DNA from: a gamma proteobacterium HIMB30 | Lineage (GTDB): Bacteria > Pseudomonadota > Gammaproteobacteria > Pseudomonadales > Litorivicinaceae | Length of the DNA: 64,000 nt | NCBI GenBank assembly: GCA_000227525.2 | Contig: AGIG01000034.1 | Location: 186,001-250,000 of the forward strand | Direction of reading: 5' to 3' | Shown: in pieces, positions 1-64,000 of the stretch | Numbering within the stretch: the stretch's first letter is position 1 | Layout: each line of letters begins with the position of its first letter | Position numbers and translations under genes: made by a program | The notes under the pieces: model-generated | Databases searched by the model: none | Seen by the model: only the letters and a program-made list of their open reading frames with translations | What the model was told of the DNA's origin: nothing

Positions 1-703
1 TGCCCGCTGGAATCGTCAATCGTGTGCGCTTCGATGCTTTAATTTGGTCATCAGTCAATGACAATACAGTGACGCCAGCGGATGCAGCAGCCTCTATCAC
101 GTTTGGAGCTGGGTACGAGCCGGCCGTTACAAATCCGTCGATTTGACCATTCTTGAGTGCAGGCACAGCATTCGACAGCTCAACTTCAGCGAGATCCACT
201 TTCCCTTCGAGACCAAATAATTTTAAGTATTTCGCACCCTCTTTCGCACCAAACGAGCCCTTACCCAATAAAATCGTTTTTCCTTCCATACCCGCGAAGT
301 CTTTAACCCCACTCTTATCAGACATCACAAAATGCATGGTTAACGAAGGGATTGGGAATAAGGCCCGTATTTCATCAAAGCGGGGGTGACTTTTATCTTT
401 GAACATCGCTTTGCCCCCGCGCGCGAGCTTGACCAAAACTGGCGGGGTTGTGAAAACGTAGTTATTCGTACGCCCCTTCACTTCCATGACGTTTTGGACT
501 GATCCTTGGCTTTCTTCCAAAGTCATAGTGATGGTTGAGTTAGTCCCGTTTTTGACCGCTTCCGATAATTCAACACCCATTTGATAGTATGACGATGTTG
601 ATTTGGCCGACTTATAGGTGATGCGAGTTTCCGCGTGTCCGATGGTCGCGGACATTAATAAACTGATTGCCGATGATATTCCGATCAATGATTTAAGCTT
701 CAT
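1..703 (-). CDS. TAXI-family TRAP transporter substrate-binding protein (3' part outside window)
   Basis: Periplasmic binding protein of the TAXI type of TRAP transporter, which captures small organic acids for a DctM/DctQ-like membrane pair. The reading frame runs leftward from ATG at 703 and leaves the window, so only about 234 N-terminal residues are seen. It opens with a typical signal peptide (MKLKSLIGIS, then a hydrophobic stretch, likely cleaved after GHA) followed by the TAXI-type start of the mature protein (ETRITYKSAKSTSSYYQMG). A strong AAGGAG sits just upstream of the ATG. Later segments (GKGSFGAKEGAKYLKLFG, then NGQIDGFVTAGSYP) match the family. The membrane genes would lie to the left. 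Substrate cannot be told from sequence. Confidence 0.85.
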   Translation of the reverse strand, partial: MKLKSLIGISSAISLLMSATIGHAETRITYKSAKSTSSYYQMGVELSEAVKNGTNSTITMTLEESQGSVQNVMEVKGRTNNYVFTTPPVLVKLARGGKAMFKDKSHPRFDEIRALFPIPSLTMHFVMSDKSGVKDFAGMEGKTILLGKGSFGAKEGAKYLKLFGLEGKVDLAEVELSNAVPALKNGQIDGFVTAGSYPAPNVIEAAASAGVTVLSLTDDQIKASKRTRLTIPAG

Positions 704-934
704 GCCGTTTCTCCTTTTTTGTTATGCGCTTGATTACCTCAAAAGAGCCAAGTGTTTTCAACAAAATATTTGAGTCCTTTTCGGTAGAAAGGAGAGATAT
801 GCGATTGCATCGACGAGGCTAAAAACCTTTAGACCATGTACGGACAGCAATACTCAAAGCAATATTAGTTTGAGTTACGAACATGTAGCTAAAATACGAT
901 ATTCAATGCACTTGAACCCTGTTACTCTCGCGCT

Positions 935-1996
935 TTGAATGATCTTAAGACATCGCCATCGCAAACAAAAAGTTCCAATAATATGAAGCCGCATGACCAC
1001 ATTTCTCCCGAACCTGAAATGATCCAAAGCTTGCACGCCATTGGACTACTCGATAATCCCGAATACGCTCAATTTTCGGCTCTGACGGGTGGTGTGTCGT
1101 CGGACATTTGGAAAGTTGACACCGACCGCCAGACGTATTGCGTAAAACGAGCCCTCGCCAAACTCAAGGTTCAAGCGGACTGGTTTGCACCCGTCGAAAG
1201 AAATAAATACGAAGTGTGTTGGTACCGATTTGCCAATCAATATGTACCAGGATCCGCTCCGAAAATATTGGCTCATGATGAGCGTATGATGCTTTTTGCC
1301 ATGGAATTTTTAGAGCCGAGCACATATAAGCTCTGGAAAACTGAGTTACTCGAAGGCCGCGTTGACCCAATTTATGCGGGTTGGATGGGTGGTACTCTCG
1401 GAAAGATTCACGCAAAAGCCGCAAATGATCCGTCGGTTAAGGATCTATTCCCGCCCAATGAAATTTTTCATGCCATTCGGCTTGAGCCATACCTCGAGGC
1501 AACTGCGCTCGAGCACCCTGACCTAAAAGACACACTATTTTCCCTGAGTAAACGGACCCGTGAAACAAGCCTCACCCTCATCCATGGAGACGTCAGTCCA
1601 AAGAACATCCTACTTGGACCCAAGGGTGTGGTTATCTTAGATGCAGAGTGTGCCTGCCTTGGGGACCCTGCGTTTGATCTCGCCTTCTGCCTCAATCATT
1701 TTCTCCTCAAGTGCATTTGGGACCCAACTAATCGTGGCGCACTGCTATCGTGTTTCGAGGCAATGGTGGTGAGTTATTTAGATCAAATCACTTGGGAAGA
1801 CCCCAACCACCTTGAGTTCCGGACGGCCACATTACTTCCGGGACTATTCTTAGCGCGGGTTGATGGAAAGTCGCCAGTGGAATACATCACGAAAGAGGTC
1901 GATAAAAATAAAATTAGACGATGCGCTCGATCACTTCTCTCTAACCCTGCGAGCAAGCTCATAGATGTCGCGCAGGCATGGAAAAAGGAACTCTAA
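935..1996 (+). CDS. Aminoglycoside-phosphotransferase-fold small-molecule kinase
   Basis: Protein of the APH/choline-kinase/methylthioribose-kinase fold, expected to phosphorylate a hydroxyl group on a small metabolite with ATP. The catalytic loop HGDVSPKN is at residues 217-224 and the Mg-binding LDAE at 235-238, followed by CLGDPAFDLAF, all typical of the fold. The N-lobe lysine is probably in VKRAL (70-74). A TTG at 935 gives 353 aa; ATG at 983 (MKPHDHISPEPE) is an equally good or better start because the first 16 residues are low-complexity. The stop codon abuts the ATG of the enolase-like gene with no gap, so the two are almost certainly co-translated and act in one pathway. Substrate unknown; antibiotic resistance is unlikely from this context. 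Confidence 0.85.
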   Translation: MNDLKTSPSQTKSSNNMKPHDHISPEPEMIQSLHAIGLLDNPEYAQFSALTGGVSSDIWKVDTDRQTYCVKRALAKLKVQADWFAPVERNKYEVCWYRFANQYVPGSAPKILAHDERMMLFAMEFLEPSTYKLWKTELLEGRVDPIYAGWMGGTLGKIHAKAANDPSVKDLFPPNEIFHAIRLEPYLEATALEHPDLKDTLFSLSKRTRETSLTLIHGDVSPKNILLGPKGVVILDAECACLGDPAFDLAFCLNHFLLKCIWDPTNRGALLSCFEAMVVSYLDQITWEDPNHLEFRTATLLPGLFLARVDGKSPVEYITKEVDKNKIRRCARSLLSNPASKLIDVAQAWKKEL

Positions 1997-3295
1997 ATGG
2001 GATCAGCAATCACCAAAGTCATTGCGCGTCGGGTATGGGATTCCCGCGGCCGACCAACCGTAGAATCCGAAATACATCTAGAAGGTGGTGCAATTGGCCG
2101 AGCAATAGCACCCGCCGGAGCCTCAACTGGCAGTGGGGAAGCAGTCGATAAGCGTGATGGCGGAAAGATTCTTGGAGGCTTCGATGTGATGCAAAGCGTC
2201 AATGCGGTCAATAAAGAAATCGCTAAATCGCTTATCGGTATGGATGCCCATGACCAAGAATCTGCAGACAGAGCGATGATTGAACTCGATGGTACGCCCA
2301 ATAAAGGACGTCTAGGAGGTAACGCCATTATTTCAACATCAATGGCTCTAGCGCACGCGGCGGCAGCAGACGTTAACCAACCGCTCTGGGCTTACCTTGG
2401 CAACGAATCCACGATCTCCAGTCTGCCGCTTCCCGAAATTCAGATTTTTGGTGGTGGAGCGCACGCGGGGCGGCGTGTCGACGTGCAAGATTTTATGGTG
2501 ATAGCTGTTGGTGCTGAAACTTATGAACAGGCTCTCGAGTGGACTGCTGAGGTTTACCTGTCTGCCGGGGAAATTATGAAAAAAGCGGGCTTATATCAGG
2601 GTGTCGCCGATGAAGGAGGTTACTGGCCGGCATTTAGTTCAAATCATCAAGCTCTTGATTTCCTAGTTCGTGCAATCGAAGGCGCTGGATTTGTTCCAGG
2701 TAACGACGTCGCCATTTCCTTAGATATCGCAGCTACAGATTTTGGAAGAAATGGACGTTACCAACTTTCGACTGATAACAAACTCATCGATTCGGACGGA
2801 CTATCAGAGATGTTACTCAAATGGATCGAGCGCTACCCGATTGTCGCGATCGAAGATCCCTTGGGTGAGGACGATCCAGAAGCGATGGCTGCGTTCACCC
2901 GAGCCGCGGGTAATAATATCGAGGTGATTGCCGATGATTTTATCTGTACGACAGGGGCACGCATCGAGGAAGCACAAAGGATCGGTGCATGCAACACAGC
3001 ACTCATCAAACCAAACCAAGCAGGAACCCTCACTGAAACAAAAATTGCACTCGACGCAGCCCGAGCCGCAGGATGGGAATCGATTGTTTCAGCACGCTCT
3101 GGCGAAACAGAAGACGTGACAATTGTCCATTTAGCGGTCGGTTGGGGTGTCAAACAATTGAAGGTTGGCTCGTTTGCGCGTTCCGAACGGATGGCAAAAT
3201 GGAACGAAGGTCTGCGTATTGCCGAAAATTTAGGCCGACAAGGCGGTACCATTCCGCATAGAAATCAATTTCCCTGGGGATCATCATCGCCTTAA
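1997..3295 (+). CDS. Divergent enolase (phosphopyruvate-hydratase-family) paralogue
   Basis: A 432-residue member of the enolase family. The family dehydrates 2-phosphoglycerate to phosphoenolpyruvate. Conserved features: GASTGS loop (41-46), H156, E206 in ADEGGYW, metal ligands D243, E286 and D313, catalytic K338 (LIKPNQ), R367/S368 and K389 (QLKVGS). Two normally invariant active-site residues are changed: the Glu of the QEFM motif is D165, and the His of SHRSGE is A366 (SARSGE). Several loops also differ (GRPTVESEIHLEGGAIGRAIAP; C-terminal NLGRQGGTIPHRNQFPWG). Directly fused in operon to a small-molecule kinase. I infer a paralogue acting on another phosphorylated hydroxy acid rather than the glycolytic enzyme, which would be expected elsewhere beside pyrG; this is not proven. 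Confidence 0.85.
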   Translation: MGSAITKVIARRVWDSRGRPTVESEIHLEGGAIGRAIAPAGASTGSGEAVDKRDGGKILGGFDVMQSVNAVNKEIAKSLIGMDAHDQESADRAMIELDGTPNKGRLGGNAIISTSMALAHAAAADVNQPLWAYLGNESTISSLPLPEIQIFGGGAHAGRRVDVQDFMVIAVGAETYEQALEWTAEVYLSAGEIMKKAGLYQGVADEGGYWPAFSSNHQALDFLVRAIEGAGFVPGNDVAISLDIAATDFGRNGRYQLSTDNKLIDSDGLSEMLLKWIERYPIVAIEDPLGEDDPEAMAAFTRAAGNNIEVIADDFICTTGARIEEAQRIGACNTALIKPNQAGTLTETKIALDAARAAGWESIVSARSGETEDVTIVHLAVGWGVKQLKVGSFARSERMAKWNEGLRIAENLGRQGGTIPHRNQFPWGSSSP

Positions 3296-3323
3296 ATGGC
3301 TTGTGCGGCCTAGTCCGACCGCC

Positions 3324-4067
3324 TCAACAAAAAGTTTGCTTAATCCAATGTGCATTCGATCGTAGCCAAGCCTTCGATTCCTCGTAGGTTGGTTGTAACG
3401 AACCAACTAAACGCCAAAAGTGGGGCGAGTGGTCAAAATGCGCAAGATGACACAACTCATGAATCACCAAATAATCAATCACCGAGTCTGGCGCCATGAT
3501 GATCCGCCAGTCATAGGCGATCTCATGACGCGAGTTACATCGACCCCACATTGCACGATACTGCCTGAGTTGAATCTTTGACGGCTCTACACCTAAACAA
3601 TCTGCAAAATATTGCGTTCGGTTAGTCAACAATGTTTCCGCCTCTCTGATAAACCAGGCTTTCAACACCTTCCTAAGATCATGCGCACCCATCTTTTTGG
3701 ATTGGACACGCAGGCGATCTGCCTCTAAAACAACCAAATTAGAACCCAGGCTCAGCTCAAGAGAGACCGTCCGCCCGCGATACTGCCAACAGGATCCATG
3801 CTCAAACCGGGGAATTGGAGTCACTGCCCGCTTCTCATTCAGCAATAACTTGGACTGGATCCAATCGACTTTCGTTCTGACAAAGTCAGCAATTTGAGTA
3901 TCCGTCAGCTCCAAAGGGCACGAAATGCGAATATGAGAATCTCTGGTTACCCTCAACTCAATTGATCGACGGCGAGACGACCGTCGGACAGAGACCGGAT
4001 AATCAAGATCGAGTGTGGATTCGATCACTTGATGCTGAGCGATGCTCGATTTAGAACGCCACATCAC
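3324..4067 (-). CDS. YgjP/SprT-like zinc metallopeptidase-family protein
   Basis: M48-like, DUF45 (YgjP) family protein of 247 aa. The zinc motif is HELCH at 203-207 with a third histidine in the FDHSPHFW segment (about 213), preceded by the family hallmark YRAMWGRCNS (170-179). YgjP-type proteins are widespread; a role in protein or nucleotide hydrolysis has been suggested for different members, so the substrate is open. The frame starts at GTG 4067, which overlaps the upstream stop by one base (TAGTG); an ATG follows immediately at 4064 and is just as likely. It is probably translated from the same message as the YaiI-like gene upstream. Confidence 0.85.
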   Translation of the reverse strand: MMWRSKSSIAQHQVIESTLDLDYPVSVRRSSRRRSIELRVTRDSHIRISCPLELTDTQIADFVRTKVDWIQSKLLLNEKRAVTPIPRFEHGSCWQYRGRTVSLELSLGSNLVVLEADRLRVQSKKMGAHDLRKVLKAWFIREAETLLTNRTQYFADCLGVEPSKIQLRQYRAMWGRCNSRHEIAYDWRIIMAPDSVIDYLVIHELCHLAHFDHSPHFWRLVGSLQPTYEESKAWLRSNAHWIKQTFC

Positions 4068-4552
4068 TAGCGCTTCAGACGCGCGAGGAACTGATCAAAA
4101 ACTCGCGCAAATTGCTGGGTATCTTTTGCAGAGAACGGTGCCGGACCGCCTTGAATCAACCCAGCTTCACGCATCGCTTCCCGTTCATTTCTACGTCTTA
4201 AATACGATTTGACCGACTCTTTGTCGTACCAAGTCCCTCGCGGATTGACGGCCAACCCGCCACGATCGACCACTTCAGCTGCCAATGGCACGTCCTGCGT
4301 GACCACAAGATCGCCCGCCTCCATCCGTTCCAGAATTACATGATCTGCCACATCGAATCCCTGCGCGACTTGTACCACCGTGACGTTCGGATGGGGTGGG
4401 TTTTGTAGAAAACCGTTTGCAACTAAAAATACGGGAAGATTGAGACGATCTGACGCGCGGAATACCAATGCCTTAATCGGTTTTGGACAAGCGTCTGCAT
4501 CAACCCATATCGTGAGTGGACTGGTTTTGTTTTCCAATGGAGACCTCGACAT
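4067..4552 (-). CDS. yaiI: YaiI/YqxD family protein (UPF0178, PIN-like)
   Basis: A 161-residue UPF0178 protein. Family hallmarks seen: IWVDADACPKPIK near the N-terminus, FLVANGFLQ, then GDLVVTQDVPLAAEVV and GLAVNPRGTWYD, which together form a compact PIN-like fold with conserved acidic residues. Length is normal for the family. The molecular function is not established; a nuclease-like role is only suggested by fold. It lies one base ahead of the YgjP-like gene on the same strand and ends a small two-gene unit that faces the enolase gene. Confidence 0.9.
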   Translation of the reverse strand: MSRSPLENKTSPLTIWVDADACPKPIKALVFRASDRLNLPVFLVANGFLQNPPHPNVTVVQVAQGFDVADHVILERMEAGDLVVTQDVPLAAEVVDRGGLAVNPRGTWYDKESVKSYLRRRNEREAMREAGLIQGGPAPFSAKDTQQFARVFDQFLARLKR

Positions 4553-4591
4553 GCAACCACACTCAGATGGTCTCTAAATTTCGATCACTTG

Positions 4592-5653
4592 TCACCGACG
4601 ACCAAGCGATGCCTCTGCTATTTCGATACTTTCGATTAATCGAGAGACGCTAACATCATCGACATCAAGGTGCGTTATCATCCGAATCCGTTGATTCCCA
4701 ACTGCCATCACTTTCACGTTGTGTGAGGCAAGAAGCACTTTTAACTCAATTGCGTCAAGCCCACACTCAGGTGATACCTCGGCCAATACAATATTTGTTT
4801 CCACAGGCAACACTCGCGAAAAGAGTCGGCACCCCTGGAGTGCAGCCTCGATGCGCTTCGCGCGCGAATGATCTTCAGCCAAACGCTCAACATGGTGATC
4901 CAGCGCGTATAAGCACATCGCTGTTAACACGCCAGTCTGCCGCATCGCACCACCAAACATGCGTTTGAAGTGCCACGCCTCACGAATGAAGTCTCGTGAC
5001 CCTGCAAGAACAGCCCCGACCGGGCAACCGAGCCCTTTGGTAAACGCAACCCAAGCGCTGTCATGCCCGGCTGCGTAGTCAGAGACTGCTACCCCTGTAG
5101 CGACCGATGCATTTAACACCCGTGCCCCATCCATGTGAACCGATAACCCGAGCTCTTGCGCTGTGTGAGCAACTGACTGAATTTGATCAAGCGGCCAAAC
5201 AGCCCCTCCACCCAAATTCGATGTCTGTTCTGTGACAACCAAACGTGACCGTGGCGCAAACGATGATGGCGGACGGCACAGATTGGTCACCGCATCAGCT
5301 GAAAACAGTCCTCGCTCGGTATCGATGACCGAAACCATCGTGCCCGAGAGCTTTGCCAATCCACCACACTCGGCAAAAATAATGTGGCTTTCCCTCGCAC
5401 AAATGATTTCATCCCCGGGCTTGGTATGAACCGCGATCGCGATCTGATTACACATGCTCCCCGATGGAAGAAATACAGCATCTTCCATACCAAATATGTC
5501 TGCGACACGCTCGCGGAGCTGGTTGGTTGTCGGGCATTGATGGTGTCGCTCGTCGCCTGTCTGCACAGACAGCACAGACTCCAACATTGCCTTCGATGGA
5601 AGGGTTTGGGTGTCCGAATAAAAATCTGCAGGACTCGAATTACTCGTTTGCAA
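4592..5653 (-). CDS. Threonine-aldolase-like PLP enzyme, last gene of the BHAC operon
   Basis: Fold type I, beta-eliminating-lyase/low-specificity L-threonine aldolase family, 353 aa. PLP lysine is K206 in FTKGLGCPVGAVLAG, with DGAR at 175-178 and PSGSMCNQ at 63-70. Known members split L-threonine or beta-hydroxy-amino acids to glycine plus an aldehyde. It starts with TTG one base after the bhcD stop, so it belongs to the bhc operon although it is not one of the four core cycle enzymes. The family segment VYGEDPT, which lines the active site, is replaced by RHHQCPT (residues 36-42), hinting at another substrate. It may supply glycine, the amino acceptor product and co-substrate of the cycle, or handle a stereoisomer of hydroxyaspartate; both are inference. 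Confidence 0.8.
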   Translation of the reverse strand: MQTSNSSPADFYSDTQTLPSKAMLESVLSVQTGDERHHQCPTTNQLRERVADIFGMEDAVFLPSGSMCNQIAIAVHTKPGDEIICARESHIIFAECGGLAKLSGTMVSVIDTERGLFSADAVTNLCRPPSSFAPRSRLVVTEQTSNLGGGAVWPLDQIQSVAHTAQELGLSVHMDGARVLNASVATGVAVSDYAAGHDSAWVAFTKGLGCPVGAVLAGSRDFIREAWHFKRMFGGAMRQTGVLTAMCLYALDHHVERLAEDHSRAKRIEAALQGCRLFSRVLPVETNIVLAEVSPECGLDAIELKVLLASHNVKVMAVGNQRIRMITHLDVDDVSVSRLIESIEIAEASLGRR

Positions 5654-5654
5654 C

Positions 5655-6584
5655 CTAACTGTCCCCGATGGCTTCGGCCACCGCTTGGGCGCACGCTAAA
5701 TCTTGCAGCCCAACTCCTGTCCCGTCGAATACAGTCACTTGCTCCTCGTCTGTGCGCCCTGAAGCAGTCCCTCGGATCAACGCCCCAATCGTTGTAATCA
5801 CAACATCCGAACTCAGATGCTGAAATTCGCCGATTGTCCGTGACTGCACAATTTCGTCTGTAAATCGTAGAGCTCGGGATGTCAGCGCCGGATCAAGTTC
5901 TTGTTTTCCTTTGGTGTCAGTACCCATGGCAGCGATGTGTGTGCCGAGACTCACCCAATCCCCAGGAAACAGTGCTTCAAAGCAAGACGTGATGGTAATG
6001 ATCACCTGTGACGAACGAACAACCTCTTCAAGCTCTGCCTCACGACAGGCGGCACCATATTTCTCTGCGATTTGATGATGCTTGGACAGGTCACGACCGG
6101 ACCGATTCCAGATCAATATTTCACGGAATGATCGAACCCGAAGCGCAGCCTCGAGTTGAAACGCTGACTGATGCCCAGTACCAACCAAACCAAAGGTTGT
6201 TGGAGCAGCAATCGCCAGACGATCAATCGAAACCGCTGCTGCGGCTGCCGTCCTCAACGCCGTAATGGTATTTCCTGCCAAAATCGCTTTACATTGACCG
6301 GTGTCTGGATCAAACAAAAAGATCGACGATTGATGGTTTGCAATGCCCTTAGCGCCGTTATTTGGCCAGTAACCACCCGCCTTAAGGCCTAACGCTCCGG
6401 ACGCTGGATCAAAGCCTGACTTAAACCCATACAGAGCGTCCTGATACCCTAAGGATTCGCGGACAACCGGAAAGTTCCAGGCCTCAGATTCCATGCTGGC
6501 AAACACATCCTGCACTGCAGAAAATGCGTTCTCTGGGTTCAGAACAGCCGCAATCTGCTGCTCTGAAATCGATCGTATCGTCAC
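5655..6584 (-). CDS. bhcD: Iminosuccinate reductase (BhcD), ornithine-cyclodeaminase fold
   Basis: A 309-residue ornithine cyclodeaminase/mu-crystallin family protein. In the beta-hydroxyaspartate cycle (BHAC) BhcD reduces iminosuccinate to L-aspartate with NAD(P)H. The family core is present: GLKAGGYWPNN, then FLFDPDTGQCKAILAGNTITALRTAA split over the substrate domain, and a Rossmann nucleotide site FGLVGTGHQSAFQL. The identification rests mainly on order: it directly follows genes resembling BhcA, BhcB and BhcC on the same strand with a divergent IclR regulator, the arrangement characterised in Paracoccus denitrificans. Taken alone it could be called ornithine cyclodeaminase or alanine dehydrogenase. 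Confidence 0.88.
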   Translation of the reverse strand: MTIRSISEQQIAAVLNPENAFSAVQDVFASMESEAWNFPVVRESLGYQDALYGFKSGFDPASGALGLKAGGYWPNNGAKGIANHQSSIFLFDPDTGQCKAILAGNTITALRTAAAAAVSIDRLAIAAPTTFGLVGTGHQSAFQLEAALRVRSFREILIWNRSGRDLSKHHQIAEKYGAACREAELEEVVRSSQVIITITSCFEALFPGDWVSLGTHIAAMGTDTKGKQELDPALTSRALRFTDEIVQSRTIGEFQHLSSDVVITTIGALIRGTASGRTDEEQVTVFDGTGVGLQDLACAQAVAEAIGDS

Positions 6585-6615
6585 TTCAATCCTACCTAGT
6601 CAATGAGCCTGCAAA

Positions 6616-7779
6616 TTAATACGCTTTTCCACGAGCGGATACAGGCCAAACGACCTCGACCACACCGTTTCGGACTCCGACATACCAATCATGCACATTG
6701 CAGGTTGGATCACAGTGACCTGGAACCAAGCGCAACTTATCGTTGACACTCAATACACCGGCTGTGTCCTCAATCACGCCATGCTCGTCTGAGCATTTGA
6801 CATACTTGACATCATCACGGCCGAAGATCACTGGCAATCCGCTATCGACTGACTGAGCCTTGAGGCCAGCATCGCAGATGGCTTTATCAGCTTTTGCATG
6901 ACTCATCACTGATGTCAGGATGAACAATGCATTCTCCCACTCTCCACGGTCGATTCGCTCGCCGTTTTCGTCAAGGATTCGACCATAATCAGCGTCCATG
7001 AACGCATATGAGCCGCATTGCAGCTCGTTATAGACGCCCGATGCTCCTTCAAAGTAGTAGGAGCCAGTTCCACCACCACCGACGATATCGCATTCAAGTC
7101 CTTGATCAGCAAGCGCAGCAACTGCATCTTTCACCATTCCGATGGATACATCGACTTTCGCTTTACGGTCGGCATACAAGTCAAGGTGTTGCATCGCGCC
7201 TTGATACGCTTGGATTCCTGCAAACTTCAATCCATCGGCAGCGTCAATAGCGACCGCAATATCAACAACGGCTTGGGTTGTGGTCACGCCACACCGGCCT
7301 GCTCCGCAATCGATCTCAACCAAACATTCAATTTTTGTCCCTGCTTCGGTCGCAGCGGCTGACAATTCAGCAACATTAGCCAGGTCATCAACGCACACAA
7401 TGGTACGAGCACCCAACATCGGGATACGCGCCAATCGTGCAAGCTTCGCTGGATCACGGACTTGATTTGATACCAAGACGTCCTTAATGCCACCACGGGC
7501 GAAGACTTCAGCTTCACTCACCTTCTGGCAACAAACGCCACACGCACCACCCAGTTTCTCTTGAAGTAAAGCAACATCGACAGACTTATGCATCTTCCCG
7601 TGGACTCGATGGCGCATCCCGTGTGTTTTTGCGAAATCACCCATCTTTTTAATGTTCCGCTCGAGCGCGTCTAGGTCCACTACCAAACAAGGCGTCTGTA
7701 CTTCACTCTCATTCATCCCAACGCGCGCTGGGATGTCGTAACCTACTTCCAAATTATTCCAATTCAATGCACTGTTCAT
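6616..7779 (-). CDS. bhcC: Beta-hydroxyaspartate aldolase (BhcC), D-threonine-aldolase family
   Basis: A 387-residue alanine-racemase-like barrel enzyme of the D-threonine aldolase/DSD1 family. In the BHAC it condenses glycine and glyoxylate to (2R,3S)-beta-hydroxyaspartate. PLP lysine is K62 in RVHGKMHKS. Other family elements are TPCLVVDLDALERNI, EIDCGAGRCGV, GGGGTGSYYFE and, near the C-terminus, PGHCDPTCN, whose His and Cys bind the divalent metal in this family. It sits between bhcB and bhcD with gaps of about 7 and 31 bases. Assignment to BhcC rather than a general D-threonine aldolase comes from operon context. Confidence 0.9.
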   Translation of the reverse strand: MNSALNWNNLEVGYDIPARVGMNESEVQTPCLVVDLDALERNIKKMGDFAKTHGMRHRVHGKMHKSVDVALLQEKLGGACGVCCQKVSEAEVFARGGIKDVLVSNQVRDPAKLARLARIPMLGARTIVCVDDLANVAELSAAATEAGTKIECLVEIDCGAGRCGVTTTQAVVDIAVAIDAADGLKFAGIQAYQGAMQHLDLYADRKAKVDVSIGMVKDAVAALADQGLECDIVGGGGTGSYYFEGASGVYNELQCGSYAFMDADYGRILDENGERIDRGEWENALFILTSVMSHAKADKAICDAGLKAQSVDSGLPVIFGRDDVKYVKCSDEHGVIEDTAGVLSVNDKLRLVPGHCDPTCNVHDWYVGVRNGVVEVVWPVSARGKAY

Positions 7780-7786
7780 AATTCTC

Positions 7787-8803
7787 TCACTTCATCCAAG
7801 GCAGCCGGTCTAAATCGACATTCCCGCCTGTTACTATGACTCCGATCCGTCGACCCCGAAATACATCCTGATTTTTTAAGATGACAGCCAAAGGCACTGC
7901 ACAACTTGGCTCCATCACAATTTTTAAGCGTTGCCACGTTAGCTTCATTGCTTCAATGATTTCTTCCTCCGTTGCGGTCATCACATCGGCTACATAATGC
8001 GAAACAAAGTGCCAGGTGTTTTCCTTCAAAGGCACTTTCAAACCGTCGGCAATCGTGACCGGTGCATCGTCGGCGATGATATGGCCCGATCGGAACGATC
8101 GCGCCGCATCGTCAGCCTGCAACGGCTCGGCTGCAAAGATCTCAATATCCGGGGCAAGGTGACTCACGGTCAAACAGGTACCCGAGATCATTCCTCCGCC
8201 ACCAATTGGCGCAACAATCGAATCCAAACCATCAACTGCCTCCAACATTTCTGCAGAACATGTCGCTTGGCCTGCGATGACTCGAGGATCGTTATACGGG
8301 TGCACAAACTCAGCGCCCGTATTTGCCTGTACTTCTGCGAAAACCGCTTCGCGACTGGACGTTGAGGGCTCACATTCCGTGATGATGCCGCCGTATCCCA
8401 GTACCGCATCTTTCTTCGCTTGCGGTGCGGTCTTTGGCATCACAACGTGACAAGGTATACCGCGGCGACCCGCTGCATAGGACAGACTCAGCGCGTGATT
8501 ACCGGATGAATGCGTTGCGACGCCATGGATCGCATCCTCATCCGTTAATCCAAACACCGCGTTGCATGCTCCTCGAACTTTAAACGCACCAGCCTTCTGG
8601 AAATTCTCACATTTGAAGAAGAGCTCTGCGCCAATCCGCTCATTCAAGTACGTTGAAGTCAAAATTGGCGTGTTGTGCACGTATGGCGCGATACGTGATC
8701 TCGCTTGCATCACATGGTCAATCGTCAGATCCGGTGCGCCAATCACCGTTTCCATGCCAACGCATTTGACCGCATCCAGTGTTTTTTCTATCGGTGCATT
8801 CAT
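7787..8803 (-). CDS. bhcB: Beta-hydroxyaspartate dehydratase (BhcB)
   Basis: Fold type II PLP enzyme of the serine/threonine dehydratase family. In the BHAC it dehydrates beta-hydroxyaspartate to iminosuccinate. Counting from ATG 8803 (MNAPIEKTLD), the PLP lysine is K75 in GAFKVRGACN, followed by SSGNHALSLSYA and the phosphate-binding GGGGMISGT loop. ATG 8803 overlaps the bhcA stop as TGATG, indicating translational coupling; the frame can be extended to 8821, which I reject for that reason. It would be named threo-3-hydroxyaspartate ammonia-lyase, serine racemase or threonine dehydratase by similarity alone; the neighbours fix the role. Confidence 0.9.
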   Translation of the reverse strand: MNAPIEKTLDAVKCVGMETVIGAPDLTIDHVMQARSRIAPYVHNTPILTSTYLNERIGAELFFKCENFQKAGAFKVRGACNAVFGLTDEDAIHGVATHSSGNHALSLSYAAGRRGIPCHVVMPKTAPQAKKDAVLGYGGIITECEPSTSSREAVFAEVQANTGAEFVHPYNDPRVIAGQATCSAEMLEAVDGLDSIVAPIGGGGMISGTCLTVSHLAPDIEIFAAEPLQADDAARSFRSGHIIADDAPVTIADGLKVPLKENTWHFVSHYVADVMTATEEEIIEAMKLTWQRLKIVMEPSCAVPLAVILKNQDVFRGRRIGVIVTGGNVDLDRLPWMK

Positions 8804-10026
8804 CAGGCAACATCCTCGCATGCTGAGTCGTCAGCCGCCGAGGCATCGACAGAATGACCACTGAACGCTGAGCGATACCATTCTTGAGCTGCAGCGACAC
8901 CACTACCACCTGTAATCGGATATCCAAGATCAAGCATTGCCATCTCAATGACTGCAAGCCCACTCAACGCCTGCGCTTCCGACAAAGCGCCAAGATGACC
9001 GATGCGGAACGCCTGCCCAGCGAGCTGACCGAGGCCGACTCCAAACGACATGCTGTACCGATCATAGGCATGAGCGACTAACCGGTCACCGTCGAATCCG
9101 TCAGGTACCATGATTGTGGTCACCGTATCAGAGGCGAATTGAAGATCCTGACAACACAAATCCATGCCCCAGGCTGCTGTTGCTTGTCGCACACCTTCGG
9201 CCATCTTGAAATGGCGGCTGAACACCTGGTCCAAGCCTTCGTTAAGCAACAACTCAAGAGAGTGACTCAACCCTGCTAGAAGTTGCATTGGTGGCGTGTA
9301 GGGGAAGCCACCCGCATCCGTCATTGCACCCATAATTTCGCAATCAAAGAAAAACCGTGGGAGTCCCGCGTTTTGCCCCGCCTCTCTCGCTTTCTGACTA
9401 AGTGCGACGATCGACAATCCCGCTGGCAACATCAGCCCTTTCTGAGAGCCAGTCACTGCGGCATCGATTCCCCACTCGTCCATTTGAAAGTCCATCGATG
9501 CGATCGAACTGACACCATCGACAAAAAACAAGGCATCGCTGCCCGCATGATCAATAGCTTCCCGAATACTCGCTAAATCACTGCGAACGCCAGTAGCTGT
9601 TTCATTGTGTGTTGCAAGTACTGCCTTGATCTGCCGTCCAGTATCAGCCCTCAGAATTGCTTCAATTTGAGTTGGATCTGCTGGACCACGCCAATCACAG
9701 TCGATGACATCCACGATCAGCCCAAAGTTTTGACACATCCGGATCCATTTATCGGAAAATACCCCATGCCGGCATGCCAGCACACGATCACCACGAGACA
9801 AGGTGTTTGAAATCGTCGCTTCCCAACCGCCGGTTCCGGTTCCTGGGAAAATAAAGATCTTTCCCGTTGTGGTTCCGACAATCTGCTTCAGCCCGTCGAA
9901 CAACTGTGGGAGTGAAGCCGCAAACGCAGGCGAACGGTGATCGACTGTCGGCAAATCAATCGCTCGCCGGATCGAATCAGGCAAGTTGGTTGGCCCTGGA
10001 ATGAACACAGGATTCGAAAGACTCAT
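8803..10026 (-). CDS. bhcA: Aspartate-glyoxylate aminotransferase (BhcA)
   Basis: A 407-residue class V aminotransferase of the serine-glyoxylate/alanine-glyoxylate type. In the BHAC it transfers the amino group of L-aspartate to glyoxylate, giving glycine and oxaloacetate. It begins FIPGPTNLP, contains HRSPAF, PGTGTGGWEA and FFVDGVSSIAS, with PLP lysine K196 in TGSQKGLMLP. First gene of the operon; its promoter must lie in the AT-rich spacer shared with bhcR. The C-terminal tail is somewhat long and acidic (ASAADDSACEDVA). Serine-glyoxylate aminotransferase is the alternative name but the four following genes argue for BhcA. Confidence 0.92.
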   Translation of the reverse strand: MSLSNPVFIPGPTNLPDSIRRAIDLPTVDHRSPAFAASLPQLFDGLKQIVGTTTGKIFIFPGTGTGGWEATISNTLSRGDRVLACRHGVFSDKWIRMCQNFGLIVDVIDCDWRGPADPTQIEAILRADTGRQIKAVLATHNETATGVRSDLASIREAIDHAGSDALFFVDGVSSIASMDFQMDEWGIDAAVTGSQKGLMLPAGLSIVALSQKAREAGQNAGLPRFFFDCEIMGAMTDAGGFPYTPPMQLLAGLSHSLELLLNEGLDQVFSRHFKMAEGVRQATAAWGMDLCCQDLQFASDTVTTIMVPDGFDGDRLVAHAYDRYSMSFGVGLGQLAGQAFRIGHLGALSEAQALSGLAVIEMAMLDLGYPITGGSGVAAAQEWYRSAFSGHSVDASAADDSACEDVA

Positions 10027-10241
10027 TCGGATTTCCTCTTATTCTTTGGTCGCATAACTTTACGGTACTAAAAGATCCTCGTATATTTATTCGAAAAATG
10101 ATTTCAAAAAAATTGAAAAAATAAATTGTTATAAATTTCAATAGTTTAAATTTTCCATTTTTTTTCAAATTAAAATAATGAAAAAAATAATCGGGTGATA
10201 CAGCAATCAAAATTTGTGATCTTCCAGCGGAGGCAGCCATC
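10027..10241. promoter_or_regulatory. AT-rich bhcA/bhcR divergent control region
   Basis: The 215-base spacer between the divergent bhcA and bhcR starts. Its middle part (about 10080-10200) is almost only A and T, in sharp contrast to the roughly 50% GC of the surroundings. It contains the palindrome TTTCAA-AAAAA-TTGAAA at 10102-10118 and several related A/T-tract half-sites. In Paracoccus the IclR-type BhcR binds this same spacer and responds to glyoxylate. That these palindromes are the BhcR operators here is inference. Ribosome sites on both sides are clear: AGGAAA-like before bhcA and CGGAGG before bhcR. Confidence 0.6.
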
Positions 10242-11060
10242 GTGACGACCGACAGTATCAAGAAACCTCGCGGCAGACCTCGCGGTGCCGCAAATGAAAA
10301 TGCACCCTCCAAGGCTCTCGATAAAGGGTTGAGTGCGCTCCGGAAAATTGCTGAGACCGACGGGACATCCCTCAACGATCTGTCGATCGATCTCGATATG
10401 CCTTTAGGGACCCTTCATCGGCTCCTTTTAACACTCGAGTCGCATGGGTTTGTCAGACAGTCCAAATCAGACGCAACTTGGTCGATTGGAATCGAAGCAT
10501 TTCGTGTTGGTAGCGCCTTTCCTCGCGCAGCCAAGCTTCTAAGTATCGCCAGACCAATCCTCAAAGATCTCTCAAACTTGACTGGTGAGACCGCAAATCT
10601 TGGTGTGATGGATATTGGAGAAGTGATCTTTATTGCTCAACACGAAACCCATCATGCCATCCGTGCATTTTTTCGGCCCGGATCAAGAAGTTCATGGCAC
10701 TCCTCGGGCATCGGCAAAGCCATTGCTGCCTACATCGCAATCACCGATCAAAATACGCTGTTTGACAAAGCACCGTTCGAACAATTTACCCAACACACGC
10801 TGGTCCAAAAGAAAGAGCTTCTCGAGGAATTTAACCGGATCCGGGCGTTAGGCTATGCAGTCGATAAGGAAGAGCGGTTTATTGGGATGCGTTGTATTGG
10901 TGCACCTGTGTTTAACTCAGCAAATCAAGTTGTTGCAGGAATCTCTATTTCTGGGCCGGTTGCGCGAATGGACGATCAGTCAATTGCAGACCTAGGGAAA
11001 GCAACAGCGAAGTGCGGACAAGACATCTCGAGGCTACTCGGTGCCACCGTGGTCAATTAG
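10242..11060 (+). CDS. bhcR: BhcR, IclR-family regulator of the beta-hydroxyaspartate cycle
   Basis: IclR-family transcription factor of 272 aa that starts with GTG 10242 behind a CGGAGG ribosome site. An N-terminal basic tail (KKPRGRPRGAA, an AT-hook-like RGRPRG motif) precedes the winged helix (SALRKIAETDG, then LGTLHRLLLTLESHGFV) and the C-terminal effector domain (about 95-265: GETANLGVMDIGEVIFI, then SSWHSSGIGKAIAAY and the closing GISISGPVARM). In the family this domain binds small acids; BhcR of Paracoccus senses glyoxylate. It is divergent from bhcA. The AT-hook-like tail next to an AT-rich operator region is a nice fit and may help DNA binding. Confidence 0.88.
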   Translation: MTTDSIKKPRGRPRGAANENAPSKALDKGLSALRKIAETDGTSLNDLSIDLDMPLGTLHRLLLTLESHGFVRQSKSDATWSIGIEAFRVGSAFPRAAKLLSIARPILKDLSNLTGETANLGVMDIGEVIFIAQHETHHAIRAFFRPGSRSSWHSSGIGKAIAAYIAITDQNTLFDKAPFEQFTQHTLVQKKELLEEFNRIRALGYAVDKEERFIGMRCIGAPVFNSANQVVAGISISGPVARMDDQSIADLGKATAKCGQDISRLLGATVVN

Positions 11061-11484
11061 CGATTACCTGTAGTGTTGTTAAAGCGACAACCACATACCT
11101 CAATGTTTTTGCGAAAGTCACGACCAACAAGAAACGCCACAAAGGCTCTCTCATGACACCTGCACAGAAAGTCAGAGGGTCCCCAACGATCGGAATCCAA
11201 CTGCCTAACAAGGTGAGCCAACCATATCGCTGATACCAGTTGGTGATTCGTCGCATTCTTGGCGTATCAGAAAAGAAGCGCTGCCCGATCGTCTGCCCGA
11301 AAAAACGGCCAAGCACCCAATTGACCACGGCGCCAAGCGTATTCCCAAAAGAGGCAATTATTACGAGACCCAAAACCTCTTCAGGCATCAATAACATTGA
11401 CCCAACAAGAACCGACTCGGACTGTGCTGGAATCAGCGTCGCTGACAGTACGGACGCGGCAAATAACGAGAAGTAAATTTCCAA
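11053..11484 (-). CDS. YqaA-type (DedA/SNARE-associated) inner-membrane protein
   Basis: A 143-residue membrane protein of the YqaA branch of the DedA/VTT superfamily. It has about four membrane segments, with the family patterns FGNTLGAVVNWVLGRFFG and RYGWLTLLGSWIPIVGDPLTFCAGVMREPLWRFL. DedA-type proteins are thought to move lipids or keep membrane and pH balance; the exact function of YqaA is unknown. The last eight bases overlap the end of bhcR on the other strand, so the two transcripts converge with no room for a separate terminator. Confidence 0.85.
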   Translation of the reverse strand: MEIYFSLFAASVLSATLIPAQSESVLVGSMLLMPEEVLGLVIIASFGNTLGAVVNWVLGRFFGQTIGQRFFSDTPRMRRITNWYQRYGWLTLLGSWIPIVGDPLTFCAGVMREPLWRFLLVVTFAKTLRYVVVALTTLQVIAN

Positions 11485-11557
11485 ACAATCGATCCCACTT
11501 ACGAGCGATCTAGTCTAATCGGTCCTGCAAAGTGCGCGCGAGCGTCTGGGTGAGGTA

Positions 11558-11668
11558 TCAGAAATCCAGCAATTCTGAACGATACTGATATCGAGCAATC
11601 ATGAGATCGATCGCACCAATCACAGAGACCATTGCTAAAAACCCAATCGTTCCAATGACAGCGTCCAT
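11558..11668 (-). CDS. Putative 36-residue single-span membrane peptide
   Basis: Short frame starting ATG 11668 with a good GGAG ribosome site nine bases upstream (TTGGAGAACTTCGG). The product begins MDAVIGTIGFLAMVSVIG, a single hydrophobic helix, followed by AIDLMIARYQYRSELLDF, a basic then acidic tail, which is the usual shape of small bacterial membrane peptides. It lies alone in the spacer between the YqaA-like gene and the divergent DJ-1-like gene. No homologue recognised. Support is only the ribosome site, hydrophobic profile and lack of another explanation for the spacer. Confidence 0.4.
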   Translation of the reverse strand: MDAVIGTIGFLAMVSVIGAIDLMIARYQYRSELLDF

Positions 11669-11789
11669 CCGAAGTTCTCCAAAAAATTGACAGTATCAGA
11701 GGTTCAGCAATTAACAGGCCAACTTATGACGATTGAAATTAAATCAATCCAGTATTATCAAAGACTGAAGGCAAAAGGTAAAAACGATC

Positions 11790-12479
11790 ATGACCAAACG
11801 TGCGCTTCTTCTTCTCACCTCTCATACGAGCCTTGGCAACACCGGTCGAGGCACGGGATTTTACTATGACGAGATGGCGGCCCCCTACTGGACGATTCGC
11901 GATTTAGGCTGGGACATCACGCTTTCCTCAGTAGCGGGCGGGCCAGGACTTCCTGATCCAAAAACTCTCGTGGAACCCGATAAACGGCCTCCAAACGTTG
12001 CTCGATTTATGGACGATCCGCTCGCGATGGATGCGCTGCAGACGACTGCGAAAGCGGCTGAGATTCAAGGCTCTGATTACGACTGTGTGTTCTTACCTGG
12101 CGGTCATGGTGCGATGTGGGACTTTGATTCCAACCTGATTGGCGACATCGTCACCGACGCTTGGGCTACTGGCGCGATTGTTGGCGCGGTCTGTCATGGT
12201 CCGTCAGGACTTCTACAAGCCAAAGAAGTGAATGGTGATCCGCTTGTTCACAACAAACGAGTCAACAGTTTCACCAATCGTGAAACCGAACAGATTGAGC
12301 TCATCGGGGTGGAACCATTTCTTCTGGAGACACGTTTACGAGACGCCGGGGCGTTATTTGAATGCAGTGATAACTTTACATCTCATGCGGTGAAAGATGG
12401 TCGACTTATCACAGGACAAAATCCGCAATCCACTGAGGCCGTGTGTCGGCTACTGAAAGAATCACTCGAGGAATCGTAA
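11790..12479 (+). CDS. DJ-1/PfpI-family class I glutamine-amidotransferase-like protein
   Basis: A 229-residue DJ-1/Hsp31-like protein. The nucleophile elbow is AVCHGPSGLL (cysteine near residue 133) and the family signature FLPGGHGAMWDF precedes it. Members act as glyoxalase III (glyoxal/methylglyoxal to hydroxy acids), chaperones or proteases; Hsp31-like proteins with the segment YDEMAAPYWTIRDLGWDI are usually stress proteins. The stop codon overlaps the start of the next gene as TAATG. Given the glyoxylate chemistry nearby, removal of reactive dicarbonyls is a reasonable guess, no more. Confidence 0.85.
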   Translation: MTKRALLLLTSHTSLGNTGRGTGFYYDEMAAPYWTIRDLGWDITLSSVAGGPGLPDPKTLVEPDKRPPNVARFMDDPLAMDALQTTAKAAEIQGSDYDCVFLPGGHGAMWDFDSNLIGDIVTDAWATGAIVGAVCHGPSGLLQAKEVNGDPLVHNKRVNSFTNRETEQIELIGVEPFLLETRLRDAGALFECSDNFTSHAVKDGRLITGQNPQSTEAVCRLLKESLEES

Positions 12480-12907
12480 TGCTCACATCGTTACACGCAC
12501 TAATCTGGGCTTGGATTGGTGCAATCATCATGTTCACTGTGACCGTATCTCCGACGGTCTTTGCCACGCTCGAAGGTCCCCAAGCGAGTGCGTTTTTGAG
12601 GGCCTACTTTCCACGATTGTTCAAGTACGAGATCTTGGTCGGCCTTGCAATCATCGGCATCAGCATCGCTCTGTCCACCGGTGGTGAAACCTATCAATAT
12701 GGGATCAATGTCGGATTGGTGGTGACAGTTCTAGCCTACTTAAACCTCCGAGTGATCATGCCCAAAGTCAATCAAGTCGCTGATGAGCTAGCCGATAATC
12801 CGAGTCCACAGATCAAGAAGCAATTCGGATTGTTGCACGGGTTATCGGTTGGGCTCTTTGGAATTAATGCAATCTCGATGATCGCTTTGTTCTTCTTTGC
12901 GAGCTAA
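12479..12907 (+). CDS. DUF4149-like four-span membrane protein
   Basis: A 142-residue membrane protein starting at ATG 12479, which overlaps the stop of the DJ-1-like gene (TAATG) behind a GAGGAA ribosome site; a longer frame from 12443 overlaps that gene and is rejected. Four hydrophobic segments are seen: residues about 3-25, 45-62, 70-90 and 118-140. The pattern FTVTVSPTVFATLEGPQASAFLRAYFPRLFKYE resembles DUF4149/TMEM205-type proteins. Function unknown. Coupled translation suggests it works with the DJ-1-like protein. Confidence 0.7.
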   Translation: MLTSLHALIWAWIGAIIMFTVTVSPTVFATLEGPQASAFLRAYFPRLFKYEILVGLAIIGISIALSTGGETYQYGINVGLVVTVLAYLNLRVIMPKVNQVADELADNPSPQIKKQFGLLHGLSVGLFGINAISMIALFFFAS

Positions 12908-12921
12908 TCGTTCGAGCCGCT

Positions 12922-12950
12922 GTTCAATGAATCCTTAGAGGCCCTATACT
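12922..12950 (+). promoter_or_regulatory. Possible sigma70 promoter of the tct operon
   Basis: A good -10 element TATACT lies at 12945-12950 with a weak -35 (TTCAAT or GTTCAA) 16-17 bases upstream. It would start transcription around 12957 and give tctC a leader of some 85 bases. It separates the tct/CoA-transferase operon from the two genes before it. Judged by eye only. Confidence 0.35.
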
Positions 12951-13042
12951 AGTTGCCTCAGTTCGGCGAGCTATCGTCTTCTGATAGAGCGTCCCTGGAT
13001 GGGACGAAGTTCAAAGCTATTACAATAAAATGGAGTAACCAA

Positions 13043-14020
13043 ATGAAAATTTCGCTTCTCAAGGGTGCGATCGCGGCTGGCCTCGCGAGCGTCGTGGCAT
13101 TCAGCCCGCTCACCCAAGCCGGTGGTCACGGTAAGCAAATCGATAGTATTCATTTCCTGATACCAGGCGGTGCTGGTGGCGGATGGGATGGAACGGCACG
13201 CGGTACAGGGGACGTATTGACTCGTTCAGGTCTGGTTGGCAGTGCTTCCTACGAAAACATGTCAGGCGGTGGTGGCGGTAAAGCCATCGGATATCTGATC
13301 GAAAACGCAAAGTCGAATACAGGGACTTTGATGGTGAACTCAACCCCGATTGTGATCCGTTCACTGACAAAAGTATTCCCACAGAGCTTCCGCGATCTGA
13401 CTCCAATTGCAGGGACAATTGGCGATTACGCTGCTCTCGTTGTAAAAGCCGACAGTGACGTTAAATCATTTAAAGACCTTGTTGCGATCTATAAGAAAGA
13501 TCCAAACGATCTAGCTATTGCTGGTGGATCTGTTGCAGGTGGTATGGATCACCTCGTTGCTGCACTGGCAATGAAATCAGCCGGAGCGGATCCTTTGTCA
13601 GTGAAGTACCTTCCGTTCGATGCGGGTGGAGAAGCGATGGCTTCGCTACTATCCGGAGAAGCTGACGCCCTATCAACCGGTTTGTCAGAAGCTGTTGGCC
13701 TCGCTGAACAAGGCGAAGTTCGCATTCTTGTCACGACAGCGCCTAAAGCCATCGACGGAATCCCATCACTGAAAAGTGAAGGATATGACGCAGAGTTTGT
13801 GAACTGGCGTGGATTCTTCGCTGCTCCCGGAATCTCTGCGGACCAGAAGGCTAAGTACGTCAAGGTCCTTGGTGACATGTACAACACCAAAGAGTGGGAA
13901 GAGGTGCGCGCTCAGAATAAGTGGGTGAATATCTACAACCCAGGTGACGACTTTGTTCAATTCCTCGAGAAGCAAGAATCAGAAATTGGTGGTCTGATGA
14001 AGGAACTTGGATTCCTCTAA
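13043..14020 (+). CDS. tctC: TctC/Bug-family tricarboxylate-binding protein
   Basis: Periplasmic binding protein of a tripartite tricarboxylate transporter (TTT), 325 aa from ATG 13043, which has GGAG ten bases upstream; the frame continues upstream to 12953 but that part lacks a ribosome site. A signal peptide (MKISLLKGAIAAGLASVVAF, cleaved near TQA) is followed by IHFLIPGGAGGGWDGTARGT, the Bug-family first loop, and later GGSVAGGMDHLVAA and LPFDAGGEAMASLLSGEADA. First gene of a five-gene run with tctB, tctA, a CoA-transferase and a citryl-CoA-lyase-like gene, which points to citrate or a related acid as ligand. Confidence 0.92.
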   Translation: MKISLLKGAIAAGLASVVAFSPLTQAGGHGKQIDSIHFLIPGGAGGGWDGTARGTGDVLTRSGLVGSASYENMSGGGGGKAIGYLIENAKSNTGTLMVNSTPIVIRSLTKVFPQSFRDLTPIAGTIGDYAALVVKADSDVKSFKDLVAIYKKDPNDLAIAGGSVAGGMDHLVAALAMKSAGADPLSVKYLPFDAGGEAMASLLSGEADALSTGLSEAVGLAEQGEVRILVTTAPKAIDGIPSLKSEGYDAEFVNWRGFFAAPGISADQKAKYVKVLGDMYNTKEWEEVRAQNKWVNIYNPGDDFVQFLEKQESEIGGLMKELGFL

Positions 14021-14024
14021 AACC

Positions 14025-14498
14025 ATGGCCCGTATCGATCGCTACATCGCAGTCGCACTACTCGCGTTTTCGATCGGATACGGGTATCTCGCCTGGACGC
14101 ATCCGCTTCTCCCTTTTGAGGCGCGGATGCCGTTCAAACCCAACACCATGCCCCTCGGATTAGCCGGACTCGGAATTGTATTCTCCTCTTTACTGTTGCT
14201 TTTACCCAGTAACGATACGCTCGAGAAAGATGCCGAGGGATGGCGAGGCTTCGCATGGAAAAATACAGCATTATTGATCGGCCTAGCGATCGGTTACGCA
14301 TTGCTTTTACGGCCGATAGGATTCATTGCCTCAACGACCCTGTTTATCGTTTTATCGTCACGAGTGCTTGGTGAAACCAACTTCATTAGATCGATCAGCA
14401 CGGGTCTAATATCCAGTGGCATCATCTGGTACTTGGTTGACGATGTCCTCGGAATCTACCTGGTTGCACTACCAGCGATCATCGGAGGCACGCCATGA
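14025..14498 (+). CDS. tctB: TctB-family small membrane subunit
   Basis: Small membrane subunit of the TTT transporter, 157 aa from ATG 14025, four bases after the tctC stop. Four hydrophobic segments are visible, starting with YIAVALLAFSIGYGYLAW and ending DVLGIYLVALPAIIGG. Sequence is poorly conserved in the family; length, topology and position between tctC and tctA define it. Its stop overlaps the tctA start (ATGA), so the membrane subunits are translated together. Confidence 0.88.
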   Translation: MARIDRYIAVALLAFSIGYGYLAWTHPLLPFEARMPFKPNTMPLGLAGLGIVFSSLLLLLPSNDTLEKDAEGWRGFAWKNTALLIGLAIGYALLLRPIGFIASTTLFIVLSSRVLGETNFIRSISTGLISSGIIWYLVDDVLGIYLVALPAIIGGTP

Positions 14499-15991
14499 TT
14501 GACGGTCTTCTACTGGGGCTCGGCGCAGCCATCAGCCCATTCAATTTGATCATGGTATTCATCGGATGCTTCCTGGGTACTTTCATCGGCATGCTTCCCG
14601 GACTTGGCCCCATGTCGATCATTGCCATCATGATCCCAATCGCGATCCAGATTGGAGACCCGGCATCGGCATTGATTTTACTGTCCGGCGTCTACTACGG
14701 CGCGATCTTCGGTGGTTCAACCTCATCCATCCTGATCAATGCACCCGGCGTTGCTGGTACTGTCGCGTCATCATTTGATGGCTATCCGATGGCACGCGCG
14801 GGGCAAGCAGGTAAAGCGCTGACAACCGCCGCTATCTGCTCATTTGCAGGGGGCACCATCGGCGCAATCCTTCTCATGATCTTTGCCCCAGTTTTATCAA
14901 CGGTCGCAAAACTATTCTGGTCCGCTGAGTATTTTGCGCTCATGGTGCTTGGTCTTACAGCAATCGCGGCCTTCGCTGGTCAAGGGAAGATCATCAAAGC
15001 GTTGTGCATGACCATCTTTGGCGTCATGTTAGCGACCGTCGGCGAGTCCGCCCTGCACAATGCTGCGCGCTTTACGATGGGCATTATGGATCTCCAGAGT
15101 GGTATCTATTTCGTCACACTCGTCATGGGTCTCTTTGCCCTCCCCGAAGCTCTGTTCTTGGTTCTTGATGAGAAACGAAGCAAGGCGATGGCCAACAACA
15201 ACAAGATTGAGAATTTACGTATTTCCAAAGAAGAAGCCAAAGAGATTGCACCCGTTGTTGCGCGCCAGTCACTACTCGGTTTCTTCGTGGGTGTGTTGCC
15301 GGGAGCCGGCGCCACTATGGCGTCGTTCCTGGGTTACGGAATCGAAAGAAACCTCGCTCCTGCCGAAGAGCGTGAGAAATTTGGAAAGGGATCGATCCGA
15401 GGTCTGGCGGCTCCAGAAACAGCGAATAATGCTGCCTGCACAGGGTCATTCGTTCCGATGCTCACGCTTGGAATCCCAGGTTCGGGGACTACCGCAATCC
15501 TTCTTGGTGCTTTGGTGGCTTTAAGTATCACGCCGGGTCCACGTCTGATGGAAGATCAGCCAGAAGTATTCTGGGCAGTAATTATTTCGATGTATTTAGG
15601 GAATATCGTTCTGTTGATACTCAACTTGCCACTCATTCCCTACATCGCCAAACTACTTACGGTACCGCGGCATTACCTGATTCCATTTGTCATTTTCTTT
15701 TCGCTAATTGGAGCATACATCGGTCAAAATAATGCGACCGAGCTTTTGATCATGATTGGTCTTGGTTGCATGGCTACCGTGTTGAGGTTTGGTGGCTTCC
15801 CTTTACCTCCATTGATCATCGGGTTCATTCTTGGTGGGATGCTCGAGGATAACCTTGGGCGCGCCATGCGCAAGGCAGGCGGTTTAGAATTTATGTGGGA
15901 ACGACCAATGACTCTTGGAATTCTCTTCCTGGCTCTGGCGCTCCTTGTCTACCCGATACTGAAAGACAGGAAAAAAGCAGTCCGTGAATAA
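14495..15991 (+). CDS. tctA: TctA-family large membrane subunit
   Basis: Large permease subunit of the TTT transporter, 498 aa with about a dozen membrane helices. Family hallmarks: GCFLGTFIGMLPGLGPMSIIAIM near the N-terminus, YYGAIFGGSTSSILINAPG, ATSFDGYPMARAGQAGKAL-like segment, and the second repeat GFFVGVLPGAGATMASFLGYG with FVPMLTLGIPGSGTTAILLGAL. The two repeated glycine/proline motifs form the pseudo-symmetric transport core. It overlaps tctB by four bases and the following CoA-transferase by eight. Confidence 0.95.
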   Translation: MIDGLLLGLGAAISPFNLIMVFIGCFLGTFIGMLPGLGPMSIIAIMIPIAIQIGDPASALILLSGVYYGAIFGGSTSSILINAPGVAGTVASSFDGYPMARAGQAGKALTTAAICSFAGGTIGAILLMIFAPVLSTVAKLFWSAEYFALMVLGLTAIAAFAGQGKIIKALCMTIFGVMLATVGESALHNAARFTMGIMDLQSGIYFVTLVMGLFALPEALFLVLDEKRSKAMANNNKIENLRISKEEAKEIAPVVARQSLLGFFVGVLPGAGATMASFLGYGIERNLAPAEEREKFGKGSIRGLAAPETANNAACTGSFVPMLTLGIPGSGTTAILLGALVALSITPGPRLMEDQPEVFWAVIISMYLGNIVLLILNLPLIPYIAKLLTVPRHYLIPFVIFFSLIGAYIGQNNATELLIMIGLGCMATVLRFGGFPLPPLIIGFILGGMLEDNLGRAMRKAGGLEFMWERPMTLGILFLALALLVYPILKDRKKAVRE

Positions 15992-17174
15992 CAAACCACT
16001 CAAAGGGTTCAGAATCATGGACGTTACCAACGTTCTCTCTGGTCCTTTTTGTGGTTATCAACTAGGACTCCTCGGTGCAGAGATTATCAAAGTCGAAGCA
16101 CCTGATGGTGATCTTGCGCGTCAATTAGGCGCCAATGCACACTGGAACAATGAGCGGATGGGGATTTCCTTTCTCGCTCAAAATGCAGGGAAACGGTCGA
16201 TTGCCATTAATCTGAAAACCGATGATGGCAAACAAATCTTCAAAGATCTTCTCAAATCCTCTGACGCAGTCATTGAAAATTTTAGGCCGGGAGTGATGGA
16301 TCGTTTAGGCCTCGGATTTGAGGCATGTCGATCAATCAAAGACCCCATCATCTACTGTGCCATATCAGGATTCGGTCAAGAAGGTCCTCTCAAGGACAAC
16401 CCCGCTTACGACCAAATCATTCAGGGTATGAGCGGAGTCATGGATATCACCGGAGATACCATGACACCGCCCTACCGTGTCGGGTACCCAATCGCTGACA
16501 CCATCGGCGGTCTCACAGCCGCTCTAGCAGTCTCAGCCGCGCTCCATCAAAAAACATCTCAATATATTGATGTGTCAATGCTCGAAAGTGTTCTAACCAC
16601 AATGGGTTGGGCGGTATCAAATCTCCTCATGAACCATAATGAGCCGACCCGCGTCGGCAATGAAAATATGACCTCCGCTCCCAGTGGTGCCTTTAAGACT
16701 CAAGATGGACTAATTAACATTGCTGCGAATCAAGACCGGCAATGGGAGCAACTTGTTACCGTTCTCGAAGCGCCAGAGCTCAATGAAAATCCGCTATATC
16801 AATCGCGCGAATTACGTAAAGAAAACCGCTACACGCTTAAATCTGACATCGAAAAGATCTTGATGAATCGATCAACCACTGAGTGGCTTGATCGATTAAG
16901 CACGGCCAACATTCCTGCTGGGTCAGTCTTGAGCGTTAAAGAATCGCTCGAACTTCAGCAGGTCCGCGAACGTGAATTCACACTGGCGCTCGACCAAACC
17001 CACCCCGTAGAACGCATCGATGTAGTAACCAACGGCTTTCTTTTGAATCAAAAACGACTCAAACCAGCATCTCGTGTGGAGACGCTCGGTGAGTCGACTG
17101 ACTCGATTCTTCAAGAATTGGGGTACGATTCCAATCGCATTCAGGAATTAAAAAATGAAGGATCCATTCGATGA
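15984..17174 (+). CDS. Class III (CaiB/BaiF) CoA-transferase, probable acid activation step
   Basis: A 396-residue family III CoA-transferase, which moves CoA between carboxylic acids through an aspartyl-CoA intermediate. The nucleophile is predicted as D143 in DNPAYDQIIQGMSG, after the family motif VIENFRPGVMDRLGLG (96-111). GTG start overlaps tctA; the stop overlaps the next gene by four bases. Sandwiched between a tricarboxylate transporter and a citryl-CoA-lyase-like gene, it most likely forms citryl-CoA (or the CoA ester of a related acid such as citramalate or methylcitrate) using acetyl- or succinyl-CoA. That substrate is inferred from context only. Confidence 0.88.
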   Translation: MNNKPLKGFRIMDVTNVLSGPFCGYQLGLLGAEIIKVEAPDGDLARQLGANAHWNNERMGISFLAQNAGKRSIAINLKTDDGKQIFKDLLKSSDAVIENFRPGVMDRLGLGFEACRSIKDPIIYCAISGFGQEGPLKDNPAYDQIIQGMSGVMDITGDTMTPPYRVGYPIADTIGGLTAALAVSAALHQKTSQYIDVSMLESVLTTMGWAVSNLLMNHNEPTRVGNENMTSAPSGAFKTQDGLINIAANQDRQWEQLVTVLEAPELNENPLYQSRELRKENRYTLKSDIEKILMNRSTTEWLDRLSTANIPAGSVLSVKESLELQQVREREFTLALDQTHPVERIDVVTNGFLLNQKRLKPASRVETLGESTDSILQELGYDSNRIQELKNEGSIR

Positions 17175-17956
17175 ATGATGTAGCTGATTGGTGGACAACA
17201 AAGATAATTCGGATGGAACCCGGGCAAATCGAATTCAGAAACCAACCAATCGAAGCGTTAATTCAATCTCATTCCTTTACGCAAATGATATGGCTTATGA
17301 CCATGGGCGAAACTCCGTCAACTGCACAAACACGCCTTCTTGATGCGGCATTGGTCGCGTCAGTTGATCACGGCCCTCAGGCGCCGTCGATCGCGGCCAG
17401 TCGGATGGCAATGACTTGCGGTGTTGGAATCAATAATGCCATTGCTTCCGGTGTCAACATGCTTGGCGACGTTCATGGTGGTGCTGGCGAACAGGCCCTG
17501 GAGCTTTATCAGTCGATCCTTGGTGAAAGTTCAGATCAATCTCTTGAGAACGCAATTGATCATGCACTAGATCAATCCATTCAAAAGACAGCCTTTGTTC
17601 CAGGTTTCGGACATCGTTTCCATAAACCGGAAGATCCAAGAGCACGCCCATTGATGGAATTACTTCGACAGTGTGCGCAAGATGACCCTTCGATTGATCC
17701 TCGTTTCGCGGATATCGCAGAAGGAGTACAAGATGCAATTGAACGTCGCAAAGGGAAGCGAATTGCGATGAATATCGACGGAGCAACTGCTGCGATTTAT
17801 GGTGCTCTGGGCGTTCCAGCAACCTTAGCGCGCGGCCTGTTTTGTCTATCAAGAAGCGTTGGTCTTACGGCGCATGCTTACGAACAATCGCTGTCTAACG
17901 AGCGCAACAAAGGGCCTACCCCACCAAGTTACCGATGGACACATGATCCTAATTAA
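17171..17956 (+). CDS. Citryl-CoA-lyase-like protein (short citrate-synthase fold)
   Basis: A 261-residue stand-alone citrate-synthase-type domain, much shorter than citrate synthase (about 430) and matching citryl-CoA lyase or the C-terminal domain of ATP-citrate lyase. The three catalytic positions of the fold are present: H102 (GDVHGGAGEQ), H148 (GFGHRFH) and D203 (NIDGATAAI); SVDHGPQAPS (64-73) is also typical of the lyase group. Expected reaction: citryl-CoA to acetyl-CoA and oxaloacetate, or the equivalent for a homologous acid. It overlaps the CoA-transferase gene by four bases, supporting a two-step activation and cleavage pair. Confidence 0.88.
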   Translation: MNDVADWWTTKIIRMEPGQIEFRNQPIEALIQSHSFTQMIWLMTMGETPSTAQTRLLDAALVASVDHGPQAPSIAASRMAMTCGVGINNAIASGVNMLGDVHGGAGEQALELYQSILGESSDQSLENAIDHALDQSIQKTAFVPGFGHRFHKPEDPRARPLMELLRQCAQDDPSIDPRFADIAEGVQDAIERRKGKRIAMNIDGATAAIYGALGVPATLARGLFCLSRSVGLTAHAYEQSLSNERNKGPTPPSYRWTHDPN

Positions 17957-17981
17957 GTATCGATCAAGGGACCGATAAGCC

Positions 17982-18182
17982 ATGTCAGATCCGCTAGGAT
18001 TAATTTATGCAATTGTGATTTGCGGCCTCGGCGGTTTCATAGGGCAATACGTGTACCAGTTCTTCAGACCGAAGCTCGGTATGATTTGGTCAGGCGGCGT
18101 TGCCGCACTGATCGCATTTTTTGTGATGGTCATGATCGCGGCCCTGACACAGGCACTCTTCGGATATCCTCCCATATCATGA
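17982..18182 (+). CDS. Small two-span membrane protein
   Basis: A 66-residue protein with two hydrophobic segments (LGLIYAIVICGLGGFIGQYV and GGVAALIAFFVMVMIAALT) joined by a short basic loop FRPKLGMIW. It follows the citryl-CoA-lyase-like gene by 25 bases on the same strand, with a GGGACCGATAAGCC stretch upstream that gives only a weak ribosome site. No named family recognised; it resembles small GlsB/YeaQ-like or Asp23-associated membrane proteins only in size and shape. Probably the last gene of the operon. Confidence 0.6.
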   Translation: MSDPLGLIYAIVICGLGGFIGQYVYQFFRPKLGMIWSGGVAALIAFFVMVMIAALTQALFGYPPIS

Positions 18183-18219
18183 GTCTCATCCGACACGATC
18201 TTAAGTAAGGCTTCAAAAA

Positions 18220-18242
18220 GGGCGCACCAGACGGTGACGCCC
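18220..18242 (+). terminator. Imperfect hairpin after the citrate-cleavage operon
   Basis: GGGCGCACC and GGTGACGCCC can pair around an AGAC loop with one bulged A, forming about nine pairs. There is no T-run directly after it, so it is at best a weak intrinsic terminator; a pyrimidine-rich stretch follows at 18252-18287. Confidence 0.35.
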
Positions 18243-18364
18243 GCAGCACTCCTTGACTGCTTCTTCTTGTTCTCGTTTTTCTTATTATCTCGCACCTCAT
18301 CCTGAGGCAGATAACATCAGTAAACAGCAGTTATGCAAGTTTTACAACTGATCCCCAGGTTCAT

Positions 18365-19021
18365 TCAGCGACCCACGCGAACCTTCAAGCGATAGGGATC
18401 AGGCACGCTCAAGTGCTGCTCCTCATACCAATTAATCTTTATCAGCGGCCCCAGGTCATAAAATGCTTTCGAAATCTCGTGCTGGACTGCTCGCGCATCG
18501 TCGTCAACGTGGGCATATTGAAGGTCAATCAAACCACCCGACTGAAAGATCAGATCTAGCTCGACCACACCACGAGAGAGTATGTTTGCAGCTTTCAGTC
18601 GTTCGGCTAAAAACGCATAAATATCGTCAATAATGCGTTGCCGAGCCACTGCCTTATCAAGTGTTTTAAATTGCTGAATCTGGATTGAGAGGATCTCATC
18701 TCGATCTGTCGGACACCGAAATGACTTTGCGATCAGAGAACCCATCAATCGATCTCGAAAACCATCTTGAATGTATCGACCGGACCAATTCGCCAGCGCG
18801 CGCTGATCTTCAAACTCACGTCCAATGGCCTGGCTCGCAAGAAATAGCATGTACCGGTTAGAGAGGTCCTTGATTGAATCGTTTGTCAAATCAGTATCGA
18901 CAGCAAACTGGACGCAATCGACGTCGCGATAAATGACTTCAAGACGATCAATCAACTCTTGAGAGGCCATCACCCATGAGTTGGAGATCAAGGCAACCGC
19001 AACCAACGTTATTCTTTTCAT
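18365..19021 (-). CDS. Secreted protein of unknown function, possible TonB-C-like end
   Basis: A 218-residue protein from ATG 19021 (MKRITLVAVALISNSWVMAS), a clear signal peptide; the frame can be extended six residues upstream. The middle is helical and charged. The last 80 residues (LSRGVVELDLIFQSGGLIDL, then EISKAFYDLGPLIKI) follow the alternating pattern of TonB C-terminal-like domains, but the match is weak. One early Cys (DVDCVQF) and one later (SFRCPTD) could form a disulphide. It is alone on its strand between the citrate operon and the GFA gene. Function unknown. Confidence 0.65.
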   Translation of the reverse strand: MKRITLVAVALISNSWVMASQELIDRLEVIYRDVDCVQFAVDTDLTNDSIKDLSNRYMLFLASQAIGREFEDQRALANWSGRYIQDGFRDRLMGSLIAKSFRCPTDRDEILSIQIQQFKTLDKAVARQRIIDDIYAFLAERLKAANILSRGVVELDLIFQSGGLIDLQYAHVDDDARAVQHEISKAFYDLGPLIKINWYEEQHLSVPDPYRLKVRVGR

Positions 19022-19056
19022 AGCTCGATCATACGGCAAAACGTGATGACTGGTCG

Positions 19057-19494
19057 CTACTGTTTCAACTGGCTTTGCGCACTCTCAGGGCCCTTATCAA
19101 AACAAGGTGTATGCTCGATATCCGTGATCCAATGGAGGGCTGACGATGCGAAGATATGCTTCTTCGGCACCAGCATCGCTGACTGATTCAAGAATCCGGT
19201 CCGAATATTGAACCGCTGCCTGTTCTCATCACATGCGTAAAGCTGTGTACCACAGTGACCACAGAATGCTTGGATTCGTCGGTTACCGCTCTCAGCGACC
19301 TTGATGTACTCACTCGGGGTCCCTGTAATTTGAAAATCCGCTACATCACTGACTGCCACTGCACGATAGGGTCCACCGCCTATCGTCTGACAGTCAGTAC
19401 AATGACAAGCCATAACCATATCCGGATCCACTTGGGCGGTGATGGCAATCGTGCCGCAGTGGCAATGTCCATCAATCGTTATTTTTTCAGCCAT
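19057..19494 (-). CDS. GFA/CENP-V-domain zinc protein
   Basis: A 145-residue GFA-domain protein (name from glutathione-dependent formaldehyde-activating enzyme, a function now doubted). The cysteine ladder that binds two zinc ions is complete: GHCHCG at the start, CHCTDCQ in the middle and FCGHCGTQLY afterwards. Members are often annotated as S-(hydroxymethyl)glutathione synthase but most are of unknown function. It lies 20 bases after the pirin gene on the same strand, suggesting a small stress-type operon. Confidence 0.9.
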   Translation of the reverse strand: MAEKITIDGHCHCGTIAITAQVDPDMVMACHCTDCQTIGGGPYRAVAVSDVADFQITGTPSEYIKVAESGNRRIQAFCGHCGTQLYACDENRQRFNIRTGFLNQSAMLVPKKHIFASSALHWITDIEHTPCFDKGPESAQSQLKQ

Positions 19495-19513
19495 AGTTCA
19501 CTCCTGATTCCAC

Positions 19514-20218
19514 TCAAGCAGCACTGTATCTCGGTAAATCAAAATACAGAAGCTCGCCTTCAATACCACTGACCGTTAGTCGAGATTCGTCTTCGAGATA
19601 CATCATGTCACCTGCCCATAATTCGCGATCATTCATCGTGCAGGAACCCTCGACGACCTGAAAGAATTGGCAACGTGACCCATCACTTGGAATTTCAGTC
19701 AGCGCCTCGCCTAAGGTCACGCGGTATAACGAGACGTCTTGATTAATCGATAGCGAATTATTTCGACCGTCCGGAGAGACCAGAAGCGTCAAGTGATTCG
19801 CTGTATGCATTTGAGAAATCGATCGCTGTTCATAACTGGGAGCGATGTCATTCGCTTTCGGCAAAATCCAAATTTGAAAAAAGTGTGTTTCGCCATCTGC
19901 TGCATTGAACTCCGAATGAAGAACACCCGTTCCTGCAGACATTCGCTGCACATCCCCGGCGGGTATGGTTTCTACATTTCCCATTGAATCTTTGTGCGCC
20001 AAAGCCCCGGTTTTCACATAAGAAATAATTTCCATATTTTGATGCCCATGGGTATCGAAACCACTTCCCACCGCAATACGATCTTCATTGATGACTCGAA
20101 GCACTGAAACACCCATAAAACGCGGGTCATACCAAGATCCAAACGAAAATGTGTGCTTTGACTTAAGCCAGCCAAAATCAGCCACCCCCCGACTGTCCGA
20201 CTTCCGAATCTCAATCAT
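19514..20218 (-). CDS. Pirin-family bicupin protein
   Basis: A 234-residue pirin (YhaK-like) protein, a double cupin with one metal site in the N-terminal barrel. Metal ligands are in GFDTHGHQNMEIISYV (two His) and GVLHSEFNA (His and Glu). The opening DFGWLKSKHTFSFGSWYDPRFMGV is diagnostic of the family. E. coli YhaK reacts to oxidative stress and some pirins are quercetin 2,3-dioxygenases; the physiological reaction is not known. It is transcribed away from the small gene at 20368 across a spacer that carries a GTTAC-N5-GTAAC palindrome. Confidence 0.92.
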   Translation of the reverse strand: MIEIRKSDSRGVADFGWLKSKHTFSFGSWYDPRFMGVSVLRVINEDRIAVGSGFDTHGHQNMEIISYVKTGALAHKDSMGNVETIPAGDVQRMSAGTGVLHSEFNAADGETHFFQIWILPKANDIAPSYEQRSISQMHTANHLTLLVSPDGRNNSLSINQDVSLYRVTLGEALTEIPSDGSRCQFFQVVEGSCTMNDRELWAGDMMYLEDESRLTVSGIEGELLYFDLPRYSAA

Positions 20219-20325
20219 TTCGACACCACTATTTTTTGTATCCCAATATCAGTCATGTTACTCCGAGTCACTTTTTTTGTTTGTCACATCATTCAATTGT
20301 TGCGCCGCACATAATTAGACGTTAG

Positions 20326-20344
20326 TATAGTTACCAATTGTAAC
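20326..20344 (+). promoter_or_regulatory. Palindrome GTTAC-CAATT-GTAAC overlapping a -10-like element
   Basis: In the spacer between the divergent pirin gene and the small gene at 20368, a five-base inverted repeat with a five-base centre lies at 20330-20344 and overlaps a TATAGT hexamer at 20326-20331. No convincing -35 is seen. A repressor of MarR size could block the promoter here, but which protein binds is unknown. Confidence 0.3.
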
Positions 20345-20367
20345 AACCTCTCAAAAGGAGATTCATA

Positions 20368-20595
20368 ATGTCAACTATGCAAGCCACAAGCTTCGTGTTT
20401 CATACAACCTGCAATGTGTGCAATCAGCTCAGAAAAGCGATCGTTGCTCCATTGCTAACACTCTACAAAGGAATCGTGATTTCACGGCAGTTGCATGCCA
20501 ACTATCAAGTTGCTGAACAACTCGCCGGGCGTGGTGATTTCAAAGGGATGTCGGTTGCTGAAGTCGCTAACTTTATCAACCAAAAAACACTTTAA
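20368..20595 (+). CDS. Small basic protein of unknown function
   Basis: A 75-residue protein with a strong AAAAGGAG ribosome site eight bases ahead of ATG. It has two nearby cysteines (TTCNVCNQLRKAI) and a helical second half (LHANYQVAEQLAGRGDFKG, then VAEVANFINQK). The layout recalls DUF1127-like small basic proteins but without the defining arginines, so I do not name a family. The gene is monocistronic, with a strong hairpin 13 bases after the stop. Confidence 0.65.
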   Translation: MSTMQATSFVFHTTCNVCNQLRKAIVAPLLTLYKGIVISRQLHANYQVAEQLAGRGDFKGMSVAEVANFINQKTL

Positions 20596-20607
20596 CCCTT
20601 ACAACTG

Positions 20608-20631
20608 ATTGGGCGGAAAACTCCGCCCAAT
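20608..20631. terminator. Bidirectional hairpin between convergent small genes
   Basis: ATTGGGCGGA and TCCGCCCAAT form a perfect ten-pair stem around an AAAC loop. It lies between the stop of the plus-strand small gene (20595) and the stop of the minus-strand DUF6435 gene (20633) and can serve both. No long T-run on either side. Confidence 0.75.
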
Positions 20632-20632
20632 G

Positions 20633-20803
20633 CTACGACTGGCTGAACTGATCAAGCTCCGCTTTTTTCGCTTCAGCCATCTCGGTCAATTCTGAGTATT
20701 TACGAATATCGCCACTCCGCTGCGCTTGCATCGCCTGCTCGAGCAGCGCCTTATATTCTTGATCCAACCTTTTCTTCGGATCTGTTTTTAAAAAACCAAA
20801 CAT
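20633..20803 (-). CDS. DUF6435 (Lacal_2735-type) small protein
   Basis: A 56-residue protein from ATG 20803 (MFGFLKTDPKKRLDQEYKAL), with GGAGG six bases upstream; the frame extends five codons further but without support. Lacal_2735/DUF6435 proteins start MFGxFK, then carry a charged coiled-coil of this kind (LDQEYKALLEQAMQAQRSGD). Function unknown. Confidence 0.8.
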   Translation of the reverse strand: MFGFLKTDPKKRLDQEYKALLEQAMQAQRSGDIRKYSELTEMAEAKKAELDQFSQS

Positions 20804-20864
20804 CAACACCTCCGTCACCTCTCTTTGTGATGGCGCCGGATGCGTGGTTTTAAACCCTCATCGC

Positions 20865-22061
20865 CTAGACAACAGACCCCGCGGCATACCCGGACGACCA
20901 GGCCCACTGAAAGTTATATCCGCCAAGATGACCTGTCACATCAACAACCTCCCCGATGAAATAAAGACCCCGATGCTCGGAGCACTCCATTGTTTTCGAT
21001 GAAATATGACGCGTATCGACCCCGCGTAACGTGACCTCAGCGGTCCGGTATCCTTCGGTCCCTGACGGTTTTAATGTCCACGCAGTGAGACTCGATCCAA
21101 TCTTCCGAAGAACTGCGTCTGGAATCTCGGCTAATGGCGTTGTTTGATAACTGGACCACAACAGTGCTTCGAGTTCGTTAACCAATGTCTTTGGCAATAA
21201 TTGTGTCAGTACCGTTCGCACCAGCGATTTACCGTGATGGCCTTTTGCGTCTAATAAATACTCACTGGCATCACAATCGGGCATCAAGTTGATTGTTATC
21301 GGCTGACCTGGCGACCAATAGCTCGAGACTTGCAACGATACAGGCCCCGACAGGCCTCGATGGGTAAACAATAATCCCTCACGGAAACTCTGCCCCGACG
21401 CCGCCATCACAACATCAGTCGATAAACCAGCGAGACGCTCGCAAAGTGATTTCCATTGATCGCTGAAAGTGAATGGGACAAGCGCCGCCGATCGATCGAG
21501 CACATCTAAACCGAATTGCTCGGCAAGCTCGTAACCAAATCCTGTCGCGCCCATCGTCGGGATCGACAGTCCACCCGTCGCGACCACCAAACTGTGACAG
21601 GTAAATTCACCGAGCGATGTTTGCAGGGAATATTCATCGCTCAATTGCTCGACCGAGGTGATCTGACAGTGCGTGAGAATCTCAACCCCAACTTCTTCAC
21701 ATTCGGTGAGCAGCATCTCAAGAATCTGCTTCGACGACTTGTCACAAAACAATTGTCCGAGCGTCTTCTCGTGGTATGCGATCCCGTGCTTCTCAACTAA
21801 CGCGACGAAATCCCACTGAGTGTATGAACTTAATGCTGATTTCACGAAATGCGGATTGGACGAAATGTAATTCTCGGGATCAATGTGCAGATTGGTGAAA
21901 TTGCAACTCCCGCCACCGGACATCAGAATTTTTTTACCAACCTTATTGCTGCTGTCGAGCACGAGTACTTTTCGCCCACGTTGACCTGCCGTCAGGGCAC
22001 AAAAAAGACCGGCTGCACCTCCGCCAATGACAATACAATCAACACCCGTTTTCTTTGCCAA
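20865..22061 (-). CDS. yhiN: YhiN/HI0933-family flavoprotein
   Basis: A 398-residue NAD(P)/FAD-dependent oxidoreductase of the HI0933/YhiN (BaiN-like) family. FAD-binding GGGAAGLFCALTAGQRG is at the N-terminus, with KKILMSGGGSCNFTN and the C-terminal CSEHRGLYFIGEVVDVTGHLGGYNFQWAWSSGYAAG, both diagnostic. I choose TTG 22061 because GAGGTGG lies at the right distance upstream and the protein then starts one turn before the dinucleotide fold; a longer frame from TTG 22085 exists. Substrate unknown in most bacteria; flavin-dependent reduction of unsaturated bonds is suggested for BaiN. Confidence 0.9.
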   Translation of the reverse strand: MAKKTGVDCIVIGGGAAGLFCALTAGQRGRKVLVLDSSNKVGKKILMSGGGSCNFTNLHIDPENYISSNPHFVKSALSSYTQWDFVALVEKHGIAYHEKTLGQLFCDKSSKQILEMLLTECEEVGVEILTHCQITSVEQLSDEYSLQTSLGEFTCHSLVVATGGLSIPTMGATGFGYELAEQFGLDVLDRSAALVPFTFSDQWKSLCERLAGLSTDVVMAASGQSFREGLLFTHRGLSGPVSLQVSSYWSPGQPITINLMPDCDASEYLLDAKGHHGKSLVRTVLTQLLPKTLVNELEALLWSSYQTTPLAEIPDAVLRKIGSSLTAWTLKPSGTEGYRTAEVTLRGVDTRHISSKTMECSEHRGLYFIGEVVDVTGHLGGYNFQWAWSSGYAAGSVV

Positions 22062-22262
22062 CGATTCGCACCACCTCAGATTCAATCAAGCGTTTACAAT
22101 AGCAGATGATTTCGATTACTTAGGTGCCGAAAAGAGCTTTCATACTCAAACTCTGTCGCGACGATCTCATCATAAATCAGGATTTGCCAACTCATCGATC
22201 TCAACGTTTAATCAGATACAAGTCTCTCGAGTTGAGTCAACAACACATTATATGAAGGCTCT

Positions 22263-22538
22263 ATGATTAAAGAATTATTTGTGATCATCATGGTGTTAAC
22301 TGATGGTGAATCAGTTGTGTCGATTAATCATGCAACCGCCCATCAAAACCTCAATGTCTTTGAGACACTGAGAGAATGCGAAACCGAACTACCGAGTTTT
22401 GTGACATCGACATATCCCGAGTTCAGCCCACGCCCGAATCTCATTGATCATCAGGTGGTTGTGACTGGCAATGCAACATCCCCACTGGGCGATCGATTTG
22501 CTTCCTGGAGGTGTGCGACAATGTTTATCGAAGGCTAG
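22263..22538 (+). CDS. Short cysteine-containing exported-type protein
   Basis: A 91-residue protein with a hydrophobic start (MIKELFVIIMVLTDGESVVS) that could be a weak signal peptide. Two cysteines are placed as FETLRECETEL and, near the end, SWRCATMFIEG. The same layout (F, then ExC, then xLRC close to the C-terminus) is found in the broken gene at 23111-23358, which supports this being a real small-protein family and not a chance frame. No named family recognised. Confidence 0.5.
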   Translation: MIKELFVIIMVLTDGESVVSINHATAHQNLNVFETLRECETELPSFVTSTYPEFSPRPNLIDHQVVVTGNATSPLGDRFASWRCATMFIEG

Positions 22539-22595
22539 ACTGGTTCCACGAAAACATTGAATCCGTCGAGTGGTTGGACTCGATCAAAGCGTCGA

Positions 22596-22994
22596 CTAAA
22601 ACAACTTCATTTGTTTGTCTGGCTCCCTCGCTCGAGCGAACGCATCCGAGAACACCTTTCCAAGAATCCCATAGCACAGCGGCAGTACCGCGTAGTTCCA
22701 GGCGACCGCTTGTTCTTTGACGGGTAGCTTCAGTGTTAATAGGACGCCAATCAAAAAAGCTAAAAGGCCACCATAAAGAGCACCTAAACCAATCGAGCGC
22801 GCGTGTATCGAGCGATCCTGATCGACCATAAAGGAGTAAATAATTGAGAAAAGAAGCACAAAAAATAGGCTCTTCGGATCGATTAAGACCACAGTCTCAT
22901 GGGTAACAGTAAAACCCTCAGTCCACGTGAATGAAAGCAATCCCGCAGTCAAAAGGACTCCTGTGTATGTACGGATATAGCGGCGCTTCCTCAC
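22596..22994 (-). CDS. Four-span membrane protein of unknown function
   Basis: A 132-residue protein beginning MRKRRYIRTYTGVLLTAGLL with a positively charged start and about four hydrophobic segments (8-22, 35-56, 68-88, 97-112), ending in a charged tail. No family recognised. It is isolated on its strand; no clear ribosome site apart from a purine-rich stretch (AGAGCGAGATGAATCGGTGAGG) whose AGG lies close to the start. Confidence 0.55.
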   Translation of the reverse strand: MRKRRYIRTYTGVLLTAGLLSFTWTEGFTVTHETVVLIDPKSLFFVLLFSIIYSFMVDQDRSIHARSIGLGALYGGLLAFLIGVLLTLKLPVKEQAVAWNYAVLPLCYGILGKVFSDAFARAREPDKQMKLF

Positions 22995-23110
22995 CGATTC
23001 ATCTCGCTCTACTTTTTATTTTTCTTTAACTTAACCCAACGGCCCGATAAGTTCACGGGGATTCATCCAAAAATAGACAACTGACTTGGAGGCGTTCTTG
23101 CCACAACGGT

Positions 23111-23358
23111 CTAATTACCCACGCATCGTAACGTTTGAACAATCTGCGGAGAGACGCGAGATTTAAGAATAAGATCACCACCCCGTTCTTTCACCACATA
23201 GTTGTCTGTCAATCGGTCATTTCTTTGCATGTTAACCAAGGTATTGCGACAAGCCTCGACTGATTCAAAGTGGTACCGCGAGCAAAACGTGGAACAAACT
23301 TATTAATACTGACGTTGTCTTCAATCAAGAACGTGGACGTCAAAATAATCCAAAACAT
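23111..23358 (-). pseudogene. Frameshifted short Cys-containing protein related to the one at 22263
   Basis: From ATG 23358 the frame reads MFWIILTSTFLIEDNVSINK then soon leaves any sensible pattern and stops near 23209. In the next frame the sequence FCSRYHFESVEAC, followed by RNTLVNMQRNDRLTDNYVV and ending SRVSPQIVQTLRCVGN with a stop at 23111, clearly continues the same kind of protein, while that frame has a stop just upstream of the join. The switch falls at a TTTT run in CCACGTTTTGCTCG; one extra T would repair it. Together the parts match the layout of the 91-residue protein at 22263. It may be a true pseudogene, a sequencing error in a homopolymer, or programmed slippage. Confidence 0.5.
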
Positions 23359-23374
23359 GTCACCGGCCCTTTAG

Positions 23375-24280
23375 TTAATTTTGCTTTGGCGCAAGGATAT
23401 TTTCTGGCGCACGTGCGGCTTCAGACTGACCTCTCGCGAGCGCGAGCGAGTACTCAGCAAAACCAGAGATGTCGACCCGAGGATATGGGATAGTTATTTT
23501 CGACTCATCAAAAATAGCTTTGATCTGTTCGAGAAGTTCCATCTGAGCAACCAATACGTTGTCTGTGGCAACCCACACACGAGCGAGGAGATTCACGCCG
23601 TATTCACCAAAGCTCTCGACACCCACCACAACATCGGTCTTATCGATCACCAATGATGAGGAATCAAATAGCTTAACCAGTAACCGCTTTGCCTCGGCAA
23701 CTTCATCCTCGTAAGCAATTGAGACCTGCAGATCTATTCGACGCGTGGGGAATTTTGAGAAATTGATAATGTTATTTGATAAACAGCTATTGTTCGGAAT
23801 GGTAACCATCTTGTTATCAATCGTCCTCAGCGTCGTCGTCAAAAGACCAACACTCTCAACCTTCCCCGCGACCCCATTTATTTCTACATGATCCTTCTTC
23901 TTAAAGACCTTATTGCCGGCCAACAAAATCCCTGCCGCTAGGTTGCTCAAAGAGTTCTGAAGCGCAAGACCAATAGCAAGACCGGCCGCACCGATCGCTG
24001 CCACAAGGGAATGCGTCTGGATTCCTAACGAGCTCAGGGCGCTGATTATCACCACGATGTAAAGAACGACTTTCGCTGTGGTTATCGCAAACTCAGTAAC
24101 GAGAGGCTCTAGCCGCAGCTTCTCTGAAAGAACCTCGACACGACTCGCCATCCAGCGAAGAGTAAGCCAAGCACACAATCCGAGGATAAGTAGAGATCCG
24201 AGAGATTTACCGGCGTTGAAGAATCCAGAAAAAGTAACTTGGGTTACTAAACTTTCCATTGTTTTAATCTCAAAATCCAT
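23375..24280 (-). CDS. MscS-family small mechanosensitive channel
   Basis: A 301-residue MscS-type channel that opens under membrane tension to release solutes after osmotic downshock. Three N-terminal helices lead to the pore helix AIGAAGLAIGLALQNSLSNLAAGILL (a glycine/alanine-packed pattern as in MscS), followed by the beta domain with VAGKVESVGLLTTTLRTIDNKMVTIPNN and the C-terminal alpha/beta domain. A second in-frame ATG at 24259 is a possible start. Single gene; no operon partner. Confidence 0.92.
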   Translation of the reverse strand: MDFEIKTMESLVTQVTFSGFFNAGKSLGSLLILGLCAWLTLRWMASRVEVLSEKLRLEPLVTEFAITTAKVVLYIVVIISALSSLGIQTHSLVAAIGAAGLAIGLALQNSLSNLAAGILLAGNKVFKKKDHVEINGVAGKVESVGLLTTTLRTIDNKMVTIPNNSCLSNNIINFSKFPTRRIDLQVSIAYEDEVAEAKRLLVKLFDSSSLVIDKTDVVVGVESFGEYGVNLLARVWVATDNVLVAQMELLEQIKAIFDESKITIPYPRVDISGFAEYSLALARGQSEAARAPENILAPKQN

Positions 24281-24753
24281 CTACATCAATGATCACACAA
24301 ATCACGATTTGAGGACATCAATGATCCAGCGGCGATAACGAATTCGCATGACCTGCATGAATTAAAGGGCTACTTTCAAAATTGGCATCACTTATGCTGG
24401 TTTCTAGGCAGACGCCCATCCGGTGTCAAAAAAAAGACGGTTCAATCTGGGCTGAGCGGGAATCGCCAGAATTGGATGAACGGGTCTCAATAAAACAAGA
24501 GTAATTTAATGAAACATCAAACTTAACCCCCCGAGATGCTGAGGCTCTCGGGGATTAAGTTGATCTAATAATTCATCCCAATAAGGCGAACAGCATCTGT
24601 CGTAGAGGAAGTCTTTCATGGTCAGTTTTGAAGTGAGTAATTAACCAATCCGCGTGACCTTTGACAATAGCGAGCGGAGTAGAGCGACTGGGCACAACTG
24701 AGAAGACGTGTAAACTAAGGTAACCGAATACGTAATAGGTTTGGGAGAATGGG
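24281..24753. other. Non-coding spacer with one strong hairpin
   Basis: Spacer of 473 bases between the divergent mscS-like and sufU-like genes. No credible frame was found on either strand. The only clear structure is the hairpin at 24521-24560. The promoter of the sufU-like gene is expected in the last 100 bases but no convincing hexamer pair was identified. Confidence 0.5.
24521..24560. terminator. Long imperfect inverted repeat (hairpin)
   Basis: ACTTAA plus CCCCGAGA pairs with TCTCGGGG plus TTAAGT, giving 14 pairs with a small internal bulge (CC against A) and a nine-base loop TGCTGAGGC. It stands in a spacer with no gene ending nearby, so it could be the terminator of an unseen short transcript or a protein-binding dyad. 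Confidence 0.45.
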
Positions 24754-25215
24754 TTGGACCAGGACCATCTAAAAGAACTAATTTCGGATCATGCCAGTCA
24801 TCCGAGAAATAAGTATCAACTAGAACAAGCAACCTGTACCTGCCGCGGAAAAAACCCATTATGCGGTGACGAAGTCACTATTCAGATCAGACTCTCCAGC
24901 TGCTCGTCGAAGATCGAGCAAATTACCTACTTAGGTCGTGGCTGCCCCATATCACAAGCGTCTGCATCGATCGTTACCGAAGTGTGCTCAGGGCTTTCGC
25001 CGTCTGACGCCTCTGCTCTGGCTTCCCATTTGAGAAATGTCATCACCACCGATGATCAAACGCAAATCGATGACCATTTGGCGTCTGCATGGTCTCAGGT
25101 CGAAGCGCTCGCAGCGATCCAAGTTAACCCTTCACGCGTGAAATGCGTGATGCTCGCCTGGCACACCTTGACACATGCGTTGAAAGAACCCGGGAAATCC
25201 GACACCGTGTTTTAA
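24754..25215 (+). CDS. SufU/IscU-type iron-sulphur cluster scaffold
   Basis: A 153-residue NifU N-terminal-like protein. The three scaffold cysteines and the aspartate are present: C37 and D39 in NPLCGDEVTI, C64 in GRGCPISQASASIVTE and C131 in RVKCVMLAWHTL. The SufU-type insertion between the second and third cysteine is present. No other suf or isc gene is adjacent. It converges with the cox operon and overlaps its last gene by four bases. CO dehydrogenase needs two [2Fe-2S] clusters in CoxS, so a supporting role is possible but not shown. Confidence 0.88.
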   Translation: MDQDHLKELISDHASHPRNKYQLEQATCTCRGKNPLCGDEVTIQIRLSSCSSKIEQITYLGRGCPISQASASIVTEVCSGLSPSDASALASHLRNVITTDDQTQIDDHLASAWSQVEALAAIQVNPSRVKCVMLAWHTLTHALKEPGKSDTVF

Positions 25216-26240
25216 GCAGAAAGATCAAGTAATTTTCGAGAAGTCGTCTCTCGAATCGTTCGATTCGGTTGGTCCTTAAGAAGGCCTCCAACTCCCATCA
25301 TTTGAATATGCCCAGGGTCTAGTTTGAGACCGGCCATCAAGCGATCCAGCACCAAATCAAGTCCATTGAAAGCCGGTGATCTAACACAACCCGGCATACC
25401 AATGACAACCATTGTGTCTAAATGACCCACCATCATGAGATTTCCAGGGTCGACCGGCATTCCAAAATATGAAACATGTCCACCAAGCGAAGTCAGGGCA
25501 GCTGGGACAACGTCTTGACGATCACAAATGGCTGAGGCACCCAAAACCATGACCAGATTAACTTCTCGTAAAGACGCGCGATGAATTTGTTCTGCAATCT
25601 GCGCTACATCATGCTCGACAAGCGAGTGAGGTAATTCAGTGAGACCGTAGAAAGCAATTCGATCGCGCTGTGTTTCATATCCTTTTTTCTGTACTTTGGT
25701 TGTGATCGTCTCGTTGTAGGATTGAATCAATTCAACTCTAAGATCGGTCAACCACGGCATCACCGATACGGTCATTGACTGAAGAAATCGCTCAGCCTCG
25801 TCAACAAACTTGTCACGAACATAGAACGGAATGATTTTCAAAGTCGCAACGTGATCGCCCGCTTGCACAGGCGTATTAGGAAGGACCGTCGCCAAGGTAA
25901 TTTCTTCGGTTATTGAGTTGAAAGTATCGATCTGCCCTCGCTCAAAATGAATCAGCCCATCGCAGATTGAGTAGATATTGAAACGCCCTCCATTTGCACG
26001 CTCCGCACGACAGTTTGTCCAGTTCATTTGTCTGATCAGTCGCTCGGCAACGATGTCTTCAATGACATCGAAGGCTTCGGCAATCACAATTTCAACGGAA
26101 TCAACACCAGCTTCGATCAAATCCCGAATATCAAGCTCAGATAAGATGGAGGCCTTAGGTATCCGCCTTGATTTTCCCAAATGGGAATGTGCGAGCTTAT
26201 GTCCCGCGGCATTTTGAACCTGACAGCGACTGAATTTCAT
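25212..26240 (-). CDS. Molybdopterin-binding MoeA/MogA-like protein of the cox operon
   Basis: A 342-residue protein with a C-terminal MoaB/Mog-type molybdopterin-binding fold (VMVLGASAICDRQDVVPAAL, then LGGHVSYFGMPVDPGNLMMVG, then VVIGMPGCVRSPAFNGLDLVLDRL). The N-terminal part (AGHKLAHSH, then KASILSELDIRDLIEAGVDSVEI) resembles the start of MoeA-like proteins. Such proteins are common downstream of CO dehydrogenase and xanthine dehydrogenase genes and help build or insert the molybdenum cofactor. Last gene of the cox operon, overlapping the XdhC gene by four bases. Confidence 0.85.
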   Translation of the reverse strand: MKFSRCQVQNAAGHKLAHSHLGKSRRIPKASILSELDIRDLIEAGVDSVEIVIAEAFDVIEDIVAERLIRQMNWTNCRAERANGGRFNIYSICDGLIHFERGQIDTFNSITEEITLATVLPNTPVQAGDHVATLKIIPFYVRDKFVDEAERFLQSMTVSVMPWLTDLRVELIQSYNETITTKVQKKGYETQRDRIAFYGLTELPHSLVEHDVAQIAEQIHRASLREVNLVMVLGASAICDRQDVVPAALTSLGGHVSYFGMPVDPGNLMMVGHLDTMVVIGMPGCVRSPAFNGLDLVLDRLMAGLKLDPGHIQMMGVGGLLKDQPNRTIRETTSRKLLDLSA

Positions 26241-27232
26241 TGCTTACTCCGATATGTTGAAATCAGCTCTGCAAGGATCGATACCGTAATCTCAGATGGC
26301 CCTTTCGCCCCGATCGACAGACCAACCGGTGACTGGAGCCGGTCAATTTCGAGATCTGTGAGGCCATTCTCAAGTAATCTCAGCCGACGCGAATTCGCCG
26401 ATTTACTACCACCTAACGCACCAACATAAAAAGCGGATGACTTCAGCGCCAACATCAACGCGGGGTCATCGAACTTTGGATCATGCGTCAGTGCAATGAT
26501 TGCAGTTTCACTATCAATCCCGATGTCCGTTAACGCATCATCAGGCCACTGATTGATAATCGTGCATGTCGGAAAACGCTCTGCATTCGCCCAAACTTCG
26601 CGGGGATCGACGATTAACACATCAAATTCTAGAGACTGAAGGCCACTGACCAGAGCTTGTGCAATGTGAACACCACCAATGATTATCGCTCGACGTTGTG
26701 GGCGAAACGTTTGTAGAAAAATTGAATGATTGATATCGAGCCCTGTTTTTCGCCCGAAATCCACGTGATTCGCTTGCAGCCACTCAGATTCACCAATCGG
26801 CCGATCGAGGTTTGTCATATCCAGTTCACGCATTAACGTCGACACATTGCGATCACGTATCGATTGATATGCATCACCAATCCAATGCTGTTTCGAACCA
26901 ACCGATGGTTCGATCAAAACTTGAATCTGGCCACCGCACGCAAGTCCGATCGACAGTACGTCATCATCAGATACACCAAATTCAACGAGACATACTTCAC
27001 CCGTACGCATAGAGGTCAGAGCGCGTTCGACAACCGCATTCTCAACACAGCCACCCGAAACTGAACCTAAAAATTGACCGTTATCGTCCACTAACATGAA
27101 CGCCCCAACCTCTCTCGGCGCCGAACCCCAAGTTGAAATGACAGTTGCCGACGCAAACGGCTGACTGTCGTCCAACCAAGCCGAACCGATCTTTAACAGA
27201 TCTCTATCACGATAAACGGCACCGTCCATCAC
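26237..27232 (-). CDS. XdhC/CoxI-family cofactor insertion protein (second copy)
   Basis: A 331-residue XdhC family protein, which binds the molybdenum cofactor and promotes its sulphuration and insertion. The N-terminal domain has ATVISTWGSAPREVGAFMLV and GSVSGGCVENAVVERAL; the C-terminal Rossmann-like domain has AIIIGGVHIAQALV and FYVGALGGSKSANSRRLRLL, then SPVGLSIGAKGPSEITVSILAEL. Overlaps its neighbours by four bases on both sides. The operon has another XdhC-type protein at 28588, likely CoxF; this one would be CoxI-like. Confidence 0.9.
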   Translation of the reverse strand: MMDGAVYRDRDLLKIGSAWLDDSQPFASATVISTWGSAPREVGAFMLVDDNGQFLGSVSGGCVENAVVERALTSMRTGEVCLVEFGVSDDDVLSIGLACGGQIQVLIEPSVGSKQHWIGDAYQSIRDRNVSTLMRELDMTNLDRPIGESEWLQANHVDFGRKTGLDINHSIFLQTFRPQRRAIIIGGVHIAQALVSGLQSLEFDVLIVDPREVWANAERFPTCTIINQWPDDALTDIGIDSETAIIALTHDPKFDDPALMLALKSSAFYVGALGGSKSANSRRLRLLENGLTDLEIDRLQSPVGLSIGAKGPSEITVSILAELISTYRSKQ

Positions 27233-27912
27233 GAGGCTACGTATCCAGCGATTGCATCGGACGCGCCTTGCCGGTGCACCGAAGCGTTAAACGAGATAAT
27301 CATACGGTCTCGCTGACCAACGTATGGCATCGCCTGATGTGGTAACCAGGACGGAAAAACCAGTAGGCGACCAGGAGTAGGATCGAAATCGACTGTGGCA
27401 TTCTGGAGGTATGCATTTCCATAGTCCATGTAAGCGCCACCCAGTCGCTCAAACAGGGGGCTGTAAAACCGTGTGATACCGTTCATTTGGTGATAGGTCG
27501 TATTCGTTACACGATCTTGACTGGGATCGACATCAACGACATAGACCGCTGACCACGAACAATTACCGTGCGTATGGATGTCGTGATGAGCACCGTTATT
27601 CGAAATCTGAAACCAAATGCCATTGATCTGAATTTGTAAATCCACGGACTCTTGCGGCCAAACCCCGTGGTTGGCTTTTTTTGCTGTATCGCGTACCGCT
27701 CCTGCTGCGAATTCAAGAAATTGATTCCACTCACTCAACTTGACCCGATGCAATAAATCATCACGACTGGCATAAAAAGTATCACTCTCCGAATACTCCG
27801 GATCTGTCGCTCGCATCGCCATAAAAATACGCTGGAACAGCGGGTTAATATCAGTCGCATCACTGTACTGATGAACCCCGATCAACGATGGCCATAGCTC
27901 AAGCGCTTCCAT
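27229..27912 (-). CDS. TIGR02466-type putative 2-oxoglutarate/Fe(II) oxygenase
   Basis: A 227-residue protein of the TIGR02466 family, a 2OG-Fe(II)-dioxygenase-like group. The iron site is suggested by [18 protein letters not shown] (ligands among H110-H115) and by H192 in [12 protein letters not shown] with R203 in [14 protein letters not shown] binding 2-oxoglutarate. The gene overlaps the XdhC gene by four and the MocA-like gene by fourteen bases, so it is a genuine member of the CO dehydrogenase operon although no such enzyme is part of the known cox maturation set. Its substrate is unknown; a hydroxylation of a Cox protein or of an unrelated metabolite are both possible. Confidence 0.8.
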
Positions 27913-28588
27913 AAACCGTTTCCACTGCCTCGGGGTATGTCAGTTTACGATCGAGTCTTTTTTCTAAAATTTCCAAGTCTTCCAGCGTATCGATATCAAC
28001 GATAAATCGATCATTTTCAGTAGGCCAAGCAAAGCATTGTTCTTGATGATTGTTCCACCAATTACGGCACATTGGCTCAGCATTATCTTGGTACTCATCC
28101 GTTATCGCATAATCAAAAATCACTGGGTTGCCAAGGTCTTGTTGGACAACCGGTCTCACCATCCGGATCCCTTCAGGACGCTTTTTATAAGCTCCAATCA
28201 AATCCGTATAATCAGCTGTTCCAAGCAATGGCATATCACTTGGCGTGACCATTACCGCATCAAACTTTCCATGAAGGGCGTCAATACCAGCACTGACCGA
28301 GTGCTTCTGTGACAAATCTGACTCCGCTGACAGATCAATAACTGTAATGGGAAAATCTTCAATTAAGGGACGAATGAGGTCCGCGTAATGCCCAAGAACA
28401 ACAACAAGTTGATCGACCCCTGCACCAGATAACGCAATGAGTTGACGTCGAATCAGGGGCACTCCAGCAATTTCCAGCAGACATTTGGGGCGATAACCCA
28501 TTCGAGACCCCTGGCCCGCAGCAAGAACAACTGCACCCAGACTCAACCGTCCGTAAAGACCTCCACCTCCTTTCAGTATGCAACCCAT
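27899..28588 (-). CDS. MocA-like molybdenum cofactor nucleotidyltransferase
   Basis: A 229-residue MobA-like NTP transferase. [31 protein letters not shown] carries the nucleotide-binding LAAGxGxRMG and the catalytic Lys, and [16 protein letters not shown] has the metal-binding Asp. In CO dehydrogenase clusters this protein adds CMP to molybdopterin to make the cytosine dinucleotide cofactor found in CoxL; that base choice is known for the family and not readable here. The start overlaps the upstream stop as TAATG. Confidence 0.85.
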
Positions 28589-29376
28589 TAGGCGACCTGC
28601 TCAGTCATATCAGCGATGACTAATTGAGGTTTTCGTCTTTCTTTAACCAGACCAGCTAAAATCGAGACCACGATTTCGTCTGTCGTTTCCGCACTAATTT
28701 CAAGACCAGCGGGAGACACAATACGATTGATGTCGGATTCACCGATTCCATCAGTTAATAATTGCTCTTTGAGTTTTAGCGCTTTTTTTTCACTCGCGAC
28801 GAAAAATACAATGCCATGAGTGTGTTGCAATGCACGTTTCAGAGAGTCTTTATCTTGTTTACCCTGTGTCGCGACGACACTTGTTCGATAAGAACCATCG
28901 ACGTCTGTACCGGGTTCATAACGTGTTGTTGGTATCGAAACCAGCGGGCCAATGAACTCAAGCTTTTCCGCGACTGGCGTTGACCCAATAACCAGGATTG
29001 ACTCGTTGTGAAGTCGCGGCTCAACGAGCAGTTCGAGACTGCCGCCAGAATGGCACGCCATATGAACATCTCGAACTCCATTTTCGGTTACTGTTTCGCC
29101 GGTCGATGGACTAATCCTCACAATCAGTGGCTTTCCATCGATCAGTGCATCTGTCACTGCTTTCGTGATCACGGGCTGAGCACATCCACCACCGATCCAA
29201 CCAAATATTTCACCATCTACAGAGATAACCGCCTTGTCCCCAGGCTTCCCAGACGATGGTGATTCGGCTTTCACAACTGTGGCGATCGCATATGGTTCTT
29301 TCTTCGCTTCGAACATATTCAGTGCGTCAATCCAATTCATCATTGATTTCATGCCGTTTGATCTTTCTTCACTCAT
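28588..29376 (-). CDS. coxF: XdhC-family protein, CoxF-like
   Basis: A 262-residue XdhC-type protein. N-terminal domain: [22 protein letters not shown] and the typical [20 protein letters not shown]-terminal part: [13 protein letters not shown]-like Rossmann strand and [28 protein letters not shown]. Located directly after coxE, the usual place of coxF, which is needed for maturation of the molybdenum-copper centre of CO dehydrogenase. Length is shorter than the second XdhC copy in the operon. Confidence 0.85.
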
Positions 29377-29381
29377 TGCGA

Positions 29382-30569
29382 CTACCTCATTTGACGCAGA
29401 GAACTCTCTAACTCGTTGAGATTTCCCGCGCTATACCAATTCTTTACAAATACCTTAGCCAACTGAATGCATTGACTCATTCCAGCAACTGTTTTGTTCG
29501 GATAGAACCAGTCGACATGACCGCCTCGTCCCCGAATTCTGCCCAAAACAGTCCTCAACTGATCTGGCTCATCCGTGTCAAAACCATCGGAAAAAACCCA
29601 AACACGTGTTCTTCGATTAACACTAACAGCATTGTCCTCAAAACAAATTTTCTTCAACGATGAGGCAATTTTAGTTCCACCTTGGAAGCCGGCTGTCACC
29701 GCATCAATTTTTTCTTGTATCTGTGGATTATCTCTCACTAATAGGTCTGTAATTTCTGCATAACGAACATGAAAGACAAAAACCCTCACTGGGAGGCATC
29801 GACTGAAAGCACGCGCGAGTCTCAAATAAAACCCCGCATATGATTCCATCGATCGAGACACATCAATGATCATGACCACTTGCGGAGTTTGCCGTCGATG
29901 GCTTTGCCACTTTGGAATCACCCCGTCGCCACCTAACCGAATAATGCTTTCGGTTGTTTTACGCAAATTAAGATCACGCCCGCGAGAAGAGATACGCCAT
30001 CGCCTCGTCGGTACATTTAACAGCTGCGCGCGAACGAGGCGAGCAGTCCGCTCTAGCATCGTCAGATCTGACGGCAACCACTGAGACTGAAAATCTCGAC
30101 CGAGTGGATCGACTACGCTGGCACCACCCGCTGATTTTTGAGTTGCGTTTTGTGATTGGTCTTGATCAGAGATCGCCGGGGAGTCCCCAACAACAGACGC
30201 CGAACCAGGACCCGCCTCAGTTGCCGATTGAGCTTGCTCAATTACTTCTCTCAGTTGCCTTGATCGTCGAGTGGTACCAGTCACTTTGACAGTTCCCTTG
30301 ACTCTTTGAGGGAACCAGAACAAACGAAACAATTCAGGCCAGATTTTCCAATCTCTCAACGAGCTACAGGCAATCGGTCGCCACAGTTGTTCAACCCTCG
30401 TGGGGTCTACGCCGTTTCCAACTAAACCCAACACATCAATGAACAACTCCGCATCACGCGTTGTTGTCCGCATACCATTCTCACGTAGATATCGACAGAA
30501 TTCGGCGATCCGGGAGACTGGCAGATTCCAATCATCCGAATAATCGCTGCAAGGTGTCATCACTGACAT
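29382..30569 (-). CDS. coxE: CoxE, von Willebrand factor A domain protein
   Basis: A 395-residue VWA/CoxE family protein. The metal-ion-dependent adhesion site is MIIDVSRSMESYAGFY with threonine/aspartate partners further on (FQGGTKIASSL, then VWVFSDGFDTDEP). The N-terminal half is the CoxE domain, and residues 118-150 form a low-complexity linker. CoxE partners the AAA+ ATPase CoxD and is required for copper insertion into the CO dehydrogenase centre. The start lies 38 bases inside coxD in another frame; a second ATG at 30560 is also possible. Confidence 0.92.
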   Translation of the reverse strand: MSVMTPCSDYSDDWNLPVSRIAEFCRYLRENGMRTTTRDAELFIDVLGLVGNGVDPTRVEQLWRPIACSSLRDWKIWPELFRLFWFPQRVKGTVKVTGTTRRSRQLREVIEQAQSATEAGPGSASVVGDSPAISDQDQSQNATQKSAGGASVVDPLGRDFQSQWLPSDLTMLERTARLVRAQLLNVPTRRWRISSRGRDLNLRKTTESIIRLGGDGVIPKWQSHRRQTPQVVMIIDVSRSMESYAGFYLRLARAFSRCLPVRVFVFHVRYAEITDLLVRDNPQIQEKIDAVTAGFQGGTKIASSLKKICFEDNAVSVNRRTRVWVFSDGFDTDEPDQLRTVLGRIRGRGGHVDWFYPNKTVAGMSQCIQLAKVFVKNWYSAGNLNELESSLRQMR

Positions 30570-31419
30570 CTGACCTATCCCTCGCTGTCTTAAGAAGGCA
30601 ACTCAACGAACCTCGAAGAGATACCGGATCTTCTGGTAGCGATTGCAACCCATACAATGTTAATGCTTTCAACCAATCAATCGATTCAGCAATTCCTGGC
30701 TTCTTCTCCAGATCCTCTTTACGGAGTGTATTTACAAACTGAGCCGCTTGTTCGATCAAACGAAGATCAGCCTCAGGTACTTTCAATCGAAGAATCTCGG
30801 TCTCGCGGGACACATCTGGATATTCAAGATAGTGGTAGAGACAACGCCTCCGTAGCGCATCCGAAAGATCGCGCGTCCCGTTACTGGTGAGTATCACAAT
30901 CGGCACAACCGTTGATTTCACCGTACCTAACTCAGGTATAGAAATCTGGTAGTCAGACAACGCCTCAAGAAGATAGGCTTCAAACGCTTCATCAGAGCGA
31001 TCAATTTCATCAATCAAAAGCACCGCGCCGTCACGCTCTTTCAAGGCTTTGAGGATGGGTTTCTGAATCAGAAAATCCTCGGAATAAATACTTGCCGAGT
31101 CCACCGTCTGAGCTGAAGACTCAGCCAACCGAATCTCAGTTAACTGTCGCCCATAATTCCACTCATACACCGCGTCATGATGATCGAGACCTTCAAAACA
31201 CTGTAGGCGGATGAATGAGCGACTTACCATTTCCGAGATCGCCGTTGCTAAGGCAGTCTTACCAACCCCAGCATCCCCCTCGAGCAATAGCGGCCGCTCG
31301 AGCTTCATCGCGAGATGAATTGACCCCGCAAGCTGATTATCGCAAAGGTAACCGGCACGAAGTAAATCGGACCGAATCGTTTGAAGCGTTGAATCTAGCT
31401 GGTCACCCATCGGGCCCAT
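30532..31419 (-). CDS. coxD: CoxD, MoxR-type AAA+ ATPase
   Basis: A 295-residue MoxR-family AAA+ protein. Walker A is GDAGVGKT at 48-55, Walker B VLLIDEIDRSDEAFEAY, sensor 1 VILTSNGTRDLSDALRRRCLYHYLEYP. In carboxydotrophs CoxD unfolds apo-CO dehydrogenase so that sulphur and copper can be added at the molybdenum. It begins one base after the coxG stop and overlaps coxE. The order G-D-E downstream of coxL matches known clusters. Confidence 0.93.
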   Translation of the reverse strand: MGPMGDQLDSTLQTIRSDLLRAGYLCDNQLAGSIHLAMKLERPLLLEGDAGVGKTALATAISEMVSRSFIRLQCFEGLDHHDAVYEWNYGRQLTEIRLAESSAQTVDSASIYSEDFLIQKPILKALKERDGAVLLIDEIDRSDEAFEAYLLEALSDYQISIPELGTVKSTVVPIVILTSNGTRDLSDALRRRCLYHYLEYPDVSRETEILRLKVPEADLRLIEQAAQFVNTLRKEDLEKKPGIAESIDWLKALTLYGLQSLPEDPVSLRGSLSCLLKTARDRSDVSDDTLQRLFG

Positions 31420-32019
31420 TTACCCAACTGACTTCTTGCCGAATAAACCCCCAATCCAGCTTTTGAGAAGAGCCCAGAAAATAGCCAATCCATTCAATTC
31501 ATTTGTCGACTCGGCAGACGGCGATTCATTCGCTTCTATCTCGCTACCAGAATTCTCTGTGGCATCGCCCAAGGCTTGGGCTTTGAGTATAAAGTTGTCA
31601 ACGAACTGCTTGAGGATCACATCTGAGACTTGCACCATCATACGTCCTCCAAATTGAGCGAACTTACCATTCACAATCACGGTTGCAGCACCGACGAGAA
31701 CCGACCCATCAGTCGTCTCTTCAATAGTCGCTTCCAGCTCCATCGAAGCTGAAGAGCCACCCTTGTCAGCACCTTTCCCTTTCAAAACAAGAGATTTATT
31801 GGCGGCATCCATGGATAAGATTTCGACTTCACCACCAAATTGCGCGGTTGCCGGGCCCACTTTGACTTTAACGGAGCCTTTATACGAGCTATCCCCAGTC
31901 TTCTCGCCCAAACTGGCACCTGGCATACACGACGCAACAGATTCGAGGTCGGAAAGAACGGCCCACGCATGTTGCGCGGGCACTCCAAGCTCATAACGTT
32001 TATCTAATTTAACTTCCAA
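31420..32019 (-). CDS. coxG: CoxG, membrane-anchoring SRPBCC protein
   Basis: A 199-residue protein with an N-terminal SRPBCC domain (about 1-145: YELGVPAQHAWAVLSDLESVASCMPGASL, then GKFAQFGGRMMVQVSD) typical of CoxG. A variable linker rich in Ser/Glu (150-172) leads to a short amphipathic or membrane-associating tail (GLAIFWALLKSWIGGLFGKK). CoxG recruits CO dehydrogenase to the cytoplasmic membrane so that electrons can reach quinone. It follows coxL by nine bases. Confidence 0.92.
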   Translation of the reverse strand: MEVKLDKRYELGVPAQHAWAVLSDLESVASCMPGASLGEKTGDSSYKGSVKVKVGPATAQFGGEVEILSMDAANKSLVLKGKGADKGGSSASMELEATIEETTDGSVLVGAATVIVNGKFAQFGGRMMVQVSDVILKQFVDNFILKAQALGDATENSGSEIEANESPSAESTNELNGLAIFWALLKSWIGGLFGKKSVG

Positions 32020-32028
32020 GAAATTCTC

Positions 32029-34440
32029 CTAAAGCTGAACGCCTTCTTCCTTCAATTTTTTCCAAATTCGATATGCCGTGTGAGGCATATCGATGTGAGT
32101 CACGCCAAGGTGTGAAAAGGCATCGACTACCGCTGACGTAAACGTCGGAATTGACCCCACATGAGGAGATTCAGCAACACCTTTCGCACCAATCGGGTGA
32201 TGCGGTGAAGGCGTGACCGTGTAATCAGTCTCCCAGGTCGGCGTTTCAACGGCCGTCGGCAAGAAATAATCCATCAAAGTATTACCCATCAAATTACCTT
32301 GCTCATCGAATGGCATCTGCTGACCCATCGCAACCGCAAAACCCTCAGTTAATCCACCGTGGATTTGACCATCGATGATCATTGGGTTGATTCGCGTACC
32401 GCAGTCGTCAAGCGCATAGAAACGACGGATTGACGACTCACCAGTTCCCTTGTCGATATCGACGACACAAAGGTAAATACCAAACGGATAAGTGAAGTTA
32501 GGTGGATCATAGTAATGAACGGCTTCAAGCCCGGGCTCCAGGCCCTCCGGTGGTTGGTTATAGGCAGCCCATGCAATATCCGCCATCGTCTTGAACTGTT
32601 CGTCGTTACCTCGGACCTTAAACCGATCGATTTCCCAGTCCAAATCTCCCTCGGCAACTTCTAAGAGATGCGCAGCAATTTTCTTCGCTTTCGCATGAAT
32701 CTTTCGGGCAGCCATCGCGATCGCAGCACCAGCAACCGGTGTCGACCGAGACCCATATGTCCCAAGACCGTAAGGTGCTGTCGATGTATCACCTTCTTCA
32801 ACCTGAATCACCTCACTCGGAATACCTAATTCGCTCGCGATGATTTGGGCATAGGTGGTCTGGTGACCCTGGCCTTGGGTAATCGTTCCCATCCGTGCGA
32901 TCGCACTACCAGTTGGGTGGATACGGATCTCACACGAGTCAAACATGCCTACCCCAAGGATGTCGCATATTTTACTCGGTCCCGCCCCAACAATTTCAGT
33001 GAAAGTTACAAGACCGATACCCATGAGTGTCGGACAATTTGGATCGCTCCGTTTCTGCTCCTGCTCAGCGCGTAGCGCGTCGTAATCTACCGCATCCAGC
33101 ACTTTCTCGAGCGCAGTATGATAGTCACCTGAATCGTATTCGAACCCAAAAGCACTGGTGTATGGGAACTGTTCCTTTCGGATAAAATTCTTTCGCCGAA
33201 TTTCAGCTTTATCCATATCCAACTTTTGCGCGAGAACATCAACCATACGCTCGATTAGGTACACCGCCTCGGTGACGCGGAAAGAGCAACGGTAAGCGAC
33301 ACCACCGGGGGCTTTGTTCGTATACACCCCCTTCACACTGCAATGAGCAGCCGGGATGTCGTAACTGCCAGAACAGATGTGAAACAGACCAGCTGGAAAC
33401 TTTGTAGGGTCGGCACAAGCGTCGAAAGCGCCATGATCCGCTACCACATCAACTTTCAGACCAAGAATTTTTCCGTCTTCTGTTGCTGCCAAATGACCAT
33501 CCATGTGGTAATCGCGAGCGAATGCTGTCGTCGAGATATTCTCCATGCGGTCTTCCGACCACTTCACTGGTCGGCCCAAAACAATTGATGAAACGATCGC
33601 GCAAACATAGCCAGGATAAACCCCAACCTTGTTCCCGAATCCACCGCCAATATCTGGGCTAATAATCCGAACCTTCGATTCAGGAACACCACTTAACATG
33701 GAAACGACTGTCCGCACCACGTGAGGAGCCTGAGAAGTCATCCAAGTTGTCAGCTCACCTTTCACAGGGTCAAAACTTGCGACACAGCCACAGGTCTCGA
33801 GTGGACATGGGTGAACACGTGGGTAATGCATGTGTTGAGACACCGTTACCGGTGCATTAGCAAAAGCGTCATCAGCTGCAGACTTATCGCCGGCTTCCCA
33901 TGTGAAAATATGATTATGATGATCCCTGGGACCATGCGCCCCCTCCGTTTTTCCAGCCAAATCTTCGCGCAATACTGGCGCATCCGGCTCTAAAGCTTTA
34001 TACGGATCAATGACGACTGAGAGCTCTTCGTATTCGACTTCGACCGCCTCAACGGCATCTGCGGCAATATACCGGTCGTCGGCAATAACGATAGCCACTT
34101 CCTGCATCTGGAAATGCACTTTCTCATCAGCAAGAACCGCGGCCACATCACCTGCAAGGGTCGGCATCCAATGAAGATTCAAAGGCTTCAAGTCATCCGC
34201 CGTCAGTACAGCATGGACTCCTGGGATTGCCATCGCTGGGTCTTTATTGATTTTCTTAATTCGTCCGTGCGCGACGGGTGAACGAACGATATCCATGTGT
34301 AACATGCCAGGCAGTTTGATGTCGTCACAGTACTGGCCCTTACCTTGGATAAATCTCGCATCTTCTTTACGGAGACGAGAATCGCCCATCCCCTGCAGTT
34401 CAGCTTTCCGCTCTTCTGGTGTTTTAACTGGTGCGTTCAT
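32029..34440 (-). CDS. coxL: Form I aerobic CO dehydrogenase large subunit
   Basis: An 803-residue molybdenum hydroxylase large subunit. It carries the form I signature AYRCSFR at 382-388, whose C385 corresponds to the cysteine that bridges copper to molybdenum in the Oligotropha enzyme; form II enzymes have AYRGAGR. Other cofactor motifs are GGGFGNKVG (265-273), TQGQGHQTTYAQI and the C-terminal GAKGVAESPHVGSIP with the catalytic Glu. It oxidises CO to CO2 with water. Located between coxS (12-base gap) and coxG. This is strong evidence for real CO oxidation and not purine oxidation. Confidence 0.97.
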   Translation of the reverse strand: MNAPVKTPEERKAELQGMGDSRLRKEDARFIQGKGQYCDDIKLPGMLHMDIVRSPVAHGRIKKINKDPAMAIPGVHAVLTADDLKPLNLHWMPTLAGDVAAVLADEKVHFQMQEVAIVIADDRYIAADAVEAVEVEYEELSVVIDPYKALEPDAPVLREDLAGKTEGAHGPRDHHNHIFTWEAGDKSAADDAFANAPVTVSQHMHYPRVHPCPLETCGCVASFDPVKGELTTWMTSQAPHVVRTVVSMLSGVPESKVRIISPDIGGGFGNKVGVYPGYVCAIVSSIVLGRPVKWSEDRMENISTTAFARDYHMDGHLAATEDGKILGLKVDVVADHGAFDACADPTKFPAGLFHICSGSYDIPAAHCSVKGVYTNKAPGGVAYRCSFRVTEAVYLIERMVDVLAQKLDMDKAEIRRKNFIRKEQFPYTSAFGFEYDSGDYHTALEKVLDAVDYDALRAEQEQKRSDPNCPTLMGIGLVTFTEIVGAGPSKICDILGVGMFDSCEIRIHPTGSAIARMGTITQGQGHQTTYAQIIASELGIPSEVIQVEEGDTSTAPYGLGTYGSRSTPVAGAAIAMAARKIHAKAKKIAAHLLEVAEGDLDWEIDRFKVRGNDEQFKTMADIAWAAYNQPPEGLEPGLEAVHYYDPPNFTYPFGIYLCVVDIDKGTGESSIRRFYALDDCGTRINPMIIDGQIHGGLTEGFAVAMGQQMPFDEQGNLMGNTLMDYFLPTAVETPTWETDYTVTPSPHHPIGAKGVAESPHVGSIPTFTSAVVDAFSHLGVTHIDMPHTAYRIWKKLKEEGVQL

Positions 34441-34452
34441 GTTTCCTCCAGA

Positions 34453-34944
34453 TCAGGCTGTTGCTGATTCTTTTTGTTGTAATTTGACAGCTGCTGATTT
34501 CACCGCCTTCACGATGTTCTGATATCCAGTGCAGCGGCAAAGATTTCCACTCAAGCCGACACGGATCTCGTCTTCGGTTGGATTTGGATTATTTTGAAGG
34601 AATCGATACGAAGTCATCAGCATCCCCGGTGTGCAATATCCGCACTGTAGCCCGTGCTCTTCATAAAACGCTTCTTGCACGGCGTGAAGTATTCCCCCAT
34701 CGGCAAGACCCTCAACAGTCTTCACTTCACAACCATCACACTGGACCGCGAGATGTGTACATGCCTTGACGCTTTCTCCATCAATATCCACTGTGCACGC
34801 TCCGCAGTGGCTTGTTTCACAGCCAATGTGCGCACCGGTTAGGTTCATCTGCTCTCTCAGAAAATGGACAAGTAAAGTTCGGCTATCCACCAGTTGCTCT
34901 ATTTCTTGGCCGTTGAGGTTCATTTTTACAATTTGTTTTGCCAT
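34453..34944 (-). CDS. coxS: CO dehydrogenase small iron-sulphur subunit
   Basis: A 163-residue protein with two [2Fe-2S] clusters. The plant-ferredoxin-like cluster uses the cysteines of [16 protein letters not shown] and KACTH; the second uses QCGYCTPGM and [16 protein letters not shown]. It carries electrons from the molybdenum centre of CoxL to the FAD of CoxM. Ribosome site and spacing are normal (AGATAGGA-like purines before ATG). The order coxM-coxS-coxL is the standard one. Confidence 0.97.
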
Positions 34945-34958
34945 TTTTATTATCCTGT

Positions 34959-35822
34959 CTAACTTACTTTCGCCAGCGCTTCGTTAATCGCACGCTGAAC
35001 CATTTGTCCTGCCATTGCCGTTTTGTACTCAGCGTCACCCCTGAGATCTTCCGCTGGATCACAAATTTCCATCGCTTTTGCCGCCGCTTGACGAATGAGA
35101 TCATCATTGACGCTTTGTCCCATGAGGACGGATTCCGCATCGTGAGCCCTCAGCGCTGTCGGCCCAAGGTTTGTGAGGGTTATTCTGATGTGCGACACAG
35201 AACCGCCACTCAAAGCGACCACAACTGCGCAAGCAGCGGTTGCCCAGTCACCCGTCTTTCGCTTCAGCTTTTTGTAGGCATACCCGGCACCTTGAGGAAA
35301 CGCTTTGACTGTGATTTCGGTCAAGATGTCTGTCTCCTCCAGGGCTGTCCAGTAGGTACCTAAAAAGAACTCACTCGCTGGTACTTGCCGGGTTCCGTTG
35401 GGGCCCGCGATTGTCATAATCGCATCACATGCCAATGCCAGTGCTGGATGATCATTCGCCGGATCTCCATGTGCGATATCTCCACCAATGGTTCCACGAT
35501 TTCTTACTTGTGGGTCAGCGATAAGCTTAGCCGCTTCTGGGAGGAGCGGGACTTTCTCATTCAATACTGGATCTGCAATGACAGCGTTTTCGGACGTCAT
35601 GGCGCCGATAATGATGTTATCACCAACCACTCGAACCCCCTTGAGTTCAGGGATGCGATTGATGTCAACAAGGTGCTCAGGCTCGGCGAAACGCAGTTTC
35701 ATCATTGGCAACAAACTATGGCCGCCAGCCAAAATTTTTGCTTCCGAGCCGAGGCTAGACAAAAGACCCACCGCTTCCTCAACAGAAGATGGGCGATGAT
35801 ATTCAAAGCTAGGAGGTATCAT
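34959..35822 (-). CDS. coxM: CO dehydrogenase FAD-binding medium subunit
   Basis: A 287-residue FAD-binding subunit, first gene of the operon. FAD contacts are [23 protein letters not shown] (32-54) and [21 protein letters not shown] (about 111-131), both diagnostic of the CoxM/CutM family. The N-terminal [20 protein letters not shown] is also typical. A promoter must lie between 35823 and about 36000; none was convincingly seen. All genes from here to 25212 run in the same direction with short gaps or overlaps, giving an operon of about 10.6 kb. Confidence 0.96.
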
Positions 35823-36294
35823 GGGTGTCTCCGATTTTTATTTTCATTTGGAGACCATCGAGTACTGAACTTGCGCTGTTCTATTTAAAGCTTCCATGCT
35901 GAAATCTCGAAGATCTCAGACCGAGCTAGTATGCATGGCTGTATTGAAAAAACAAGATCGAAAAAATACATTACCGCTAATTGGCTAGCGGCTTGACGCT
36001 TAGGGACAAATCCAATGGATGATATTAAATTAACAAGAGTTGGTCGGTATAAAATCGCTTGGGATCGATGCGACGCCACTGCTGATCGAAATGGACCAGA
36101 ACAAGCAGATACAGAAAAACTAAGGCGCCTCGCAGAACTTGGTAAACACTTCAAAAAAGCGAAAAAGAACGGAAGTCAGTGACTGATAACTGGGAGCGAC
36201 CCTCCGGCTATTATTCCTGTCATCACAATTCACCCTCACGAAGTCGTCGTTGCTACGACTTCCGCGAGCACCAGACCTCTGCTAGCCTCAGCCG
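35823..36294. other. Spacer upstream of coxM with one weak small frame
   Basis: This 472-base stretch lies upstream of coxM. It must hold the cox promoter on the minus strand, but I see no clear -35/-10 or -24/-12 pair. On the plus strand a 55-codon frame (36015-36182) is listed separately with low confidence. Confidence 0.4.
36015..36182 (+). CDS. Doubtful 55-residue basic protein
   Basis: Frame from ATG 36015 to TGA 36182: MDDIKLTRVGRYKIAWDRCD, then a helical charged part ending LGKHFKKAKKNGSQ. The composition is protein-like and the C-terminus is strongly basic, but there is no proper ribosome site (GGGACAAATCCA upstream). A minus-strand frame covers the same bases and looks worse. Unrecognised; included because nothing else explains the stretch. 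Confidence 0.3.
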   Translation: MDDIKLTRVGRYKIAWDRCDATADRNGPEQADTEKLRRLAELGKHFKKAKKNGSQ

Positions 36295-36477
36295 ATGCGA
36301 AAATTAAAATTAGCGGCAACTTCCGTTTTTTTGATTGCGGCGCTCTACACGGAGCTCTATCTCAACGGTCTGTGTATTAGCGATACGCCTCTTTTGAAAG
36401 AAATGACCATCATGTATCTACTAATGGCTCTCTTTCATTCTCCTGTGTGGTTCGAAAAATCTGTATCTCGTGAATGA
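36295..36477 (+). CDS. Possible 60-residue membrane-associated peptide
   Basis: Starts MRKLKLAATSVFLIAALYTE, a basic start followed by a hydrophobic helix that could be a signal anchor, with a second hydrophobic stretch MTIMYLLMALFHSPVW. The shape is that of a small two-span membrane protein. No clear Shine-Dalgarno sequence and no recognised family. Confidence 0.4.
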   Translation: MRKLKLAATSVFLIAALYTELYLNGLCISDTPLLKEMTIMYLLMALFHSPVWFEKSVSRE

Positions 36478-36579
36478 TGCTGCACCGCAGCCCGCAACGT
36501 AATTTTTCATGAGAACAAGGTACGAATGCGGATGAATTAAGCAATTAAATCGAACGCCAATCACCGCATTCACCTGATG

Positions 36580-37539
36580 TCATTGCCTCAAAAATACCTG
36601 GCACCCTTCAAGTGAAAGCCCTCTCGATTCTGCATATTTCGCCCAGCTCCCAGGGGTCGATTTCCATTCGGGCATTGCCCACTGGCATACCTCTACAGTA
36701 CTTGTGTCGTAGGTCATGGGAGGAGGACTACCAAGATCTACAGTAGAGTTACTCAACATCTCAGCGATCCGAGTGCGCGACGTCTCTACGAACTCAGCGC
36801 CACTCACTCCACCGCCCTTCTGATTCGAGCTGCAATCGGTTTGTACCCGTCCGAATAATTCAGCAACAATTGGTATCAGTTCTTGCTGGTAGCATTCTTG
36901 CGATTCTAAGTAGAATGGAAATGCCAGAAGGAACTGATCTAGCGCTCTACGAGCATCTGCGCTCAACATTGACGACACACACTTCTTGCGGGCTCTCACT
37001 GCATCGATATCGCCTGAATCATCCTTCCAATGAATTTGCAGATAAATTGCATCTCCATGATCGTCGATCACGTGACGACCACACTCATCAAAATTTTTAT
37101 TCAAGACTCCTTTGATGAAATTGGTATCGATCAACAAGTGCAAACGTCGAGTCTCTCCGAGTAAGTTTCCGTCCCATTTAATTTTTAAGGATGATAAATA
37201 ACCGTCGTAGTCTCTTATCGGCTTCCATGAAGGATTGAATCGCATACGCGCCCAAATCTCACCAGGTTTTATTTGAGGCCGATAGACGGGCCACGGAATT
37301 GTCTGCGAGACATTGATCTCATTCCAAATAGAGTCATCACCCTCAAAGTCAAAAGCTCTCAGAAATAGAGGGCTCTGATCTACGCCAATATTCGCTGACG
37401 ATCCGCGCGACCCTTTTTGAACATCTGAAAATTGATAGCTTTTTAATTGACCGGTGATTTCATCAACTCCAGACGAAGAAAGTGCGTGAACGCTCGTAAT
37501 AATGCAGCAAGACAAAATGGCTGCTAAAAAACGAATCAT
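36580..37539 (-). CDS. Secreted protein in operon with DUF1501/DUF1800 genes
   Basis: A 319-residue exported protein with a signal peptide (MIRFLAAILSCCIITSVHAL). The body has several cysteines (NFDECGRH, ARKKCVSSML, SQECYQQEL, TDCSSN, VEVCQWA, LEGCQVF), probably disulphide-bonded, and many aromatic residues; a patch (DSPLFLRAFDFEGDDSIWNEINVS-type segment near 55-80) looks like a beta-rich carbohydrate-binding-like fold but I cannot assign a family. It overlaps the DUF1501 gene by four bases and is therefore co-expressed with it. Confidence 0.65.
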   Translation of the reverse strand: MIRFLAAILSCCIITSVHALSSSGVDEITGQLKSYQFSDVQKGSRGSSANIGVDQSPLFLRAFDFEGDDSIWNEINVSQTIPWPVYRPQIKPGEIWARMRFNPSWKPIRDYDGYLSSLKIKWDGNLLGETRRLHLLIDTNFIKGVLNKNFDECGRHVIDDHGDAIYLQIHWKDDSGDIDAVRARKKCVSSMLSADARRALDQFLLAFPFYLESQECYQQELIPIVAELFGRVQTDCSSNQKGGGVSGAEFVETSRTRIAEMLSNSTVDLGSPPPMTYDTSTVEVCQWAMPEWKSTPGSWAKYAESRGLSLEGCQVFLRQ

Positions 37540-38684
37540 GAGGCAAATAAATATTTTCCAATATTCGAAATCGTCGAATCCTGGAAAATTTCCTTAGATG
37601 AGTGCTCGTGGGGAATATCAAGCGTGGCTTCGATCGCTGCGCACATAATCGAACGAAGATCGACTGTGGCCATCAAGTCTCGCCGTTCAAACAGCTTATC
37701 GTTATTCAAACCAGGCCATTCTGTGAGAACCGTCCCTTCTCGGAGCAGACCACCCGCCAGCAGCGTCGCTGTCCCGTATCCATGATCAGTTCCGTGTGAA
37801 CCATTCATTTTCACAGTTCGACCAAATTCAGTAATTGTCATGATCACCGTTTGGTCCCAACGATCACCAAGTCCCTCTTTATATGCTTTAAATATGGAAT
37901 CTAACTTCCTTAGGTTTGCCTGATGCGGTCCCCCTGAACTCCCTTGCTGTGCGTGGGTATCAAAACCACGGACATAAATGACAGAAGAAATAGGTCCGTT
38001 TTTCTGAGCCATGGCTTGACCTGCCGTAAAGGCAAGTGAAATTGGGTCGCGAGGCAAATCAATCGTCCCATCAGAGATCGATTTTTCAACCTTCATCAAT
38101 GAATCTTTGAGTGATCCGGAAGATAATTTTGAGAGCACTTCGAGCGCTGATTGATTAATACTTTTGGCACCGTGAATCCTCGCGGGATAGACAGTTTCAA
38201 TTTCACTATAACCTCGAGTCACCAGCGGTTGACTCAATGACAGCGTTCTACCGGGCATACCGATTTCAGCCAGTGCTCTTCCCAGCCATCCTGTGTCCGT
38301 CGAAAACGGGGTTTCTAACCCCCCCTGAATGACATTTTGACCTTCAAAGTGCGATCTCCTGATATAGGGGAATGCCGATGCATGAACGACCGAAGCTTCG
38401 CCGGCCCCCATCAACGAATAGAAATTCTCAAAACTGCTAGATATTCCAAAATCAGAATTAATTTCGAACATCGTTTGGTCGATTAAATCTGGCCGATGAT
38501 CAAATAGCTTTTTGTCACCAATCGGCGGAACAGAGGCCAACCCATCCATTCCGCCTTCCAAAATAATGATACCGAGTCTTTTAGGGTAATTTTCAGTGCC
38601 TGCTATTGCCAATGTTGGCGCAAACCCTAGGCTGGCAGCCGACGTTGATATCCCGAGTAGTTTGAGTAATTCACGTCTCAGCAT
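37536..38684 (-). CDS. DUF1501 exported protein
   Basis: A 382-residue DUF1501 protein, a sulfatase/phosphatase-fold group often paired with DUF1800. The start MLRRELLKLLGISTSAASLGFA looks like a Tat signal (RRELLK). Motifs of the domain: IIILEGGMDGLASVPP, IYVRGFDTHAQQGSSGG, and TEFGRTVKMNGSHGTDHGYGTA. The role is unknown in general; DUF1800/DUF1501 pairs are common in secreted-polymer or surface contexts. The stop is directly next to the preceding DUF1800 stop on the coding strand, with the gene starting right after it. Confidence 0.9.
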   Translation of the reverse strand: MLRRELLKLLGISTSAASLGFAPTLAIAGTENYPKRLGIIILEGGMDGLASVPPIGDKKLFDHRPDLIDQTMFEINSDFGISSSFENFYSLMGAGEASVVHASAFPYIRRSHFEGQNVIQGGLETPFSTDTGWLGRALAEIGMPGRTLSLSQPLVTRGYSEIETVYPARIHGAKSINQSALEVLSKLSSGSLKDSLMKVEKSISDGTIDLPRDPISLAFTAGQAMAQKNGPISSVIYVRGFDTHAQQGSSGGPHQANLRKLDSIFKAYKEGLGDRWDQTVIMTITEFGRTVKMNGSHGTDHGYGTATLLAGGLLREGTVLTEWPGLNNDKLFERRDLMATVDLRSIMCAAIEATLDIPHEHSSKEIFQDSTISNIGKYLFAS

Positions 38685-40157
38685 TTAAACCTCCAACATC
38701 TCTGGACTACAGAGCAGTATCACCCAGCCCGTCTCCGGCGTGGCTGAAACTATCGCCTCCTCGACAGAGGGACTGATACCAAGCGTGCTTGCAAGCTGTA
38801 CAGGACGCATTTGAGGGTTCCCGTAATTTGCGATCATCGATGCAAGCTTTAATCGTCGCTCGATATGGGCTGGTGACATCCAGTCCTCACTCCTTTGCGA
38901 GAACCCGTTTGGCTGAAGATCGGATAACCAGAATCCTTGCCCAATCTCCCGAGTGATTTGACGGGCTTTCGCCTCATATCGTAATGATGACTCGGTGTGA
39001 ACATCATCCCAACCTTGTATAACCGATGCCCCTGTAGAACGAACAGCCTGCAAGAACCATGTTAACGGCCATTGAAACTTCACAGTTTCATCAATGCGTT
39101 GCCACGTCCTAGTTAGTACCGCTTTATGGATCGCAATTAAGTCCCCGTCACTATCGACCCACGCTTTCTGAACCACTTCGATATCAGAGTTTGCCGGCGT
39201 GTCAGATATAAAATGCTGGCAAAGCTTCGTGGAAAGGTGTCTTATGGTGAGCGGATGGTTTGCTAGGAAATCAATTAATCGGGGTAGCGCTTTTTCATTG
39301 GTTCCGAACTGGCTACCCAGAGCCATTTCAAAAACTTTGATTTTTCCTTTTTCTGCCATGTGTTTCAGATGTGGGTGCGCGAAATCAGGTCGAGTCATAC
39401 GTTTCACATCGTCACCTTCATTGGAAACATCCATGCCCCAACCAGCCAAGATTTTTGCAACTAATCGAATCTCGTCTTCTGTATATCCAAACTCAGGAGT
39501 TACCGTATGAAGTTCAAGCAATTCTCGCGCGAGATTATCGTTTAGGCCCGCTTGCCTTTTGTTCTGACGAGCCCACTTCACGTTGTCTGATTTTTCTCCA
39601 GAGCTCCTAATGTTATCGAGATAATTAGTCATCGCAGGAGATGTCGTAACATTCCACAACAAATCCCTAAAGGAGCCATCCAATTGAGTTTCGAGAGCCC
39701 TTTCCAGGTAATCCGCAATCAGCATACCGCGGTCTGTAATTCCCAATGACACGAAGAAATGGTTTGCCCAAAAATACAAAAGACGCTGCCTTATTTGGTC
39801 ACTCGCATAAATAGCACGGTGAAAGAAGCGTGTTTCGTCATGGCGAGTTGGCAGATTTTCTTGAGCCCATAGTCTCAATCGCTGTCTAATTTCTGCCGCG
39901 TTGAGACTCGCGTTATTTTCGTGTTTGTTGATTTGTTTACGGTAGGCGAAACCCATTTCATACCGTTGACGAATATCAAAGGAATATTTCGCAGGCCACT
40001 CCTGAATGGAGCTAGGATCGGATAATGACGCAATCCCCAAAAATTCACGCGGTTGGTTTAACTGAGACTCAATCCACTGCACTGGGTTACTAGGCAGCTT
40101 TTCGTCAGGCCTGAATCCCAGACCCACCCGACGAGCGAATCGATGCAATTTGTCCAT
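38685..40157 (-). CDS. DUF1800 protein
   Basis: A 490-residue DUF1800 protein from ATG 40157 (MDKLHRFARRVGLGFRPDEK), which has GAGGGTGG directly upstream; a longer frame to 40217 is possible. Domain hallmarks: RFARRVGLG at the start, WANHFFVS, RDLLWNVTTSPAM, LARELLELHTV(T) with FGYTEDEI, and HPLTIRHLSTKLCQHF. Unusually no signal peptide is visible on the chosen start. First gene of the three-gene operon DUF1800-DUF1501-secreted protein. Function unknown. Confidence 0.9.
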   Translation of the reverse strand: MDKLHRFARRVGLGFRPDEKLPSNPVQWIESQLNQPREFLGIASLSDPSSIQEWPAKYSFDIRQRYEMGFAYRKQINKHENNASLNAAEIRQRLRLWAQENLPTRHDETRFFHRAIYASDQIRQRLLYFWANHFFVSLGITDRGMLIADYLERALETQLDGSFRDLLWNVTTSPAMTNYLDNIRSSGEKSDNVKWARQNKRQAGLNDNLARELLELHTVTPEFGYTEDEIRLVAKILAGWGMDVSNEGDDVKRMTRPDFAHPHLKHMAEKGKIKVFEMALGSQFGTNEKALPRLIDFLANHPLTIRHLSTKLCQHFISDTPANSDIEVVQKAWVDSDGDLIAIHKAVLTRTWQRIDETVKFQWPLTWFLQAVRSTGASVIQGWDDVHTESSLRYEAKARQITREIGQGFWLSDLQPNGFSQRSEDWMSPAHIERRLKLASMIANYGNPQMRPVQLASTLGISPSVEEAIVSATPETGWVILLCSPEMLEV

Positions 40158-40292
40158 CACCACCCTCAAAGTTAATCGACAAAAACTTAAAGTTACAAAA
40201 TCCAAGTCGTATTTCAAGATTTACAAACAGTTGTTTTGCTTTCGCTCTCAATAACGGCCAGGTACAGTCAACAAAAAAATGGGAAGATCAAT

Positions 40293-41504
40293 TTGTTACC
40301 ACTTGACGGCATCAAGGTATTGGACGCGACCCACGTGATTGCGGGCCCATTTGCCTCTTATCAACTCTGCTTAATGGGCGCTGAAACCATTCGAGTCGAA
40401 CGGCTTGGCGGAAATGACTTTATCCGCAAACATGGCGGCTCAGACAATCTGACCAGCCGGGGATTGGGTGCATCGTTTTCTGCGCAGAATGCATTAAAAA
40501 AATGTCTACTGATTGATCTTAAAGACCCTCTAGGCCGCGATATATTTTTAAAATTGGCAGCCGAAAGCGATGTTGTCATCGAAAATTTCCGACCTGGAGT
40601 CATGAATCGCCTCGGTGTCGGTTATCACGATGTCAAAGCCATCAACCCAACCGTTATTTACTGCTCACTGACAGGATTTGGTCCTGAAGGTCCCCTGAAG
40701 GATTCGCCAGCTTACGATCACATTGTGCAGGGTATGTCGGGACTGATGGGGATGACCGGTACACCAGAATCAGGACCACAGCGTGTTGGCTTACCCATCA
40801 CCGACTACATTTCGGGCTTAACCGCTTCAATGGCCATTACTGCAGCACTGCATCAACGATCGACCACTGGTGAAGGGCAACATTTGCAGGTGTCCATGCT
40901 GGCCTCCGTGATGGCGCTAATGGGGGTCTTCGCAATTGATCAGCAGACCACCGGTCAAGAGCGCGGTCTGCAAGGGAATCTTCCTTTCAGCGGAAGCCCA
41001 TTCGCTGGACGATTTGAAACTGCGGACGGTTATTTGGTGATCACAGCCAACACCGTTGATCAGTCTCTCCGAATGCTTAAAGCCCTGCAGCTGAATCAAT
41101 TCAAGTCACTGGCAGAGCGTGGTGCCCCCTATTCGGATAAGGAACGCGACTCGGTTTCGCAAGCGCTCAGCGATGTGTTTCAGACGAAACAGACTGAAGA
41201 GTGGGAACGATTATTGAAGGAAGCCTCAGTTCCGGCTGGATCTGTGATGGATCTTGGTACCCTGCTCCGCCATGAGCAAATCGCCGCACTGGGATGCATG
41301 GATGATCTGCCAATCCCTGGAGCCGAGAGCGATCTTAAAATTCCGGGTCTCGGATTTACATCGAATCAATGGAGTCGAGGGAAGTTAACTGAGCCGGAGC
41401 AAGCTGGACAGAGTACTCGTGCGGTGATGAAGGACTTGGGGTATGACGACATGCAAATTGCACAACTGATCGAACAGGGTGTCATTGCTGCAAATACCGA
41501 TTAA
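40293..41504 (+). CDS. Class III (CaiB/BaiF) CoA-transferase, second copy
   Basis: A family III CoA-transferase of 403 aa if started at TTG 40293, which has GGGAAG upstream and places the conserved LPLDGIKVLDATHVIAGPFAS at the N-terminus; the frame extends to TTG 40236. Nucleophile D142 in DSPAYDHIVQGMSG; VIENFRPGVMNRLGVG precedes it. It is clearly related to the copy at 15984 (same motifs) but has no transporter beside it. A minus-strand gene separates it from the DHDPS-like and SDR genes downstream. Acid substrate unknown. Confidence 0.88.
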   Translation: MLPLDGIKVLDATHVIAGPFASYQLCLMGAETIRVERLGGNDFIRKHGGSDNLTSRGLGASFSAQNALKKCLLIDLKDPLGRDIFLKLAAESDVVIENFRPGVMNRLGVGYHDVKAINPTVIYCSLTGFGPEGPLKDSPAYDHIVQGMSGLMGMTGTPESGPQRVGLPITDYISGLTASMAITAALHQRSTTGEGQHLQVSMLASVMALMGVFAIDQQTTGQERGLQGNLPFSGSPFAGRFETADGYLVITANTVDQSLRMLKALQLNQFKSLAERGAPYSDKERDSVSQALSDVFQTKQTEEWERLLKEASVPAGSVMDLGTLLRHEQIAALGCMDDLPIPGAESDLKIPGLGFTSNQWSRGKLTEPEQAGQSTRAVMKDLGYDDMQIAQLIEQGVIAANTD

Positions 41505-41509
41505 TTGAA

Positions 41510-42103
41510 TCAATTCCCGGGTCGAGTCGATTCATTGGCTCCTGACTGATTCAGCACACCCTCAATAAATTCAGCCGACGATCCATAGTTGTCATAGCAG
41601 TTGGTGATGTTGCTAAGTCGACTATCCGTACTTATTTTCGGAAATCCAACCCGCGTCATCGCGGTCTTCAAACCATCGATCACTGCAGCGTAGGTTTCTT
41701 TGGCCTCTTCACGCACCCGGAGTATGGCAACACAATCTGCGATGCTTTCGTTCATCAGGTGCTCAAAGCTATTGCGCGGCGGATGTGGTTGATCGATATG
41801 ACCGACTTGGTGGTGTGCGCATTCATGAAAATCCACAAATCTCTGAAAAGCGGGCGTCGCTTTGTCGTAGTTCATTCGGTAAATCACAGGGTTTCCATCG
41901 GAATCTCGATTTGCCATGCCAGCAGCAACTTGACCCTGTAGCCCTGACCGCGAAATGAAAGATACAAGCTCACCTTGGTTATTCGAGCAACTGGGCGGTG
42001 CTATTACCGAATGCGTGGCCTCAGCCATAGTTAATGAGCTTGACGTCATGATCACGAGAGCTAGACACATGACTTGGTAAGTTGGTTGTAACCGTCGCAT
42101 CAA
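41510..42103 (-). CDS. Secreted HExxH zinc-protease-like protein
   Basis: A 197-residue exported protein with a signal peptide (MRRLQPTYQVMCLALVIMT, cleaved near AEA). It contains HECAH at 93-97 followed by HQVGH and, 22 residues later, NESIAD (118-123). An HExxH plus a downstream E-x-x-x-D element is the zinc site of gluzincin-type metallopeptidases. Four cysteines suggest disulphides. No named family recognised. Protease activity is inferred from the motif only. Confidence 0.65.
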   Translation of the reverse strand: MMRRLQPTYQVMCLALVIMTSSSLTMAEATHSVIAPPSCSNNQGELVSFISRSGLQGQVAAGMANRDSDGNPVIYRMNYDKATPAFQRFVDFHECAHHQVGHIDQPHPPRNSFEHLMNESIADCVAILRVREEAKETYAAVIDGLKTAMTRVGFPKISTDSRLSNITNCYDNYGSSAEFIEGVLNQSGANESTRPGN

Positions 42104-42228
42104 ATCTTAAATCCACCTATCTCTTTCATGAGTTATCGGGTCTCACCCGAGGGAAATCCAGAGTTCGCACCGATACGGCCTTTACTTTTGTCTCTGAGTT
42201 GCCATTACTTATTTAAGTATTCCAAACA

Positions 42229-43143
42229 ATGATACGGATAACTATTCCAATGATTCGTGGACTCATCGCCCCGGTGCTCTCGCCATTCAAAGACGACTTA
42301 TCGTTTGATCAATCGAGATTCAATGATCTTGCCAAGGAATTATTAAGCTCAGGATGCTCAGGACTCGCCCCATTCGGAACCACAGGAGAAGCTCTTTCCA
42401 TCAGTGCGGAAGAGCGGAGATTCGGTCTCGACCGCTTGATTGCCTCAGGCATTGATCCATCAGTTGTGATTCCAGGTACTGGTCTATGTAACCTGCCTGA
42501 ATCCGTCGCACTATCACAACATGCGGTGGACTTAGGATGCGAAGGTGTCATGGTCTTACCGCCGTTCTATATCAAGGGTGTTTCTGACGACGGCTTACTC
42601 CGCTTCTACGATGAGTTCATCGATCGCGTTAATCGGCCGAACCTGAGAATTTATCTCTACCATATCCCTCAGGTTTCTGGTGTGGCCCTCACAATCAACT
42701 TGGTCAACACGTTGCGTCAACGCTATCCATCGGTGGTTGTTGGAATCAAAGACAGCTCTGGGGACTGGGACAACACCAACTCGCTGTTAGCGATGGATGA
42801 CTTCATTGTCTATCCAGGATCTGAGCTTCCTCTAGTCGATGCAATGAAGCTCGGTGCACCGGGTTGCATCTCCGCGACAGCCAACCTGAACTCAACACCG
42901 ATTGCAGAGGTCATTCGTGCTTGCGAGGACCGTAATTGGGACGACGCGACTCGATTACATCAGTCGGTCGTCCAAACGCGGAAGGTGTTTCAAGATTACG
43001 CACCGATTCCTGCACAGAAAGCATTGCTGTCTGAGATCACGAACATCGAATCCTGGCGAAATGTCAGACCACCACTTACTGCGTTGACCAAAGATAAAAC
43101 GCAGCAGTTACGAGATGCTTTGAATCGCGTCGACTCAGATTAA
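42229..43143 (+). CDS. Dihydrodipicolinate-synthase-family aldolase
   Basis: A 304-residue (beta/alpha)8 class I aldolase of the DapA/N-acetylneuraminate lyase family. Signature residues: GTTGEA (50-55), Y144 in LYHIPQ and Schiff-base K174 in VVGIKDSSGDW. The overall sequence differs from true DapA, and it is followed 75 bases later by an SDR gene, so a catabolic 2-keto-acid lyase is more likely than lysine biosynthesis. Start at ATG 42229; ATG 42250 (MIRGLIAPVLSP) would begin exactly at the conserved domain and may be the real start. Substrate unknown. Confidence 0.88.
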   Translation: MIRITIPMIRGLIAPVLSPFKDDLSFDQSRFNDLAKELLSSGCSGLAPFGTTGEALSISAEERRFGLDRLIASGIDPSVVIPGTGLCNLPESVALSQHAVDLGCEGVMVLPPFYIKGVSDDGLLRFYDEFIDRVNRPNLRIYLYHIPQVSGVALTINLVNTLRQRYPSVVVGIKDSSGDWDNTNSLLAMDDFIVYPGSELPLVDAMKLGAPGCISATANLNSTPIAEVIRACEDRNWDDATRLHQSVVQTRKVFQDYAPIPAQKALLSEITNIESWRNVRPPLTALTKDKTQQLRDALNRVDSD

Positions 43144-43218
43144 GAGTGGATCTTGGTATGAATGAGAGCAGTATGATTGAAGCAAGCTCGACAACAAGGT
43201 CTCAGAGAGGGACACCCA

Positions 43219-44016
43219 ATGCTTTCGCTTGAAAAAAAGATCATCGCTATTACTGGAATCGGATCACCTGATCACCCCAAAGGTAATGGACGCGCGATCG
43301 CTGAATTGTTCGCTGCGCAAGGTGGCGTCATCGAGGGCTTGGACATCCAAGAGAAAGAGGGCCAGAGGACGACCAGAGCCATCTCAAGTGCGGGCGGGCA
43401 GTGCAATCTGACCGTCGGCGATGTGACCGATGAGGCCACTGTCAACGCATGGATTGAAGCCATTATTGCAGAACATGGACGGCTCGATATCTTGGTCAAT
43501 AATGTTGGCCAGTCCGAACGCCTGTCTCCAGAAAGCGTCGATAGTGCTATTTGGAAAGCTCAGATCGATCTGAATTTGAATAGCGCAATGATGACCTGTC
43601 GGGCCGCGATCCCGCACATGATCGAACAAGGTGGTGGAGTGATTTTAAATGTATCTTCCATTGCAGCCTCGCGATACCTCGGAAAACCACAGATCGCGTA
43701 CAGTGCAGCCAAAGCCGCATTACAGCAATACACCAAAACGTCAGCCATCATCCTCGCCCAGCAGCATATCCGTATGAATTGTATCCAAGCTGGCTTAATG
43801 CACACCGCGATGGTGCAGCGAATGGCTAATAAGTATGCAGATGGCGATTACGAGGGCTTTGTTCAGAAAAGGCACGAGCAAGTACCAATGGGCCGAATGG
43901 GAACAGCGCAAGATGTCGCCCATGCTGCGTTATTTCTCGTCTCAGATGAGGCGAGCTACATCACAGGCACAGAGCTTGTGGTCGATGGTGGCGTGACCGC
44001 GAGTATTCCATCGTAG
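43219..44016 (+). CDS. Short-chain dehydrogenase/reductase
   Basis: A 265-residue classical SDR from ATG 43219 (MLSLEKKIIAITGIG), which follows a GAGAGG purine run; an extended frame begins at 43177. Catalytic residues S146/S147, Y161 and K165 (YSAAK) and LVNNVG are normal. The nucleotide loop is unusual: TGIGSPDHPKGNGRAIA has an insertion of about four residues within the TGxxxGxG motif. Such loops occur in SDRs related to 2-keto-acid or sugar-acid metabolism. Probably in operon with the DHDPS-like gene. Confidence 0.88.
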   Translation: MLSLEKKIIAITGIGSPDHPKGNGRAIAELFAAQGGVIEGLDIQEKEGQRTTRAISSAGGQCNLTVGDVTDEATVNAWIEAIIAEHGRLDILVNNVGQSERLSPESVDSAIWKAQIDLNLNSAMMTCRAAIPHMIEQGGGVILNVSSIAASRYLGKPQIAYSAAKAALQQYTKTSAIILAQQHIRMNCIQAGLMHTAMVQRMANKYADGDYEGFVQKRHEQVPMGRMGTAQDVAHAALFLVSDEASYITGTELVVDGGVTASIPS

Positions 44017-44205
44017 ACAAGCCTCCAATTATCGCAGCTCCAATAGAGACGGTCCCAAAACATGATAATCGCGACCACCAGATTCTATCTGCACAAAAAC
44101 CTTTTAAAAAATGTAACTCATGATTATATTTTTAACATCATCAGAACAATATTTAGGCAATATGCGCAGGTCTATTACATCAATCAGAACATAGGGTGAT
44201 CTAAC

Positions 44206-45021
44206 TTGATATGTACAGCGACACTATTAGAGGACTTGAGTGATTCGCACAATCTCATTGAATGTGATTTTCCAACACTAGCGCGCTCATCAACGAGAGA
44301 TGTCGCATTTGTTATCAACCACGGGGAGTTGCTCCTAACAGATGACCGAATCCTGAACACAGGCTTAACTGCCACTCACAAATTGAAGCCCGGAGAACCT
44401 GTCTGGTTCGTCGAGACAATGACTAAAGGATCCAAGAGTCCTCAATTCAAAAATATCGGTGACATATCGTTGCTCGAGGTTAACGGAACAGATATCAGGC
44501 AAGCAGTCGAACAATCAGGCTTCTTATCAAAAGAAATCATCAGATACAGCATTGCCAGACTCTATGGGCGCACTCAATCACGAAGAAACTTTACCTTCGA
44601 AGATGCGCTTTACCAATCCAAGGACGAAATTGACCGAGTGTATTTCAAGCAAGGTGACATCATTTTTAACTGGGGAGATAAATCTGATGCGATCTTTTTC
44701 GTCGTTGATGGCCAAGTTTCAGTTCGAACTCTGAAAAACCGAAGCTTCGCACTATTGAACCCAGCAGACAGTTTCGGTGAGTACTCTCTGATCACAGGTA
44801 AACCGAGAACACTTAGAGCAACTGCGGAAACTGATTGTCAATTGTTCAGATTGAACTCTGAATGGGTACTCTCTCAGTTAGTTAAAGAACATCCCTTCGT
44901 TCGCTTGACCTTGCATCAGACGCTTTCAATGCTGTCGATTAAAAATCAGATGAAGCTGATCAAATCGAATGACGGTGTTTATAGGAATCCGTCAGAACGG
45001 CACGAAGCAGACGTTGAGTGA
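44206..45021 (+). CDS. Tandem cyclic-nucleotide-binding-like protein without DNA-binding domain
   Basis: A 271-residue protein starting at TTG 44206. The C-terminal two thirds hold a clear cNMP-binding beta barrel: VYFKQGDIIFNWGDKSDAIFFVVDG and the phosphate-binding-cassette-like FGEYSLITGKPRTLRAT. The first 110 residues (VAFVINHGELLLTDD, then LKPGEPVWFVETM) look like a degenerate second barrel. No helix-turn-helix follows, unlike Crp, so it would act through protein contacts. No partner gene is evident; neighbours are metabolic. Confidence 0.75.
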   Translation: MICTATLLEDLSDSHNLIECDFPTLARSSTRDVAFVINHGELLLTDDRILNTGLTATHKLKPGEPVWFVETMTKGSKSPQFKNIGDISLLEVNGTDIRQAVEQSGFLSKEIIRYSIARLYGRTQSRRNFTFEDALYQSKDEIDRVYFKQGDIIFNWGDKSDAIFFVVDGQVSVRTLKNRSFALLNPADSFGEYSLITGKPRTLRATAETDCQLFRLNSEWVLSQLVKEHPFVRLTLHQTLSMLSIKNQMKLIKSNDGVYRNPSERHEADVE

Positions 45022-45136
45022 ATTAATCCTCATCGCCCAAATATCCAATCAAGCCTTGGCTTGTAGACGTTAAATCCCCATTTTTGAATACAGCCTATGG
45101 TTTAGGCGCCCCCCCATTTTACGTGAGGTACTTCCT

Positions 45137-46087
45137 ATGGCTATCAGCGCTCGCAAAGAAATTACCCTTCTAGACGGTGGCATCGGCCAGGAGATCCATC
45201 ACCGCTCGACGCGCGGAGATCCGCACCCTCTTTGGTCGGTAATGGTGATGCGCGAAGCGCCTGATGTTGTCATCAGGGTCTATGAAGACTTTCTTAACGC
45301 GGGTGCGAAAGTTCTAACACTGAATACCTACACAGCGACGCCAATCCGTCTAAAGAACCAAGGAATGGAGTCCGAACTGAATCACATTCACCAAGAAGCC
45401 AGTGCGTTAGTCGATCAAGCGATTCAGCAGTCTAGGGTCGCTCGCGCTCGCATCTCAAAAATGGGATGCCTACCACCTCTAGCCGCCAGCTATGTTGCTG
45501 AAGCTGCACCAGACTATGCCAAAGCCCGTTCTGATTATGAGCGGTTAATTGAGGCCCAGATCGATTATGTGGACGGGTTTTTGGTTGAAACCATGTCGAA
45601 CACGGTTGAGATGACAGCGGCACGGGATGCTTTGGTGACAGCAGGACAACCAGTCCGTATCGGGCTCACAGTCGAAGATGACGGAACGAATCGATTGCGT
45701 TCGGGCGAACCATTGTCTAAAGCGATCGAAGAGCTATCAAAGGGTCCTATCGAATCACTCCTGATCAATTGCAGCCAACCTGAGGTGGTGAATCGCGCGT
45801 TTGACGAACTGCGAAAACTCGGTTGTAGCTATGGCGCGTACGCTAACGGCTTTACAACCATCGCACCCCTGCGCCCCGGTGGAACGGTCAAAGAGCTTGA
45901 ATACCGCGTGGATCTCGGACCCGAGAAATACACCGATTACGTGCTGAATTGGATCGAGTCCGGTGCAACCATCGTTGGCGGATGCTGTGAGATTTCACCT
46001 GCACACATCGAGCATATCCACCAAACATTCATCGATCGCGGCATCTCGGCAGTCAACTTCGATAAGACGCTCAATTCAGCGGTTTAG
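45137..46087 (+). CDS. Homocysteine S-methyltransferase family protein
   Basis: A 316-residue zinc methyltransferase of the homocysteine S-methyltransferase family (MmuM, BHMT and MetH N-terminal domain relatives). The barrel begins TLLDGGIGQEIHHRS and has the zinc cysteines C212 (LLINCSQP) and C283/C284 (VGGCCEISPAHI). It would methylate homocysteine using S-methylmethionine, betaine, dimethylsulphoniopropionate-type donors or similar; donor not identifiable. An ATG with AGGTACTTCCT upstream starts the gene. Monocistronic, directly ahead of the small peptide unit. Confidence 0.9.
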   Translation: MAISARKEITLLDGGIGQEIHHRSTRGDPHPLWSVMVMREAPDVVIRVYEDFLNAGAKVLTLNTYTATPIRLKNQGMESELNHIHQEASALVDQAIQQSRVARARISKMGCLPPLAASYVAEAAPDYAKARSDYERLIEAQIDYVDGFLVETMSNTVEMTAARDALVTAGQPVRIGLTVEDDGTNRLRSGEPLSKAIEELSKGPIESLLINCSQPEVVNRAFDELRKLGCSYGAYANGFTTIAPLRPGGTVKELEYRVDLGPEKYTDYVLNWIESGATIVGGCCEISPAHIEHIHQTFIDRGISAVNFDKTLNSAV

Positions 46088-46118
46088 TGGCAAATATTGA
46101 CGCGCATTAGTGCCCACG

Positions 46119-46146
46119 TTGACACACAAAGAAGGTCTGGTATTGT
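46119..46146 (+). promoter_or_regulatory. Strong sigma70-type promoter of the small peptide unit
   Basis: Perfect -35 TTGACA (46119-46124), 16-base spacer, -10 TATTGT (46141-46146). Predicted start near 46153, about 32 bases before the small coding frame. It is the best-looking promoter in the window. Confidence 0.7.
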
Positions 46147-46184
46147 CAGTGTGTCAGTGGCTGAAATTAAAAGGAGGTGATCCA

Positions 46185-46253
46185 ATGTCTAGTGAATTGT
46201 GTCAAATTTTGAGTGGTGTTGGTTGCCGTGTCGGAGCTCAGAGTAACTCCTAA
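46185..46253 (+). CDS. 22-residue peptide gene with a perfect 14-nt Shine-Dalgarno sequence
   Basis: ATG 46185 to TAA 46253 codes for a 22-residue peptide (MSSELCQILSGVGC, then RVGAQSNS) with cysteines at 6 and 14. Directly before it, AAGGAGGTGATCCA at 46171-46184 is exactly complementary to the last 14 or so bases of bacterial 16S rRNA, with the GGAGG core seven bases from ATG, the optimum. A strong promoter lies upstream; a stem-loop and an intrinsic terminator follow. No gene lies downstream on this strand, so it is not a leader for anything. Highly translated small peptide, peptide toxin or RiPP-like precursor are all possible; no homologue recognised. Confidence 0.6.
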   Translation: MSSELCQILSGVGCRVGAQSNS

Positions 46254-46258
46254 GTTCC

Positions 46259-46286
46259 AGCGATAACCCACAGAAATGTGATCGCT
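46259..46286 (+). ncRNA. Stem-loop downstream of the 22-codon frame
   Basis: AGCGAT and ATCGCT pair, enclosing an inner CACA-GAAA-TGTG stem-loop with a GNRA-like GAAA tetraloop and an AACC bulge on the 5' side. It lies within the same short transcript between the peptide stop codon and the terminator and could protect or regulate the RNA. Structure judged by eye. Confidence 0.45.
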
Positions 46287-46304
46287 CAAGATTACCATTT
46301 CGCG

Positions 46305-46328
46305 AAAGGAGCCTGAGGGCTCCTTTTT
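46305..46328 (+). terminator. Intrinsic terminator of the small peptide unit
   Basis: AAAGGAGCC and GGCTCCTTT form a perfect nine-pair stem with a TGAG loop, followed by a run of five T. A textbook rho-independent terminator, ending a transcript of about 175 bases from the predicted start near 46153. Confidence 0.9.
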
Positions 46329-46356
46329 ATGAGCCTTTCACGACCCTGCCTGCACA

Positions 46357-46380
46357 GATCAACCGATCAACCGATCAACG
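46357..46380. repeat. Short tandem repeat GATCAACC x3
   Basis: Three direct copies of GATCAAC(C/G) follow the small peptide unit. Too few copies to suggest function; recorded as the only tandem repeat noticed in the window. Confidence 0.6.
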
Positions 46381-46441
46381 GCTAACTGATAACAAACACT
46401 CGCGTCAGCCTCAACGGCTGTCGCGAGATTATGTTTATCTG

Positions 46442-46678
46442 CTATTTATTTGGGGAATATTCCCGAGCGGTTAGAAACGCCCGATGTGTCACAAAAATCC
46501 CTGTGATCAGCGCAATGTGGCCGAGGATGTTGTAACCGATAAAAGTTAGCTCAGCGGTATAGATGCCGAATATTAAACACCACATACCAGCCAAGATAAT
46601 CGACATCGTGTATTTCCACTCTCCGGGTGCACTTGATAGCGCATTCCAGGTGGGGTCGAGAAACTGAGAGATAGTCAT
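46442..46678 (-). CDS. Small two-span membrane protein
   Basis: A 78-residue protein with AAGGAG eight bases ahead of ATG 46678. Two hydrophobic segments (MSIILAGMWCLIFGIYTAELT and IGYNILGHIALITGIFVTH) follow a soluble start and are followed by a basic tail. No named family recognised. Good ribosome site and topology support it as a real gene. Confidence 0.65.
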   Translation of the reverse strand: MTISQFLDPTWNALSSAPGEWKYTMSIILAGMWCLIFGIYTAELTFIGYNILGHIALITGIFVTHRAFLTAREYSPNK

Positions 46679-47084
46679 CGTATGAACTCCTTCTTTGTTT
46701 CTCCTCCGTGAGTCGTCTTGTCCACGACTAAAGTATAAAGACGCGCATCCTTACCGTTAGATCGTTTTTATCTAAAGAATTGATATTTGGAATAAAAATA
46801 TGGGCACAGTTCTAGATGATTAGAAATTCGCACCGTTTCTGACCCAAATGAGGTATCGGTATCAAAATAAACTGGTGCGTTGCAACGCGCGTCTACACCT
46901 ATTTTTCACGACTTTATTGTGAGCAACCGATGAATCAGCAGGGGATCAACTGCTCTGGATTGCATTTTGACGATCACAACCGCGCGTCGATGCATGGCCA
47001 TCACAACCTCTCGATCTCGTTGACTCGAGCGTCATGACGAGCAAACCTATCGAACGAAAAGTTGCCAGTTGAATCGTCACCTTC
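46679..47084. other. Spacer with no supported gene
   Basis: About 406 bases between two minus-strand genes. Only very short frames occur, none with a ribosome site. A perfect 12-base palindrome GCGTTGCAACGC is present near 46875. Otherwise nothing recognised. Confidence 0.4.
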
Positions 47085-47489
47085 TTACCGACTCGGCTTA
47101 CATCGCGATTCATACCCGAACACAAGTTTCGTTTTGCTGGGATTACCCCATTCTTTGGCCTTTTCTGTAGACGTTGAAAAGTTAAGCCGACGCTCAATCA
47201 ACTTTTTTTCGTCAGTGCGTATTTCAGATAGGAATACTACGTCACCCTCGATCGAGCATTGCGAGGTCTTATCGCAAATAGTGATCCATTCGCTATTGGT
47301 TCTGCGCGAAACTGTTTGATTTGATCGATCAAGTCGGTACGTGATGGTCTCGCCTGTCGTATGCGGATATCCACCATAATCTCTTACCTTAGGGCATTGC
47401 ATCTCGGAAATAGCAGCACCCTGTGCGTTCACTGATAAATTGGCGAAGACCGCGGTGCTGAAAATAATCAATACGTATCGAATCCACAT
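47085..47489 (-). CDS. Small secreted protein of unknown function
   Basis: A 134-residue protein from ATG 47489 (MWIRYVLIIFSTAVFANLSV), a signal peptide cleaved near AQG; a longer frame to 47516 overlaps the next gene and is rejected. The mature part has four cysteines (EMQCPK, ITICDKTSQCSIEG, SRCKPSR) and many polar residues, typical of a disulphide-bonded periplasmic protein. No family recognised. Confidence 0.6.
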   Translation of the reverse strand: MWIRYVLIIFSTAVFANLSVNAQGAAISEMQCPKVRDYGGYPHTTGETITYRLDRSNQTVSRRTNSEWITICDKTSQCSIEGDVVFLSEIRTDEKKLIERRLNFSTSTEKAKEWGNPSKTKLVFGYESRCKPSR

Positions 47490-47494
47490 TGTTA

Positions 47495-47710
47495 CTACTT
47501 CCATCCCTGTTTCCAATGTTCGCTATTTTTCAAATCACGCCAGTTCACAGCGGTTTGTCGTTGATTGATCACCGCTTCCAACAGACACAAGACAACCGAT
47601 CCGTCGTCATCGTATTTCACCTCAACAACCAAGAAATGTTTTTCTTTATTCTTGGGCGTGGCAGCGGTCCACTTACTATGCAGTAGTTTTCGAGGATTGA
47701 TGGGGTTCAT
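47495..47710 (-). CDS. TIGR02450-family small protein
   Basis: A 71-residue protein matching TIGR02450 closely: MNPINPRKLLHSKWTA at the start, NKEKHFLVVEVKYDD, VLEAV-type middle (LLEAVINQRQTAVNW) and the ending WKQGWK. These small conserved proteins of proteobacteria and cyanobacteria have no known function. Just upstream of a secreted-protein gene on the same strand. Confidence 0.9.
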   Translation of the reverse strand: MNPINPRKLLHSKWTAATPKNKEKHFLVVEVKYDDDGSVVLCLLEAVINQRQTAVNWRDLKNSEHWKQGWK

Positions 47711-47743
47711 TGATTCTCTCGATACAGCACACGATCCACCGAG

Positions 47744-49105
47744 TCAGCATTCAACTGCGCTGACGGCCAGGCCGCCTCTCGAGGTTTCCTTGTACTTGTC
47801 TTGCATATCCCTTCCGGTTTCCTTCATCGTGTGAAGCACCTTGTCGAACGACACAAAATGCCGACCATCACCCATCAGAGCCAAATGAGCAGCGTTGATC
47901 GCCTTCACGGCCGCAATTGCGTTTCTCTCGATACAAGGTACCTGAACCAATCCACCGACAGGATCACAGGTCAAACCGAGATTATGCTCCAGTCCAATTT
48001 CAGCGGCATTTTCCACCTGTTCTGGCGTCCCACCGAGTACTTCGCAGAGTGCCCCTGCAGCCATTGCACAGGCAGAACCAACTTCCCCTTGGCATCCGAC
48101 CTCAGCACCACTAATCGAGGCGTTTCTCTTGCACAGTGATCCAATTGCCGTCGCAACCAGGAAAAAATCACGTACGACACGCGCATCTTCTTGAGCCTGC
48201 TGATCCATAAACCACAACAGTACTGCAGGAATGATCCCAGCAGCACCGTTCGTTGGAGCGGTGACCATTCGTCCTCCCGCTGCATTTTCCTCGTTGACAG
48301 CCAATGCATATAAATTGACCCAATCCATTCCCTCAAAGCCGGTGGATATCAGATTCTTGCGTTGTCCCGAAACCAAACTTTGATGAAGCGCGGGAGCTCT
48401 ACGCCTGACTTGCAATCCACCTGGCAGGAGTCCCTGTACAGACATACCCGTATCAACACAGTGACGCATCGCTCGATACAGCTTCATACACTGCTGTTTT
48501 ACGGCATCTTGATCGCGGAGTGCTTTTTCGTTCTCAAGCATCACACAAGAAATCGACAGACCTTCACTCAAACAGAGAGCGAGCAGATCCTTGAATGATT
48601 CAAATGGATAGGGTTCTTCTTGGTTCGATGTTTGCGGCGTCTCCATTAATTCTGTGAGAGTTTGTACGAAGCCGCCACCGACAGAAAAATACAACTCGGA
48701 GTCTACCACCTCACCGTGTGAATCATAGGCTGTGAATCTTAGCGCATTCGGATGTTGGTCAAGGGTCTCATCGGTGAATCGAATATCTGACTCTCGTTGG
48801 AAAGATATTCGATTTTTGGAAGCCAGCAGTAATTGCCCCTGGTCAGCCAACAAAAGCGTGTCATTGATCTCCTCAGCTGTCACGGTATTTGCAGAGAATC
48901 CAGCCAACCCACAAATCACTGCTTCATCCGTCTTATGGCCTCTGCCTGTCGCGCTCAATGAGCCATAGAGGTCAACAGTCACTGACACAACACGCATCGG
49001 GTCGATCAGACTCAAAAACTTCTGAGCAGCCAGCATCGGTCCCATGGTATGGGAGCTTGAAGGCCCAATTCCTATCTTGAATAAGTCGAACAATCCAACG
49101 TACAT
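47744..49105 (-). CDS. sdaA: L-serine ammonia-lyase, iron-sulphur type
   Basis: A 453-residue single-chain L-serine dehydratase that converts L-serine to pyruvate and ammonia using a [4Fe-4S] cluster instead of PLP. N-terminal beta domain: [19 protein letters not shown]. Alpha domain: [55 protein letters not shown], where the cysteines bind the cluster. Normal length for E. coli SdaA/SdaB. It could drain serine made from glycine, which links to the glyoxylate/glycine metabolism elsewhere in the window. Confidence 0.96.
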
Positions 49106-49269
49106 AATCGCACCTCAGAACCACGAGTCATTTGTTCAGAACTTGCAGAACACGCGTTCGCTCAATTGTTCCAAACCCCGAATTACAGTGGCAATATTTA
49201 CCTTAGTCGCCGATTTTATGTTTAATTGAACATGTAATCCTACACTCAGCCTCGAGCGCAACTGGTAAT

Positions 49270-49995
49270 TTGAGTTACCAAACTCGGTCATCATCTTATG
49301 AGGAGCAAAGTATCATACTGATCGTGACCGTTTTGATCGTACTCTCTGTGTTGTTTAGGCCGAGTCTTTGGGTCTCTTACGTACTCAGAAAATACAATCG
49401 TTATCCAGAAACAAATTTTCCCGGGACTGGTGGAGAGCTCGCTCGCCATCTTTTGGATCGGTTTGATTTACAGGATGTCAAAGTTGTAGTGGCTGAGGCT
49501 GGAGATCACTACAACCCGGTCGACAGATCAGTCGCGTTAACCGAGGATAAGTACAGCGGTAAAACACTCGCCGCCATCGTGATTGCCGCTCACGAGTGTG
49601 GGCATGCCATTCAGCATGCGCGACGTGAGCCCCTGTTTCTATTGAGACATCGATTGGCTCAGTCAGCTCAGGGCGCACAAGTCGTCGGTTCTGCGTTACT
49701 CGCTGTCAGCCCATTGATTGGAGGCTTAGCCCTGTCACCGCACCTGAGCCCCTTATCACTCACAGGCGCTTTCATGGTCCTCGGTTACGGAGTTGTTGTG
49801 CAGCTGGCTACGTTGCCAGTTGAATTCGACGCGAGCTTCAAAAAGGCACTCCCACTGTTGAGCAAAGGCTATGTTTCAGAGCACCAGTTGGCTCCCTCAA
49901 AAACCATTTTGAGGGCAGCAGCTCTGAATTATGTGGCGGGTACACTGCTTCAGTTACTCAACTTCTGGCGCTGGATCACGGTTCTACGACGATGA
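49270..49995 (+). CDS. YugP-like neutral zinc metallopeptidase
   Basis: Membrane zinc peptidase of the YugP (Zn_peptidase_2) family, about 225-241 aa. The motif HECGH (108-112) lies in AIVIAAHECGHAIQHARREP, with YNPVDRSVALTE before it and several membrane helices around. The start is uncertain: TTG 49270 precedes 15 odd residues, while AGGAG at 49301-49305 is followed only by ATA/CTG codons and a GTG 18 bases on. Biological substrate unknown. Stop overlaps the DUF2007 gene (ATGA). Confidence 0.85.
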   Translation: MSYQTRSSSYEEQSIILIVTVLIVLSVLFRPSLWVSYVLRKYNRYPETNFPGTGGELARHLLDRFDLQDVKVVVAEAGDHYNPVDRSVALTEDKYSGKTLAAIVIAAHECGHAIQHARREPLFLLRHRLAQSAQGAQVVGSALLAVSPLIGGLALSPHLSPLSLTGAFMVLGYGVVVQLATLPVEFDASFKKALPLLSKGYVSEHQLAPSKTILRAAALNYVAGTLLQLLNFWRWITVLRR

Positions 49996-50339
49996 ATAAA
50001 ATCCTTAACAGCATCAAACTCTACACAGCAGCCGACATCATCGAGGCACAACTCGTACAGAAGCTTCTCGCCTCAGAGGGGATTACGACGTCTTTGAAAA
50101 ACGAAAATCTCCAATCTGGGGTGGGTGAGCTTCCATTCGTAGAAATGTGGCCAGAACTTTGGTTACTAAACCTTCGCGATCTGGATCGGGCACGGCAAGT
50201 GTTGAATGAGTTCGTCAACCGGAACGTCGCTTCGGACTGGGTTTGCACGATATGCAACGAGCGCAACCCGGGGAGTTTCGAGATCTGCTGGATGTGTGCT
50301 GAGACGTCAACTGATGATGAAGATAACCTGACGGCTTGA
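49992..50339 (+). CDS. DUF2007 plus RanBP2-type zinc-ribbon protein
   Basis: A 115-residue protein. The first 70 residues are DUF2007 (LYTAADIIEAQLVQKLLASEGI, then LWLLNLRDLDRARQVLNEF), a small ferredoxin-like domain thought to sense signals; the last 40 contain a zinc ribbon WVCTICNERNPGSFEICWMCAE of the RanBP2 type. Translationally coupled to the YugP-like peptidase, suggesting that it regulates or presents substrates to it. Function unknown. Confidence 0.85.
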   Translation: MNKILNSIKLYTAADIIEAQLVQKLLASEGITTSLKNENLQSGVGELPFVEMWPELWLLNLRDLDRARQVLNEFVNRNVASDWVCTICNERNPGSFEICWMCAETSTDDEDNLTA

Positions 50340-50432
50340 CCCTGCACCGTGTTGAAAATTCAGCACAACCATTCCTAGCCCAACTTGGCTAGCAACTCTG
50401 AGACTCCGCTTCTCAGATCGAAAACCTAAGAT

Positions 50433-51188
50433 TTAGTCAGTCGAGCGCTCAGCCCAGCCAGCGAAGATTTTTTCCAAAAACACGACCACGTAGTAGAGCG
50501 CGATGCCCAGCACCGCCAAAGCAATCAACACTGCAAACATGAGCGGGTAATCCGAGTTCGTCTTTCCGCTATCAAATAGCGCTCCCAATCCTCGACCATG
50601 TGGGGATACGATTTCCATCAGATTCGTCCCGATAAAGGCAAGCGTAACGGCCACCTTAAGCGCACCAAAGAACTCGGGAAGCGTCTTGGGAAGCGCAATT
50701 TTCCAGAAAATCGTCAGCTTGGATGCGCCAAGTGACCGCAATATATCGCGATACTCTGGTTCAAGGGTCGATAGCCCAATCGATACAGAGACTGCGATTG
50801 GGAAAAATGAAATCATAAAAGCGATTAACACTGTGTTCAGGTCATGCTGACCCACAAACATCAGGGCAACAATAGGAACTACAGTCGCTTTAGGTATCGC
50901 ATTAAAACCAACCAGTAACGGATATAACCCCTCACGCATGATCTTCGAGAATCCCATGATCATGCCCAAGAAAACACCGACAACAATTGCAATCAAAAGT
51001 CCCACAACAGTCCGCCAGAGCGTGTCCCATCCGTAAGACAAGAACAATTCTTTGAACCGCCAAAATGCTGGCCACAGATCGGACGGTGACGCCATTTTAT
51101 AGTTTGGCCAGTCATTGACCCAGACCAAGGCCTCCCAAAAAACCAAGAAAATGACAATCGCAAAACCTGGGATCAGATACTGCCGCAT
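50433..51188 (-). CDS. ABC transporter permease (NMT1/THI5-type system)
   Basis: A 251-residue permease of the SsuC/TauC/ThiX type with six membrane helices. The cytoplasmic coupling loop DILRSLGASKLTIFWKIALPKTLPEFFGALK is typical. The system belongs with the ATPase and binding protein directly upstream. Nitrate, sulphonate, taurine or pyrimidine transporters share this architecture. Confidence 0.92.
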   Translation of the reverse strand: MRQYLIPGFAIVIFLVFWEALVWVNDWPNYKMASPSDLWPAFWRFKELFLSYGWDTLWRTVVGLLIAIVVGVFLGMIMGFSKIMREGLYPLLVGFNAIPKATVVPIVALMFVGQHDLNTVLIAFMISFFPIAVSVSIGLSTLEPEYRDILRSLGASKLTIFWKIALPKTLPEFFGALKVAVTLAFIGTNLMEIVSPHGRGLGALFDSGKTNSDYPLMFAVLIALAVLGIALYYVVVFLEKIFAGWAERSTD

Positions 51189-51992
51189 TTATACCTCCGC
51201 ACCATTTCTCGCGATACGGATTTGTTCGCGCAGCTCGTTCAGAATACTAATCGATTGGTTGGTGTAGAGCTGGTCAAGAGACGGAGGCCCTTCTCTCGTC
51301 AAAGCGACCCTGTGCTGCACCGTCGCGGGTCGATCAGACAGCACAACCACCTCGTCGGCTAAGAATATGGATTCTCTGAGATCGTGAGTGATCAAGACGC
51401 CGGTGAACGGCTCTTCAGCCCTGAGCTTATGCATTGTGAGCCACAGATCCTCTCGAGTGAATGCGTCCAGCGCGCCAAATGGCTCATCCAAGATCAATAC
51501 ATCGGGGTTATGAATCAGAGCCCTGCATAGGGATGCACGCTGACGCATTCCGCCAGATAACTCCGACGGTCGTTTGTCCTCAAACCCTGAAAGGCCAACG
51601 AGATGCAGTAGATGCCTAGCCCGATCCTCCGCACCCTGCTTACTCAGATTTGTTGGGACAATCTCAAGAGGAAGAAGCACATTCTTCAGGATACTGCGCC
51701 ACTCGAGTAATACCGGGTTCTGAAACGCCATACCCACCGTCGATCGCGGCGATACCACCTGCTCTCCGTGCAGCCAGACTGTGCCCTCATCCGGCCGCAT
51801 GAGTCCAGCAATGAGTCTAGTCAAAGTCGACTTACCGCAACCGGAAGGGCCAACGACTGCTGTGAACCCATGCTGGGGCACTCCAAGGGTTAAGTTTTCA
51901 AGGACGGGCAGCGCTTGGCCATCTTTCCGGTACGCGTGCGTCACGTTCTCGATGGCGATGAGATTCTCTTGAGAGCTAGACAATTCAAGCAT
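51189..51992 (-). CDS. ABC transporter ATPase (NMT1/THI5-type system)
   Basis: A 267-residue ABC ATPase of the SsuB/TauB type. Walker A is GPSGCGKSTLTRL, signature LSGGMRQRASLCRAL, Walker B DVLILDEPFGALD, and ITHDLRESIFLADEVVVLS carries the switch histidine. It ends one base before the permease starts. Standard energising subunit of the importer. Confidence 0.95.
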   Translation of the reverse strand: MLELSSSQENLIAIENVTHAYRKDGQALPVLENLTLGVPQHGFTAVVGPSGCGKSTLTRLIAGLMRPDEGTVWLHGEQVVSPRSTVGMAFQNPVLLEWRSILKNVLLPLEIVPTNLSKQGAEDRARHLLHLVGLSGFEDKRPSELSGGMRQRASLCRALIHNPDVLILDEPFGALDAFTREDLWLTMHKLRAEEPFTGVLITHDLRESIFLADEVVVLSDRPATVQHRVALTREGPPSLDQLYTNQSISILNELREQIRIARNGAEV

Positions 51993-52052
51993 CCTTACTT
52001 TGAGTCACGCCCGCTGACCTAATAACAGCAAGCGGGCGCATTGATTAGGCGT

Positions 52053-53060
52053 CTAATTTAACTTAAAACCGCCAGAGGGCAAGAATGCATCTGTGAAATA
52101 CAGGTCTGCTTTTGGCGTGGTCTTGTACTCGTAGGTATCACGCAGTTGCTCAATCGCTCCAGCAAACCGAGACTTGTCGATGTTACCCATCCCGTTTTGT
52201 TTAACGTAATCTGTCAGCACATTGGCGTCGATCGCTAGACCAAGGCGGCGCTCCTCGAGGCCTGCGTCGGCAGCCGGGTTTCTCTTAACCAGCGCTGCGA
52301 CTGCAGCACCAGGGTTAGCGATCGCATCCTTCCAACCTGCGCCTACCGCCTTTAAGAAGGCCTTTACCGTATCAATATTCGCGTTCGCGTATTCTGTATT
52401 GACGATGATTGCGTTTCCGTAGAGCTTAAGGCCATGATCAGCCATCAGAATTGTCGAGATATCATCCTCTGGAGTACCGAGGCGGACGAGATTTAAGTAC
52501 GAAGAAAATGAGAACCCAGTCACCGAGTCGACTTTCCCTTCTGCGAGCATCGGCTCACGAGTTGGGAATCCAACAGGCTCTACCGTAATCTTGCTCATAT
52601 CAAGATTATTCGCCTTCGCAAAGGATGGGAACTGCGCCCATGCTCCATCAGGTGGCGGCGCACCCAGAGTCGAACCCTCAAGGTCTTTCGGCTCCGAAAT
52701 CCCGAGCGACTTACGTCCCACGATAGCAAAAGGCGGCTTATCGTAAACCATCATAACCGCCGTAACCGGTGCGCCAGGGTTCTGATCGAGAAACTTAATC
52801 AACGAATTAATATCGGCAAAGCCAACTGGAAATGCACCTGTTGCAACCTTCGGGATCGCATCGAGTGATCCCTTGCCCGGCGAGATCTCAACGTCGAGTC
52901 CGGCCTTCGAGAAATGGCCATTATCAATCGCCAAAAAATAGGGCGCCGATGGACCCTCAAACTTCCAATCTAAAGCAAACTGAATCTTTGTTGCAGCCAT
53001 CGCTGAGAGGCAAAAAATAGATGCAAACGAAGCCGCCAATAATTTCCGTATCATTTTCAT
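52053..53060 (-). CDS. NMT1/THI5-like periplasmic binding protein
   Basis: A 335-residue binding protein with signal peptide MKMIRKLLAASFASIFCLSA. The mature part starts TKIQFALDWKFEGPSAPYFLAI, typical of NMT1/THI5-like proteins that bind pyrimidines, sulphonates or similar; PVGFADINSL and TLGAPPPDGAWAQFPSFA are further family segments. A RutR-like operator overlaps the promoter region, and the urease/ureide operon is next door, so a pyrimidine or a related nitrogen compound is a reasonable guess for the ligand. Confidence 0.9.
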   Translation of the reverse strand: MKMIRKLLAASFASIFCLSAMAATKIQFALDWKFEGPSAPYFLAIDNGHFSKAGLDVEISPGKGSLDAIPKVATGAFPVGFADINSLIKFLDQNPGAPVTAVMMVYDKPPFAIVGRKSLGISEPKDLEGSTLGAPPPDGAWAQFPSFAKANNLDMSKITVEPVGFPTREPMLAEGKVDSVTGFSFSSYLNLVRLGTPEDDISTILMADHGLKLYGNAIIVNTEYANANIDTVKAFLKAVGAGWKDAIANPGAAVAALVKRNPAADAGLEERRLGLAIDANVLTDYVKQNGMGNIDKSRFAGAIEQLRDTYEYKTTPKADLYFTDAFLPSGGFKLN

Positions 53061-53078
53061 GATTTACTCCTACTTATT

Positions 53079-53094
53079 TTGACCAACCGGTCAC
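53079..53094 (-). promoter_or_regulatory. RutR-like operator upstream of the NMT1-type importer
   Basis: TTGACCAACCGGTCAC, 19 bases ahead of the binding-protein start, is a near-palindrome (TGACC-N4-GGTCA). It matches the known RutR consensus TTGACCA-NN-TGGTCAA at 12 of 14 defined positions. RutR is the TetR-type regulator of pyrimidine (and, in E. coli, purine and ureide) catabolism, released by uracil. No rutR gene lies in the window, so the assignment is inference. Confidence 0.5.
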
Positions 53095-53259
53095 TTGGAT
53101 AGCCCTCGGTACACGAAGCACCTCTAGTCTTAAACGGACTACCTTCCCAAATCTACTGTCCCGACTGTACCGATCTATTCCGATTCAATCCATAGCCTCT
53201 AGATCAGTCAAAACACTGCACTATTTTATTAATCGATTAACCGCGTTTCTTTGGAGCCT

Positions 53260-53907
53260 TCAGCCGCTGCTTACGTCGACAGCACCCACACTACCAAGAT
53301 CTTTCGCTCTCAACATCCCGCGATCGACAATAAAATCAACGATCTCACGGAGTCCCTGCCCTGTCTTCATGTTGGTGAATACAAAAGGCTTCTCGCCACG
53401 CATTCTTGTCGTGTCACGATCCATGACTTCAAGTGACGCGCCTACCAACGACGCGACATCAATCTTGTTGATGACTAATAAATCGCTCTTCGTGATACCC
53501 GGTCCGCCTTTCCTAGGAATCTTGTCACCTGCACTGACATCGATCACATAGATAGTGAGGTCTGACAGTTCGGGAGAGAATGTGGCGCTCAGATTATCAC
53601 CACCCGATTCTACGAGAACCAAATCAAGCTCCTGATGACGACTCTGCAGGTCATCAATCGCCGCCAGGTTCATCGACGCATCTTCGCGAATTGCAGTGTG
53701 AGGACATCCGCCCGTTTCAACACCCAAAATACGTGTCTGATCTAACGCATCGTGTTGTGACAAAAATTGGGCATCTTCATGTGTATAGATATCGTTCGTT
53801 ACAACCGCCATGTCGTAATAATCACGCATCGCACGGCACAAATTGAGAGTCAGCGCAGTCTTACCTGATCCCACGGGCCCACCGATTCCCACTCGCAATG
53901 CTTGCAT
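53260..53907 (-). CDS. ureG: Urease accessory GTPase UreG
   Basis: A 215-residue SIMIBI-class GTPase that powers nickel delivery to urease. P-loop [11 protein letters not shown] (10-20), switch [20 protein letters not shown], the metal-binding CPH of [15 protein letters not shown], base-recognition [11 protein letters not shown]. Normal length. Last gene of the long importer-urease operon, nine bases after ureF. Confidence 0.97.
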
Positions 53908-53916
53908 ACATACCTC

Positions 53917-54570
53917 CTAAGAACGAAAAAGCCTGGAATATTGAGCCTCATGCTGAGCGCTCAAAATTGAAAGAAGTGGAACAGTGCTTGAGGAATCTAT
54001 CGATAAAGATTCCAGAGCCTGGTCGACGCATTCAGATATCTGTGGTTTCAACTCAGCCAAAATATTTTGCAATGAGTTTTGGCCCAACGGAATCGCTTTA
54101 GCGGCGACGATCATTTGATTTTCAAGCCATGACCAGAGAATGCCAGAGATCAACCAGTCTTCCGGAAGCTCATACCTCGCAGCGACCCATCCGTACAAAC
54201 AGATCAGTGAATATTCATTTGCATCTGGTACGTCGATCCCTTGATCAACTGCCCACTTCTTGAATGCTGCTCCGAGGAGCAAGTCCTCCTGGAGCAACTC
54301 ATGTGTTTCGCGAGACGCGAGCATCTCAGCGTTAATCTCACGGAAAGTCGTGTCTGAAGTCGCTCGGTATGCCCGACTGGCATAGTGGCAATCGAGCGTT
54401 GTCAGCGAGAACTTCATCACACTCTCGCACCAACGAGAAAGCGTTTCCGAGTCACACACAAGACCCTTATCGATCGCAGCTTCGAGCCCTTGGCTAAAAG
54501 CAAATGCACCGATGGGTAGGCTCGGAGAGAACAGATGTAACGCGTGGACGAATGACCTCGACCTAGTCAT
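53917..54570 (-). CDS. ureF: Urease accessory protein UreF
   Basis: Helical urease activation protein of 217 aa from ATG 54570, which has AGGTGG eight bases upstream; the frame reaches GTG 54582. Family motifs are FSPSLPIGAFAFSQGLE near the start and WCESVM. It acts with UreD and UreG to install nickel. Overlaps the end of ureE by eight bases. Confidence 0.93.
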   Translation of the reverse strand: MTRSRSFVHALHLFSPSLPIGAFAFSQGLEAAIDKGLVCDSETLSRWCESVMKFSLTTLDCHYASRAYRATSDTTFREINAEMLASRETHELLQEDLLLGAAFKKWAVDQGIDVPDANEYSLICLYGWVAARYELPEDWLISGILWSWLENQMIVAAKAIPLGQNSLQNILAELKPQISECVDQALESLSIDSSSTVPLLSILSAQHEAQYSRLFRS

Positions 54571-55012
54571 GATGGTGACCACCTAAAGAGTGTTGACCGT
54601 AAGCACCCTTCTCCGGATTAAAAGACCCTTCAAAGTCCTTCACCTCAAGTCCCCAGTGACGACACAGATCTGCCAAGACATGGTCTGGCTGGAATCGAAC
54701 AGAGCCTGGCTGAATCTCAACCGGAGTATGGCGATTCCCGAGGTGATAACAAATTTTAGCGAATAATATTGGGTCATTGGTCGAGGCCTTGGTCAACTTT
54801 TCAATGGCTGCTTTGACAAGGACCACTCGGCCGTCGGTTGCTTTCAAATAATCACCTTCCGAGAGAATCTGACCTCGATCCAGGAAAAGACCAGCCTCCT
54901 CGTCGGTCTCTGTTAACGTTTTAAAACGGCCACGCTTCCGGGAGTCGTAGTCAAGCAAGATGACCGCGTCATATTCCGCTGCTGCCTCGATTTTTTCGGT
55001 AAGCTCCAACAC
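54563..55012 (-). CDS. ureE: Urease accessory metallochaperone UreE
   Basis: A 149-residue nickel metallochaperone. Peptide-binding and metal-binding parts are present (DYDSRKRGRFKTL; ICYHLGNRHTPVEI, where the central His binds nickel). The C-terminal histidine tail is modest (GQHSLGGHHHD). Start is GTG 55012. Located between ureC and ureF as usual. Confidence 0.93.
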   Translation of the reverse strand: MLELTEKIEAAAEYDAVILLDYDSRKRGRFKTLTETDEEAGLFLDRGQILSEGDYLKATDGRVVLVKAAIEKLTKASTNDPILFAKICYHLGNRHTPVEIQPGSVRFQPDHVLADLCRHWGLEVKDFEGSFNPEKGAYGQHSLGGHHHD

Positions 55013-55023
55013 ATTTACGTCCT

Positions 55024-56724
55024 CTAAAACAAATAATATCGTTGAGCCAACGGAAGTAAGCTCGCGGGTTCACAGACTAGAAGTTCACCATCAGCTCGAA
55101 CCTCATAAGTTTCTGGGTCAACTTCAATTGTCGGCTGGAAGTCATTCAACACCATGTCAGCCTTGTTGACTGAACGGATATTTCGAACAGGCAGAAGCTG
55201 CCGATTCGTTTCTGTCATCCAGTTGTTATTTTTCTGTAAGGACAGTTCAGACACGAAGGTCGCGGACAGCCGGTCTGGACATGATCCCATCGCTCCAAAC
55301 ATTGTCCGGTAGTGCACGGGCTGGGGCGTTGGGATGGATGCATTTGGGTCGCCCATCGGGGCCGCCACAATAAACCCGCTTTTCAGGATGAGTGCTGGCT
55401 TCGTACCAAAAAATGCAGGCTTCCAAAGAACCAAGTCGGCCATCTTTCCGACTTCAATGGACCCCACTTCGTGAGCGATGCCATGCGCGATCGCCGGATT
55501 AATCGTGTATTTTGCGATGTACCGTCGCGCTCTAAAGTTGTCGTGCCAGTCCGGATCAGATTCCAACGACCCGAACTGATCCTTCATCTTGTGAGCGGTT
55601 TGCCACGTGCGAGTAATCACCTCACCAACACGTCCCATCGCCTGTGAGTCTGACGCAATCATACTGAACGCGCCTTTATCATGAAGGATATCCTCCGCCG
55701 CGATGGTCTCTTTTCGGATTCGACTGTCCGCGAATGCGACATCTTCAGGGATATTTGGCGACAGGTGGTGACAGACCATTAACATATCGAGGTGCTCATC
55801 GACCGTGTTGATGGTGTAGGGCCGCGTGGGGTTTGTAGAGGATGGGAGGATATTTGGTAACCCAGCGGCCTTGATGATGTCAGGTGCGTGACCACCGCCC
55901 GCGCCCTCGGTGTGGTAGGTATGGATCGTTCTCCCCGCGATCGCGCTCAGGGTTTCCTCAACGAAACCAGACTCATTCAAGGTGTCGGTATGAATCGCGA
56001 CCTGTGTATCCGTCTCATCGGCAACGGTCAGGCACGTATCAATCGCCTGGGGTGTCGTGCCCCAGTCTTCATGAAGCTTAAGTCCACAGGCGCCGGCTTC
56101 GATCTGCTCAATCAGCGCTTGTCGGTTACTCGAGTTTCCCTTACCAAGAAAACCGAAATTCATCGGTTGACCCTCGACCGCACGCATCATCATTTCCATA
56201 TTGAAGGGTCCTGGTGTGCAGGTCGTAGCATTGGTACCCGTCGCCGGACCCGTACCTCCCCCCATCATGGTCGTTATTCCGGACGCGAGTGCCTCATCAA
56301 TCTGTTGGGGACAGATAAAATGAATATGAGAGTCGATACCACCGGCCGTTAAGATCTTCCCCTCACCAGCGATGATCTCAGTCCCGGGACCAATAACCAC
56401 CGTAACTGACGGCTGGATATCAGGATTCCCCGCCTTCCCAATAGCGGCGATCCTTCCTGCTTTCACGCCGACATCAGCCTTGACGATGCCCCAGTAGTCG
56501 ACAATCAGTGCATTGGTAATCACAAGATCCATGCACTCCTGACTTGACCGCTGGGACTGACCCATCCCGTCTCGGATGACCTTCCCTCCCCCAAACGTAA
56601 CCTCGTCGCCGGGGACGGCTGAATCAGTCTCCGGAGTAACCCAAAGATTTGTATCACCAAGGCGAACCGTATCTCCGACCGTGGGCCCATAGAGATCAGC
56701 GTAGGCTTTTCTTGAGATTTTCAT
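55024..56724 (-). CDS. ureC: Urease alpha subunit (catalytic)
   Basis: The 566-residue nickel-containing catalytic subunit, hydrolysing urea to ammonia and carbamate. All active-site residues are present: H133 and H135 (DSHIHF), carbamylated K216 (GLKLHEDWG), H245 (IHTDTLNE), H271 ([13 protein letters not shown]), flap C318-H319 ([13 protein letters not shown]) and D359 (SDSQAMGR). Full length and intact, so active urease is expected. Overlaps ureB by four bases. Confidence 0.98.
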
Positions 56725-57038
56725 ACCGACTCCTCTAGACGACCCATCACTAACCCCCTGAACCCGAATACGTTCCGATCACCGGCCAGCGCCACCAACT
56801 CAACCGTCCTCTCCTGACCAGGCTCGAACCGCACGGCGGTGCCGGCAGCGATATTTAGCCGGAACCCAAGCGCTTGCGGGCGATCGAACGATAAACAGGG
56901 ATTCACCTCGTAAAAATGATAGTGGGAGCCGACCTGGATTGGCCGGTCACCAGTATTCGCGACGACCAATGTCGCGGTCTCACGGCCCTCATTCAGATTC
57001 ACCTCACCAGACTGAATCCGCATTTCTCCTGGAATCAT
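56721..57038 (-). CDS. ureB: Urease beta subunit
   Basis: A 105-residue urease beta subunit, a small all-beta structural chain. Typical segments: [57 protein letters not shown]. It overlaps ureA and ureC by four bases (ATGA), showing that the three structural genes are translationally coupled. Confidence 0.97.
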
Positions 57039-57352
57039 TTCTTCAATGCCTCCTGTATCGGCTCATGAACAGTGACTAACTTCGTCCCGTCTGGGAATGT
57101 CGCCTCGATCTGCACCTCATCCACCATCTCAGCCACTCCATCCATCACTTGGTCTTTGGTCAGTATCGTACGTCCCAGCTGCATCAGTTCAGCGACAGAA
57201 CACCCATCACGCGCGCCTTCCATAATTTCCAAACTGATCAGGGCAACGACCTCCGGGTAGTTCAATCTCAGACCTCGGGCTAACCGACGCTCGGCAACTA
57301 AGCCGGCCGTGTACAGCAATAGCTTGTCTTTTTCTCTAGGGGTTAATTCCAC
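57035..57352 (-). CDS. ureA: Urease gamma subunit
   Basis: A 105-residue urease gamma subunit. It starts [27 protein letters not shown] and contains [21 protein letters not shown], diagnostic of the family. Separate A, B and C subunits are the usual bacterial arrangement. Directly next to ureD. Confidence 0.97.
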
Positions 57353-58210
57353 TCATGTCCTCCAGATTCTTGGCGTTTCGACTTTTCTTGCCATGATTTG
57401 ATCCCCGATCAAAGACCACAGCGAATCCAAGGCGTTCCTCGTGTCTTCTGCGCGATCAGACAACAAACGAATACTGATCAGTCCATCACGGATCGCAGTC
57501 ACGCCAAACTTGCCGCGAAAGCCCTTTAGGATGTGTCGGCAATCAACGACCACTGCAGCCGTCTTTTCAGATCCCGTTGTCAATGCGAGTAACCCTGACG
57601 CGAAACTAGTCATGGCATTCAAACCGCTGACACTGGTTAAAGTCTCGGGTCCGATCCGCAAATGGTCTCGGTACAATAAATGGCGGTCTCGATAAACGCT
57701 CAGCCGCTGGGAAAGACAACCACTCGTGAAAGGGAGGGAGCCAGCTGACCGACCAAACACCGTATGCTCCCAACCGAAGTAAGTAGCCGATGAATCAACG
57801 AAAATCTGAGTCTCTAGATCACCGTGGGCACCATCAAAGACAATCGTATCCTGCGGTAAGTACGCACAAACCGCTTCTTCATCGACCTCGATCAATGTCC
57901 GGGTAGTCTGCATCGAGCCGTTTTGTCGGGCCCGATAGAGTTTCCCCGACGCCGGTGTCGTTATCAAAACCTTGGCCCGGGGATTGAGATAGAACCGGCA
58001 ATCGAGATCATCACCCGACACCATCCCCCCCGGCGGGTGTAGCACGTAGCAATGTGCAAGGTCCTGATCATGAAACAATTTCTGCACCCGCAAAGGTCCG
58101 GCATGAGAAAGTTCGGCGAGCGCAGTCTTACCTGCGCTGGTCTGATGGAAACGACAACTTAGGCTGGCGGGCCAGGTATGATCCGATTCAAGGGACTGAC
58201 ACTGCTCCAT
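57353..58210 (-). CDS. ureD: Urease accessory protein UreD
   Basis: A 285-residue urease accessory protein that scaffolds UreF/UreG on apo-urease. Hallmarks: LHPPGGMVSGDDLDCRFYLNPRAKVLITTPASGKLYRA and the later YLPQDTIVFDGA. Its stop codon abuts the ureA start with no gap. First urease gene, six bases after the racemase-like gene. Confidence 0.95.
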   Translation of the reverse strand: MEQCQSLESDHTWPASLSCRFHQTSAGKTALAELSHAGPLRVQKLFHDQDLAHCYVLHPPGGMVSGDDLDCRFYLNPRAKVLITTPASGKLYRARQNGSMQTTRTLIEVDEEAVCAYLPQDTIVFDGAHGDLETQIFVDSSATYFGWEHTVFGRSAGSLPFTSGCLSQRLSVYRDRHLLYRDHLRIGPETLTSVSGLNAMTSFASGLLALTTGSEKTAAVVVDCRHILKGFRGKFGVTAIRDGLISIRLLSDRAEDTRNALDSLWSLIGDQIMARKVETPRIWRT

Positions 58211-58216
58211 CGGTTA

Positions 58217-58882
58217 CTACTCCAGACACAAGACGCTGGACAGTCGGAGTCCGGCGGCAACTGGATCAATGATTGTCAGCTCTTCCCATTCGCTATTCAG
58301 CTCGGCATAGAGGGCTGTCATGCCCGCGCAACCCAATATGATCGCTACGTTTTCGCCATGCGTATCGACGATATCTCGGATGCAGTGATTGAGTATTTTC
58401 AGCGATTCTCTGGGATCCCTTTCGAGTTCAAGCACCGGTATCCCGCTAGCCAACACATCAAGACAGTTCGGCTCAAACCCTTGCCGCTGAATTGACTCCT
58501 TGATGACCGGGACAGAGACTTGGAGTGTGGTCAGAACGACAAACCGTTGCGAACGGAGCGATGCCCAATGATACGCCGATTGCCCAATCCCAATGACCGG
58601 TCGCCCCACCTGTTCAACGAGATCCCAAACACCGGTGTCATCAAAACAACCCACCACAAAAGCAGAATAGTCATCTGATAATTTTGCGACCATGGACAAC
58701 ATCGCCTCGGTGGCAAGCTCACCATCATCAGCGCCCTGAATTGCTTCCGGTGCGGCGTGATTGGTAATGAATTCGAAACTAGCTCCACCGGCGACAGTGA
58801 TTCGATCCAGTGTGTCTCGACAGGTACTCGTCATCGATTCAGTGCTGTTTGGGTTGATGAAACAAATGACAGGAGACCCCAT
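58217..58882 (-). CDS. Asp/Glu/hydantoin-racemase family, probable allantoin racemase
   Basis: A 221-residue member of the Asp/Glu/hydantoin racemase superfamily. It opens FINPNSTESM like hydantoin/allantoin racemases and has the two catalytic cysteines C79 (VGCFDDTG) and C185 (LGCAGMTA). Placed between an ABC importer and ureDABC, in a window that ends with ureidoglycolate lyase, allantoin racemase (HpxA-like) is the best guess; hydantoin racemase is the alternative. Overlaps the upstream permease by one base. Confidence 0.85.
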   Translation of the reverse strand: MGSPVICFINPNSTESMTSTCRDTLDRITVAGGASFEFITNHAAPEAIQGADDGELATEAMLSMVAKLSDDYSAFVVGCFDDTGVWDLVEQVGRPVIGIGQSAYHWASLRSQRFVVLTTLQVSVPVIKESIQRQGFEPNCLDVLASGIPVLELERDPRESLKILNHCIRDIVDTHGENVAIILGCAGMTALYAELNSEWEELTIIDPVAAGLRLSSVLCLE

Positions 58883-59754
58883 TACCGGTTGGCCCCCGTC
58901 TTGCGTCGGAGTGCCCAGAACAGAGCGAGTGACAAACCAATCACTAAAAAGCTCACCCCAGTGGTCACCGCTCCTAACGCGTAAATCGACGGGTTGGTGA
59001 CGGTTGTCGTTAAACCCCTCAACTCTAACGGTAGCGTATTGACCGAACCCAAAGCCTGCGAAGAGCGAGCCAGCTCATCGTAGCTTAGTGTGAATCCGAA
59101 CAACGCCACACCCACAAGAGCCGGTGCGATGAGAGGGAAAACGACACCCCAAAACGTTTGCCAAGGGGTCGCACCAAGATCCCGTGCAGCCTCTTCATAG
59201 CTGGGATTGAAGCGATTAAAGACCGCGAACATGATTAACAGTCCGAAAGGTAACGTCCAAGTGAGATGCGTCCCCAGACCTGAGGCAACCAGCCCCATTG
59301 AGGTCTGAAAATCATTAATGATCCACTGGATCTCAAAGGTCTGACCGAGCCACTTGATTGTTTCATCAAGCAACCGAAACTGTAACGCAATACCTAAACT
59401 AATCGCGATCGAGGGTATGATTAGGCTTGCGATGGTTAGATAAAACAGGACTCCAGAGCCTCGGAACTTCTTTCGGAAGGCGAGACCTGCACACAGACTC
59501 AGGACCACAGTGAAAATCATCACCAATATCCCGAGAAATAGGGAACGACGAAGTCCCCGGGAGATATCAACGACACCAAGTCCACGCCACAGCTCTTCGA
59601 ACCAGTGAAGAGAGACGCCTCTCATCGGGAATGTCAGACCACCCTCAGGCCCCTGGAACGCCAGCAGAATAATGGACAGCACCGGCCCATAAAGAAAAAC
59701 AACGAAGCACCCAAAGAAAATCGTCAAACACAGGGTCTGAGTCTTAGAAAACAT
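58882..59754 (-). CDS. PotC-like ABC permease
   Basis: A 290-residue permease of the spermidine/putrescine (PotC) type with six helices. Coupling motif: YEEAARDLGATPWQTFWGVVFPLIAPALV. One base overlap with the racemase gene; two bases from PotB. Context suggests ureide, nucleobase or related nitrogen compounds and not polyamines as substrate. Confidence 0.92.
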   Translation of the reverse strand: MFSKTQTLCLTIFFGCFVVFLYGPVLSIILLAFQGPEGGLTFPMRGVSLHWFEELWRGLGVVDISRGLRRSLFLGILVMIFTVVLSLCAGLAFRKKFRGSGVLFYLTIASLIIPSIAISLGIALQFRLLDETIKWLGQTFEIQWIINDFQTSMGLVASGLGTHLTWTLPFGLLIMFAVFNRFNPSYEEAARDLGATPWQTFWGVVFPLIAPALVGVALFGFTLSYDELARSSQALGSVNTLPLELRGLTTTVTNPSIYALGAVTTGVSFLVIGLSLALFWALRRKTGANR

Positions 59755-59756
59755 CG

Positions 59757-60629
59757 TCAGAGCTCCTTACGCACGTTGACGATTCGCATCATGGCCGCGA
59801 CCATCAGGAGCGTGATCGAGACTAAGACCACCGCGTTGGCGGCGGCCGCTGGGAACTGAAGATAGCTCATTTCGACATAGATAATTTTCCCGACAGAAGC
59901 GATCTGTTGGCCTCCGAGCACTCCGATTGTTATGAAATCACCGACGACGATCGTGATGACGAAGATCGAACCGATCATGATCCCGGAGCGGCTCAACGGG
60001 ATAATGATGTTCGTAATAATCTGCCAGGCTGATGCACCCGAGTCCTTCGCGGCTTCGATCAGCGATCGATCAATCTTCGCCATCGAGTTGAAGATTGGGA
60101 CGACCATAAACAGGGAGTAGAGATGAACAAAGCCGAGGGTCACCGAAAAACCGGAGTAGAGCAGCCACTCGATCGGTTCGTCGATGATACCCATGCTCAT
60201 CAGGCCCGTGTTGACGATCCCGTTTCTCCCTAGCAACGGTATCCAAGAAATCATCCGGATGACGTTACTGGTCCAAAATGGAATCGTGCAAACCAAGAAT
60301 AAAACTATCTGCATCTTTAAACTTTGAACACAGAATACGAGATAGAGAGCCACCCCAAATCCAATTCCCAGGGTTAGAAACCATGTCAGGAAGACATACT
60401 TAAAAGTCGATAGATAGGTTGCGAACGTGGTGCACAACCCTTCGTTCCAGTCAAAACATCCGTAAAATAATTCCTCATAATTCATGAGGATCAGATCGGG
60501 GATGAGAGAATACTCGGTGTAGTCCCAAAAGCTCACGACCACGACCAATAGCAGCGGCAACACAAAAAACAATGCAAGCACTAGAGCGAACGGTACCGCG
60601 AGGATACTGCTACTGTTCGGTTTCACCAT
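59757..60629 (-). CDS. PotB-like ABC permease
   Basis: A 290-residue permease of the PotB type. Six hydrophobic segments starting AVPFALVLALFFVLPLLLVVVV; the cytoplasmic motif is LIEAAKDSGASAWQIITNIIIPLSRSG. Forms the membrane channel with PotC. Lies 54 bases after the binding-protein gene. Confidence 0.93.
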   Translation of the reverse strand: MVKPNSSSILAVPFALVLALFFVLPLLLVVVVSFWDYTEYSLIPDLILMNYEELFYGCFDWNEGLCTTFATYLSTFKYVFLTWFLTLGIGFGVALYLVFCVQSLKMQIVLFLVCTIPFWTSNVIRMISWIPLLGRNGIVNTGLMSMGIIDEPIEWLLYSGFSVTLGFVHLYSLFMVVPIFNSMAKIDRSLIEAAKDSGASAWQIITNIIIPLSRSGIMIGSIFVITIVVGDFITIGVLGGQQIASVGKIIYVEMSYLQFPAAAANAVVLVSITLLMVAAMMRIVNVRKEL

Positions 60630-60683
60630 ACTCTCATCCGTCGTTAAGGGGATTAGCCTCGCTAACCCCCTGATCGAGCCCGC

Positions 60684-61967
60684 TTAGGAAGCGATAAACT
60701 CATTCCACTTTCTGACCATATAGCGGTTTTCGTCCATCACCGCGTTCCAACAGGCAACGCTGCCCATCCGATCCTCGTACGAGCCACCATCCCGCACCTC
60801 TCCGGCCGACGCGAGTTTCTGTCCGTTAGGAGACATGATGTCCTTCGCGGCAGGCTTACCGAGCATCCAGTAGTCCCACTCATAGGCTTCCATATTGGCC
60901 TGCGCCGTTGACAGCACCGCTGAGTAATAACCCTGCCGATTTAAGTAGGCACCCGCCCACCCTGAGAGGAACCAGTTGATGAACTCATACGCCAAATCCG
61001 CCTGATACCCTTTGATCGTAGACGGCAAAGCGAAACCGGCAGCCCAGGCCCTGTAGCCCTCTTTGAGCGGCTGGTAAACACAAGGGATTCCCTTGGTTCT
61101 GACCGCCGTGATCGCTGGTGACCACATCGACTGAATCACAACCTCACCCGACGCCATCAGATTGACGCTCTCATTAAAGTCAGACCAAAACGCCCGGAAC
61201 TGGCCCGCCTTCTTCGCTTCGGTCATGATCTTCATCGTCAAGTCGATTTCTTTCTTGGTCATGTTCCCCTTATCGGGGTACTTGTACTCACCCATCGCCT
61301 CGACGACCATCGCCGCGTCCATGATCCCGATCGATGGGATGTTCAGGATCGAGGCCTTGCCCTTAAACTCGGGGTTCAACAGCTCCGACCAACTGTTGAT
61401 TGGGCGACCGATCAGGTCGGGTCTAATTCCCAGCGTGTCAGCGTTATATACGGTCGGTATCAGTGTTACCCACTCAGTGGGTGTGCTGGAGAAGTTCTTC
61501 GAGTTCTCTCCATCCTTATAGAATACCTTCTTGGGAGCCGTGCCCTGGTCGCCAATTTTCTTACCCGCAACTTCACCCTTCGTGAAGGCGGTGACGATGT
61601 TGTCGAACTCTTTAATCTTGTTCGCATTCATACCGATCAGGTTCCCTGACGGTACTAACTTCTTCAAACTGAAATACTCCGTATCCACCAGATCAAAGCT
61701 GTTTGGCTGGGTCAGAATTCGCTTAGTTACCTCGTCAGTGGTTACTGGAATGTACTCGATGGTGATACCCAGATCTTCCTTGGCCTTCTCACCAATTTTA
61801 GTGTCCTGGTTCACCGCGGTTCCCAGATACCGCAACACCTTCTTCTCGTTTGACATAACATAAGGCGCAACACCACCAAACATGGATGCAGCTGCTAGCG
61901 TACCCGCGCCTTTAATAAAGGATCGTCTCGACAATCCAGCCATATTTTCTTGAGTTTTCTTAGACAT
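60684..61967 (-). CDS. PotD-like periplasmic binding protein with Tat signal
   Basis: A 427-residue binding protein from ATG 61967, which has GGAGG six bases upstream; a longer frame into potA is rejected. The signal peptide has the twin-arginine motif LSRRSFIKGAGTLAAAS, so the protein is probably exported folded. Mature domains resemble spermidine/putrescine-binding PotD (YLGTAVNQDTKIGEKAKED, then AWAAGFALPSTIKGYQADLAYEF). Polyamine-type binding proteins from ureide operons often bind allantoin or purines; ligand unproven. Confidence 0.9.
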   Translation of the reverse strand: MSKKTQENMAGLSRRSFIKGAGTLAAASMFGGVAPYVMSNEKKVLRYLGTAVNQDTKIGEKAKEDLGITIEYIPVTTDEVTKRILTQPNSFDLVDTEYFSLKKLVPSGNLIGMNANKIKEFDNIVTAFTKGEVAGKKIGDQGTAPKKVFYKDGENSKNFSSTPTEWVTLIPTVYNADTLGIRPDLIGRPINSWSELLNPEFKGKASILNIPSIGIMDAAMVVEAMGEYKYPDKGNMTKKEIDLTMKIMTEAKKAGQFRAFWSDFNESVNLMASGEVVIQSMWSPAITAVRTKGIPCVYQPLKEGYRAWAAGFALPSTIKGYQADLAYEFINWFLSGWAGAYLNRQGYYSAVLSTAQANMEAYEWDYWMLGKPAAKDIMSPNGQKLASAGEVRDGGSYEDRMGSVACWNAVMDENRYMVRKWNEFIAS

Positions 61968-61981
61968 AATGCCTCCGTAGC

Positions 61982-62947
61982 TCAGTTTTTGAGTAAAGTT
62001 TCCGTTTCCGGAATCCAGTGGGTATTGCACTCGTCTCCTATCGTTAAGCCCAAACTCAAAAAAGTCTTATCGTCCGTGTAGGCGTGCAAAGTCCCAAAAT
62101 CAGTGGCTACAGAAACCTTCAGATACTGGCCAAGGTATTCAATTCTCTCGATCTTTGAGTTGGACTGTCCTTCGATTCCTATCTGTAACTCACTGTACTT
62201 CACGGAGACCAACCCGTGATCAGACTCGATCACGTTGTGGCCTCCTATGAATTCTGCGACGAATCTGTTCGCGGGGGTTTCATAAATATCGCGGGGCGAC
62301 CCCACCTGCTGGATCTGCCCACCATCCATCACGATCACCACGTCCGAGAGGGCCATCGCCTCCTCCTGGCTGTGAGTGACGTGAACAAAGGGTATGCCGA
62401 GCGATTTCTGCATCGCCTTCAGCTCTGCCCTCATGTCAATACGTAAGAAAGGGTCCAGTGCCGACAAGGGTTCATCCAGCAATAATGCCTTTGGAGACGT
62501 TACCAACGCTCTGGCTAAGGCGACTCGCTGTTGTTGTCCGCCCGATAACTCAGAGGGTAAACGATTCGCAAATTCCTCAAGCTGAACCTTTCTCAGGTAA
62601 TCGAGCGCTGTTGTATGTCTCTCGGTCTTACCCATCCCGCCGATCTTCAAAGCAAACGCGACGTTATCGAGCACACTGAGGTGCGGGAAGAGCGCATAAT
62701 CCTGAAACATCATTGATGTTGGCCGTTTGGCTGGGGCGTGGTCCGTGACATTTTTTCCACCGACGATCACGTCCCCGGAGAATACAGTTTCGTGCCCAGC
62801 GATCGCTCTGAGTGTCGATGTCTTGCCACATCCCGACGGACCGAGCAAACAACAGTACTGGTCTGCCGTCAATTTGAACGATACGTTGGATACAGCCGTG
62901 ACGTTGTCATATCGGATGCAGAGATCTATCACTTCGAGCGCGTTCAT
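61982..62947 (-). CDS. PotA-like ABC ATPase, first gene of the importer-urease operon
   Basis: A 321-residue ATPase of the PotA type with a C-terminal TOBE-like regulatory domain (about 235-320). Walker A GPSGCGKTSTLRAI, signature LSGGQQQRVALARAL, Walker B LLLDEPLSALDPFLRID, switch VTHSQEEAMALSD. A ribosome site GAGG is eight bases ahead of ATG 62947. It is the first gene behind a sigma54-type promoter. Confidence 0.95.
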   Translation of the reverse strand: MNALEVIDLCIRYDNVTAVSNVSFKLTADQYCCLLGPSGCGKTSTLRAIAGHETVFSGDVIVGGKNVTDHAPAKRPTSMMFQDYALFPHLSVLDNVAFALKIGGMGKTERHTTALDYLRKVQLEEFANRLPSELSGGQQQRVALARALVTSPKALLLDEPLSALDPFLRIDMRAELKAMQKSLGIPFVHVTHSQEEAMALSDVVIVMDGGQIQQVGSPRDIYETPANRFVAEFIGGHNVIESDHGLVSVKYSELQIGIEGQSNSKIERIEYLGQYLKVSVATDFGTLHAYTDDKTFLSLGLTIGDECNTHWIPETETLLKN

Positions 62948-62972
62948 TTGTCCTCATTTTTTATTTTTCTAT

Positions 62973-62990
62973 CTCAAGACTTGTGCCAAA
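62973..62990 (-). promoter_or_regulatory. Sigma54-type -24/-12 promoter of the importer-urease operon
   Basis: On the minus strand TTTGGCACAAGTCTTGAG contains TTGGCAC, a perfect -24 element, then AAGTC and TTGA in place of the -12 TTGC. The conserved GG and the -12 G are ten bases apart as required. The predicted start lies near 62961, 14 bases before the potA ATG. RpoN promoters need an activator bound upstream; a perfect NtrC site is found about 110 bases upstream. Confidence 0.65.
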
Positions 62991-63063
62991 CCTTGGATTG
63001 CCTTTATAACCAAATACTTATACTTTTGTCCAAGAAAAAAACGCTCAGTGCACGCACCAGCAA

Positions 63064-63082
63064 TTGCACCAATACGGTGCAA
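63064..63082. promoter_or_regulatory. NtrC-type activator site
   Basis: TTGCACCAATACGGTGCAA is a perfect palindrome with seven-base arms around AATAC and matches the NtrC consensus TGCACC-N5-GGTGCA exactly. Its centre is about 112 bases upstream of the predicted sigma54 start at 62961, the usual enhancer distance. A second TGCACC half-site begins 40 bases to the right (63105), which is about four helix turns, and GGGTGC is at 63087. Together this suggests nitrogen-limitation control. Confidence 0.7.
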
Positions 63083-63165
63083 AATTGGGTGCTTTTCCGG
63101 CAAATGCACCGAAATTGTATGATTGCTGCGCTACATTGTTTCTGAAATTAAAGGAGCCTGAATGC

Positions 63166-63801
63166 ATGGCGACAGTCATCGAATTAAATAATCCGCTTGT
63201 TTTGGACAGAATCACTCGACTCCGAGACAAGACCACCTCCAGCCGAGAATTTAGACAATTTGTCAAAGAAATCACGATCCTTTTAGCCGCTGAAGCGACA
63301 AATGATTTACCCGTAACTGAGGTTGAGGTCGAGACACCGTTGCAGATCACGACTGGTCAACTGATCTCGCAGCCTGGACCTTGTATCGTCTCGATCATGC
63401 GCGCAGGAAACATCATGGCGGAGACTCTACGGGATTTGATTAGCGACGCATCAATAGGATTCATCGGGCTCGCTCGTCAACCAGTGACGCTCGAGATCGA
63501 TGACTACTACACCAATCTTCCGAACGATATAAGTGACAGATATTGCGTTGTAGTCGATCCGATGCTGGCTACCGGAAATAGCCTCAGCGTGGCTCTTCGA
63601 AAACTCATCGAAACAGGCGTAACTCAGATAACAGTGGTCAATATCCTCGCCTGTCCGGAAGGGATAGAGCGTATTACTTCTGAATATCCGGATATCAGGA
63701 TCGTGGTCGCCAAAGTCGATGACAGGCTTAACGAGAAAGGTTACATCCTGCCCGGACTAGGGGACGCAGGCGATCGTATTTACGGGACCGACGACCGCTA
63801 A
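63166..63801 (+). CDS. upp: Uracil phosphoribosyltransferase
   Basis: A 211-residue uracil phosphoribosyltransferase that makes UMP from uracil and PRPP. PRPP loop VVVDPMLATGNS (128-139), uracil-binding end GYILPGLGDAGDRIYGTDD. Start ATG 63166 has AAGGAG nine bases upstream; the frame continues to 63064 through the NtrC site and that part is not believed. Divergent from the importer-urease operon, so it may share the regulatory region. The stop overlaps the end of allA on the other strand by four bases. Confidence 0.95.
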   Translation: MATVIELNNPLVLDRITRLRDKTTSSREFRQFVKEITILLAAEATNDLPVTEVEVETPLQITTGQLISQPGPCIVSIMRAGNIMAETLRDLISDASIGFIGLARQPVTLEIDDYYTNLPNDISDRYCVVVDPMLATGNSLSVALRKLIETGVTQITVVNILACPEGIERITSEYPDIRIVVAKVDDRLNEKGYILPGLGDAGDRIYGTDDR

Positions 63802-64000
63802 ACGAGCTGAAACGACTCTGTCTGGATCTGTACGCTCGTGGGGAGTTCAATCTCGTCACAGTTATGACCATCTCCCCCACGGTCGATAATGACAAACTGT
63901 TGAGGCTCAAGTACCAGTAACGGGTGATGCCAGACATTTTGATGATAGTTCACGCCTTGCTTGCCGGTCGCCCAAAACGCACGAACCGCCTCTGGTTTTG
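63798..64000 (-). CDS. allA: Ureidoglycolate lyase, C-terminal part (5' end outside window)
   Basis: Minus-strand frame entering from the right edge and ending at 63798; about 66 C-terminal residues are visible. The segment RAFWATGKQGVNYHQNVWHH, then PLLVLEPQQFVIIDRGGDGHNCDEIEL is diagnostic of AllA-type ureidoglycolate lyase, which splits ureidoglycolate into glyoxylate and urea. The products are the substrates of the two main pathways of the window: BHAC for glyoxylate, urease for urea. Converges with upp. Confidence 0.85.
   Translation of the reverse strand, partial: KPEAVRAFWATGKQGVNYHQNVWHHPLLVLEPQQFVIIDRGGDGHNCDEIELPTSVQIQTESFQLV

Follow-up and report, generated by a model that had tools for sequence, protein, structure and literature searches.

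A predicted sigma-54/NtrC control region in front of an importer, racemase and urease operon of the gamma proteobacterium HIMB30

The 218-bp intergenic region at positions 62948-63165 of the window, the stretch of 64,000 nucleotides analysed here, very probably combines a sigma-54 promoter with upstream NtrC enhancers into a nitrogen-starvation switch of an operon for an ABC importer, a racemase and urease. The elements, their conservation at orthologous loci, the regulators encoded in the genome and the order of the genes were observed directly. Sigma-54/NtrC control of this operon had been proposed in an earlier note on the DNA, and the elements, their conservation and the presence of the regulators in the genome support this proposal.

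The promoter is read directly on the minus strand at 62989-62974 as TTGGCAC (-24), the spacer AAGTC and TTGA (-12), which bears out the TTGGCAC-N5-TTGA element described before, and it faces the gene of a PotA-like ATPase whose ATG is read at 62947. With regard to the promoter dinucleotides, GG at -24 and the 10-bp spacing are present, while at -12 the G is present and the C absent in all six members of the genus that carry the operon. As the -12 base lies at 62974, the start of transcription is predicted at 62962, which places the centre of the upstream palindrome at -111; the importer operon would accordingly possess a 15-nt leader (62948-62962, minus strand) with an RBS-like GAGGA in front of the ATG, as predicted from the -12 position and the sequence. 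The palindrome itself, TTGCACC-AATAC-GGTGCAA at 63064-63082 of the plus strand with its centre at 63073, is directly readable and its 7-bp arms enclose the predicted, strandless NtrC site I, TGCACC-AATAC-GGTGCA, at 63065-63081; the distance of about 112 bases upstream of the start that had been suggested thus agrees with the 111 bp to the predicted start at 62962. Equally, the additional TGCACC half-site reported 40 bases away is present at that distance (63105-63110) and forms part of a predicted NtrC site II, the one-sided and strandless TGCACC-GAAAT-TGTATG at 63105-63121, centred at about -151.

An origin of the elements by chance was ruled out by genome counts, a matrix of glnA enhancers, shuffled sequences and control pieces. 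In the 2,168,870 bases scanned, TGCACC-N5-GGTGCA occurs only once in the genome without mismatch, as site I of the window, and with up to two mismatches at 71 sites versus 36 for a reversed-pattern control. Seven genome sites possess at most one mismatch, four of which are situated within open reading frames of at least 120 aa, while the remaining three are located upstream of the potA operon, upstream of glnA and upstream of an ammonium-transporter gene (18 bp from the open reading frame of this transporter). One further site, selected by eye from the two-mismatch set among the matches listed, precedes the gene for an amino-acid-type ABC binding protein. Elsewhere in the 64-kb window every other NtrC-type site has at least two mismatches, and no excess of the pattern is found in the window when up to three mismatches are permitted (27 sites found, 23.9 expected from shuffles).

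The glnA enhancers of the genus served as a reference. The glnA gene was located in 20 of the 22 genus genomes, and an NtrC motif together with a sigma-54 promoter precedes it in each of the 20 upstream regions, which belong to 19 intact genes and one split gene whose C-terminal half (L101) was excluded from the set. The NtrC matrix was trained on 39 of the stronger glnA enhancer sites (the 40 top-two sites minus one below threshold), the scores of which range from 10.8 to 23.6 bits in their own matrix. Site I scores 22.1 bits versus 8.8 bits for the next best site in the window, and none of 2000 dinucleotide-shuffled versions of the intergenic region attains the score of site I. A one-sided third site, YGCACCAYAATAG, comparable to site II, is found before glnA in 17 of the 20 regions. 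The potA promoter thereby resembles the glnA-ntrBC promoter of enteric bacteria and of this genus in the 17-bp TGCACC-N5-GGTGCA upstream of a -24/-12 element; the two differ in the -12 sequence, which is TTGC in glnA and TTGA in potA, and in the window genome the glnA sites are situated at about -99, -131 and -68, the potA sites at -111 and about -151. From the published NtrC consensus TGCACC(A/T)4TGGTGCA, as given in the available part of the source, site I differs at one base (PMC4987338). With this sequence and with the NtrC consensus TGCACCAnnnTGGTGCA and the RpoN consensus TGGCACnnTTnTTGC in the corresponding excerpt of a second publication, the elements of the window agree except at -12 (PMC4987338; PMC8743547).

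The sigma-54 element was scored with hand-chosen weights from a consensus that was later compared with a published one (PMC8743547). It is weaker when considered alone, as its score is matched by 14 of 2000 shuffles of a 100-bp segment and as YTGGCAC-N5-TTGCW with up to two mismatches is found 26 times in the window at an expectation of 16.5; its support derives from its conservation at orthologous loci. Within the family, an importer binding protein of at least 95% identity is encoded by 6 of 25 genomes, the window genome (G000) counted, all of which belong to the genus (the other five being G018, G006, G003, G002 and G009). All six share the divergent arrangement of potA and upp, with intergenic regions that are 42-85% identical pairwise, and in each of them TTGGCAY-N5-TTG occurs once and in the aligned place. 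An NtrC-like site aligned with site I is equally found in all six, perfect in the window genome only and with one degenerate arm in G018, G006, G003 and G009, and site II constitutes the stretch of 12 columns with the strongest conservation in the intergenic region, 10 of them being invariant in the six genomes. In the order G000, G018, G006, G003, G002 and G009, the best NtrC score is matched by 0, 5, 3, 2, 0 and 10 of 2000 shuffles, and the sigma-54 score alone by 14, 43, 37, 52, 10 and 1 of 2000. In G003, another position marginally outscores the aligned sigma-54 element. In G009 it is site II that has the higher score, and this, together with the degenerate arms of site I, argues against an equal strength of the sites in all species.

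Both rpoN and ntrC, on which the proposal of the earlier note turns, are present in the genome. The rpoN gene is split between the ends of contigs C30 and C23, and the first of the two pieces contains at least the beginning of each of the three Pfam sigma-54 domains; the neighbouring genes, named by reading the sequence, resemble lptB, hpf, ptsN and rapZ. The ntrC gene exceeds both NCBIfam equivalog cut-offs (TIGR01818, 713.9 versus 558.6 bits; PRK10923, 689.6 versus 620 bits) and is the last gene in the order glnA, a histidine kinase gene (ntrB by position) and ntrC. Throughout the 22 genus genomes, several of which are incomplete, ntrC passes the family cut-off in 19, the window genome counted, and the sigma-54 DNA-binding domain is recognised in 19, in 17 of them at full length. 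In G017 and G019 no sigma-54 domain was found, and neither carries the importer/urease operon.

The unit of about ten kilobases of importer, racemase and urease genes anticipated in the earlier note corresponds to the tightly spaced genes from potA to ureG (62947-53260, minus strand, 9.7 kb), which overlap or nearly touch each other with the exception of one 54-bp gap. It encodes the PotA-like importer ATPase (61982-62947), the solute-binding protein of the importer (60684-61961; a Tat-type signal is present and the open frame begins at 62030), two permeases (59757-60629 and 58882-59754), a member of the Asp/Glu/hydantoin racemase family (58217-58882) and the urease genes ureDABCEFG (53260-58210), of which ureA, ureB, ureC, ureE and ureG exceed NCBIfam and ureD and ureF Pfam cut-offs. 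Behind ureG, a gap of 199 bp, which shows no noteworthy NtrC or sigma-54 site in G000, G003 and G002, is followed on the same strand by the genes of a second ABC importer with an NMT1-like binding protein, an ATPase and a permease (50433-53060), possibly a separate unit. In the divergent direction, upp for uracil phosphoribosyltransferase occupies 63166-63801 of the plus strand (TIGR01091, 237.5 bits versus a cut-off of 208.35).

The designation potA used previously denotes a PotA-like ATPase of an importer and should not be understood in its polyamine meaning. No cut-off of the polyamine Pot models is reached by the ATPase (309.7 versus 482 bits), the binding protein (27.2 versus 582 bits) or the permeases (124.7 versus 489 and 84.5 versus 326 bits), and the binding protein has only weak matches among relatives of solved structure (best E 8.6e-7), so that a polyamine importer was rejected. 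Together with the purine genes nearby, the unmet polyamine cut-offs point to a purine or a purine-derived ureide such as allantoin as the most likely substrate. The racemase matches PF01177 (2e-47) and has among its relatives of solved structure a putative hydantoin racemase (3qvj/3qvk), which ranks ahead at 1.3e-22, and the allantoin racemase 5lfd at 1.1e-18. Since the operon adjoins a purine-catabolism cluster, the enzyme is best read as a probable allantoin racemase.

This nearly complete cluster (L025:3798-14329, genome contig C3) begins just beyond the end of the window and adjoins upp, with allA, alc, uraD and puuE followed by puuD, guaD, xdhC, xdhB and xdhA. The genes alc, uraD, puuE, guaD, xdhB and xdhC exceed equivalog cut-offs, allA is assigned by a subfamily model, xdhA remains just below its cut-off (447 of 467) and puuD is assigned to urate oxidase by Pfam only; no dedicated regulator of the cluster is apparent among its listed open reading frames of at least 120 aa. 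The allA-alc-uraD-puuE genes are located near upp also in G018, G006, G003, G002 and G009. A shared NtrC/sigma-54 element between puuE and puuD was considered for G000, G018 and G006 and dismissed, with none of note present. In G002 (L046:2780-8374) and G003 (L045:4301-9833), genes of a urea ABC importer, missing from this position in the window genome, lie between upp and allA and come with a separate sigma-54 promoter and multiple copies of GCACC; urtA, urtD and urtE of G002 exceed their cut-offs, while the genes of G003 are assigned by resemblance.

Outside the genus, the promoter is more widely preserved than the NtrC sites. Matches to the binding protein (E 1e-60) were obtained in 40 of 390 genomes drawn from the order, 34 of them outside the genus, and the loci of 24 of these were examined. 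In six of the 24 (L071-L076, 55-58% identity), the ATPase gene is located in front of the binding-protein gene in the order ATPase, binding protein, two permeases and racemase. A sigma-54 promoter is found upstream in each of these six distant loci (matched by 2, 0, 0, 1, 7 and 0 of 2000 shuffles), and an NtrC-like site in three, clearly in L071 and more weakly in L072 and L076; L073, L074 and L075 show no significant NtrC site, as 832, 302 and 123 of 2000 shuffles match theirs. At all six loci, a divergent gene for a GntR/FCD regulator (over Pfam cut-offs) takes the position of upp. As a separate observation, TTGCTAACAAT-type repeats occur in L071-L076 near start sites, upstream of the importer ATPase.

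Named genomes were scanned as well, and the best 80 of 486 relatives were kept; apart from the five MAGs of the genus, these contributed 75 loci (L108-L182). The 44 loci in which a potA-like gene of the same orientation lies upstream constitute a further set, and the other 31, many of them SAR116-type with a divergent ATPase, were left uncounted. In this set drawn from the best 80 of 486, a sigma-54 promoter lies within 150 bp of potA in 41 of 44 loci (0.94 expected by shuffling) and an NtrC-like site within 300 bp in 21 (1.57 expected; 23 below threshold), counts that overstate independence because many of the 44 loci are close relatives, many of them from Comamonadaceae; of 220 control pieces inside operons, one matches the promoter. 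As to the conservation upstream of orthologous operons, to which the earlier note had attached weight for both elements, the -24/-12 element is kept throughout the six genus members, the six distant loci and 41 of the 44 further loci from the best 80 of 486, and the NtrC site is conserved in all six genus members, some with one poor arm, but unevenly beyond (three of six and 21 of 44).

A different picture is presented by seven alphaproteobacterial intergenic regions (eight loci given; six titled SAR116 and one Alpha proteobacterium SCGC) with close importer orthologues in a different arrangement, which carry neither the sigma-54 nor the NtrC element at the thresholds used, so that these elements were discarded as a feature of SAR116-type loci. 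Loci titled SAR116, with binding proteins of 75-80% identity, are often found beside purine genes and upp. Furthermore, in many SAR116-type importer loci (L111-L163), an upp-like gene of about 40% identity follows the racemase gene, which suggests that upp travels with the importer in two distant groups.

Among the promoters compared, the departure of the potA promoter from the consensus is confined to the genus. At the position of the -12 C, the six genomes G000, G018, G006, G003, G002 and G009 possess A, G, G, G, T and A, respectively. As the sigma-54 score rewards this C, the loci outside the genus were recounted with a pattern that leaves the base free; TGGCAY-N5-N[TC]G matches 46 of the 50 loci (44 further and six distant), and all 46 have the C. 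In the genus, the best sigma-54 match before glnA equally has C at -12 in 20 of 20 promoters, which suggests that the sigma factor itself is probably unchanged in its preference and that it is the potA promoter that has changed. Absence of the C in all six genus members versus its presence in 46 of 46 loci elsewhere implies that the activity of the promoter could be weak or altered. Some known sigma-54 promoters are without this -12 C. The potA promoter of the genus is thus read as a putatively tuned or weakened, still constrained sigma-54 promoter. A more extensive and rather doubtful reading is that in the genus an ancestral sigma-54-dependent importer operon was joined to urease and brought under general nitrogen control, the non-C base at -12 tuning the promoter, such that a weaker promoter or a higher need for NtrC would restrict the harvest of purine nitrogen to deep starvation. 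The absence of the GntR gene from the position of upp, the aligned NtrC sites and the loss of the -12 C in six of six genomes are consistent with such a course.

The same observations bear on alternative explanations of the region. The operon might be read from the sigma-54 promoter but owe its activation mainly to a different enhancer-binding protein or to a regulator specific to the pathway, with the NtrC sites in a minor role, for which the GntR/FCD gene at the position of upp in all six distant orthologues, the three of these six without a significant NtrC site and three further strong sigma-54-activator matches in the window genome can be cited; as the site of the window fits the glnA enhancer matrix with 22.1 bits and the divergent gene is upp and no regulator, here and in the five genus relatives, such an arrangement is improbable. 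A decaying sigma-54 promoter in the genus, with the operon read from a sigma-70 promoter and the NtrC sites being relics or serving another role, would account for the -12 C missing from six of six members. TTGGCAY, TTG and the 5-bp spacing are fixed in all six, however, despite intergenic identities of 42-85%, and the upstream sites are still conserved, which makes decay highly improbable. Furthermore, no sigma-70 promoter for potA or upp was recognised in the intergenic region, although this absence is weak evidence because the scan retrieved fewer matches (3) than were found in shuffles (11.7).

The least probable of the alternatives, with very little to be expected of it, is that the palindrome mainly controls upp, through an NtrC roadblock or repression, or serves another regulator. 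Site II lies about 53 bp from the start codon of upp and coincides with the most conserved block, but the best sigma-54 match towards upp reaches 10.2 of 15 versus 12.5 towards potA, and the same weak sigma-70 scan recognises no upp promoter.

Under the favoured reading of NtrC-activated, sigma-54-dependent transcription of the operon, and by analogy with the known system, a fall in intracellular glutamine would lead NtrB to phosphorylate NtrC, which would oligomerise on site I at -111 and site II at -151 and, by looping of the DNA, contact the RNA polymerase that sigma-54 keeps at TTGGCAC-N5-TTGA, with transcription of the genes from potA to ureG as the expected result. The products would take up a compound rich in nitrogen, for which a purine or a ureide derived from it such as allantoin is the likeliest candidate; the racemase would permit both enantiomers of allantoin to enter the neighbouring pathway of xanthine dehydrogenase, urate oxidase, OHCU decarboxylase, allantoinase, allantoicase and ureidoglycolate lyase, and urease would turn the resulting urea into ammonium. 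Binding of NtrC, the start site, the length of the operon, the inducing condition and the substrate are predictions in this scheme.

The kind of control proposed is already known and ordinary, and the operon in this clade represents a new instance of it. Among the clusters of orthologous groups, COG3842, COG1176 and COG1177 are the PotA-, PotB- and PotC-like ones. A survey of sigma-54 regulons across bacteria contains, in its available part, COGs that fit such an importer and a hydantoin racemase (PMC12316311); it is conducted at the COG level, and neither the operon described here nor its NtrC sites nor the clade figure in the part seen. Urease belongs to the NtrC regulon of several Proteobacteria from several orders, according to the accessible portion of a further study (PMC5343134). 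In Burkholderia cenocepacia H111, as far as the available excerpt goes, the urt genes and the genes for urease, urate oxidase, xanthine dehydrogenase and allantoicase are activated by NtrC, and the ntrC mutant, which grows more poorly on allantoin and urea, shows lower expression of the genes for these four enzymes (PMC5491218). The same mutant grows better on uric acid (PMC5491218), and NtrC thus need not favour every purine; unlike this organism, the window genome has its importer, racemase and urease genes follow a single promoter. Purine clusters of SAR116 and SAR11 in the ocean are described, in the section of the source available, with a purine ABC transporter, allantoin racemase, uracil phosphoribosyltransferase, purine catabolism and urease (PMC11698098), a gene set alike to the one observed here, the ABC transporter of which may or may not be the same; the seven alphaproteobacterial intergenic regions differ from the window in the lack of sigma-54 and NtrC elements. 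No published account of the operon in this clade was found in the literature searched, nor any that links allantoin racemase with NtrC or Litorivicinus with purine.

With this region, a testable case founded on sequence is at hand for a marine bacterium that would use purines for nitrogen and not for carbon or energy, a choice that in other ocean groups has been concluded for the most part from the genes present, the type of transporter and the distribution with depth, as stated in the part of the source at hand (PMC11698098). Equally, the apparently widespread sigma-54 control of the importer would suggest a nitrogen role for this misleadingly Pot-like transporter in several proteobacterial groups, and the six promoters of the genus offer a natural set that differs at one key -12 base. 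Finally, two matches to Rfam families are found in the window: 5_ureB_sRNA at 56292-56575 of the plus strand (86.9 bits), antisense to ureC and probably a reflection of the conserved ureC coding sequence, and Cis8_sRNA, known from Ruegeria, at 15536-15663 of the minus strand with 61 bits versus a gathering score of 58.
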